A stretch of 36,739 nt of DNA, from assembly GCA_013177895.1 (NCBI GenBank), contig JABLXV010000034.1:1-36739 (forward strand), written 5' to 3'. Both the position numbers and the translations under genes were made by a program. Positions within the stretch are counted from its first letter, which is position 1, and every line of letters starts with the position of its first letter. The notes below the pieces were generated by a model. It saw only the letters and a program-made list of their open reading frames with translations, did not search any database and was not told the origin of the DNA. The stretch comes from Brevinematales bacterium. Its GTDB lineage: Bacteria; Spirochaetota; Brevinematia; Brevinematales; GWF1-51-8. Shown here piece by piece: positions 1 through 36,739 of this stretch.

Positions 1-16
1 TTTTAAGGAGACGTCC

Positions 17-502
17 ATGAAACAGGTAAAAAGCCTTCTGCTGATATTATTGTTCGCGCTGACGGCGGGCGCGTGCCAGAAAAGCACCCAGCCCGGAGTG
101 ATTCCCCCTATGCCGGAACCCGCGTTTACGGACGCCGGGCAAAAGAGCGATCATCCCTCGCCGGGACTCCAGATACATTATATTGTCGGTAAGATAAACG
201 AAGGCAAGGAGAAAGAGGTCGATTCTTTCGTTCTGTATACGTTGGATATGCAGGCCGAGGCGATTCTTTCAAAACAGCCAAACGACTGGAGCGCAAAGGA
301 TAAAGCGAACTTCTGGAAGGAATTTACCAAGAATAAATCGATTACCAGGATTGAGATATTGAGTGAAAAGGTCGCCGAAGATTACGCGATCGTATGGTTT
401 CGGATATATTTTAAGGACGGGTCATTCAACGATAAAGAAACCGAAATGCACTGGAACGGGGCGCAATGGCTGATGATGGCGCATCCCACAATGCTGAAAT
501 AA
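17..502 (+). CDS. Small exported lipoprotein, unknown function
   Basis: 161 residues. The N-terminus is a lipoprotein signal: K2 and K5, a hydrophobic stretch of about residues 6-17, and a relaxed lipobox ending AGA-C with the acceptor at Cys20. The mature part is preceded by a Pro-rich linker (about 25-50), then a small alpha/beta-looking domain ending in alternating hydrophobic residues and a Trp-rich strand (WFRIYF, then MHWNGAQWLMM). Start chosen because AAGGAG lies at 5-10, about 6 nt ahead of the ATG. The stop codon is directly abutted by the stop of the convergent ATPase gene, so the two genes have no intergenic space and no hairpin terminator between them. The IYFKDG/IYFKNG string recurs in the secreted protein at 1329, perhaps a shared fold. 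No known family recognised. Confidence 0.75.
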   Translation: MKQVKSLLLILLFALTAGACQKSTQPGVIPPMPEPAFTDAGQKSDHPSPGLQIHYIVGKINEGKEKEVDSFVLYTLDMQAEAILSKQPNDWSAKDKANFWKEFTKNKSITRIEILSEKVAEDYAIVWFRIYFKDGSFNDKETEMHWNGAQWLMMAHPTMLK

Positions 503-1162
503 TCACTTTTCACGGACGGATTTATAGTTCGAATCAAACGGAACCTCGATCCGGGTGACTGTCATGCCGTTTTTCGACCCTATTCTGAACAGGCTCGGGT
601 CAAGCCCCACGCTTTGCATCAGGATAACCAGCAGCGCTATTCCCATCCCGGCGCCTTCCGAATTATCGGTCTCGCTCTGGTAAAATAACGCGATATCGGT
701 ATAATGCATGGCCTTTTTCAGCTTCATTCTGATACGTGTCTCTTCTATCTCGATAATCTCCGTATTATTCACTACCTCGATCCGAAGCCCCTCGCTGTTA
801 TGGAACAAGGTAAACATCACCCAAAGATCGGCGGTACGGAGATCGGCGAAATATTTATAAGCGTCGCGGTTATCCAAAAGCCCTTTAAACTTAGTCAGCC
901 CCATCACGTACTGACCCATATTATTGATGTCGTAATTATTCTTCTGGAAAAACGCGCGTTTCAGGTTCGCTTTGGTCGCGTTGATAACCAATTCCTTGAT
1001 ACACCCGTATACCGCATGAGCAAACTCGGGCTTGTTGTACTTTTTTAACGCCTCATCCACGGAGAACCGGATCAGCTGATTGATCGTTTCATCATTCTCA
1101 TAGAAAATAATCTGTATTTCACGGTTTTCGTCAAGGTATTTTTGAATTGTTTCCTTATCCAT
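503..1162 (-). CDS. Stand-alone GHKL ATPase (RsbW/SpoIIAB-like), paralog 1
   Basis: 219 residues, a histidine-kinase-type ATPase domain with no sensor, dimerisation or receiver domain. An N-box-like helix KELVINATKAN (E57, N61) is the usual Mg-ATP site. A G-box-like EGAGMG follows at 169-174, then a C-terminal DPSLFRIG (188-195) and a TVTRIEVP strand. It is clearly paralogous to the protein at 5617-6300, which shares the KEL-NA-K-N-K and DPSLFRIG blocks. Family knowledge: such soluble ATPases often act as anti-sigma or switch kinases, or bind partner proteins. No partner gene is adjacent, so the role is inference. An upstream in-frame GTG exists at 1180. I prefer the ATG at 1162, because GGGAG lies 6-7 nt ahead of it and the predicted promoter would start RNA near 1182. 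Confidence 0.75.
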   Translation of the reverse strand: MDKETIQKYLDENREIQIIFYENDETINQLIRFSVDEALKKYNKPEFAHAVYGCIKELVINATKANLKRAFFQKNNYDINNMGQYVMGLTKFKGLLDNRDAYKYFADLRTADLWVMFTLFHNSEGLRIEVVNNTEIIEIEETRIRMKLKKAMHYTDIALFYQSETDNSEGAGMGIALLVILMQSVGLDPSLFRIGSKNGMTVTRIEVPFDSNYKSVREK

Positions 1163-1188
1163 TTTCGGCTCCCGATTCACCCTTGAAT

Positions 1189-1217
1189 ATTATAATTCGT
1201 GCCGGCTAAAATGTCCA
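1189..1217 (-). promoter_or_regulatory. Predicted sigma70 promoter for the ATPase at 503-1162
   Basis: On the minus strand, TGGACA (1212-1217) and TATAAT (1189-1194) are separated by 17 bp. Transcription would start near 1182, giving a leader of about 20 nt to the ATG at 1162. This argues against the GTG at 1180 as start. Confidence 0.6.
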
Positions 1218-1271
1218 CCAGTTTTTGATTTCACCTGAATGGAGAAGATACTTCCGCTAGGACGAAAAATC

Positions 1272-1300
1272 TTGTGTTTTTCACCCTTTCGTTTTATTCT
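1272..1300 (+). promoter_or_regulatory. Predicted promoter for the secreted protein at 1329
   Basis: TTGTGT (1272-1277) and TATTCT (1295-1300) with a 17-bp spacer. It is divergent from the ATPase promoter about 55 bp away. Hexamers match consensus only in part. Confidence 0.4.
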
Positions 1301-1328
1301 TACCATATTCTATCGGAAGGCGGTCAAT

Positions 1329-1880
1329 ATGAAAAAACTCCTCGTTCTAATGATGATGACTGGGTTGATCCATTCGATCTCTCATGCGAAAGAACCGGCG
1401 GAGGTAAAACCCATCCGCGACTGGTACCAGAAAGTCGGGGCAATGATCGATAAAGGGCAGGATATTTATCTTTCCGAATGGGTTGTCAATAAAAAAGGCG
1501 CCGATTATCCCGCTATCGGAAAAATGATGGGCAAGATTTCCTTCTATTGGACGGTGAACCCTGAGGATAGTTCGGCACATCTCCTTAAAGCGGTCATCGA
1601 ACAGGATTTCAACGAGTTCGCCTCCTACGAGGAGTACCTGTACGGCTCTGAGGGGAATATCCTATTCATTTACCATAAATGGAGAAGCGGCGGTTCTGAT
1701 CTCAACGAATTTCGTATCTATTTTAAAAACGGGGTTCCGTCCTATATAACCCAGACCTATGAAAAAACAAAAAATGTATCCGAATACTTCGCTATCCCGG
1801 AAATCTATGTAGCCGATTACTTCATGGTGCAAAGGAATATCAAGGAACTTCAGGCGTTCTTCAAAGCCCGTCTCTTTTAG
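1329..1880 (+). CDS. Secreted protein, unknown function
   Basis: 183 residues. A clear Sec signal peptide (Lys-Lys, then a Leu/Met-rich core, then SHA at about 18-20) predicts cleavage after Ala20 and export to the periplasm. The mature protein has no lipobox and no further membrane segment. It is rich in aromatic residues and has a run of beta-like segments (FYWTV, FRIYFKNG, YITQTY). The frame stays open upstream to 1239, but the signal peptide and a GGAAGGCGG ribosome site at about 1315-1323 place the start at 1329. It sits alone between divergent and downstream promoters. I do not recognise the family. The short IYFKNG string is also seen in the lipoprotein at 17-502. Confidence 0.7.
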   Translation: MKKLLVLMMMTGLIHSISHAKEPAEVKPIRDWYQKVGAMIDKGQDIYLSEWVVNKKGADYPAIGKMMGKISFYWTVNPEDSSAHLLKAVIEQDFNEFASYEEYLYGSEGNILFIYHKWRSGGSDLNEFRIYFKNGVPSYITQTYEKTKNVSEYFAIPEIYVADYFMVQRNIKELQAFFKARLF

Positions 1881-1885
1881 TAACC

Positions 1886-1914
1886 TTGATTTTTTTCACT
1901 CCGCCCCTTAAAAT
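1886..1914 (+). promoter_or_regulatory. Predicted sigma70 promoter for ychF
   Basis: TTGATT (1886-1891), 17 bp, TAAAAT (1909-1914). The start codon of ychF follows at 1944 behind a GGAGG ribosome site. Confidence 0.55.
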
Positions 1915-1943
1915 AATCTTCACTCTTTTTTACGGAGGCGTAT

Positions 1944-3041
1944 ATGGGTTTTTCCTGCGGTATCGTCGGTCTGCCTAATGTCGGCAAATCGACCTTGTTT
2001 AACGCTCTCACGCGCGCGAATGTCGCGAGCTCCAATTACCCGTTCTGTACGATCGACCCCAATGTGGGAATCGTTAACGTGCCCGATACGCGTCTCGATA
2101 AGCTCACCGAACTTTCGAAAAGCCGCTCGGTAGTGCCCACCACCGTACAATTTGTGGATATCGCCGGACTGGTTTCCGGCGCGAGCAAGGGCGAAGGCCT
2201 CGGCAACCAGTTCCTTTCGCATATCCGGGATACCGACGCGATCGTGCAGGTCGTCCGCATGTTCGAGGAGCAGGACGTCACCCATATCGGGAAAGTCGAC
2301 CCGGTACGCGACCTCGAAATCATCAATACCGAACTGATCCTGAAGGATATGGACACCATCCAGAATACATTGGACAAGCGCGCCAAGCTCGCGAAAAGCG
2401 GGAATAAGGACGCGCAGATAGAGGTCGCAATCCTCGAAAAGGTGATGGACGCGCTCAACAACGAGACCCTCGCGCGGAATATCGCCCTCGACGAGAAGGA
2501 ACGCGCCTTTATCCGCCAATTCAACCTGCTGACCGATAAGGCTCTGCTGATCTGCGCGAACGTCAGCGAGACCGAGATCACCACTTATGAAAAAAATCCT
2601 CTCTATGCCCAGCTCGCCGCGAAGGCGAAGGAGCTGAACGCCGATATCCTCGCGCTGTCCGCGAAGATCGAGCAGGAGATCACCGAACTCGACCCGCCCG
2701 AAGCGGCGGAGTACCTGAAAGACCTCGGCCTCACCCAGAGCGGCCTCCAGCGCCTGATTATGGAGGGGTATAAACTGCTCGGCCTCATCACCTACTTCAC
2801 CACCGGCGAAAAAGAGTCGCGCGCATGGACGGTCACCACCGGGACGAAGGCTCCCGCCGCCGCCGGGAAAATCCATTCCGATATGGAACGCGGGTTTATC
2901 CGCGCGGATACGGTCGGATACGACGAGTTTGTTTCGAACGGCGGATGGACGGGCGTGAAGGATAAGGGTCTCCTCCGCAAGGAAGGCAAGGAGTATATCG
3001 TCAAAGACGGCGACATCATGCTGTTCTTCTTTAACGTATAA
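1944..3041 (+). CDS. ychF: Redox-regulated ATPase/GTPase YchF (OLA1 family)
   Basis: 365 residues, the usual family length. The N-terminal Obg-type G domain has G1 GLPNVGKS (9-16), a switch region around 24-40 (NYPFCTIDPN), and G3 DIAG (72-75). In place of the GTP-specifying NKxD it has NVSE (206-209), the change that gives this family ATP preference. A helical insert (about 130-200) is followed by the C-terminal TGS domain (about 280-364, ending in FFFNV). The family is a conserved translation/ribosome-associated cytosolic P-loop ATPase that modulates oxidative stress responses. A GGAGG site precedes the ATG. The gene is monocistronic, with its own promoter and a hairpin terminator just after the stop. 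Confidence 0.97.
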   Translation: MGFSCGIVGLPNVGKSTLFNALTRANVASSNYPFCTIDPNVGIVNVPDTRLDKLTELSKSRSVVPTTVQFVDIAGLVSGASKGEGLGNQFLSHIRDTDAIVQVVRMFEEQDVTHIGKVDPVRDLEIINTELILKDMDTIQNTLDKRAKLAKSGNKDAQIEVAILEKVMDALNNETLARNIALDEKERAFIRQFNLLTDKALLICANVSETEITTYEKNPLYAQLAAKAKELNADILALSAKIEQEITELDPPEAAEYLKDLGLTQSGLQRLIMEGYKLLGLITYFTTGEKESRAWTVTTGTKAPAAAGKIHSDMERGFIRADTVGYDEFVSNGGWTGVKDKGLLRKEGKEYIVKDGDIMLFFFNV

Positions 3042-3063
3042 CCGGACATCCTATTAATATCAT

Positions 3064-3097
3064 CGGCGGAATGATTGACAATCCGCCGGTTTTTCTT
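3064..3097 (+). terminator. Rho-independent terminator of ychF
   Basis: A 7-bp GC-rich stem (CGGCGGA at 3064-3070 with TCCGCCG at 3082-3088) and an 11-nt loop, followed by a T-rich tract (3090-3098). The loop also contains TTGACA, the proposed -35 of the next gene. Confidence 0.8.
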
Positions 3098-3103
3098 TAC
3101 CAT
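3075..3103 (+). promoter_or_regulatory. Predicted promoter of the NfeD-type protease gene, inside the ychF terminator
   Basis: A consensus TTGACA (3075-3080) and TACCAT (3098-3103) are 17 bp apart. The -35 lies in the loop of the ychF terminator hairpin. The -10 matches consensus at four of six positions. Confidence 0.45.
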
Positions 3104-3129
3104 TGTCTGAGAACATTCAGGAGAAACCC

Positions 3130-4431
3130 ATGCTGAAACGAATCATCTTTCTTTTATTCGCGGCGGGAATGGTATCTTTACTCTATTCTGCGCCGGAGAC
3201 GGCAAAGCCCGCGAAAAAAGTACTCAAGGTCACTATTAACGAGGCGATTACGCCGGTCACTGAAAAATATATGCACCGCGCGCTCGCGGAAGCGAAGGAC
3301 CAGGGTATCGGCACGGTGCTCTTCACGCTCGATACGCCCGGCGGTCTTCTCGATACTACCCGTGAGATCGTGAAGATGCTCCTTTCCGCTGACGACGACA
3401 ATATCGATACGATCGTCTATGTCTATCCGCAGGGCTCGCGCGCGGGTTCGGCGGGAGTTTTCATCACTCTCGCCGCGAAATATGCCGCGATGTCGCCCGG
3501 ATGCAATATCGGCGCGGCGCATCCCGTGTTCATACAGGACGGCGGCGGCGACGGTAAAGAGGGTATCGATAAAAATATGGAGACCCTCCTGAAAAAGGTC
3601 GAGAACGATACGGTCGCGTTCATCCAGTCCATCTGCCTGAAACGTAACCGGAATGTCGAATGGGCGACGCTCGCTGTCAAGGAAAGCGTGTCGATTACCG
3701 CGGACGAGGCGCTCAAAAAGGGCGTCATCGACCATGTAGCGGAGAATGAGGCCGATCTGCTAAAGCAGATATACGGGGCGGATACCGAGATGGAAATAAT
3801 CCCGCTCGATAAATCTTGGGCGGAAACCCTGCTGGGGGTACTCGCGAATCCCAATCTCGCGTACATATTCCTTTCGCTGGGTATGCTCGGCATCTTTATC
3901 GAGATACTCCATCCCGGACTGATTTTCCCGGGCGCGCTCGGCGCGATCCTCCTGATACTCGGACTGTTCTCCAATTCGGTCATCCCCATCAACTTCGCGG
4001 GCGTGGCCCTGATGGCGCTCACATTCGTACTCCTAGTGCTCGAGGTCTCGATCACCTCCTACGGACTCCTCTCTATCGGGGCGGGCATCTCGTTTATCGT
4101 GGGTTCCGCCATGCTGTTCGACTCTCCGCTCCCGTTCATGCGGGTATCGACATGGATTATTATCGGCGTGGGGGTATCGTTCGCGGCGCTGATCGCGCTG
4201 GCGTTTATCTACGTATTCCCCGCTATCAGGAACAAAACGGTATCGGGGCATGAGGGTATGATCGGCGAGACCGGCGAGGCGATCCGCGATTTCGAGAAGG
4301 GTAAGGGACAGGTGCGGATGCATGGCGAAATATGGAGCGCGTTCTCGGACGAAACGATTCTGAAGGACGATGTTGTCCGGGTGGAACGTATCGACGGATT
4401 GAAGGCGTATGTAAAGAAGGTCCCTGCGTGA
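3130..4431 (+). CDS. NfeD-type membrane serine protease (ClpP-class domain plus NfeD)
   Basis: 433 residues. Order: signal peptide (1-20); ClpP/crotonase-fold protease domain (about 30-225) with DTPGG (68-72) and AGSAG (105-109), where Ser107 fits the nucleophile of the Pyrococcus NfeD protease; then K156 in a helix matching the position of the catalytic Lys of that family; about four to five TM helices (238-362); and a C-terminal OB-fold NfeD domain (about 368-430). The long form of NfeD normally cleaves or regulates a partner stomatin/SPFH protein in the membrane. No SPFH gene is next to it here. Start at 3130 because CAGGAG lies 8 nt ahead and the signal peptide begins there. An in-frame extension to 3103 has no ribosome site. 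Confidence 0.9.
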   Translation: MLKRIIFLLFAAGMVSLLYSAPETAKPAKKVLKVTINEAITPVTEKYMHRALAEAKDQGIGTVLFTLDTPGGLLDTTREIVKMLLSADDDNIDTIVYVYPQGSRAGSAGVFITLAAKYAAMSPGCNIGAAHPVFIQDGGGDGKEGIDKNMETLLKKVENDTVAFIQSICLKRNRNVEWATLAVKESVSITADEALKKGVIDHVAENEADLLKQIYGADTEMEIIPLDKSWAETLLGVLANPNLAYIFLSLGMLGIFIEILHPGLIFPGALGAILLILGLFSNSVIPINFAGVALMALTFVLLVLEVSITSYGLLSIGAGISFIVGSAMLFDSPLPFMRVSTWIIIGVGVSFAALIALAFIYVFPAIRNKTVSGHEGMIGETGEAIRDFEKGKGQVRMHGEIWSAFSDETILKDDVVRVERIDGLKAYVKKVPA

Positions 4432-4521
4432 CGGCTAGTCCCATTACCGGAACACGGCACTATAGACGTAAATAGCCTGCGACATAGTATATCGAAAATA
4501 CGCGCGACCCCCACGGAGTGG

Positions 4522-5514
4522 TTAAGCCCCGCCCCCATGGGATATTTTTACTGCTTGCTCATTAACCTGCTCGATTTTTAGGAAAGAATCCCCGTTATTG
4601 AGAAATAGATAAATCAAATGATTTTTCTTGTATTCCACATGGATTTCTAAATGCTCTCCCAAATCTTTATTTTGAATCAATTTCTTTCCGCTTTTCGTTG
4701 GAAGGACAAAGTATTCCCACAAATCAGACTTAAACTTTTTCATTAAAACAAACGCTTCCTCAACTGAAATATAAGGAATATAATACTCATTATGCATCCA
4801 TGAATAACCCTTTTCTTCTTTTATTCGCACGCCAAATTGATAATAATGATCTATATCATAGCCGGGGCTGATTTGGTTTTCATCATTGGTATTATAATAA
4901 TTGGTAATTACTTTCAGCTTGGGTTCGAATATATTTGTAATATAAGTAAAGAACCACTCTCCGGTTTTTGGAACCGGATAACAATCGAGAATTCCTTCCT
5001 CTTTCAAGACAGGATAGTATCTTTTTAGCAGGTATTCGGCTATATCAAACAACCTGAAATGAAATGCAATTTTGACCGCTTCCCCAATTGTTGTATTATC
5101 TCCGTCCGATGATATTTTCCAGTTCTCGATTAAATACTTTACCGTTATAACATTAGAGCATTTTATCGCGTCAATCAATCCTAGATTAGTATTTATCCCG
5201 CTTTCGGTATAAGTCTTGAGAGCGCCCTGGAACACCCATGCACTCGCATTCGTATCCCGCCACCCGTACTGTACCTTAACGAACGGCGCGGTGATATCCT
5301 CCCCGCGTAAAGTATAGGTTGCATGGTTCGTACTTACCTCTCCGAAGAACAACACTTCCTTCCCCTCGGGCAGATGCGCGATCGCGGGTAGCGACGGATC
5401 AGGGAACGCCCGCATGTTGACATTATCCACCCATGCGTAGAGTTTTTCGGGCTGTTTCCCGCAGGACGTCAATGTTAGTATAAGAATAGTTAATGCTAGA
5501 TAAGGATATTTCAT
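4522..5514 (-). CDS. Lipoprotein with SH3b-like domain and a helical, AT-rich remainder
   Basis: 330 residues. Lipoprotein signal with lipobox LTSC, Cys18. Residues about 25-105 look like a bacterial SH3 domain (VNMRAFPDPS, then LPEGKEVLFFGE, then VKVQYGWRDTNASAWVFQGAL), often a cell-wall or ligand-binding module. The next part (about 110-190) is helical and faintly ankyrin-like (LIDAIKCSNVITVKYLIEN, then IAEYLLKRYY). The rest is unassigned. The DNA for the SH3b part (about 5200-5514) has the GC-rich codons of the neighbours, while about 4550-5200 is much more AT-rich, suggesting a mosaic origin. Start at 5514 from AGGAGG 7 nt upstream. The longer open frame to 5598 is not used. Confidence 0.7.
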   Translation of the reverse strand: MKYPYLALTILILTLTSCGKQPEKLYAWVDNVNMRAFPDPSLPAIAHLPEGKEVLFFGEVSTNHATYTLRGEDITAPFVKVQYGWRDTNASAWVFQGALKTYTESGINTNLGLIDAIKCSNVITVKYLIENWKISSDGDNTTIGEAVKIAFHFRLFDIAEYLLKRYYPVLKEEGILDCYPVPKTGEWFFTYITNIFEPKLKVITNYYNTNDENQISPGYDIDHYYQFGVRIKEEKGYSWMHNEYYIPYISVEEAFVLMKKFKSDLWEYFVLPTKSGKKLIQNKDLGEHLEIHVEYKKNHLIYLFLNNGDSFLKIEQVNEQAVKISHGGGA

Positions 5515-5539
5515 ACTGCATCCTCCTCTTCTTTCATTT

Positions 5540-5568
5540 AGTATAAACTCTAAAATTTGAGGTGTCAA
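5540..5568 (-). promoter_or_regulatory. Predicted sigma70 promoter for the SH3b lipoprotein
   Basis: On the minus strand, TTGACA (5563-5568), 17 bp, TATACT (5540-5545). Strong match. The start codon is 26 bp downstream of the -10. Confidence 0.65.
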
Positions 5569-5616
5569 GCAGTATGAAATCTTTTCAGGATAAATCAAAT
5601 GTTTTGGATAGAAAAT

Positions 5617-6300
5617 TTACGCGGCGGAGGTGTCCTTCTTGGAGCCCTTTCCCTCGCGGGTGTCATGGTATCCGTCCGTGAGCGGGATTTCCATCCGGGC
5701 GACCGTGTTCCCCTCGATCACGCCGATACGGAAGAGGGACGGGTCGACGTTAAGCTGGCGGAGAAGCTGAATAATCAGCACAAGCCCCAGCGACGCGCCC
5801 TCGGCGGAGTCGTCGTCCTCGTAGAAAAACGCCAGATCGGACGCATCCTCCGACATCGCGGAACACAGCGCCTTGCGGATTTTCGCTTCCTCGTCCGCCC
5901 ACAACGGGCTGGGATTGGTCACCGATATCACGATTCCGTTACCCTTATCCTCGATATCCACCTTCACGTCGCTGTCATGCTTCATCAGCTTCGTGCGGAT
6001 ATAGGCGAAATACTCCTCACGCATGAGGCGTTTGACGCGGGTCTTGGCGATCTCGTAAATCTCGCGGTCGTTCTCGCTGATCTTCGCTTCTATAAAGAAT
6101 GTTTTCTTGATATTCGATTTCGACGCGTTAACCATGAGTTCCTTCACGCAGGTATAGATCATATCCTGCAGGTCCGACCTGCTCTTCCCGCTGAAACAGC
6201 GGCCGATTTCCTGTCTGACCGATTCCTCGACCCTGTTATCGAGAGTATAAAAACGGATGGACGTTTTCCCGCTATCCTTGCTGATCCGGGGTTTTTCCAT
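5617..6300 (-). CDS. Stand-alone GHKL ATPase (RsbW/SpoIIAB-like), paralog 2
   Basis: 227 residues, same architecture as the ATPase at 503-1162. The N-box-like helix is KELMVNASKSN (E54, N58). A strand ISVTNPS follows at about 125-131. The G-box-like segment is EGASLG (167-172), then DPSLFRIG (186-193) and a TVARMEIP strand. The tail is short, charged and rich in Lys/Gly/Ser. Only the ATPase domain is present. Start at 6300 because AGGAGGG lies 6 nt ahead. The open frame continues to 6369 without a ribosome site. No sigma factor, anti-anti-sigma or phosphatase gene is adjacent. Function is probably regulatory, inferred from the family. Confidence 0.75.
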   Translation of the reverse strand: MEKPRISKDSGKTSIRFYTLDNRVEESVRQEIGRCFSGKSRSDLQDMIYTCVKELMVNASKSNIKKTFFIEAKISENDREIYEIAKTRVKRLMREEYFAYIRTKLMKHDSDVKVDIEDKGNGIVISVTNPSPLWADEEAKIRKALCSAMSEDASDLAFFYEDDDSAEGASLGLVLIIQLLRQLNVDPSLFRIGVIEGNTVARMEIPLTDGYHDTREGKGSKKDTSAA

Positions 6301-6544
6301 AATGCCCTCCTGAAAACTGAATTTATTACCTGATGCCTGTAATAATTTTCGGCGTTTCGCGGGAAACAATGAGTGCTTTTTGCATATTGTGGATGCGTAT
6401 TTTAAAAATCCGATTGCATGACTGTATTATGGGGAAGCTATAACCAATAGCGATTGTCATTGTGAATTGATCCGTAAGGATTGACCATGCAATCTGTACT
6501 TTATCAATTTTGTTTCAACGACGCTCGCGCCATACGGCATCTAT
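6301..6544. other. Spacer with no recognised gene
   Basis: Upstream region of the ATPase at 5617-6300, holding its ribosome site (about 6303-6309). I see no convincing promoter, hairpin or coding signal in the rest. The long open frames crossing this stretch on the plus strand are antisense to fecR or repeat-derived. The terminator array begins at 6545. Confidence 0.5.
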
Positions 6545-6661
6545 CTTCCATAAAAAAAGAGACCGCTTGTGGCCTCTTCATTACTTCCATAAAAAAAGAG
6601 GCCGCTTGTGGCCTCTTCATTACTTCCATAAAAAAAGAGGCCGCTTGTGGCCTCTTCATTA
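6545..6661 (-). repeat. Three exact-period 39-bp tandem repeats, each a terminator hairpin
   Basis: Units begin at 6545, 6584 and 6623. The second and third are identical over the repeat; the first has one stem mismatch (GAGACC). Each holds an A7 run then GAGGCC-GCTTGT-GGCCTC. Read on the minus strand this is a 6-bp GC stem followed by T7, i.e. an intrinsic terminator. The flank CTTCCATAAAAAAAGAGGCC is shared with the gene-proximal terminator at 6669-6698, so the array looks like amplification of that terminator downstream of the FecR gene. Confidence 0.85.
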
Positions 6662-6668
6662 CTTCCAT

Positions 6669-6698
6669 AAAAAAAGAGGCCGCCGTAACGGCAGCCTC
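6669..6698 (-). terminator. Terminator of the FecR lipoprotein gene
   Basis: On the minus strand a long stem GAGGC(T/G)GCCG pairs across loop TTA, with one internal mismatch, and is followed by T7. It lies 18 bp after the stop codon. Three similar hairpins follow in tandem. Confidence 0.85.
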
Positions 6699-6716
6699 CC
6701 GGATATGTTTACTTAA

Positions 6717-7877
6717 TTATTCACCCAGATCGTTGATCATATTTTTCCCTTTACTGCCGGGTTTCTTTACGCCGCCGTCGGTAGGAGCGGGTTCGGTGGT
6801 ATTTTTAGATTTCTGTGTGGCTTTATCCATAACACCGCCGACTTCGTCTTTCTGGATGTCTTCCTGTATGGAGGTAGGTGAATCGCCGACTTTGTCCTTG
6901 ATGACCTGTTTGCCGGTCTTGCCCATACCGCCGGAATTGGTGGCGGCCTTATCCATCAGTTTATCCACTTCTTTATTCTTGATATCTTCTTCGATAGTGG
7001 TGGCCTTGTCGCCCACTTTATCGCCGGTCTTGCCCATACCTACGTCCTTTCCGAGGTTTTCGAGAGCATCTTTATCCTGTTTGGAGGGACCGTATTCCTT
7101 TACTTTCTTGAGCTTCTCGGGTTTGTTGATATCGGCAAAGTCGCTGTTCAGCATCGCTTCATCGGCGGGAGTTTTCTCGACTTCATATTCCTTGCGGACA
7201 TCCTGCACGGCGCTCAGGATTTCTTCCTTATTCTTCGCGTCTTTTATCGCGGTATTGAGGGCGATCTCCATCTTGGCGGAGCTTTCCTTCGAGAGCTTAG
7301 CCTGCTCCATCGAGCTGACGGGTACCTGTAACGCCGACTCGATTTCCGACTTGAGCGCGGGGTCGTTAACCGATATCTCGATATTTTCAACCATATTGAC
7401 CGTACCGTCCTTCACGGCGACAGTCGTATCGGAAGGGGTTACCTCGACTACGAACTCGGTACCGCGAACCAACGCAACCGAACTTTCGGTCTCTACTTTA
7501 AAGGTTTCCTTCTCGTTGAGTTTATTGATAACGTTGATAGCGACCTTACCCTGTTTGACGGAGATATTCTCGGTGCCGCCGGACAGCTTCTTCAGCACGA
7601 TTTCCGAGTCATACGACACGCGGAAAATACCGCGGTCGGGCATGACGATATCCACATAGGATTTCGCCCCGGTCTTGATGATATCGTTCTCAGCGAGCCT
7701 CATATCGGCCAACGCGGCTTCCCATGTCTTACCGCTGTCATGCGAAACTTTTACTTCGCCGGCAAAAGATTCCAGTACATACTGTACGGAACCTGCCTGA
7801 GTACCGCCTGTTTCGCCGCATCCGCTGTACATCAACGCGGTTATCATAATTGATAAAAATACTAAACTCTTTTTCAT
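6717..7877 (-). CDS. FecR-domain lipoprotein with C-terminal internal repeats
   Basis: 386 residues. Lipoprotein signal with lipobox YSGC, Cys20. A FecR domain spans about 58-165 with the typical order: LAENDIIKTGAKSYVDI, VSYDSEIVLKKL, VKQGKVAINV, then VALVRGTEFVVEV and TTVAVKDGTVNMVEN. A helical, charged region (170-280) follows. Then come two imperfect repeats (281-311 and 318-353) built as MGKTG-K-VGD-TSIQEDI-EV-MDKA, and a low-complexity Thr/Pro/Gly/Lys tail. In enteric bacteria FecR senses iron citrate. In lipoprotein contexts like this the domain more often binds peptidoglycan or envelope partners, so transport sensing is not implied. No sigma factor or TonB receptor is adjacent. Start at 7877 from GGAGG 6 nt ahead. 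Confidence 0.85.
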   Translation of the reverse strand: MKKSLVFLSIMITALMYSGCGETGGTQAGSVQYVLESFAGEVKVSHDSGKTWEAALADMRLAENDIIKTGAKSYVDIVMPDRGIFRVSYDSEIVLKKLSGGTENISVKQGKVAINVINKLNEKETFKVETESSVALVRGTEFVVEVTPSDTTVAVKDGTVNMVENIEISVNDPALKSEIESALQVPVSSMEQAKLSKESSAKMEIALNTAIKDAKNKEEILSAVQDVRKEYEVEKTPADEAMLNSDFADINKPEKLKKVKEYGPSKQDKDALENLGKDVGMGKTGDKVGDKATTIEEDIKNKEVDKLMDKAATNSGGMGKTGKQVIKDKVGDSPTSIQEDIQKDEVGGVMDKATQKSKNTTEPAPTDGGVKKPGSKGKNMINDLGE

Positions 7878-7904
7878 ACTTTCCTCCAGATTTGAATCTC
7901 CTAC

Positions 7905-7933
7905 AATATATATCATTTTTATAAAAATCACAA
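7905..7933 (-). promoter_or_regulatory. Predicted promoter of the FecR lipoprotein gene
   Basis: On the minus strand, TTGTGA (7928-7933), 17 bp, TATATT (7905-7910). It is divergent from the glyS promoter 27 bp away. Confidence 0.5.
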
Positions 7934-7960
7934 GAAAAAGTATTTTGGTATGCAAAAGAC

Positions 7961-7989
7961 TTGTCTTTTCAGCCCTCTACTTTTATAAT
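7961..7989 (+). promoter_or_regulatory. Predicted sigma70 promoter of glyS-plsY
   Basis: TTGTCT (7961-7966), 17 bp, TATAAT (7984-7989). Start codon at 8018. Confidence 0.65.
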
Positions 7990-8017
7990 TACCAGTATTT
8001 ATTTAAAGGAGAAATCG

Positions 8018-10084
8018 ATGGGCAAGACGTTTCTGCTCGAGCTCGGTACGGAAGAAATCCCCCACGGGATACTGACCGACGCTATCCGCCAGCTCAAAGA
8101 GATCACCCTCGCAAAGCTTAGCGCGGCGGGAATCGAGTTCGGCAAACTGTTCGTATACGGGACACCCCGCCGCCTCGCGATCCAGCTTACCGACGTCGAG
8201 GAACAGACCGCCCGCAGAATAATCGAAAAAAAAGGCCCCGACTGGAATAACGCGTTCGATAAGGACGGCAAGCCCACCAAGGCGCTGCAGGGTTTCCTCG
8301 CGGGCAATCAGGCGAATGCCTGGGATATCGAGAAACGCGACCTCAAGGGAAATTTCTACGTATTCCTCACAAAGACCGAAGGCGGCGAACCCTCCGCCGA
8401 ACTCCTTCCCAAACTGATGAAAGAAATCATTCTATCGATATCGTTCCCCAAGGCGATGCGCTGGGCGAACTTCCAGACCGCGTTCGTCCGTCCGATCCGT
8501 TGGATCGTCTGTATGCTGAACAAGGACGTGCTCGACTTCAGTATCGAGAATGTCCGCTCCGGTAATCTTTCCCGCGGGCACCGTCTTTTGCATAACGAAG
8601 CGTTCCAGATTAACAACGCCGCCGATTACAAGCAGGCGCTGAAAGAAAAAAACGTGTTCGCCGATAACGACCAGCGTAAGGAAATGATCCTCGATATGAT
8701 CGAGAAGACCGCCGAACGCCTGAGCGCGAAACCTTTCCTGACGAACGAACTGATCGATACCCTCGTGAACCTCACCGAGTTCCCGCAGATCGCGGTCGGA
8801 CAGTTCGAGGAGGAATTCCTTACCCTGCCCCCCGAGGTCCTGATCTCCGAGATGATCGACCACCAGATGTTCGTCCCTCTCACCGATCTCGACGGCGACC
8901 TGATGAATAATTTTATCATCACCGCGAATATCAAGCCGAACAATAACGTGATCGAGGGTAACGAACGGGTCATCCGCGCGCGCTTCAAGGACGGAAAGTT
9001 TTTCTGGGAAGAGGATAAAAAGAACAAGCTGGAAGATTATGTCGCCGGGCTCTCGAACGTTACGTTCGCGAAGGGTCTCGGGACGCTCTACGATAAATCC
9101 GAACGGATGCGGAAACTGACCGAGTTCCTCGCGCGCGAAACCGGATATGACGACGCGAGGGAGAACGCCCTCCGCGCGGCGACTCTCTGTAAGGCCGACC
9201 TTGTCACGAGCATGGTCAACGAGTTCGACGAGCTCCAGGGCGTCATGGGATATTATTACGCCCTCAACTCCGGCGAGAAGAAAGAGGTCGCGCTATCGGT
9301 CAGGGAGCATTATCTGCCGAAGTTTTCCGGCGACAAACTCCCGTCGCTCAAAGAAGGGATTCTGGTCTCGCTCGCCGACCGTATCGATAACCTGTTCGCC
9401 CTCTACGCGCAGGGGCGTTTCGTGTCCGGGTCGAAAGACCCTTACGCCCTCCGCCGCCAGACCCTCGGGATCATCCGTATCCTGATCGAGAAAGAAATCC
9501 ATCTGGACTTCGCGAAACTGCTCGAGGAAAGCCTCCCGCTGTACCAACCGTTCCTCGCGATTGATAAAGCCCAGTACCGGAAGGAACTGTTATCGTTTAT
9601 CACCACGCGTATCAAAACCGTGTTCAAGGAGTACGAGTTCGCCTACGACGAGATCGAGGCGGGCATCCTGAACGACGTATCCGGTATTTACGATACCTAC
9701 CTGCGGATCAAGGCGATCCACGAAGCACGCAAGGCCGAGGATTTCGCAAACCTCGCGGTGGCGTTCAAACGGGTAAAAAATATCATCAAGGGACAGAAAA
9801 ATGTCGGCGTAGACGAGGGATTGTTCGGGACGGACGCGGAGAAGCTCCTGCATCAGGCGTTCGTCGCGAGCGGGAAACCGTTTACCCAGTCGCTCGATAA
9901 AAAGGACTACGCCAAATCGGTAACGATACTGACCGGGTTCCGCGCGGCGGTGGACAAATTTTTCGACGACGTGCTGGTGATGGATAAGGACGCGGCGCTG
10001 AAAAACAACCGCATCGCGCTTCTCGCGCAGATAGACGGGCTTTTCATGCAGTTTATCGATTTTGAGAAACTGGTAGAGGAATAA
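8018..10084 (+). CDS. glyS: Glycyl-tRNA synthetase beta subunit
   Basis: 688 residues, the normal length of the bacterial beta chain. The N-terminal signature LLELGTEEIPHG is followed by conserved blocks such as FPKAMRW, PIRWIVCML and FLTLPPEVLISEMIDHQMFVP. The C-terminal helical anticodon-binding (DALR-type) part includes FKRVKNIIKGQ and DKFFDDVLVM. The beta chain binds tRNA(Gly) and works only with the catalytic alpha chain (glyQ), which is usually just upstream but is absent from this window. Instead glyS has its own promoter and is followed by plsY after 28 bp. Start at 8018 from AAAGGAG 7 nt upstream. Confidence 0.97.
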   Translation: MGKTFLLELGTEEIPHGILTDAIRQLKEITLAKLSAAGIEFGKLFVYGTPRRLAIQLTDVEEQTARRIIEKKGPDWNNAFDKDGKPTKALQGFLAGNQANAWDIEKRDLKGNFYVFLTKTEGGEPSAELLPKLMKEIILSISFPKAMRWANFQTAFVRPIRWIVCMLNKDVLDFSIENVRSGNLSRGHRLLHNEAFQINNAADYKQALKEKNVFADNDQRKEMILDMIEKTAERLSAKPFLTNELIDTLVNLTEFPQIAVGQFEEEFLTLPPEVLISEMIDHQMFVPLTDLDGDLMNNFIITANIKPNNNVIEGNERVIRARFKDGKFFWEEDKKNKLEDYVAGLSNVTFAKGLGTLYDKSERMRKLTEFLARETGYDDARENALRAATLCKADLVTSMVNEFDELQGVMGYYYALNSGEKKEVALSVREHYLPKFSGDKLPSLKEGILVSLADRIDNLFALYAQGRFVSGSKDPYALRRQTLGIIRILIEKEIHLDFAKLLEESLPLYQPFLAIDKAQYRKELLSFITTRIKTVFKEYEFAYDEIEAGILNDVSGIYDTYLRIKAIHEARKAEDFANLAVAFKRVKNIIKGQKNVGVDEGLFGTDAEKLLHQAFVASGKPFTQSLDKKDYAKSVTILTGFRAAVDKFFDDVLVMDKDAALKNNRIALLAQIDGLFMQFIDFEKLVEE

Positions 10085-10112
10085 ATCAAGACAACCCTAC
10101 GGAGGAATAACC

Positions 10113-10748
10113 ATGTCAATAGAAATACTGATTCTCGTCGCAGTCGCCGCTTACTTTCTCGGCGCGATACCGTTCGGCTATGTGTACGCGAAAGTGCGCG
10201 GGGTGGATATCCGTAAGGTAGGCTCGGGAAATATCGGGGCGACCAATGTCAGCAGACAGTTCGGGTTCTGGGGCGGATTCGTCCCGGTGTTCGTGCTCGA
10301 TTTCCTCAAGGGCGCTATCCCGGTGGTAGTAGTCCGGCTTATTCCACCCGTCCCCGCCGACCTCGACATCTGCATGCTGATCGTCGGTATGGCCGCTATC
10401 CTCGGGCATCTGTTCCCGGTATACCTGAAATTCAAGGGCGGTAAGGGCGTCGCGACCGCGGCCGGCGTGTTTATGTTTATCGCGCCGATCCCCGTCGCTA
10501 TCGCGCTCGGCGTATTCCTGCTCCTCTATCTCATCACAAAAACAGTCGCTATCGGTTCGATCGCGGCGGCGATAGTCCTCCCGGTCGCAATCGCGCTTCT
10601 GGAGCCACAACGTACCGTCGTACTGATAGTGGCAATCGCGGCGGCAGTCCTGATTATCGTTATGCACCGCAGTAATATCGCGAAACTTTTCGGCAAGAAA
10701 GACGATGAGAAGCAGGACAAGGATAAAACGCCGCCTGCCCAGCCCTAA
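10113..10748 (+). CDS. plsY: Acyl-phosphate:glycerol-3-phosphate acyltransferase PlsY
   Basis: 211 residues with about five to six TM helices. All three cytoplasmic motifs are visible: GSGNIGATN (near 39-47), DFLKGAIPV (near 65-73), and GHLFPVYLKFKGGKGVAT (near 97-114). A late basic block MHRSNIAKLFGKK (near 180-192) is also typical. The enzyme transfers acyl groups from acyl-phosphate to glycerol-3-phosphate at the inner membrane, the first step of phospholipid synthesis. The C-terminal tail is a short Lys/Asp-rich extension. It lies 28 bp after glyS behind GGAGG, probably in one operon. A plsX gene is not in this window. Confidence 0.96.
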   Translation: MSIEILILVAVAAYFLGAIPFGYVYAKVRGVDIRKVGSGNIGATNVSRQFGFWGGFVPVFVLDFLKGAIPVVVVRLIPPVPADLDICMLIVGMAAILGHLFPVYLKFKGGKGVATAAGVFMFIAPIPVAIALGVFLLLYLITKTVAIGSIAAAIVLPVAIALLEPQRTVVLIVAIAAAVLIIVMHRSNIAKLFGKKDDEKQDKDKTPPAQP

Positions 10749-10773
10749 AATCCAATTTAGCCTGATCAACTCT

Positions 10774-10802
10774 CTTACTTTTTCTTTTTTTTCCGATATA
10801 AA
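10774..10802 (+). promoter_or_regulatory. Possible promoter of the glycosyltransferase-cytidylyltransferase pair
   Basis: CTTACT (10774-10779), 17 bp, TATAAA (10797-10802) in the 81-bp gap after plsY. Weak -35, so read-through from plsY is also possible. Confidence 0.35.
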
Positions 10803-10829
10803 TAAAGAGAAAGTACAGGGAGCCCGTTT

Positions 10830-11792
10830 ATGGTTCTGCCGGATTATACCGAACTATCCAATTTTTCAACACGAAAGGATGGAAAGAAGCTGTCGATCGA
10901 TCTGTCCGTGTGCCTGATTATCAATAAACTGTCCGATCCCGTCGATACCATCAATTCGATCTACCATTTTACCGCGCAGTCGCATTATAAGACCGAAGTG
11001 CTGATTATCAATGTCGATAAAGAGGGCTATAAGTACGACCGCCTGCTCGCGAGCTTCCCCGCGCTCCGAATCCTCCTGCCGAAGGAAAAAATCTCCCTCA
11101 ATCAGGTATTGTCCCTCGGTATCCGCGAGAGTCTGGCGCCGTTCGTGATGATACTTACCGACGATTTCAAGATCAAGTCGGTCGATATGGAGATACTCCA
11201 GACCTACTTCTCGCAGAACAGCACCGGGATACTCATCCCGCAGGTCACCGACGAGTATGACGGGATTATCCCGAATATCGTCAAGGCGTCCGTGAAGATG
11301 GGATTCCTCGATACGGTCTCTATCGACAAGCAGGGCACCGCCCTATCGTCGTTCTATCCGAAATACCCCTGCTTTATCATCAATAAGGAGATGTTCCTCT
11401 CGAGGGACATTGAGCTCGCCGACTACGACGACCCGTTATACGGCCTCCTCGAACTCGGCCTGCGGGTATGGCGCGAAAGTTATATGATCCTTCAGGTCAG
11501 CAATTTTAAAGTACGTCTGCTGTCCTCGCCGAAGCAGGATATTCATTTCGATTCCAATAATCCCGATTATATCCGTTTTAATTATTCCAGTTTCACCGGA
11601 CAGGAAACTACAGCCGGGCGGGGACGTAAAATTTTCGGCATCGTGCTGAAATGGATAGCGACGTTCCGTTTCGGGAAAATCGGCCGTCTTTTCGGCGCGA
11701 TTAACAGTATCCGGGACAACGCGAAAAAAGAGGCTCAATACCCTGTGGACGACAGGACGGTGTTCCGCACGGTGAACCGGGACTTGGATTGA
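10830..11792 (+). CDS. Divergent GT-A fold glycosyltransferase-like protein
   Basis: 320 residues, no signal peptide. The N-terminal half follows the GT2 pattern: DLSVCLIINKLSDPVDTINSIYHF (strand-helix), TEVLIINVDK, an LNQVLSLGIRESLAPFVMILTDDFKI segment with a DD pair in the DxD position, then ILIPQVTDEYDG. The central HHH/EDxD-type signatures of active processive GT2 enzymes are not clear, so donor and activity are unknown. The C-terminal 70 residues are basic. It is followed 13 bp later by an SpsF-type nucleotidyltransferase, suggesting a role in making or decorating a surface glycan or lipid-linked sugar. Start at 10830 with an AGGGAG ribosome site. Confidence 0.65.
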   Translation: MVLPDYTELSNFSTRKDGKKLSIDLSVCLIINKLSDPVDTINSIYHFTAQSHYKTEVLIINVDKEGYKYDRLLASFPALRILLPKEKISLNQVLSLGIRESLAPFVMILTDDFKIKSVDMEILQTYFSQNSTGILIPQVTDEYDGIIPNIVKASVKMGFLDTVSIDKQGTALSSFYPKYPCFIINKEMFLSRDIELADYDDPLYGLLELGLRVWRESYMILQVSNFKVRLLSSPKQDIHFDSNNPDYIRFNYSSFTGQETTAGRGRKIFGIVLKWIATFRFGKIGRLFGAINSIRDNAKKEAQYPVDDRTVFRTVNRDLD

Positions 11793-11805
11793 CAAGGAGG
11801 AATGT

Positions 11806-12528
11806 ATGAAACACGCGATAGACGCGATACTTCAGGTACGGATGGACTCGAGCAGGCTGCCGAATAAAGCCGCCCTGCCTATTCTCGATAAACCCCTGGT
11901 GGCGCATATTATTGAGCGACTCACGTTATCGGAGTATATCCGTCATATTATTATCGCGACCACCGGGGACTCGCTCGCCCCGTTAAAAAAAATCCTGCGG
12001 GATTACGATTTCCTGAAATTCTACGCCGGGAGTAAGGATAACGTCCTCGACCGTTTCTACCAGGCCGCGAAGGAACACGATACCGGGATCATCGTCCGCG
12101 TGACCGGCGACAATCCCCTCACCGACCCGGATTTTCTCGATAAGGCGGTGGAACTGCATATCGACGCGGGCGCCGACCTGACCCATTATCTGGGCATTCC
12201 GCTCGGTACCGGGGTAGAGGTCATATCGTTCGATTCCCTTGAAATCGCCGCCCGTTCCGCGTCCCTCAAATACGACATGGAGCATGTCACACCCTATCTC
12301 TATAAAAACCGCGAGTTCTTCAAGGTGCTCGAACCCTACTCGACCGGCAGTTTCTTCGAACCGGACGCCCGCGTTACAGTGGATACCCCTGAGGATTATT
12401 ACCTCGTGAAAAGCCTGTTCGAGTACTATTCCCCGAAAATATACATAACTATGGAAGACATCATCCATTACTGCCGCAGAATGAAGGTCGCGTCGTTCGA
12501 GGTATCGGAACCCCCTATCGCGGTCTAA
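11806..12528 (+). CDS. SpsF-type cytidylyltransferase
   Basis: 240 residues with a Rossmann-like nucleotidyltransferase core. The N-terminal nucleotide-binding motif is LQVRMDSSRLPNKAALPI (9-26; R12, S15-R17, K21), a variant of the family's ARMxSSRLPGK. Later come VRVTGDNPL with the metal-binding Asp, and VDTPEDYYLVKSLFE near the C-terminus, typical of SpsF/CMP-sugar synthetase relatives. Such enzymes activate an acidic or modified sugar with CTP for polysaccharide or flagellin glycan synthesis; the sugar cannot be told from sequence. Translationally close to the preceding glycosyltransferase (13 bp gap, AAGGAGGA ribosome site). No partner sugar-modifying genes follow. Confidence 0.85.
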   Translation: MKHAIDAILQVRMDSSRLPNKAALPILDKPLVAHIIERLTLSEYIRHIIIATTGDSLAPLKKILRDYDFLKFYAGSKDNVLDRFYQAAKEHDTGIIVRVTGDNPLTDPDFLDKAVELHIDAGADLTHYLGIPLGTGVEVISFDSLEIAARSASLKYDMEHVTPYLYKNREFFKVLEPYSTGSFFEPDARVTVDTPEDYYLVKSLFEYYSPKIYITMEDIIHYCRRMKVASFEVSEPPIAV

Positions 12529-12535
12529 CCCGTTG

Positions 12536-12705
12536 CGCTACTGCGTAGCCTAATCCCGACCGCTGCGCGGGCTTGCCCCAATATGAATCATGCTACTCAT
12601 TCAAGACATAGCCCGTGATGACGGTACTAGCAACGTTTATCCACCGCTGGGTAGCCTAATCCCGATATGAATCATGCTACTCATTCAGGTCATAGCCCGT
12701 GATGA
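12536..12705 (+). repeat. Two tandem forward units of the two-box intergenic repeat
   Basis: Unit 1 (12536-12621) and unit 2 (12645-12705) share GTAGCCTAATCCCGA (box A), ATGAATCATGCTACTCATTCA and CATAGCCCGTGATGA (box B). Unit 1 carries an extra stretch of about 20 nt after box A. Period 106 bp. The middle contains a small inverted repeat TGAAT/ATTCA. Confidence 0.8.
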
Positions 12706-12800
12706 AGGTTGCAGTATTCGCGAATCCAACAAAGCAAACCCATTACACTCATATATTTAAATAGTCATCATTAGCCTGCGGTATTATCAAAATACGTCAG

Positions 12801-12948
12801 TATCATCAAGGGCTCTATTCAATTATCATATACAAATCTCATACCGGGAATAGTGTGCGCTGATACTCTTCATACCGGGCATCGTTATCATCACGGGCCA
12901 TGTCCAGATACCGGATATTTTTTCCATACCGGGGTTAGTGTGCGCTGT
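12801..12948 (-). repeat. Two tandem reverse units of the two-box repeat
   Basis: Unit 3 (12801-12862) and unit 4 (12886-12948). On the plus strand each runs from box B complement (ATCATCAAGGGCT, ATCATCACGGGCC) to box A complement (ATACCGGGAATAGTGTGCGC, ATACCGGGGTTAGTGTGCGC). Period about 85 bp. Unit 4 ends 3 nt (ACC) before the -35 of the amylase promoter. Confidence 0.75.
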
Positions 12949-12951
12949 ACC

Positions 12952-12979
12952 TTGACTTTTCAGATTTTTAAGTTATAGT
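12952..12979 (+). promoter_or_regulatory. Predicted sigma70 promoter of the GH13 lipoprotein gene
   Basis: TTGACT (12952-12957), 16 bp, TATAGT (12974-12979). The -35 directly follows repeat unit 4. The stretch from box A through the -35 closely matches the same stretch at the leuC promoter. Confidence 0.6.
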
Positions 12980-13039
12980 ATAGTAGGTGTTTTTTCTTGC
13001 CATATCTTACCTCTCCCACAAATTTTCGGAGGTTTTCTA

Positions 13040-15193
13040 ATGAAAAGAATAATTGCGTTATTGTTCGCCGGTACGGTGCTGATTTCATGCGCGGGACCTG
13101 ATCCGGGTCTGATTACAAATCCCGGATCAACAATTCCGGTAACAATCTATTTTCTAAACGGGTATAATATGAGCAGTCCTAATATGTGGTTCTGGAAATC
13201 CGGGGCTGAGGGCTCGCAGGTTTCTTCGGCAGGTACCACAAATATTGGGGGTTATGACTTTATCATCTTTAAAACGTTGGCTGCGTCGAATACAACATAC
13301 GGTTTGCAGTTCAGAAGCGGGACCAGTTACGAAAAGGCACTCTATCTATTCCCAGCCGACAGAACCCTGACGGTAGGCACTGCGGCGATTGAAAAGTATG
13401 CAATTTCTTATAACCGTCAATTATGGGATTCCTCTCTAGTTACAAAGCTCTCGAATCCCGATAACTGGGGAATGGTTACAAACATGCTCGGCGCTAACAT
13501 AGCGACTGATGGAACGACAGTTTATTTTTCCATCTTCGCTCCCAATTCCACGCGCGCGCGCGTAGCGGGAGAATTTACATCATGGGCAACCAGTGCAGAA
13601 GATATGTATCTTACTCCCGACGGGAAGTATTGGTGGGCTAAAATGTCCATCGCAAGTCCTAATGGTAAAGCATATAAATTTATTCTGGATACTGATAATT
13701 GGGTATGCGATCCTTATTCCAAGGCAAATACGTATGCTAACGGTAATAGTCTGATTATGTTAACAAATTACTCTTGGACTGACAACGGGTTCACCAGACC
13801 GACCCGTACGGATCTGATTATTTACGAAGTCCATATCAAGGATTTTACCTCAGATTCGTCCAGCGGAGTAACCGCAAGCGGAAAATATCTAGGCGTACTG
13901 GAAAAAATTGACTATCTCACCAATCTGGGTATCAATTCTATTGAATTCATGCCGCCTTCCGAATTTTCCGATGCCGGTTATAGCTGGGGATATAATACCT
14001 CGCTGTTCTTCGCGCCAGAATCCGGCTATGCCTCCGCGAATACCGGCGCTCAAGTGACTGAAATGAAACAAATGATCGACGGTCTCCATAACGCGGGGAT
14101 AGCAGTGATATTCGATATGGTTTATAATCACACTACCAGCAGCGGCAGTGAGAACTATTTATGGTTCGTAGATAGCATCTACTATTTTGATTATAATAAC
14201 GACGGCGATCCGAATAACGACTCTACGGCATGGGGAAATAAGGTAGCAACATGGCGTCCTGAAGTAAAGAAACTTATGTATGATAACATGAAATATTTCA
14301 TGGACGCATTTCATGTAGACGGTTTCCGTTTCGACTCAACCGAAAATATGGATATCAATTCGCTGCTTGCTGTTATCGACGACCTGATTACTGCCGGTTA
14401 TGGCGATAGGTATTATATTTGCGAGGAATTCAACGGTTCCCACAATTCCGCAATACAGACCTTCAACCTAAATAATGGAGATTATGTCGCATCATGGGGG
14501 AATGGTTTTAGAAACGGTGTATGGGGCGGTCTATTCCAGACCAGTTACGGTGGATTAGGGAATGCCACCTACCACTGCAACGATGACGGATGGAAAAAAC
14601 CTACACATGTAATCAGCTACACCAGTTCCCATGACGAAGGTACTCTCGCTGGGCGATGGTCAGCCACTAAGGCAAAGATCAAACTTGCCTACGCGCACAT
14701 GATGACGTCGATGGGTACTCCCATGATCTGGATGGGCGACGAGTTCATGCGTCTGCATTACGGAAACTATATAGCCGGAAATACCGATGAAGCGAATAAT
14801 ATTTTAGACTGGGATCTCGCTACCACCAACGCCGATCTTGTAGCGTTTGTATCGGCATTGATAAAACTTCGTGTGAACAACCCCGTACTGAATCAGAATG
14901 TTCAGAATCCTTCAGGCTGGGGATGGTTAACAAGCGATTGGGCAAAAGGGTCTATCGGATATCAGTATATAGGCGTATCCGGCCAACGTAATTTTGTCAT
15001 CCTCGCGAATTTCTACTCAGGTAGTCAAATTTATGCTATCACCCAACCGGGAACTTGGTATTTGATGTGTGATGGAACTAGCGCTACTAACGTTGCGCCC
15101 GGGCTGGCAACTGTAACTTTCCCCGCAAGTACAAATATTACTGTTCCGGCAGGCTTAGCTTATATTTACATGAGTTCCACAGTCAACCCGTAA
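13040..15193 (+). CDS. Surface/periplasmic GH13 alpha-glucan hydrolase lipoprotein
   Basis: 717 residues. Lipoprotein signal with lipobox LISC, Cys17. Residues about 30-115 look like an N-terminal carbohydrate-binding or pullulanase-type domain (VTIYFLNG, MWFWKSG). About 155-245 is a CBM48-like domain (VYFSIFAPNSTRARVAGEF). The GH13 barrel starts at YEVHIKDFT (262-270). Conserved regions are DMVYNH (359-364), GFRFD with nucleophile Asp432, ICEE with acid/base Glu462, and SSHDE with Asp532. The layout fits isoamylase, pullulanase, branching-enzyme or trehalohydrolase relatives; substrate and bond cannot be fixed. It is probably anchored to an envelope membrane to trim external alpha-glucans. 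Monocistronic: own promoter, GGAGG site, strong terminator. Somewhat lower GC than its neighbours. Confidence 0.9.
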   Translation: MKRIIALLFAGTVLISCAGPDPGLITNPGSTIPVTIYFLNGYNMSSPNMWFWKSGAEGSQVSSAGTTNIGGYDFIIFKTLAASNTTYGLQFRSGTSYEKALYLFPADRTLTVGTAAIEKYAISYNRQLWDSSLVTKLSNPDNWGMVTNMLGANIATDGTTVYFSIFAPNSTRARVAGEFTSWATSAEDMYLTPDGKYWWAKMSIASPNGKAYKFILDTDNWVCDPYSKANTYANGNSLIMLTNYSWTDNGFTRPTRTDLIIYEVHIKDFTSDSSSGVTASGKYLGVLEKIDYLTNLGINSIEFMPPSEFSDAGYSWGYNTSLFFAPESGYASANTGAQVTEMKQMIDGLHNAGIAVIFDMVYNHTTSSGSENYLWFVDSIYYFDYNNDGDPNNDSTAWGNKVATWRPEVKKLMYDNMKYFMDAFHVDGFRFDSTENMDINSLLAVIDDLITAGYGDRYYICEEFNGSHNSAIQTFNLNNGDYVASWGNGFRNGVWGGLFQTSYGGLGNATYHCNDDGWKKPTHVISYTSSHDEGTLAGRWSATKAKIKLAYAHMMTSMGTPMIWMGDEFMRLHYGNYIAGNTDEANNILDWDLATTNADLVAFVSALIKLRVNNPVLNQNVQNPSGWGWLTSDWAKGSIGYQYIGVSGQRNFVILANFYSGSQIYAITQPGTWYLMCDGTSATNVAPGLATVTFPASTNITVPAGLAYIYMSSTVNP

Positions 15194-15210
15194 AATATAT
15201 TTTCACTTAT

Positions 15211-15246
15211 AGGCCGTCCTCAATGGGCGGCCTTTTCTTTTTTTTT
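15211..15246 (+). terminator. Terminator of the GH13 gene
   Basis: A 9-bp stem AGGCCGTCC/GGGCGGCCT (one G-T pair) with loop TCAAT (15211-15233), followed by a long T-rich tract to about 15246. It is 18 bp after the stop codon. Confidence 0.9.
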
Positions 15247-15289
15247 GCTGTTTAACATCCCTGTCGCCGCAGGTCGTTCCCCTTGCATT

Positions 15290-15352
15290 CTTTCACCACG
15301 GGCAATATCTACTTTTATATGCTTGCCGCATGTCGGGATAAGTGTGCGCAGC
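15290..15352 (-). repeat. Reverse unit of the two-box repeat, upstream of leuC
   Basis: Read on the minus strand: GCTGCGCACACTTATCCCGA (box A), a variable middle containing an ATGC/GCAT inverted repeat, then GCCCGTGGTGAAAG (box B). It ends 3 nt (ACC) before the leuC -35, the same junction as repeat unit 4 before the amylase promoter. Confidence 0.75.
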
Positions 15353-15355
15353 ACC

Positions 15356-15384
15356 TTTACATTTTTTCCGTTCGGGTGTATAAT
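15356..15384 (+). promoter_or_regulatory. Predicted sigma70 promoter of leuC
   Basis: TTTACA (15356-15361), 17 bp, TATAAT (15379-15384). The start codon is 29 bp after the -10. The -35 abuts a repeat unit. Confidence 0.7.
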
Positions 15385-15412
15385 ACTCCATTGCTTGATA
15401 CGGAGGACTATT

Positions 15413-16675
15413 ATGGGCATGACTATGTCGGAAAAAATCCTCGCCGCGCATGCCGGCAGGGATTTCGTGGAACCCGGTGAGATCATCGACGTTAATGTCG
15501 ATTTCTGTCTCGGTAACGATGTTACCGCGCCGATCTCCATCCAGAATATCCGCAAACTCGGCGCGAAAAAGGTATGGGATGTCGAGCGTATCGCCCTAGT
15601 CCCCGACCATTTCACGCCCAATAAAGATATTAAAAGCGCCGAACAGGTAAAAATTCTGCGCGACTTCGCGAAGGAGTACGGCATCAAGTACTTTTTCGAG
15701 ATGGGGCGGGTCGGGGTCGAGCATGTGCTACTCCCCGAAGAGGGACTGACCCTGCCGGGCGACGTGATTATCGGGGCGGACTCCCATACCTGCACCTACG
15801 GCGCTTTCGGTGCGTTCTCGACAGGCGTCGGTTCGACCGACCTCGCGTTCACGATGCTCACCGGCAAGACATGGTTCAAGGTGCCGGAGCAGATGAAGTT
15901 TATTTATAAGGGCAAGCTGAATAAATGGGTCAGCTCGAAGGACCTGATCCTTTACACAATCGGACAGATCGGCGTGGACGGCGCGTTATACCGTTCGATG
16001 GAGTTTACCGGCGAGACGCTGAAATCGCTGACGATCGACAGCCGCGCCACGATGGCGAATATGGCGATCGAGGCGGGCGCGAAGAACGGGATATTCGCCG
16101 TCGACGATGTGACCCTCGACTACGTGAAGCCCCGCGCGAAACGCGCGTTCAAGGCATACGACTCCGACCCCGACGCGAATTATGTCGAGACGCATGAGTA
16201 CGACGTATCGAAGCTCGAGCCGCAGGTATCGTTCCCGCACCTCCCGGAGAATACGAAAAACGTCTCCGAGGCGTCGAATATCAAGATCGACCAGGTCTTC
16301 GTCGGCGCGTGCACCAACGGGAAGTACGAGGATATCGAGATCACCGCGAACCTCATCAAGGGCAGGAAAGTCCATCCCGACGTGCGCCTGATCGTCATCC
16401 CCGCGACCCAGTCGATCTGGCTCAGGGCGATGAAGAACGGGCTCGCGGAGATCATTGTCAACGCGGGCGGGGTGTTCTCCACCCCCACATGCGGGCCGTG
16501 TCTCGGCGGGCATATGGGCATCCTCGCGAAGGGCGAGCGCGCGGTCGCGACGTCCAACCGTAACTTCGTGGGGCGTATGGGCGACCCGGGCAGCGAGGTC
16601 TATCTCGCGAGTCCCGCTGTGGCTACCGCGAGCGCGGTGTTGGGCAGGATTGCGCACCCGGATGAACTCAAATAG
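15413..16675 (+). CDS. leuC: 3-isopropylmalate dehydratase large subunit (LeuC/aconitase family)
   Basis: 420 residues, the length of the short LeuC form (about 420) rather than the enterobacterial form of about 466. The active-site block [13 protein letters not shown] (121-133) is present. The three 4Fe-4S cysteines are Cys300 ([12 protein letters not shown]), Cys360 and Cys363 ([13 protein letters not shown]). The C-terminal [19 protein letters not shown] is conserved. Together with a small subunit (LeuD) it isomerises 2- to 3-isopropylmalate in leucine synthesis. Homoaconitase or dimethylmalate dehydratase activity is possible in this subfamily. No leuD or other leu gene is in the window. 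Start at 15413 from CGGAGGA and the promoter position; the frame is open to 15245 but that part is spacer and repeat. Confidence 0.92.
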
Positions 16676-16676
16676 T

Positions 16677-16740
16677 GCTGCGCACGCTAATCCCGATCTG
16701 TCGCTGGCTACCGGAATAATCAGATAGCCCGTGTTGAAAG
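16677..16740 (+). repeat. Forward unit of the two-box repeat, directly after leuC
   Basis: GCTGCGCACGCTAATCCCGA (box A) begins 2 nt after the leuC stop. A variable middle with ATCTG/CAGAT inverted repeat follows, then TAGCCCGTGTTGAAAG (box B). With the reverse unit at 15290-15352 it flanks leuC in inverted orientation. Confidence 0.8.
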
Positions 16741-16799
16741 AAAAGTCTATAGTATAAAGACATCCGTGTCGTCGCGGGACTTCCTCTCCGTGAGGTCGC

Positions 16800-16865
16800 C
16801 CCGCTGTGGCTACCGCGAGCGCAGTGAAGGGGTATATTGCCCACATTGATGAGATAAGTAACTAA
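16800..16865 (+). pseudogene. Relic of a second leuC 3' end
   Basis: 22 in-frame codons that read [21 protein letters not shown] then stop. This aligns with the last 20 residues of LeuC ([20 protein letters not shown]). The first 24 nt after position 16800 differ from the leuC DNA (16601 onward) at only one base. The remainder matches at protein level but has drifted in DNA. Upstream a short GAGGTC match suggests a deletion rather than a full gene. No start codon or body. It may be the remnant of a tandem leuC paralog removed by recombination, or the older 3' end of this locus, since the terminator follows it. Confidence 0.7.
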
Positions 16866-16876
16866 TATTATAAGGA

Positions 16877-16901
16877 AGCCCCGCTAAACGCGGGGCTTTT
16901 T
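16877..16901 (+). terminator. Rho-independent terminator after the leuC relic
   Basis: An 8-bp stem AGCCCCGC/GCGGGGCT (16877-16897) with a 5-nt loop, followed by T5. The T-tract is on the plus strand, so it should end leuC transcripts 200 bp after the leuC stop. The minus strand lacks a good T-tract for the MCP gene. Confidence 0.85.
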
Positions 16902-16930
16902 ATGGATGACGCGGAAATATTAACGAAACC

Positions 16931-18931
16931 TTAGTTAGTTTTATATTCAGACACTTTACTTTGAAGTTTGGTTACATCATTAAAAACATTTTCAAATAGC
17001 CCGATAAGAACATTAATCGATTCAATAATTGAAAACACACCAGAAGTAATTTCGTTGTTCATCTCCATCATATGGTCACTCATAGTATCCAACTCGGAAA
17101 TAGAGGTCATTACAGAAGCATTATCCCCTTTTAATACATTCGTGTCAGTTTTCAGAAATTCGGTGATTCTTGTAAGATTTTCAATTTCCTTCATGCCGGA
17201 TAACGCGTTCTCGGCTTCAAGTTTGGATTTATCCGCGATCGAGGAGATAATTTGTCCGCTTTGCTTAGAAGCCTCGGTTATTTCAAGAAACACTTGTTTG
17301 AGGTTTTCCACCGTCTCAATTCCTTTAGAATTTTTATCAGCTAATTCATTAATAAGAGTTTCAATAATTTTAATGGAATGAGTTGTATGAACAGAGAGGC
17401 GACGTATCTCGTCTGCAACTATAGAAAACCCTTTCCCGAAATCACCGGCATGAGCGGCCTCTATTGCAGCGTTGGTAGCGAGTATTCTCGATTGATCGGC
17501 AATCTCTGCAATGAGTTTTGTGATATCACTTACCTTATGTCCTGCCTCGGTAATCGCATACGCCGCAGATAATGAATGTTCGATTTCAGTTTTACCTTTT
17601 TTTATAGACATTTCCAATTCTCTAAAAACATTATCTGACTGATTCGCAGATTCACTTACTTCTTTAAAACTTTTAACAGTACTGCTAATAGAATTCGCTG
17701 CCTTCTCAATAATTTGTCCCTGTTCATTCATCCGTTTCATTGTCCCTTCGATCCTTGATGTTATATTTTGAAAGGCAGATATTGTTGTTTTAATGATTTT
17801 AATTTGATTATTAGTATTTGCATCCATATCATTAATATAATTTTTAAGTTCGTCTGTTTTTTTTACCGAATCTTCCATTTTACCGATAGTAGAATGTCCT
17901 GATTCATAGACATTTATAGCAAGGAGAATAATTTCCTGAAAAGTAATAGAAAGATAATGAATGATATTATTATAATTACTGGTCATTTTACCAATATCAT
18001 CAAAAGATGTAATTGCAATTCTTCTACTCAAATCCTTATTTCCTTGTGCCAGCTTCTCAATTTGATGACCGAGTGCATTTATATTAGACTGCTCTTCATG
18101 TATTATTATATAAAGCATAATTACAGCGATTCCGAAAATTGCGATAAAAACTACTATTGCACTTAAAGTTTTTTCTAACATTAGTTTATTTCCATTATTG
18201 ATTATTTCTTCAATATTTTTACTCATTTTTTCTTTGGTATTATTTTCCACCTTATACAGGTTATTCATTTCTATCAAATCGCTATTACGTTTCAATTCGA
18301 TTTGTTTATTATAATTATAGAAGATTACTCCACTGGAACCTATAACAAAAACAAAAAGCATAATTAAAGGAAAAAGAAGTTTCTTGGTGGTGCTATTAAA
18401 CCTTTCACCTTTTATCTTATCATCTAAAGTGTAGATGCTAATCTTCAGTTTTGCTTCTATGAGAACCACATTAATCAACCTTGAAACGATTAATCCTCCC
18501 AAGATACCCCAGCTAATTGAAGTTATTGCTCTGGAGAGGAAATAATCCAGTTCAATGGTAATCCCTGATATCAAATCCCTTGAAAAATTCACTATTAACC
18601 CGATCGTATAAGCGCTTAGACCGACAATAAACAAAAAAGTTGAAATACTTATCATTGCTTTTCTGGCTTTATAATAAGAATCTTTATCAGGAGTAATCCC
18701 CGAATCGATCATTTTTAGAATTTTTCCTACCGGTTTATAAAAGAGATAAACTACAAAAATACATGCGGGTAAAAGAAATACCGAGATAGAAAATACTTTT
18801 TCTATAAAATCTACCCGTAAAGCTTCTGAATAATTTAAAATATAAGGGATGATTGCCGCATAAGAAATGTTCATTACCAACACGGTTATTCCCGAAGAGA
18901 GCAATACCTTAGCGGTTATAGATAGCTTCAT
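16931..18931 (-). CDS. Methyl-accepting chemotaxis-like protein with six predicted TM helices
   Basis: 666 residues. Hydrophobic segments at about 9-31, 44-66, 92-115, 135-158, 186-206 and 255-277 give a membrane-heavy N-terminus instead of a periplasmic sensor domain. Only about 207-254 between TM5 and TM6 is a sizeable hydrophilic stretch. A HAMP-like segment follows (about 275-325), then a long coiled-coil signalling domain. The hairpin tip is recognisable at 472-512: IAEIADQSRILATNAAIEAAHAGDFGKGFSIVADEIRRLS, in which the usual QTNLLALNA is QSRILATNA. It should control CheA, but no che genes are near. The gene is far more AT-rich than its neighbours, suggesting acquisition or different selection. 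GGGGG ribosome site 7 nt before the ATG. Confidence 0.85.
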   Translation of the reverse strand: MKLSITAKVLLSSGITVLVMNISYAAIIPYILNYSEALRVDFIEKVFSISVFLLPACIFVVYLFYKPVGKILKMIDSGITPDKDSYYKARKAMISISTFLFIVGLSAYTIGLIVNFSRDLISGITIELDYFLSRAITSISWGILGGLIVSRLINVVLIEAKLKISIYTLDDKIKGERFNSTTKKLLFPLIMLFVFVIGSSGVIFYNYNKQIELKRNSDLIEMNNLYKVENNTKEKMSKNIEEIINNGNKLMLEKTLSAIVVFIAIFGIAVIMLYIIIHEEQSNINALGHQIEKLAQGNKDLSRRIAITSFDDIGKMTSNYNNIIHYLSITFQEIILLAINVYESGHSTIGKMEDSVKKTDELKNYINDMDANTNNQIKIIKTTISAFQNITSRIEGTMKRMNEQGQIIEKAANSISSTVKSFKEVSESANQSDNVFRELEMSIKKGKTEIEHSLSAAYAITEAGHKVSDITKLIAEIADQSRILATNAAIEAAHAGDFGKGFSIVADEIRRLSVHTTHSIKIIETLINELADKNSKGIETVENLKQVFLEITEASKQSGQIISSIADKSKLEAENALSGMKEIENLTRITEFLKTDTNVLKGDNASVMTSISELDTMSDHMMEMNNEITSGVFSIIESINVLIGLFENVFNDVTKLQSKVSEYKTN

Positions 18932-18986
18932 TATTCATCCCCCAGCAATCTCTCATAAAACACAGATAAGTACAAGATTAGAACAT

Positions 18987-19015
18987 ATTCTATATTAATC
19001 TTTTTCTTCTGTAAA
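18987..19015 (-). promoter_or_regulatory. Predicted sigma70 promoter of the MCP-like gene
   Basis: On the minus strand, TTTACA (19010-19015), 17 bp, TAGAAT (18987-18992). Confidence 0.5.
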
Positions 19016-19094
19016 GTATTCTTTCTTTCTATATAGATACTCTTTTTTTACTGGTTACAATGCTTTTATTTCCGGTTTCCGCGAAACTTTTCCA

Positions 19095-19123
19095 TTGATT
19101 CTTTTCCCGATTCCCGCTATAAT
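19095..19123 (+). promoter_or_regulatory. Predicted sigma70 promoter of the yjbQ-like gene
   Basis: TTGATT (19095-19100), 17 bp, TATAAT (19118-19123). Start codon at 19148. Confidence 0.65.
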
Positions 19124-19147
19124 AAGTTTTACACACGGGAGTACGCT

Positions 19148-19552
19148 ATGCCCAATTACGCCGAATTCACCCTCCGCACATCGAAACGGACTCAGTTTCT
19201 CGATATCACCCGTGAGATCGCGCGCGCGGCCGCCGACACCGGGATTACCGACGGGATTTGCGTTATCCATGTCCCCCACACCACCGCGGGGGTGACTATC
19301 AACGAGAACGCCGATCCCGACGTCACCCGCGATATCGACATGCATCTCGCGGCGATGATACCCGAGCACGCCGGTTTCCGGCACTCCGAGGGGAATTCCG
19401 ACGCGCATATCAAGTCGAGCCTCGTGGGGCCGTCCCTCACCGTCATCATCCACTGCGGGCGTCTCGTGCTGGGCACATGGCAGGGCATCTACTTCTGCGA
19501 GTTCGACGGCCCCCGCAGCCGCCGTTACGCCGTCAAGTGCGTCGAGGGATAG
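19148..19552 (+). CDS. YjbQ/UPF0047 family protein
   Basis: 134 residues, full family length. Conserved blocks: HVPHTTAGVTINENAD (about 40-55), EGNSDAHIKSSLVG (about 80-93), and LGTWQGIYFCEFDGPRSR (about 107-124), which supply the His and acidic residues that line the pocket of this small trimeric fold. Members have weak thiamine-phosphate synthase activity in vitro, and the true role is unsettled. The next gene starts 3 nt after the stop, so the two are co-transcribed and probably translationally coupled. Start at 19148: the upstream GGGAGT sequence is 7 nt away. No odd features. Confidence 0.93.
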   Translation: MPNYAEFTLRTSKRTQFLDITREIARAAADTGITDGICVIHVPHTTAGVTINENADPDVTRDIDMHLAAMIPEHAGFRHSEGNSDAHIKSSLVGPSLTVIIHCGRLVLGTWQGIYFCEFDGPRSRRYAVKCVEG

Positions 19553-19555
19553 CGT

Positions 19556-21217
19556 ATGCTGGGATGGATACTTTCCTTCGCGGCGCTCGCGGGCGGATTC
19601 CTGTTCATGCGCCTATCGCGGAAATACTCTGTCGGTGTTTCCCTTCTTTTCGGCGCGATATTCTGGTTCGGCGTGCATTTCCTGTTCGACACCCGCCTCG
19701 GGTTCAAATATACCGTGCGGACGTACCCCGAGGTCTATCTCCTGATCGATAAAAGCGCGAGCTGTGCCCCCGACCCCGCCGTCCTGAACGGGCTGATCTC
19801 GCAGGCGGGCGGCGATCATGTCTATTACTTCGCGAACACGATCTCGCGGGACTCCAATTCGCTGAACCCGCAGTTCACCGTCCTTTCCGACGCGGTTCGC
19901 ACGCTCCTGAACACCGTCCCCCCGAACTCCCGCGTCGTTATCGTCAGCGACTTTCTCGACAACTCCTCCCTCAGCGCCGCCCCCCAGTCGGGAATGCTCT
20001 ATCCGGTGATTACCCCGCAGACCGGCGGCGGACTGTCGCTCTATCGCGCGGATATGGAGGACTACTACCAGAGCGGCGAACCGGTGCAGGTGCCGGTGCA
20101 GGTCTATTCCCCGTCGGCGCGGAATATAGTCGTCACCGTGCTCGATAACGGGCAATCCCTCTTGAAGCAGACGTTCCCCGTCAAGGAAGGGATGACCGCC
20201 CTGAAACTCCCGCTGATTTTTCAGGACGGAGGTTTCCGCGCTATAACAATCTCACTCTCTGAAAATGGCGGCGCCAATATCCCGCCGCTCACCCGTATCG
20301 TCAATATCCTTCCGTCTTACTATAAAATTCTCGTCGTCTGCGGACGCCCCTCCCCGGAGTATGCCGCGCTGAAACGTTTCCTCGAGCAGATCAGGTGGGT
20401 GTCCCCCGAGTTCCATGTCATGCAGTCGAAGTCCGACTCCTTCGCTCTCGATAATCTCGCCGCCTATCAGGGGATTATTCTAATGGACCTCTCCGACTAC
20501 CAGTTGAAAAATACCGCGAATCTCGCTGCGTATAAGCATAAGATATTTTACCAGACGGGGCTGAAGCGTTTCGACGAGATACCCGTACTTTTCGCGGCGT
20601 TATCCGTCAACGGACTGAAGCCCAAGCTGTCGGAAACGAAGTTTTCCTATAATAACCAGGATTTGGTGGTCAAGGCGGCCTTCGAGGGCGCTACCCCGCT
20701 ATTCGACACAACCCCGAATATCCGGGTGTTTCTCGGGTGGGATTCTTGGAAATGGGACTTCATCACCCTTTCGATGGGAATTAACATGGGGGTCTACGCA
20801 GATTTCTGGCGCAATCAGTTGAATTTCATTATCGGCGGGAAAAACACCGGGGGTGTCCCCGATAAGCTGAATTTCATTACCGGCGAGAAAAACCCGTCCG
20901 GGAAGACCGCGCCCGGGATTTATCAGGTAAGCGCCAATTCCATGAAGTACCCGGTCAGCGTGCAGGACAACCCCTCCGAGACCGCGAAGCTTCCCCCCGA
21001 TAGCGCGGCCGCGAAACAATTCGGCACGAACGCGGTCTGGATGCAATCGATTACGGATATCGCGGCCTTTATCACAAAGATACGCGGTAACGATAAGATC
21101 GAACGTACGGAAACCGTCTTGATAGCGTTCAGGGATAATTTCTGGATATTTCTGGTTTTCCTGATGACTGTGCTCGCGTTCTGGATCGTCCGCGATATGG
21201 AAACGATAAAAAAATAA
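19556..21217 (+). CDS. VWA-like membrane protein, unknown function
   Basis: 553 residues. Two N-terminal TM helices (about 1-18 and 25-45), a large extracytoplasmic domain and a C-terminal TM helix (about 528-546). After TM2 the strand YLLIDKSAS contains DxSxS (D65, S67, S69), the first metal-site motif of von Willebrand A domains. VVIVSDFLDN (127-136) fits the later VWA strand with its Asp. Layout with TM pair plus VWA recalls BatA/BatB-like and related membrane proteins, but the second half is unassigned. At about residues 422-453 a 16-residue segment (LNFIIGGKNTGG and LNFITGEKNPSG) is duplicated in tandem. It starts 3 nt after the YjbQ gene; the frame is clean to the stop, which lies in the shared terminator. 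Confidence 0.65.
   Translation: MLGWILSFAALAGGFLFMRLSRKYSVGVSLLFGAIFWFGVHFLFDTRLGFKYTVRTYPEVYLLIDKSASCAPDPAVLNGLISQAGGDHVYYFANTISRDSNSLNPQFTVLSDAVRTLLNTVPPNSRVVIVSDFLDNSSLSAAPQSGMLYPVITPQTGGGLSLYRADMEDYYQSGEPVQVPVQVYSPSARNIVVTVLDNGQSLLKQTFPVKEGMTALKLPLIFQDGGFRAITISLSENGGANIPPLTRIVNILPSYYKILVVCGRPSPEYAALKRFLEQIRWVSPEFHVMQSKSDSFALDNLAAYQGIILMDLSDYQLKNTANLAAYKHKIFYQTGLKRFDEIPVLFAALSVNGLKPKLSETKFSYNNQDLVVKAAFEGATPLFDTTPNIRVFLGWDSWKWDFITLSMGINMGVYADFWRNQLNFIIGGKNTGGVPDKLNFITGEKNPSGKTAPGIYQVSANSMKYPVSVQDNPSETAKLPPDSAAAKQFGTNAVWMQSITDIAAFITKIRGNDKIERTETVLIAFRDNFWIFLVFLMTVLAFWIVRDMETIKK
20821..20916 (+). repeat. In-frame 48-bp imperfect tandem duplication inside the VWA-like gene
   Basis: GAATTTCATTA-CGGCG-GAAAAAC occurs at 20821 and again at 20869, exactly 48 bp (16 codons) apart, with several silent and replacement differences. 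It lies in a Gly/Asn/Lys-rich, probably surface-exposed segment. Confidence 0.75.
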
Positions 21218-21245
21218 GGGCCGTCCTTTAGGACAACCCTTTATA
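21211..21245. terminator. Bidirectional terminator between the VWA-like gene and the tRNA pair
   Basis: Stem AAGGG-(CC)-GTCC / GGAC-(AA)-CCCTT with loop TTTA. On the minus strand it is followed by a T7 tract that overlaps the AAA AAA TAA end of the VWA-like gene, a good terminator for the tRNA operon. On the plus strand the downstream TTTATATAT tract is weaker. Confidence 0.7.
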
Positions 21246-21248
21246 TAT

Positions 21249-21321
21249 CTCCCCCCGTTGGGCTCGAACCAACGACCTAGTGATTAACAGTCACCCGCTC
21301 TGCCAACTGAGCTAGGGGGGA
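21249..21321 (-). tRNA. tRNA-Asn (GTT)
   Basis: 73 nt cloverleaf on the minus strand. Acceptor TCCCCCC pairs with GGGGGGA, D arm TAGCTCAGTTGGCAGAGC, anticodon loop CTGTTAA with anticodon GTT, T arm GGTTCGAGCCC, discriminator G. CCA is not encoded. It follows tRNA-Lys by 22 bp and shares its promoter and terminator. Confidence 0.95.
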
Positions 21322-21343
21322 ATATTTGGTTTGTTGTTATAAT

Positions 21344-21416
21344 TGAGTCGCCTGGGGATCGAACCCAGGGCCCTCGCCTTAAAAGGGCGATGCTCTACCG
21401 GCTGAGCTAGCGACCC
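21344..21416 (-). tRNA. tRNA-Lys (TTT)
   Basis: 73 nt on the minus strand. Acceptor GGGTCGC/GCGACTC with one G-U pair, D arm TAGCTCAGCCGGTAGAGC, anticodon loop CTTTTAA with anticodon TTT, T loop TTCGATC, discriminator A, no encoded CCA. First gene of the tRNA-Lys/tRNA-Asn unit. Confidence 0.95.
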
Positions 21417-21450
21417 ATGAAGAGCTCGAGCATCAACTCAAGCGTTCAGT

Positions 21451-21479
21451 ATTATAAAATATTTCCGGCTACCTGTCAA
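21451..21479 (-). promoter_or_regulatory. Perfect-consensus promoter of the tRNA-Lys/tRNA-Asn unit
   Basis: On the minus strand, TTGACA (21474-21479), 17 bp, TATAAT (21451-21456), an exact match to the sigma70 consensus. The -35 begins 2 bp after the secF stop codon. RNA would start about 30 bp before tRNA-Lys. Confidence 0.85.
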
Positions 21480-21481
21480 AT

Positions 21482-22465
21482 TTATGCTTCGGTTTTCTTA
21501 GCCTTCTTATCCGCTTTCTGTTTCTTAACCACCAGTTTCCGCAGCATAAATGTGAACGGCGATGCTACGAATATCGAGGAGTATGTTCCGCTCACGATAC
21601 CGACTACCAGCATGATACCGAAGTTGGACAACACTCGCCCGCCCCATACCGCGATGGAAATCGCGACAAACAGCGTGGTGAGCGATGTAATCAACGTCCG
21701 CGACATGGACTGAGTGATACTCCTGTCCATAACCATTTCATATTCCTCGTCGGGATTGATCTTGTGGTTTTCACGGATTCGGTCGAATACCACAATTGTA
21801 TCGTTAATGGAGTACCCGAGGATAGTCAGGAACGCCGCGATGATGGTCGAATCAATCGGCATATCCATCACTAAAGCGAATGCGCCCATGATTAACAAAT
21901 CGTGAAAGAGCGCTAATACGGCGCCTGCCCCGTACATGAAGTCGAAACGAAGCGCGACATATAAAAGTATGAGAAGCGAGACAAACAAAAGCAGGTTAAA
22001 TAAACGCGAACCTGTATTCTCGGCGACCTTCGGCCCGATTTCCTCGCTGCCTAAAAGCTCGATATTGCTCACCCCGAATTGCGCGATCAGTTTCTGGGTA
22101 ATATTGGTGGGGTTAATTTCCATTTTTTTAGTCAGATCGGTGACAGTTATCAGGTAATGCTGTTTGAGGGGATCTCCGACAGTGTTTACAGAAGAGTCAA
22201 TGTTATTCCCCACAAATAAATCGCGGATCTGCTCGATATTTACGTTTTCTGAGTGGATATTCACTTCGACACGCGTACCGCCCTGAAAGTCGATACCCAG
22301 CTTAAACCCGCCTCTGGCGATAAAAAGCACCACCCCGGTCAGAATAACCGTACCCGAAATAATGAACGCCAGCCAGCGCATTTTAATAAAGTGCACGCGG
22401 TGGACGAGCTTAAAACCTCGTACCTTCACGGTCTTTTCCTGTGGACTTTTATTTTGATTTTCCAT
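21482..22465 (-). CDS. secF: Protein translocase subunit SecF
   Basis: 327 residues. TM1 at about 31-51, then the signature KLGIDFQGGTRVEV (about 55-68), a periplasmic domain (70-155), and TM2-6 with AAFLTILGYSINDTIVVFDRIREN in the TM4-TM5 region carrying the conserved Asp and the RxRE cytoplasmic block. Works with SecD as the RND-type, proton-motive-force-driven motor that pulls exported proteins from SecYEG. Last gene of yajC-secD-secF, 15 bp after secD. Short basic C-terminal tail (KKQKADKKAKK). Ribosome site AAGGAG precedes the start. Confidence 0.97.
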   Translation of the reverse strand: MENQNKSPQEKTVKVRGFKLVHRVHFIKMRWLAFIISGTVILTGVVLFIARGGFKLGIDFQGGTRVEVNIHSENVNIEQIRDLFVGNNIDSSVNTVGDPLKQHYLITVTDLTKKMEINPTNITQKLIAQFGVSNIELLGSEEIGPKVAENTGSRLFNLLLFVSLLILLYVALRFDFMYGAGAVLALFHDLLIMGAFALVMDMPIDSTIIAAFLTILGYSINDTIVVFDRIRENHKINPDEEYEMVMDRSITQSMSRTLITSLTTLFVAISIAVWGGRVLSNFGIMLVVGIVSGTYSSIFVASPFTFMLRKLVVKKQKADKKAKKTEA

Positions 22466-22480
22466 TGCTTGCTCCTTTAG

Positions 22481-24025
22481 CTATATGCTCACCTTTTTCA
22501 ATTTGAACGTATCGATCAGCCAGTCGAATACCAAGCGAATGATATACAGAGACGCGAATACGTTCGCGATAATACCGAAGGAAAGCGTCAAACCGAAACC
22601 CTTTACGCTTTCAACATCGCTCATAGCAAGCGCGGCCGATGCAATCAGGGTCGTTATATTCGAGTCCCAGATGGTAGTTCTCGCAACATCAAAACCGTTT
22701 TCAAGCGCGTGCTTATAGGATCGCGCACGCCGCATCTCCTCGCGGATTCGTTCAAAGATGATCACACTCGCGTCCACAGCCATACCCACCGTCAACGCTA
22801 TACCCGCGATACCGGATAATGTGATGGTATTGCCCATCAGCCCCATTGTGCCCATCAGGAACCACATATTGAAAACAAGCCCCACCATTGAGATAAAGCC
22901 GCTGACACGGTAATAAAGAATCATGAATATGACAACCGCTATCGCGCCCCACATAGCCGCCTGAATTCCCGAATTGATCGAGTCCTGCCCCAGCGTCGGG
23001 CCGATGACGTTCTCCTGAACAATGTCCAGTTTCACCGGCAACGCGCCGGCTTTCAGTACGTTGATTAAAAACATCACTTCGTTAGGGTCGTGTTTAAACG
23101 TCGGGCTGGTGATCGTACCGCTGTCGCGGATGACCGCCCTTATATAAGGCGCGCTCTTGACCTTCCCGTCAAGGACGATCGCGAGACGTTTATTGGTGTT
23201 CTTCGATGTAACAATGTAGAAGATATCCCCGCCTTCGGGTGTAAGCGAGAAGTTCACCGACGGACTTCCGTCCTGTTCGGTTCCCTGCATCGCTTTTTCT
23301 ATATATGTACCGTCCAGCTCGACCGTTTTCTTTAACGGGAACCAGCCGATCAATTTAGCATTTCCTTCTTCATCGTTCTCAAAATACGGATACCATGCCG
23401 AGTCCTCGGGAAGGAAGAAATTAGTAGGCAGAGACTCCCTCGACACGATAGCCCCGTTAGAAACCTGCACAGTCGGGGACTGCATGAGCAGATGCATGAC
23501 ATCTTCGTCCACCATATGGAATTCGAGTTTACCCACCTTAGAGAGGGCGTCATGGATTAACTGGGGGTTATCAAGGCCGGGTAACTGAACGGATATCTGG
23601 CCGGAGTAGGTTTTCTGGATAATAGGTTCGCTCACGCCGAATTGGTCCATGCGGCTTTTCAGCACATCGATCGTCTGTTTGACAGCGGACTTATATTCCG
23701 TTTCCCATTTTTCGTTAACGGCATTCGTATCGCCGTACTGCTCGATCAGTTTTTTGCGCAAATCATCTTCGTTAATCTGCATGAGGATGAATACGCCGCC
23801 CTGCAAGTCCAAACCAAGTTTGACAGAATGCTGGCGGAGATATTTAATATTCTTAAACTCCTGCTTCTGTTCCTTAGAAAGTTCGACCACTTTTTCCTCG
23901 GGCAGACTGATGATATTCTGCTGTTCCGGGGTAAGCACAAAATACCACTGAATCGAGGGATTCAGGAAGTAAAAGGCCAAACCGGTGAATAACAACAAAA
24001 CGAAAAAGCGAAAACCTTTATTCAT
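22481..24025 (-). CDS. secD: Protein translocase subunit SecD
   Basis: 514 residues. TM1 near the N-terminus; LGLDLQGGVFILMQI (about 71-85), the D1 signature; a large periplasmic region with FSLTPEGGDIFYIVTSKN and RLAIVLDGKVKSAPYIRAVI; then five TM helices with GIAGIALTVGMAVDASVIIFERIREEMRR, where the conserved Asp and the FERIRE block sit. Partner of SecF in proton-driven protein export at the inner membrane. Lies between yajC (65 bp gap) and secF (15 bp gap). Length and motif order are normal. Confidence 0.97.
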   Translation of the reverse strand: MNKGFRFFVLLLFTGLAFYFLNPSIQWYFVLTPEQQNIISLPEEKVVELSKEQKQEFKNIKYLRQHSVKLGLDLQGGVFILMQINEDDLRKKLIEQYGDTNAVNEKWETEYKSAVKQTIDVLKSRMDQFGVSEPIIQKTYSGQISVQLPGLDNPQLIHDALSKVGKLEFHMVDEDVMHLLMQSPTVQVSNGAIVSRESLPTNFFLPEDSAWYPYFENDEEGNAKLIGWFPLKKTVELDGTYIEKAMQGTEQDGSPSVNFSLTPEGGDIFYIVTSKNTNKRLAIVLDGKVKSAPYIRAVIRDSGTITSPTFKHDPNEVMFLINVLKAGALPVKLDIVQENVIGPTLGQDSINSGIQAAMWGAIAVVIFMILYYRVSGFISMVGLVFNMWFLMGTMGLMGNTITLSGIAGIALTVGMAVDASVIIFERIREEMRRARSYKHALENGFDVARTTIWDSNITTLIASAALAMSDVESVKGFGLTLSFGIIANVFASLYIIRLVFDWLIDTFKLKKVSI

Positions 24026-24090
24026 TCAAAAGCCTCCGGTTAATATCCTTACGGCATTTATAAGACGCCGCTGTAATCAGTTATATACTA

Positions 24091-24489
24091 TTAGCTTTTC
24101 TGATCGGGTTCGTTGGAAAACACAAAACCGACATATTCTTTTGCAACTTCGATTTTTGCATCCTGAGTCTTTAAGTAAACAGTCTTTTCACCGACGAAAT
24201 CGATAATACCGATAACACCGCCGGCGGTGATTACTTTATCGCCCTTCTTCAAAGCGGCTAACTGCTGTTTCATTTTTTTGCGTCTGCGCATTTCAGGTAA
24301 AAAGAGGATCAGGAAAAACACGACAGGGATACCAAGCATGATTAAAAGTGAAGTCCAATCCCCGCCCGGCGCCTTCTGCGCGGTCTGGGCAACCTGTTCG
24401 GCAACTTGAGGGGTAACCGGCGCCTGAGGAGCCTGTCCCGTAGCGGCAGCCTGCGCAAATACAGCAACGTCTACAATAAACTGAAACAT
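24091..24489 (-). CDS. yajC: Preprotein translocase accessory subunit YajC
   Basis: 132 residues. A short N-terminal hydrophobic stretch and an Ala/Pro/Gln-rich linker (12-43) precede the single TM helix (about 47-66). The family hallmark follows: FLPEMRRRKKMKQQLAALKKGDKVITAGGVIGII (about 64-97). The Pro/Gln linker makes it slightly longer than most YajC proteins. Binds SecDF. First gene of the operon with a strong promoter. Start at 24489 from GGAGG 7 nt ahead; the upstream frame to 24558 overlaps the promoter and is not coding. Confidence 0.95.
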   Translation of the reverse strand: MFQFIVDVAVFAQAAATGQAPQAPVTPQVAEQVAQTAQKAPGGDWTSLLIMLGIPVVFFLILFLPEMRRRKKMKQQLAALKKGDKVITAGGVIGIIDFVGEKTVYLKTQDAKIEVAKEYVGFVFSNEPDQKS

Positions 24490-24529
24490 TTTTGCCTCCG
24501 AATTTGTTTCAATAGAAAACAAGTCTATT

Positions 24530-24558
24530 AGTATAAAGCAAAATGGAAAAACCGTCAA
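24530..24558 (-). promoter_or_regulatory. Predicted sigma70 promoter of yajC-secD-secF
   Basis: On the minus strand, TTGACG (24553-24558), 17 bp, TATACT (24530-24535). It begins 8 bp after the pyk stop codon. No terminator is visible for pyk in between, so some read-through from pyk is possible. Confidence 0.65.
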
Positions 24559-24566
24559 AGATTTGC

Positions 24567-26015
24567 TTAGTCGATTTGAACCACTTTAATCATATTCGTC
24601 ATACCGGGCTTACCGACCGGGACTCCCGCGGTAATTACTATCATATCGCCCGTATTCACCCACCCCTTGAACTTCAATGCCTCCGCGGCGCCGTCGAGCA
24701 ATTCGTCGACAGTCCCCACCTCGCGCGTCCCGAGCGGATTGATTCCCCATGCCAGCGCGAGCTGACGTACGGTCGCTTTGACAGGGCTGAACCCGATGAC
24801 CGGGATATCCGGGCGGAATTTCGATATCAGCCTCGCCGTACCGCCGCTATGAGAAAAACAGACGATATATTTCGCGGAAATTTCCTCGGCAAGTTCGACC
24901 GCAGCGAAACCGACGGCCTCCGCGGGGTTTTTCGACTGCCGCTCCGTCAGATCGTCTAAATTTAATATTTTACCGAGCACCAGTTTACGGAACTGCATAC
25001 TGGACTCGGTTTTCTGCGCGATCAGCTTCATCATCTTGACCGCCTCGACAGGATATTTCCCGGCGGCGGTCTCGCCCGACAGCATCACCGCGCTCGTCCC
25101 GTCGAGTATCGCGTTCGCGACATCGTTCGCTTCGGCGCGGGTCGGACGCGGATTCATAATCATCGACTCGAGCATCTGGGTCGCGGTGATCACCGGTTTC
25201 CCGGCGATATTGCATTTCCTGATAAGCGTCTTCTGGATCATGGGTACGTCCTCCGGCGAGGTTTCCACACCCAGGTCGCCGCGCGCTACCATAATCGCGT
25301 CGCTCACATCGATGATATTATCGATATCCTCGACCGCCTCAGGTTTTTCTATCTTCGCGATCACGGGTATTACCCGGTTGAAACGCTTCGCCATTATTTC
25401 TTTCAGTTCCTTGACGTCGCCGGCGTGACGGACAAACGACAGCGCCACAAAATCGAGGTCGTTCTGGAACGAGAACGCCAGATCGCTGCGGTCTTTTTCG
25501 GTGATCGACGAGATTTTTTTCAGCGTGATGTGGGGAAGATTGACTCCCTTCCGGGGTTTGAGGTTACCCCCGTTAACGACGGTCGTCCTGATGTCATGCC
25601 CCTTAACCCCGTCGACTTTCAGCTCGATCAGGCCGTCGTCCAGAAGTATCCTGTTACCATGGCTGACCTCCTCATGAAGATAGGAATAATCGATACTGAT
25701 TCGCCGGTTGTCCCCGATCATATCGTCGGTCGTGATAATCAGCTCATCACCCTCTTTCAGGTTGATATATTCCGCATTCAGCTTGCCGACGCGGATTTTC
25801 GGGCCCTGTAAGTCCTGAAATACCGCCACGGGCTTATCGAGCTCCTCGGCCGCCTGGCGGACAAAGCGGACGGATTTCTCATGCGCGGCAAAGTCCTCAT
25901 GGGAGAAATTCAATCGCGCGACATCCCCGCCCTCGTAGATAAGTTCTTTGATGGTCTTAGGGTCCCTCGACGCTGGGCCGATGGTAAATACCGTCTTCGT
26001 GAATTTTATCATCAT
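24567..26015 (-). CDS. pyk: Pyruvate kinase
   Basis: 482 residues, normal length. Conserved blocks in order: FTIGPASRDPKTI and VARLNFSH (substrate and K+ site), DLQGPKIRVG, the B domain at about 70-170, VIAKIEKPEAVEDID with the catalytic Lys and metal-binding Glu, MVARGDLGVE with the metal Asp, and ITATQMLESMIMNPRPTRAEANDVANAILDGTSAVMLSGETAAGKYPVEAV. The C-terminal domain (about 350-482) has ICFSHSGGTARLISKFRP. Catalyses the last ATP-yielding step of glycolysis. Start at 26015 with GGGAGT 7 nt upstream; a second Met follows at once. The promoter abuts a repeat unit, see findings. Confidence 0.97.
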   Translation of the reverse strand: MMIKFTKTVFTIGPASRDPKTIKELIYEGGDVARLNFSHEDFAAHEKSVRFVRQAAEELDKPVAVFQDLQGPKIRVGKLNAEYINLKEGDELIITTDDMIGDNRRISIDYSYLHEEVSHGNRILLDDGLIELKVDGVKGHDIRTTVVNGGNLKPRKGVNLPHITLKKISSITEKDRSDLAFSFQNDLDFVALSFVRHAGDVKELKEIMAKRFNRVIPVIAKIEKPEAVEDIDNIIDVSDAIMVARGDLGVETSPEDVPMIQKTLIRKCNIAGKPVITATQMLESMIMNPRPTRAEANDVANAILDGTSAVMLSGETAAGKYPVEAVKMMKLIAQKTESSMQFRKLVLGKILNLDDLTERQSKNPAEAVGFAAVELAEEISAKYIVCFSHSGGTARLISKFRPDIPVIGFSPVKATVRQLALAWGINPLGTREVGTVDELLDGAAEALKFKGWVNTGDMIVITAGVPVGKPGMTNMIKVVQID

Positions 26016-26068
26016 ATCCGACTCCCGCTTTCTTATTTAGCGCGGTTGAAAATACCCGCTTCCGTGAT

Positions 26069-26097
26069 ATTTTACCGCTGCGCGTGTGAATTGTCAA
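26069..26097 (-). promoter_or_regulatory. Predicted sigma70 promoter of pyk
   Basis: On the minus strand, TTGACA (26092-26097), 17 bp, TAAAAT (26069-26074). The leader to the ATG is about 50 nt. Confidence 0.7.
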
Positions 26098-26107
26098 AAA
26101 ATAGACC

Positions 26108-26172
26108 GCTGCGTGGGCTAAACCCGATTTCAGGATAATCTGTAGAATGTAGATTGCGCCCGTGTTGATAGG
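26108..26172 (+). repeat. Forward unit of the two-box repeat, upstream of the pyk promoter
   Basis: GCTGCGTGGGCTAAACCCGA (box A), a middle with AATCT/AGATT inverted repeat, and GCGCCCGTGTTGATAGG (box B). Its box A end is 10 nt upstream of the pyk -35, the same relative orientation as the units at the amylase and leuC promoters. Confidence 0.7.
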
Positions 26173-26196
26173 ATGCAGGTTGTCTCGGAAGCAAAT

Positions 26197-26431
26197 GCGG
26201 GATTAGCCGTCATGCAATGACCAAAGCCGTTGAAAGCCTTAGCAACTACCACTACTCCATCACGGGCTGGTTATAGACATCATGCAAAAGGTCGATATCG
26301 GGGAAGGTGTCATTCAATGACAAAGGCCGCGTTCCGCATTTACAGTTACCCCAGTTCCATCACGGGCTGGCTATAGATTTTATAAAACAGATTGATATCG
26401 GGATTAGCCGTCATGCAATGACAAAGGCCGC
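26197..26431 (-). repeat. Reverse-unit array of the two-box repeat, period about 100 bp
   Basis: Reverse box A copies at about 26199, 26300 and 26400 (GGGATTAGCCG, GGGGAAGGTG, GGGATTAGCCG). Reverse box B copies TCCATCACGGGCTGG at 26256 and 26356. Each box A copy is followed by GTCAT-CAATGAC-AA-GCCG. Two units are complete (26256-26310 and 26356-26411); the first box A copy is a half unit. Confidence 0.8.
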
Positions 26432-26447
26432 CCCAGATAGGACGGCC
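26421..26447 (-). terminator. Possible weak terminator of tRNA-Gly
   Basis: On the minus strand, GGCCGTCC and GGGCGGCC form an 8-bp stem with loop TATCTG, followed only by TTTGT. The stem merges with the end of the last repeat unit. Confidence 0.4.
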
Positions 26448-26452
26448 CCGAT

Positions 26453-26523
26453 AGCGGCCAGCGGGAATCGAACCCGCGCAGTTAGCTTGGAAGGCTAAGA
26501 TACTACCACTGTACGATGGCCGC
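26453..26523 (-). tRNA. tRNA-Gly (TCC)
   Basis: 71 nt on the minus strand. Acceptor GCGGCCA/TGGCCGC, anticodon loop CTTCCAA with anticodon TCC, T loop TTCGATT, discriminator T, no encoded CCA, short D loop as usual for tRNA-Gly. Confidence 0.95.
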
Positions 26524-26534
26524 GTTGTGATAAT

Positions 26535-26563
26535 AGTATATTATAAAATTACCGATTCGTCAA
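26535..26563 (-). promoter_or_regulatory. Predicted sigma70 promoter of tRNA-Gly
   Basis: On the minus strand, TTGACG (26558-26563), 17 bp, TATACT (26535-26540). It lies 16 bp after the stop of the discoidin-like gene. Confidence 0.65.
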
Positions 26564-26579
26564 ATCCCCGCGGAGTCGA

Positions 26580-28295
26580 TTACTTGCCCTTCGGGGCGAG
26601 GAATTCCATATCGAGCGGCTCGCCCAACTCGTAGGTCTCGAGGTAATCCAGCTCGGATATCACCGCGGGATATATCCCCCATATCAGCCCGCTCTCGATC
26701 TTCCAGCATTGCCCGCCGTTATTCTTCAGGTACCAGTTGACAAGGTCGTCCGGGGAGTATGCCGCCGGCGCGATTAAGTTGGTCTCGGTGATATCCCTGA
26801 CCATATAGCACCACGGCGACAATGCGTTGCCGTCCTTTTCGCAGATCACCGGAACCTCGGTCAGATTCGTCCCCGTTATTTTCACAATCTGCAGGTTGGT
26901 CTTTTTTAACGGGTGCATGTGCTGGTTTTTATAAATAATAACGTTAGTTTTCGAGTACGCGATAATATTGGTGACATAGACCGTATTGGTGACCATCGCC
27001 TTGACGGGCGGCGGAGTGAGCGCTTTATTCGGGGACGGGAGGGATATCTTCAGACTTTCCGATACATTCCCGGTGGTGCACTCGACTGAAACATTCTCGG
27101 AAAACCCGGCGGAATCGAACTTCTCGGAATATTTGTAGATCGTCCCGTTCAGCCCGATTTCCCATACACTGGGGGCGGATTTTAACGTATTCCAGACTCC
27201 TTTGATAAAATTGTTCTTCGTAAAATGGAAGCCGTAGGTTTCCGAAAGGATCGCGAATGTGCCGTCGGGGCGGAATTTCACGAGATATGTCTCGTTGATA
27301 TTGCTAAGCGATATATACTGGAATTTCATGCATTTTGAAACAAATCCGGGGAGTTTCACTGTGGGTGCGCCCTTCGCCTTCGGGGCATCCGGCGCCGAGA
27401 GCCGGATAATTTTCCCGTCGCTTCCGAACGCCACCTCGGATAACGCGGCATTCTTCAGTAAATCGTTACCGTAGACGGCGATCACCTTGAGCTCGATATT
27501 TTTCCCGTGCGCGGGCTTGCCGATATTCACTTTCTGTATCCCGGGGATATCCTTCAGAGTATAGACTCCCAGCAGGATGCCGTCCGCGCGAAGCTCGAAA
27601 CTTTTTACCTTACCGCCGCTTTGAAACACCGATACTGCGGATTGAACGCCGTTGGCGATATATAGGGAGGAGAACAGGATATTCGAACTAAACTCGAAAT
27701 TGATCGCGGGCGCGGCGCTTGGGGAACTATAGCCGTATGTCCACGCGCTCGTGATATCCCCATCGGAAAGTTTCCACGGAATACCCGGATTGGCGGAAAT
27801 CCCGTTGACAACTATTTTCCCCGCCATAACGGTTGGAAGTACGATATTTTTATTGGAATCGCCCGATGAGTTTATCCTGATTTCCCCGATAACCGTTTCG
27901 TCCGGGGCGCTGACCGTATAGAATTCGAGTTCGGTTACCGCCTTCAGCCCCATCTCGGTAATCTTTTTATTCGCGGTTATCCCGCCAGCGAACTTCCCGT
28001 CCGCGTAAATATAGAACGACGGCGCGGGTGTTTTAGGATTGCCCGCCTGCACGATCTCGAGGCTATGGATGTCGGACGGTTCCGTGAAACTGACGGTCAT
28101 CCCCTCGAGAAGCTGGCCTGCCTCGCCGACAGGTTTCCATCCGGTAGCGGGATCGTTGTCCATCAGCGCGGACGCCGGAAACCCGGGCGCGGACGATGTC
28201 GCCGATACCGAAAACACGTTCACTGCGGAATAACCCATCACCGCGGATAATACGATGATAACCGGTATCGCTAAAGAAATTAAAAACCGCTTCAT
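26580..28295 (-). CDS. Exported protein with discoidin-like (F5/8 type C-like) domains
   Basis: 571 residues. Signal peptide (MKRF, hydrophobic 4-20, cleavage near YSA at 22-24). The mature N-terminus (about 25-150) has SATSSAPGFPASALMDNDPATGWKP and an EIVQAGN strand, the pattern of discoidin-like galactose-binding domains. A second weaker copy follows (about 160-290: ANPGIPWKLSDGDITSAWTYG). Residues about 330-420 and 480-571 are unassigned, with a Thr/Val/Asn-rich strand (VTNTVYVTNIIAYSKTNVI) in between. Such domains bind sugars or envelope polymers. Start at 28295 from the signal peptide, with only a weak GGCGG site. A TATAAT at 28347-28352 has no well-placed -35. The gene is separated from the ATPase operon by 85 bp and may be partly co-transcribed. 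Confidence 0.7.
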   Translation of the reverse strand: MKRFLISLAIPVIIVLSAVMGYSAVNVFSVSATSSAPGFPASALMDNDPATGWKPVGEAGQLLEGMTVSFTEPSDIHSLEIVQAGNPKTPAPSFYIYADGKFAGGITANKKITEMGLKAVTELEFYTVSAPDETVIGEIRINSSGDSNKNIVLPTVMAGKIVVNGISANPGIPWKLSDGDITSAWTYGYSSPSAAPAINFEFSSNILFSSLYIANGVQSAVSVFQSGGKVKSFELRADGILLGVYTLKDIPGIQKVNIGKPAHGKNIELKVIAVYGNDLLKNAALSEVAFGSDGKIIRLSAPDAPKAKGAPTVKLPGFVSKCMKFQYISLSNINETYLVKFRPDGTFAILSETYGFHFTKNNFIKGVWNTLKSAPSVWEIGLNGTIYKYSEKFDSAGFSENVSVECTTGNVSESLKISLPSPNKALTPPPVKAMVTNTVYVTNIIAYSKTNVIIYKNQHMHPLKKTNLQIVKITGTNLTEVPVICEKDGNALSPWCYMVRDITETNLIAPAAYSPDDLVNWYLKNNGGQCWKIESGLIWGIYPAVISELDYLETYELGEPLDMEFLAPKGK

Positions 28296-28380
28296 CGTAC
28301 CGCCGGATAGCTTATACAACGGAAGTTATATTCGAATAATATCAATATTATACCCTTGTCCCGCATACCCGTTGCAAAAC

Positions 28381-28869
28381 TTAGTCTCCGAAGAAATGGT
28401 CGGATTCCTCATCCGCTGAGGGTTCCTCAACGTTATTGATTTTATCCACTATTTCTTGAACAACAGAGTTTTCTTTCTGGATTTGCTTCGCCTTCTTCTT
28501 AAATAATCGGTATTCCACCCTGAATTCCTTGAGTTCGTCGCCGGAGAGTTTGTCTTCCTCGCTCTCCAACTGTTCATCCAACGCGATAATAACCTTCAGG
28601 GTTTCTTCGATATTCTTGAGAGATTCTTCCTGATTATCGCCGGCATCGTATTGTTCAATATACTTTTCAAGCATCGCAATTTGTAAATTACCCTTCTCGA
28701 CCATCATCTTCCATTCGGACGGTGTGCTTGGATCTTGGTTCTTATCGGGGTCTTCACTCTCGACGCTCGCTACGCCGGAAAAGAAATTACTGAACGAAGT
28801 GCCGGAAAAGAACGAGATCAACGAAAACACCGCAATTGCCAGCAGGAGTAACGATACTAAAGCCTTCAT
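28381..28869 (-). CDS. Single-TM coiled-coil protein in the place of ATPase subunit K
   Basis: 162 residues. One N-terminal hydrophobic segment (about 4-22, possibly an uncleaved anchor), a short Ser/Asp/Pro-rich linker, then a highly charged helical stretch (about 52-150) likely to be coiled coil (for example KNIEETLKVIIALDEQLESEEDKL). The C-terminus is acidic. No family recognised. It starts 18 bp after the stop of ATPase subunit I behind GAGGAGG, so it is almost surely in the same transcript. It is not a proteolipid: only one hydrophobic helix and no Glu/Gln-bearing TM hairpin. Confidence 0.65.
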   Translation of the reverse strand: MKALVSLLLLAIAVFSLISFFSGTSFSNFFSGVASVESEDPDKNQDPSTPSEWKMMVEKGNLQIAMLEKYIEQYDAGDNQEESLKNIEETLKVIIALDEQLESEEDKLSGDELKEFRVEYRLFKKKAKQIQKENSVVQEIVDKINNVEEPSADEESDHFFGD

Positions 28870-28887
28870 GGCAACCTCCTCTGTTTT

Positions 28888-30810
28888 TTAATCTTTTTTG
28901 AAATCTTTTAACGAACGAAAACTGCGCCCGTCGGCGCGGAAAAACTTCATAAAGAATTCATAGTATTCGAGCCTGAGCGCCTGAATACCTACCACCAATC
29001 CCTCGAAGCCGATGATAAACAGATTGCCGATCAGGATAACGATCGCCTGGGAAATAGGATTGGTCGACATATTCGCGATAATAAACACCGCGCTCATCAA
29101 CGCGCCGTGATTGAGGGCGAACGCGCCGACACGCACGAACGATATAGTGTTCGATAACATCGACAGGGTCGTCTCAAATAGGTCGATTGCCCCGAGACCG
29201 GGACTCTGCTTCTCCCCGTGATGGAACAATTTATACGAGAGCCATTTATCCAGCCAGATAAAGATACCCGACGTGATGGGAATATAGATAACAAACTGGG
29301 GGAATACTCCGCCGGTCAGCAGATTATACCCGATAAACAGTAAGCTCCAATAGAAGATCAGCCCAGCGATACCGTTCGGCGCGAAAAGCATCATACCCCA
29401 ATCCTTACGCCTGAACGAATTGATGATACCGAGAATCGTACCCAGCGAGATCATCACTACCCCGAATACGATAGCCACCACCAGTATCGTGTTGATATTA
29501 TGGATAGGGGAAAGCCATAACGGGGGATCGATCAACGGTATCCCGAATACCTCGCCGTATAATACGCCGAAGATTGCCGAGGAAATACCGCCCCATACCA
29601 TGATGGCGGCAAGACTCGCGAGCTGGCCGGTACGTTTGAGGAGCATCACGATGAGGCCAGTGATTGATAAAATCAACCCGTGCCCGACGTCCCCGAACAT
29701 CGCGCCGAACATGATAATATAACTGACCGCCGCAAATACCGTCGGGTCGAATTCCTTATAGTTCGGCGTACCGAACATATTCACGAGGAGTTCGAACGGC
29801 TTGAGTACTTTGGGATTCTTCAGACGCGTGGGCGGCATAATCCCGTCCCGCATGTATAGCACCGCCGCGTCCTCGTCCAGAAATTCGCATTTATGTTCGG
29901 TAAGTTCTTCAATAGTTTTCTTCAGGTCTTCCACCATATCCGACGGCACCCATCCCGAGAAAAGAACGACGGAATTAGTGGAAACCATCTCGCCCCGGAG
30001 TTTGTTCAGGTTGAGATAGTACTCGATACTCGATTCGAGACGAAGCACGGTTTCAGAAAGACGCTTGATCATCTTTTCATGCTGTTTCTCGAGCAGGATT
30101 TCCTCGTCCACCGCAATCGAGTATTCGAAGCCGTACTTCATTATCCTGTTACGGATATTTTTCTTCGCGTCGGTAGGGATACCGTAATCCTGATAGAAGA
30201 CGTTTTTCAATATTTTATCGACCTGTTCGCGGGCCGTGTTCGGGACGGTAAAAAATATCATATTATTCTGGGAAATCGTCCCGACATTCATGACTACCGA
30301 CGGGATAGTCGAAACAGCGTCCATGAAGGTCTGGTACTGCGCAGTCGGAATTCCGCCGAACCCCATGAAAAAGTTATGCACCTCGCTCGTCTTGTCGAGG
30401 TCGAAGTCGAGGTTTCCGAAGAACCGGTAGCTATCGAGCTTTACCAGATATTCGGTCTGGCGTTTCTTAACATTTTCCATCTCATGGGTGTATTTCGACA
30501 CCTCGAGTTCTATTTCTTTCATCACTGATTTAATGGAGATTTCATCGAGGTAGTCGACAGCGGTTTTAGCGGGTAATGCCTGTATTTTCCCGAAAAATGC
30601 CTTGACCGTATTCAAACGCCGGCGGTAATCCATGAAACGGTTCGTTACATCGTCGAGGGATTCTTTTTTGAGGGAGTATGTCCGCACCTCGGAACCGGAG
30701 AGCCTGATAATTTCGAATTCGCCGAAATTCATCACCTCTTTCGCCACTTCGTCGACATGCCGTTTCAGGATCACTATATCCAGTTTCTTCATATTCTGCG
30801 GTAAAAACAT
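28888..30810 (-). CDS. atpI: A/V-type ATPase subunit I (a)
   Basis: 640 residues. The cytoplasmic half (1-340) has long helical hairpins and a SGWVPSD strand (285-291). The membrane half starts at about 355 with the hallmark EFDPTVFAAVSYIIMFGAMFGDVGHG (353-378) and has about seven to eight TM helices. SFVRVGAFALNHG (557-569) holds Arg560, matching the essential Arg of the proton or Na+ half channels. It forms the static half channel next to the c-ring. The gene lies 13 bp after subunit C. The proteolipid gene that normally follows is missing. Confidence 0.93.
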   Translation of the reverse strand: MFLPQNMKKLDIVILKRHVDEVAKEVMNFGEFEIIRLSGSEVRTYSLKKESLDDVTNRFMDYRRRLNTVKAFFGKIQALPAKTAVDYLDEISIKSVMKEIELEVSKYTHEMENVKKRQTEYLVKLDSYRFFGNLDFDLDKTSEVHNFFMGFGGIPTAQYQTFMDAVSTIPSVVMNVGTISQNNMIFFTVPNTAREQVDKILKNVFYQDYGIPTDAKKNIRNRIMKYGFEYSIAVDEEILLEKQHEKMIKRLSETVLRLESSIEYYLNLNKLRGEMVSTNSVVLFSGWVPSDMVEDLKKTIEELTEHKCEFLDEDAAVLYMRDGIMPPTRLKNPKVLKPFELLVNMFGTPNYKEFDPTVFAAVSYIIMFGAMFGDVGHGLILSITGLIVMLLKRTGQLASLAAIMVWGGISSAIFGVLYGEVFGIPLIDPPLWLSPIHNINTILVVAIVFGVVMISLGTILGIINSFRRKDWGMMLFAPNGIAGLIFYWSLLFIGYNLLTGGVFPQFVIYIPITSGIFIWLDKWLSYKLFHHGEKQSPGLGAIDLFETTLSMLSNTISFVRVGAFALNHGALMSAVFIIANMSTNPISQAIVILIGNLFIIGFEGLVVGIQALRLEYYEFFMKFFRADGRSFRSLKDFKKD

Positions 30811-30823
30811 CGTTCATCCTGCC

Positions 30824-31819
30824 TTAGTATAACAAGTTTTCGAGAATCTTACGGTCGATTCCCGCCCGCTTTCCTTCCAATAGAATAATATATTTTCGGA
30901 CATCCATACTTTTTAAAATAATGAACGAGAGAAATATCCCGAACTGGAACGGTATCCCGCCCAGATAACGGTGCGTCCGTTTGACGATCGCCTTATTGAG
31001 CGCGTTCTCCAAGAGGGCGATATCGGTAACCGGTTCCGCGAGTATACCCATATGCGAAATATTCTCTAAAAACGCCGCAGGCGTCTCAGACGAGACCAAT
31101 TCCTGGTACTTGCGGCGCGACAGGGACTTAAAGATATTCGGTATAATCGTCATCGTTTCTTCAATCGATAACTGGTACTCGAAACGGAGACGGTATATCC
31201 TCATAAAACGATTCACTTCCATGGAGAAAAACAGTAGTCTTTCAATCGCGCTTTTATTGGAACGGGACATTTTTTGCGCGATCCCTCTCAGATGCTGGGC
31301 GTAAAAATTATCGAGCGATACTTCCCAGAAAAACGTGTTTCCCGTCTCGATCACATTCGGGAAAGTTTTCACCGCAAGGTCATGATAATCCGTGCGCCGC
31401 AGAAATTCCTGAAATTCCTCGAATGTCCGCAGGTCCCGGACGGTTTCTATCCGCAGCCAATCTTTCTCTGTAATCGTATATAAAAAATCGATAGGCCTGC
31501 GGGTCACCAGCGCGCGCGCGACCATTTTTAAATTCTCGATCCGGTACGCTTCAAGCCATTTCTCTAAAAACAGCGCGGGTTTCCCCACAATAAAATTCAG
31601 CCCGCTCTTGATATATGCGACAATCCCGTTTTTCAGTACTTTCTCGATCTCCATGAGCTCGCCCGTATCGATATTTTCTTTTTTTAACCGTGTGCGGATA
31701 AATTCGATTACATCGTTCAGGCCCGCGCCGATGAGGAATTCCATTTCCTCATTTTTTAATAAAAATGATAGCCAGTTTCGCACTTTTGGATTAACCGCTG
31801 TAAATTCGAGACCGAACAT
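30824..31819 (-). CDS. atpC: A/V-type ATPase subunit C (d-like)
   Basis: 331 residues, all-helical. LEKWLEAYRIENLKMVARALV and a later helix FLRRTDYHDLAVK match the NtpC/d family, which caps the c-ring and couples it to the central stalk. The C-terminal part (FGIFLSFIILKSMDVRKYIILLEGKRAGIDRKIL) is the most conserved. It starts directly at the stop of the coiled-coil stalk gene (TAG-ATG), so the two are translationally coupled. Confidence 0.85.
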   Translation of the reverse strand: MFGLEFTAVNPKVRNWLSFLLKNEEMEFLIGAGLNDVIEFIRTRLKKENIDTGELMEIEKVLKNGIVAYIKSGLNFIVGKPALFLEKWLEAYRIENLKMVARALVTRRPIDFLYTITEKDWLRIETVRDLRTFEEFQEFLRRTDYHDLAVKTFPNVIETGNTFFWEVSLDNFYAQHLRGIAQKMSRSNKSAIERLLFFSMEVNRFMRIYRLRFEYQLSIEETMTIIPNIFKSLSRRKYQELVSSETPAAFLENISHMGILAEPVTDIALLENALNKAIVKRTHRYLGGIPFQFGIFLSFIILKSMDVRKYIILLEGKRAGIDRKILENLLY

Positions 31820-32131
31820 CTATTTCTCCAAAATCATGCTTATCAATTTCTCTTTAATTTCTTGACGTTTCTTTTCTATAATACGTTGTTTCTTTTCTTT
31901 TTCTCTTCCCACCATTTCATCCAGTTCCTTCTGGCGTTTTTCCACTTCGAGGGTTATTTCATCTTTACGCTTCTGCATTTCTTTTTCAAAATTATTCTGG
32001 TACTCTTCTTCCATCTTAATCGCTTTCGCGCGCGCCTCATCTAACACAGCCTTGGCCTTTTTCTCGGTCTCCATGCTGTTTTGCTGAACTTCGTGCTCGA
32101 CCTTGATAATCGAATCGATTATGTTCCTCAT
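31820..32131 (-). CDS. A/V-type ATPase peripheral-stalk coiled-coil subunit (H/G-like)
   Basis: 103 residues, almost entirely charged heptad-like helix (KKAKAVLDEARAKAIKMEEEYQNNFEKEMQKR), matching the small peripheral-stalk subunit (AhaH/NtpF type) by size, composition and place. It should pair with subunit E to make the stator. Subunit E itself is not in the window and may lie upstream of A. It overlaps the Usp-like gene by 1 nt (TAATG) and abuts subunit C. Confidence 0.65.
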   Translation of the reverse strand: MRNIIDSIIKVEHEVQQNSMETEKKAKAVLDEARAKAIKMEEEYQNNFEKEMQKRKDEITLEVEKRQKELDEMVGREKEKKQRIIEKKRQEIKEKLISMILEK

Positions 32132-32580
32132 TATTGTTCTCCCGTCACAATCAGGTCAAAATCCGTCTGCGACAAAAGTTTCCGTTCGACCACCCCGAAC
32201 AGGTCGCGGCAGTCCTGCGATTCACGGCGTTTCGCGATACATACCAGTTTCGCATCCGCCTGATCGTTTTTTATATACTCGAGTATTTCCGAGAACGGGT
32301 CCCCCTCGAGCAGGACTTTTGTTATCGCGATACCCGTTTGTTCCGCGACCTTCTCCGCATAATGCAGGTACTTTTCCGCGTCGCGTTTCAGGCTGTCGGT
32401 AAACATCGCGGATTCCTCGTCGATAAATATCTTATACCGTTGGAGTTTGTTGATGGACTCCTGGTCTACTACATTAATCACTACAACTTCGAGGTCGAAA
32501 CGTTTAGCCGTTTCAATTCCCTTCTGAATCGCGCGCTTCGCTTCAGTGGCGCCGCAGATAGGAATGTAAATTTTCTGCAT
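32131..32580 (-). CDS. UspA-like universal stress protein within the ATPase operon
   Basis: 149 residues. The alpha/beta UspA pattern is clear: KIYIPICGATEAKRAIQKGIETAKRFDLEVVVINVVDQ, a central helix with DAEKYLHYAEKVAEQTG, then KVLLEGDPFSEILEYIKNDQADAKLVCIAKR and FGVVERKLLSQTDFDLIVTGEQ at the end. The G-2x-G-9x-G(S/T) ATP motif of ATP-binding Usp proteins is not well kept, so it may be of the non-ATP class. It lies between D and the coiled-coil stalk gene, where subunit F or other stalk genes occur in other operons, but it has no F-subunit features. It may tune or sense ATPase output; that is inference. Confidence 0.75.
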   Translation of the reverse strand: MQKIYIPICGATEAKRAIQKGIETAKRFDLEVVVINVVDQESINKLQRYKIFIDEESAMFTDSLKRDAEKYLHYAEKVAEQTGIAITKVLLEGDPFSEILEYIKNDQADAKLVCIAKRRESQDCRDLFGVVERKLLSQTDFDLIVTGEQ

Positions 32581-32594
32581 TCGCGTTCTCCTCT

Positions 32595-33230
32595 CTATTT
32601 TTCCGCCAGATGGGCGTTTTTAACACGTTTCATCTGGAAGAATGTCTCGCGTTCACGTTCTTCAAGCGTGTCCTGTATGTATTTGACAATCTCCTTAAAC
32701 ATGGGGATAAAATTGTTCTCCAGCGCGTTCACGCGCCGCTGGGTCTTTTTTATCTCGTAGGCCAGTCTCCACGCGGAAACCTCGACCTCGGCGACAAACA
32801 GCAGGAGTTTCATAATCTCGCCTATCGCCTTCGAGAGCATATCGTAGCTCATCGTGGTCGTACTGATGGAAATCTGGGGCCCCTTTTTTATCGTCAATTT
32901 ATCTTTATTCTTAATCGTCGGTACGGCGACTCCCATCACGCTGCGTTCGATAATATCGAGCGACATTTCCGAACGGATACCCTTGAGGAGGCGTTCGATC
33001 TCGAATTCGCCGATTTCCAGTTCGAGAAGCGCTAGGTAATCGTATGCAATCTTGAGCTGTTCGTTCAGACGCTTCCGCTGATCCTTGATCTTGGAAATCA
33101 CCTCGAGCAGGTTCATTACCAGTACTTCACGTTTCTGCTCCAAAAGCGCATGGCCGTCCTGCGAGAATTTCAACTGTCCTTTATATTCGAGCAAATTCGT
33201 TTTAGTAGGCGCGATTTCCGAAAGATTCAT
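32595..33230 (-). CDS. atpD: A/V-type ATPase subunit D
   Basis: 211 residues. N-terminal KTNLLEYKGQLKFSQDGHALLEQKREVLVMNLLEVI is the classic subunit D helix. The second long helix is at the C-terminus (AWRLAYEIKKTQRRVNALENNFIPMFKEIVKYIQDTLEERERETFFQMKRVK). It forms the central rotor shaft within the A3B3 head. It starts 3 bp after the B stop codon, and the next gene starts 14 bp after its stop. Confidence 0.95.
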   Translation of the reverse strand: MNLSEIAPTKTNLLEYKGQLKFSQDGHALLEQKREVLVMNLLEVISKIKDQRKRLNEQLKIAYDYLALLELEIGEFEIERLLKGIRSEMSLDIIERSVMGVAVPTIKNKDKLTIKKGPQISISTTTMSYDMLSKAIGEIMKLLLFVAEVEVSAWRLAYEIKKTQRRVNALENNFIPMFKEIVKYIQDTLEERERETFFQMKRVKNAHLAEK

Positions 33231-33233
33231 CCG

Positions 33234-34637
33234 TTATTCCTCCGTCTCGTCCTTGCCGACATAATGTTCCTTGATCTCTTTCTCGGTCAGCCCGGACAGT
33301 TCCGACGCCGGCAGTATCGAGAGTATTTCCCATGCAAGGTTCATGCTGGTTTCCATTGTGCGATCCTCGCTGAATCCCTGCCCCGCGAAATGGTTCTCGA
33401 ACTCATAACCGAACTTCAGGTAACGTTTATCTACCTTACTTAATTCCTCTTCGCCGATAATGGACGCGATCGAACGGATTTCCTTCACACGGGAATACGC
33501 CGCGTACATCTGCATAAACAGGTGCGGATGATCCTTCCGGGTATATCCCTCGCCGATACTGTCCTTCATCAGACGGGACAGGGAGGGCAGGATATCGATT
33601 GCGGGATAAATCCCCTTACCGTGCAGCTCGCGCGAAAGTACGATCTGACCCTCGGTGATATACCCTGTCAGGTCGGGCACCGGGTGCGTAATATCGTCGT
33701 TCGGCATCGTCAGGATAGGCACCTGAGTGATACTCCCCGGCAAATTCTTCACTCTTCCCGCGCGTTCGTAAAGCGTCGAGAGGTCGGAATACATATATCC
33801 CGGGAAACCCTTTCTCGCGGGTACTTCGCCGCGGGCTGTGCCGATTTCGCGGAGCGCCTCGCAGTAACTGGTCATATCGGTCATAATTACAAGCACGTGC
33901 TTGCCTTTCTCGTACGCAAGATACTCCGCGGTCGTGAGCGCGATACGCGGCGTAATCACGCGTTCTATGGACGGGTCGTCGGCCAGATTGAGGAACATGA
34001 CCACATTCTTCAACGAGCCGGTGTCCTCGAAATTGCTGATGAAGAAGGATGCGTCGTCATGCTTGATACCCATCGCGGCGAATACGACGGCAAAATTACC
34101 GCTCTCCTCGCCGGGTAGTCGCGCCTGCGCCGCTATCTGCGCCGCGAGTTCGTTATGCGGAAGCCCCGCCGCCGAGAAAATAGGCAGCTTCTGCCCGCGT
34201 ACCAGCGTATTCATCACATCGATCGCGGATACCCCTGTTTCGATATACTCACGGGGATATGCGCGAACCACCGGATTGAGCGGCTCGCCGTTTACATTAC
34301 GGCGCTCGTCCGGTATAATATCCGCCAGCCCGTCGAGAGGCCGGCCCATCCCGCTGAATACCCTGCCGAGCATCTTCTCGGATAGCCCGATTTCAAAGGG
34401 TTTGCCGGAAAACTTCAGGCTAGTCTTTTCGGGATTAATCCCGCTCGTGCCTTCGAATACCTGAAGGATCACCGCTCTGTTCGTGCTTTCCAGAACCTTA
34501 CCGAGACGCCGGGATTTGTCGGATAGGGTGATTTCCACTATCTCATCATAGCCTATCCCGTCAATTCCTTCGACTACTGCGATGGGTCCGTTAATCCCGG
34601 TCATTCCGCGGTACTGCCGCGTCATTTCATATGACAT
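33234..34637 (-). CDS. atpB: A/V-type ATPase subunit B
   Basis: 467 residues. Non-catalytic B chain: the P-loop position reads [21 protein letters not shown] instead of a Walker A. Other marks are [53 protein letters not shown] and [17 protein letters not shown], and the C-terminal region ends [17 protein letters not shown]. It pairs with A to form the catalytic hexamer. Start at 34637 from GAGGA 6-7 nt upstream; a longer open frame to 34700 overlaps the preceding gene and lacks a site. Confidence 0.97.
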
Positions 34638-34656
34638 ATATTCCTCATCCTGTTTA

Positions 34657-35055
34657 TCAAGGTAAATCCTCTTCCTGCTCCTCCCCCCACTCGTCATCAA
34701 GAACCTCGGCGATACCGCCGAGCGCCTTGATATAAATCCCTCCGATCCGTTCGAAAATTTCCGAGCCCTGCTCTTCAGCCCTGCCGCCGCGGATCAGTTC
34801 CCAATCGTCGAGCATCTGCATCGGGAACATGTCCTCCGGCAGGAGCTCGGCGTGGATCGCGGTGATGAAACTTTCCCGGATCGTGCCCGTTTCTATCGAG
34901 TGATGCTCCAACAGACTCAGGGTGATATTCCTGAGCATATCGAAGCACACCACGAACCGGTGAAAAACCGCGCCTACCCCGATCTCATCCTCGGCATGCT
35001 CGTGCGCGTATTTCAGCATATAAACCAGTTCTTTCAACTCTCCGATTTCATTCAT
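34657..35055 (-). CDS. HEPN-like small protein between ATPase subunits A and B
   Basis: 132 residues, predicted all-helical, with an acidic tail. The core (about 29-90: [33 protein letters not shown], then a DDWELIRGG segment) resembles the HEPN/nucleotidyltransferase substrate-binding (HI0074-like) family. The catalytic R-x4-6-H of HEPN RNases is not intact: the place reads RGGRAEEQ. So it may be only a structural or regulatory member. No nucleotidyltransferase gene is near. It fits tightly in the operon, 20 bp after A and 19 bp before B. An unrelated helical adaptor is possible. Confidence 0.5.
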
Positions 35056-35075
35056 TTCGGAGCCGCCCGTCCTTA

Positions 35076-36739
35076 CTACTCTTTATAAATATCTTCTATT
35101 TCTTCAAATTCGGTCATCATCGCTTTCTCGATCTTGTCCATCTCGCTCATATCCTCGTTAGGAACCGTCATTTTTACACGGATGATTTTCGAGATCGACG
35201 CCATCTCTTTTATTTCAAAAATCGGCGCGCCCATTCTTACAATTTCCGACGCGCGCTCGTGAAACTTCAGGATAAGTTCCAATATCTTCAACTGCTTCTC
35301 GGGAGAGGTATACATATCGATATCGTCATACGCGCTCTGCTGGAGGAAGCCGAGCTTGATTATTCTCGCGACCTCGATAATCAGGCGCTCCGAATCGGGA
35401 AGCGCGTCGGGCCCGACCAGTTTGACGATTTTCTGCAGATGGTCTTCCTTCTGGAGGATTTCGTACGCGCGCACGCGTATCTCACGGTACTTCCGCGAGA
35501 CGTTCTTTACCCACCATCCCTCGCAGGCGTCGGCGTATTCGCTGTAACTCCGCATCCAGTTGATCGACGGGTAATGGCGCGCGCTCGCGAGCGATTTATC
35601 CAGCTCCCAGAAACAGCGCACGAAACGCTTGGTGTTCTGGGTGACCGGTTCGGAGAAGTCTCCTCCGGGAGGCGATACCGCCCCGATAACAGTGATAGAA
35701 CCCGTTTTTCCCGACAATGTGGTGGTGTATCCCGCGCGCTCATAGAACGCAGCCAAGCGCGAGCCCAGATAGGCGGGGAACCCTTCTTCGGCGGGCATTT
35801 CCTCGAGACGCCCGGACAGCTCGCGGAGAGCCTCCGCCCAGCGTGACGATGAATCCGCCATCAGAGCCACATCGTAACCCATATCGCGGTAGTACTCCGC
35901 GAGCGTGATCCCCGTATAGATCGAGGCCTCGCGCGCGGTAACCGGCATATTCGACGTATTCGCGATCAGGACAGTCCGTTCGATCAGCGGTTTATTGGTG
36001 CGCGGGTCGATCAGCTTCGGGAACTCCTCGAGCACTTCGGTGATCTCGTTCCCGCGTTCGCCGCACCCTATATACACAATCACCTGCGCGTCCGCCCATT
36101 TGGCGAGCTGGTGCTGGGTGATCGTCTTACCAGTGCCGAACCCGCCAGGAATAGCGGCAGTCCCGCCCTTCGCCATCGGGAAGAATGTATCCACGATTCG
36201 CTGCCCGGTCAGAAGGGGAATAGTCGGTATATGCCGTTCGGTCACAGGACGCGGCGTTTTTACCGGCCAACGCTGATACATCTTTACTTCGATATCTTCA
36301 CCGAACGGCGTATGCACTACGGCGATTACTTCGTCGACCGTATATTCGCCTTCGGATATCATTTTCGTGATTTTACCCTGAACCTTCGGCGGAACAAGCA
36401 CCCTGTGCTCGATCAGAGAAGTTTCCTGAACAGTCCCGATAATCGCGCCCCCGGTAATCATATCCCCGTTCTTGACGGCAGGCTTAAAGGGCCACTTTTT
36501 CTTACGGTCGAGAGAGGGAATATTGATACCGCGCCCGATATAAATTCCGCTGATTTTAGCGATCTCCTCCAACGGGCGCTGAATACCGTCGAAAACGTTG
36601 CCGATCAACCCGGGGCCGAGTTCGACCGATAACGGAAGCCCCGTCCCGTAGATACTATCGCCTGGCTTTACCCCGCTGGTATCTTCGTAGACCTGTATAT
36701 TCGCGATATCCCCATTGATACCTAAAACTTCGCCGATCA
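35076..36739 (-). CDS. atpA: A/V-type ATPase catalytic subunit A (5' end cut by the window)
   Basis: 553 codons visible, open through the window edge; a complete protein is expected to be near 590. The P-loop GGFGTGKT is encoded at about 36146-36123, followed by GCGERGNEITEVLEEFP with the catalytic Glu. The N-terminal bulge domain is visible (VLVPPKVQGKITKMISEGEY), as is the SITVIGAVSPPGGDFSEPVTQNTKRFVRCFWELDKSLASARHYPSINW block. The sequence before the first internal start reads LSVELGPG, clearly part of the beta-barrel domain, so the Met-like codon at 36608 is not the true start. It drives ATP hydrolysis or synthesis. Confidence 0.97.
   Translation of the reverse strand, partial: IGEVLGINGDIANIQVYEDTSGVKPGDSIYGTGLPLSVELGPGLIGNVFDGIQRPLEEIAKISGIYIGRGINIPSLDRKKKWPFKPAVKNGDMITGGAIIGTVQETSLIEHRVLVPPKVQGKITKMISEGEYTVDEVIAVVHTPFGEDIEVKMYQRWPVKTPRPVTERHIPTIPLLTGQRIVDTFFPMAKGGTAAIPGGFGTGKTITQHQLAKWADAQVIVYIGCGERGNEITEVLEEFPKLIDPRTNKPLIERTVLIANTSNMPVTAREASIYTGITLAEYYRDMGYDVALMADSSSRWAEALRELSGRLEEMPAEEGFPAYLGSRLAAFYERAGYTTTLSGKTGSITVIGAVSPPGGDFSEPVTQNTKRFVRCFWELDKSLASARHYPSINWMRSYSEYADACEGWWVKNVSRKYREIRVRAYEILQKEDHLQKIVKLVGPDALPDSERLIIEVARIIKLGFLQQSAYDDIDMYTSPEKQLKILELILKFHERASEIVRMGAPIFEIKEMASISKIIRVKMTVPNEDMSEMDKIEKAMMTEFEEIEDIYKE

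What the first reader, a model, noticed from the sequence alone, without database searches (positions are those of the whole stretch)
34657..35055. HEPN-like gene inserted between ATPase subunits A and B
A and B are almost always adjacent in A/V-type operons. Here a 132-aa helical protein, perhaps a degenerate HEPN/substrate-binding protein lacking the catalytic His, sits between them with 19-20 bp gaps. Spirochaete operons carry an unnamed gene near A (established for Borrelia and Treponema, upstream of A), so this could be a moved or analogous factor: an assembly or regulatory subunit.
Basis: partly seen in the sequence, partly recalled or inferred. Interest (0 to 1): 0.5.

Follow-up and report, generated by a model that had tools for sequence, protein, structure and literature searches.

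The report
Disarmed toxin relative in ATPase operon
In one small group of groundwater spirochaetes, a gene descended from a bacterial RNA-cutting toxin has lost its cutting site and now sits, well preserved, between the two main genes of an ion-pumping rotary ATPase, so it probably helps to build or control that machine.

Summary
Between atpA and atpB of a complete A/V-type ATPase operon lies an intact 132-codon gene, here called X, with gaps of 20 and 19 bp. X is homologous to HI0074-class HEPN proteins: TTHA0048 at profile E 2.2e-5, and TIGR01987 'HI0074' at 3.9e-7 for one ortholog. The predicted fold (pLDDT 90.8) matches HEPN toxins at Z 13-16. The RX4HXY motif is destroyed in all four orthologs and no nucleotidyltransferase (MNT) partner lies on any X-bearing contig, so X is a disarmed toxin descendant, not a toxin-antitoxin unit.

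X is present and under purifying selection in 4 of 4 genomes of its genus (Brevinematales, Spirochaetota). It is absent from the A-B junction in 9 of 9 other genomes of the order and from the second ATPase operon of its own genome. It is not the spirochaete/Bacteroides DUF2764 protein. Sister families carry an unrelated F420_ligase-like gene between E and A, which the X genus lacks.

Most likely X is a domesticated, non-catalytic protein-binding factor that assembles or regulates this one ATPase. The ancestry and loss of catalysis are shown; the ATPase role is inferred from position alone. It is a new variant of a known kind (domesticated HEPN).

The parts
34657..35055 (-). X: 132-aa HI0074-class HEPN-fold protein with the RX4HXY motif destroyed (W85, G90, R92 where the family has R, H, Y)
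35076..36737 (-). atpA, catalytic subunit A (5' end runs off the window/contig)
   Evidence: Pfam ATP-synt_ab, ATP-synt_ab_Xtn; 591 aa in G001
33234..34637 (-). atpB, subunit B; start ATG at 34637
   Evidence: Pfam; start set
32595..33230 (-). atpD, subunit D
   Evidence: Pfam ATP-synt_D 3.8e-49
32131..32580 (-). Universal-stress-protein-family gene inside the operon, conserved across the order
   Evidence: Pfam Usp 9e-13; 13 of 13 genomes of the order
31820..32131 (-). G/H-like peripheral-stalk coiled-coil subunit (only a weak hit to V-ATPase_G; assigned by position and length)
   Evidence: (E 0.94)
30824..31819 (-). atpC, subunit C
   Evidence: vATP-synt_AC39 4.1e-32
28888..30810 (-). atpI, subunit I
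   Evidence: V_ATPase_I 6.9e-33

Best explanation
X is the descendant of the toxin half of an HI0073/HI0074-type (MNT/HEPN) toxin-antitoxin module. It lost its nuclease and AMP-acceptor residues and its MNT partner, and was kept as a protein-binding factor of one particular A/V-type rotary ATPase. Inferred mechanism: X is made from the polycistronic mRNA between A and B, where the two head subunits are being translated. It folds as the usual HEPN helical bundle and probably dimerises through helices 1 and 2. It uses this now acidic, non-catalytic scaffold to bind nascent or free A and/or B and so promotes or restrains A3B3 head assembly or activity. Shown: ancestry, fold, loss of the motif, no local MNT, purifying selection, restriction to this operon in this genus. 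Inferred: dimerisation, binding to A/B, and any effect on assembly or activity.
For: Homology: 1WTY/TTHA0048 is the only PDB hit (phmmer E 8.6e-4; profile 2.2e-5). The G003 ortholog hits PF08780 (7.7e-5) and TIGR01987 HI0074 (3.9e-7). Among 392 phylum genomes the only 6 hits outside the genus at E<=0.001 are all HEPN partners beside, or fused to, an MNT-like ORF. Fold: pLDDT 90.8, five helices; the best 16 entries by VIA-align are all HEPN (Z 15.9 to 10.8; HI0074 1jog 13.5), against 8.6 for the first non-HEPN row. Motif lost: the H column is G/G/D/N and the Y column R/K/K/S in X, against H in 11 of 12 and Y in 12 of 12 relatives aligned. No MNT hit lies on the X contigs. X is acidic (net -18 to -21; relatives -1 to -8), which disfavours RNA binding. 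Purifying selection. Helix 1 is the most conserved part (15 of 18 positions); helices 1 and 2 form the dimer interface of a Legionella HEPN (PMC11586414, passages). X is absent from the second ATPase operon of the same genome, so any role would be specific to this enzyme.
Against: No direct evidence links X to the ATPase; the argument is position. The X insertion is one evolutionary event in one genus, and synteny in the genus also extends outside the operon, so conserved adjacency is weaker than it looks. X evolves faster than A, B and D (61% against 90%, 91% and 84% identity, G000-G003), although subunits G (55%) and C (66%) evolve as fast. No clear X-specific co-changes were seen in A, B or D: 3, 7 and 0 genus-specific columns, against 2-33, 0-11 and similar counts in control families. 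A complex prediction could not be run.
Confidence: 0.5

Rival explanations
1. Passenger: X is a useful protein with a job unrelated to the ATPase (for example a partner of an MNT encoded elsewhere), parked in a strongly expressed operon.
For: The genus is rich in MNT genes (22, 16, 14 and 19 PF01909 hits in G000, G001, G002 and G003). Only one insertion event is seen. Synteny around the operon is general in the genus.
Against: The residue that MNT modifies (Tyr of RX4HXY) is gone in 4 of 4 orthologs, so the known MNT-HEPN chemistry cannot apply. The gene has kept tight 14-25 bp spacing between A and B.
Confidence: 0.3
2. Expression regulator: like the inactive HEPN repressor MtlR of the mannitol operon, X acts on the mRNA or translation of its own operon and tunes the A:B ratio.
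For: Inactive HEPN proteins of the MtlR family sit in the operon they repress and were proposed to act as RNA-binding proteins (PMC3710099, passages).
Against: X is very acidic (pI 4.35-4.43), an unlikely RNA binder. It did not match MtlR by profile at E<=10.
Confidence: 0.12
3. Still a toxin, acting without the canonical motif.
For: Some HEPN proteins without the motif are toxic (PMC3710099, passage).
Against: No MNT antitoxin on the same contig; embedded in a housekeeping operon; acidic overall.
Confidence: 0.03
4. A moved version of the spirochaete/Bacteroides upstream-of-A gene (DUF2764).
For: Both lie next to A.
Against: DUF2764 is absent in 4 of 4 genus genomes and present in 13 of 41 genomes searched; in sister families it sits upstream of A in a different, divergent operon (B 35-36% identical). 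The lengths are 271 and 132, and X matches only PF08780.
Confidence: 0.01

Closest known systems
HI0074 / HepT (HEPN-M; PF08780, TIGR01987) toxin of MNT-HEPN (type VII) toxin-antitoxin modules
   Same: Detectable sequence homology along most of the chain, same helical-bundle fold (Z 13-16), similar length, conserved R60 of the family
   Different: RX4HXY destroyed in 4 of 4, no MNT neighbour, strongly acidic, below the curated cut-offs, sits in an ATPase operon
MtlR and the HEPN domains of GlnD/GlnE and kanamycin nucleotidyltransferase (domesticated inactive HEPN)
   Same: HEPN fold without the catalytic motif, kept for a housekeeping or regulatory role (PMC3710099, passages)
   Different: Those are in a mannitol operon or fused to nucleotidyltransferases; X stands alone between two rotary ATPase subunits
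DUF2764 (PF10962), accessory gene upstream of atpA in some spirochaete and Bacteroides ATPase operons
   Same: An accessory gene adjacent to atpA
   Different: Unrelated by profile, twice the length, other side of A, other operon type, absent from this genus
F420_ligase-like (PF01996) gene between E and A in sister families f2 and f3
   Same: Lineage-specific accessory gene in the orthologous operon; X occurs only where it is missing
   Different: Different protein family and position; its own function is unknown

Membership tests
HI0074/HepT HEPN toxins (PF08780, TIGR01987) | Sequence homology to the family | tested here: met
   1WTY E 8.6e-4 and 2.2e-5; 6 of 6 phylum hits outside the genus are MNT-linked HEPN proteins
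HI0074/HepT HEPN toxins (PF08780, TIGR01987) | Score over the curated cut-off | tested here: not met
   G003 ortholog 23.1 bits against 31.8 and 30.2 against 55.8; the window protein has no hit
HI0074/HepT HEPN toxins (PF08780, TIGR01987) | HEPN fold | tested here: met
   pLDDT 90.8; Z 15.9 to HEPN toxin 8yuf, 13.5 to HI0074 1jog
HI0074/HepT HEPN toxins (PF08780, TIGR01987) | RX4HXY RNase / AMP-acceptor motif | tested here: not met
   R kept in 1 of 4, H in 0 of 4, Y in 0 of 4 orthologs
HI0074/HepT HEPN toxins (PF08780, TIGR01987) | Adjacent MNT nucleotidyltransferase gene | tested here: not met
   No PF01909 or PF18765 hit on any of the four X contigs; the G002 contig is only 5.6 kb
DUF2764 (PF10962) | Profile match | tested here: not met
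   Only PF08780 is matched by any of the 4 orthologs at E<=10; PF10962 absent from the genus
MtlR | Profile or fold match | tested here: inconclusive
   No profile match; MtlR structures are not among the 50 entries listed, which excludes nothing
Known A/V-ATPase subunits | Profile match to a known subunit | tested here: not met
   None for X. The operon already has A, B, D, C, E, F, I and K confirmed by profile; a G-like gene is assigned by position and length only
Known A/V-ATPase subunits | Physical presence in the complex | not testable with these tools
   Needs purification or a complex prediction

The most novel reading that the evidence does not exclude
A toxin of a toxin-antitoxin module has been turned into an extra, lineage-specific subunit or dedicated assembly/inhibitor protein of a rotary ATPase, acting on the A3B3 head, and took the place of another lineage-specific accessory protein (F420_ligase-like) of the same operon.
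Probability: 0.3. Interest if true: 0.7.

Novelty: new variant of a known kind. Interest (0 to 1): 0.42.

Why it matters
Domesticated inactive HEPN domains are known, but I found no paper that puts one in a rotary ATPase operon. If X binds the head, it would be a toxin recruited into an energy-coupling machine, and a handle on how bacterial A/V-type ATPases are assembled or switched. The pattern of alternative accessory genes (X in one family, an F420_ligase-like gene in two others, neither in a fourth) suggests that this operon repeatedly takes up accessory factors.

Tried and rejected
Rejected: chance ORF (constant length, dN/dS 0.11-0.18). Moved DUF2764. Recent copy of the genus's own HEPN genes: X is far closer to HEPN proteins of other spirochaete families (best E 3e-7 for the window X and 2e-12 for the G003 X, against the G180 protein) than to those in its own genus (E 11 or more), so an older or horizontal origin from a canonical HI0073/HI0074 pair is likelier. 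Active toxin-antitoxin unit (motif and partner missing).

Led nowhere: X in PLSDB plasmids, no match. PADLOC, no match. An attempt to find a conserved solo MNT as a remote partner: single-linkage clustering merged most MNTs into one group, so it is inconclusive (38 loci were listed for it, not all 71 PF01909 hits). Genus-specific co-changes in A, B, D: not clearly above controls. The conservation of residues 1-24 (20 of 24 invariant, hypergeometric p 8e-4) is for a region chosen after looking. Foldseek's best E was 1.1e-3, none at or under 0.001; the fold claim rests on probability 1.00, TM 0.69-0.79, VIA Z and the independent sequence hits. In one search several YN00 estimates gave errors and some NG86 dS were saturated. 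MtlR structures did not appear in the 50 rows, which excludes nothing. The weak hits other than L005, L006 and L009 (E 0.06 to 0.8) were not followed.

Full report
What is there. Window 34657-35055 (-) encodes an intact 132-aa protein, X, between atpA (ends at 35076) and atpB (starts at ATG 34637), with gaps of 20 and 19 bp. Downstream follow D, a Usp-family gene, a G-like coiled-coil gene, C and I. In relatives the upstream part is K, F, E, A.

Is it a gene? X has 132 codons in 4 of 4 genomes, 92, 77 and 61% identical to the window protein. NG86 dN/dS is 0.110-0.175 for the five pairs with usable dS; the sixth was saturated. B is intact in G000, G001 and G003, while in G002 it is split into two overlapping frames.

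What family? The window protein alone hits no Pfam, NCBIfam or PADLOC model. It hits one PDB sequence, TTHA0048 (1WTY), at E 8.6e-4; the 4-row profile gives 2.2e-5. The most divergent ortholog (G003) hits PF08780 at 7.7e-5 and TIGR01987 'HI0074 family nucleotidyltransferase substrate-binding subunit' at 3.9e-7, both below the curated cut-off. A search of 392 Spirochaetota genomes with the profile found 10 with a hit: the 4 of the genus and 6 others. In all 6 others the hit lies beside, or fused to, an ORF that I read as an MNT nucleotidyltransferase by its GS..D.D motif. AlphaFold2 gives mean pLDDT 90.8 with five helices. VIA-align ranks 16 HEPN entries first (Z 15.9-10.8, among them HI0074 1jog at 13.5 and the HEPN toxins of several MNT modules), ahead of Las1 (9.5) and Csm6 (8.6), which are HEPN too by recall, and of the first non-HEPN helical bundle (8.6). 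Foldseek agrees (probability 1.00, best E 1.1e-3).

Disarmed. In an alignment of 4 X and 12 HEPN proteins the RX4HXY columns read R: W, W, W, R; H: G, G, D, N; Y: R, K, K, S in X (order G000, G002, G001, G003), against R 12 of 12, H 11 of 12 and Y 12 of 12 in the others. RX4H is the RNase motif and Y the residue that MntA adenylylates (PMC7641770, passages). No MNT domain (PF01909 or PF18765) is found on the X contigs, although each genome has 14-22 elsewhere. X is far more acidic (net -18 to -21) than the relatives (-1 to -8). PMC3710099 (passages) already describes domestication of MNT-HEPN modules and inactive HEPN regulators such as MtlR, so the kind of change is known.

Distribution. X is at the A-B junction in 4 of 4 genus genomes. 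The 9 other genomes of the order all have the orthologous operon with A and B 34 bp or less apart and no X. The second, divergent ATPase operon of G000 also lacks it (L079). In families f2 and f3 (5 of 5 genomes) a 226-233-aa F420_ligase-like gene (PF01996, E 4.6e-9 and 9.9e-11 for the two tested) lies between E and A; in f4 (4 of 4) there is nothing there. That gene is found in 5 of 26 genomes searched, and not in the X genus. A tree of A+B gives ((f1,f3),f2) with bootstrap 74 and 71 for the two deeper nodes, so loss of the F420_ligase-like gene and gain of X on the f1 branch is the simplest reading, with modest support. DUF2764 is absent from the genus and, in f2 and G008, lies just upstream of A of another operon.

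How it may work. The strongest inference is a non-catalytic protein-binding role tied to this ATPase: right place, selected, absent from the other ATPase, and no RNA-cutting or AMP-acceptor residues left. Helices 1 and 2 carry the dimer interface in a Legionella HEPN (PMC11586414, passages), and helix 1 is the best-kept part of X (15 of 18), which suggests that the dimer or a partner surface there is kept. That A or B is the partner is inference. The main rival is a passenger gene. Against the main reading: one evolutionary event, general synteny in the genus, faster evolution than A, B and D, and no clear co-changes in those subunits.

Literature. Seven searches (listings only) showed no paper that reports a HEPN gene in a rotary ATPase operon; the library lacks most subscription journals.

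Noticed in passing
window 32131-32580 (-): A universal-stress-protein-family gene lies between D and the G-like gene of the ATPase operon in 13 of 13 genomes of the order. An order-wide accessory of this ATPase, possibly a nucleotide-sensing regulator; its role is unknown.
   Followed up: partly
L073:10708-11403 (-), L074:3466-4146, L075:3974-4675, L076:10224-10925 (-), L080:4027-4728: F420-0:gamma-glutamyl-ligase-like gene (PF01996) between subunits E and A in the orthologous operon of two sister families; 65-71% identical to the G005 copy and found in no other of 26 genomes.
   Followed up: partly
L079 (G000:C7:1-16000): The genome carries a second, divergent A/V-ATPase operon (B about 55% identical) with another gene order (G-like, I, K, two unassigned genes, F, A, B, D) and two extra small genes (91 and 156 aa) after D.
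   Followed up: no
G000-G003: The genus is rich in MNT nucleotidyltransferase genes: 22, 16, 14 and 19 PF01909 hits in G000, G001, G002 and G003, several paired with HEPN genes whose motif is intact.
   Followed up: partly
L018:1208-2732: atpB of G002 is split into two overlapping frames, a frameshift that may be an assembly error.
   Followed up: no
window 28381-28869 (-): 162-aa protein of unknown family with an N-terminal hydrophobic segment, directly after subunit I; it has only a 35% identical counterpart at the same place in G003.
   Followed up: no
L088:1468-1860: HEPN protein beside an MNT with Cys in place of the catalytic His but with the acceptor Tyr kept.
   Followed up: no
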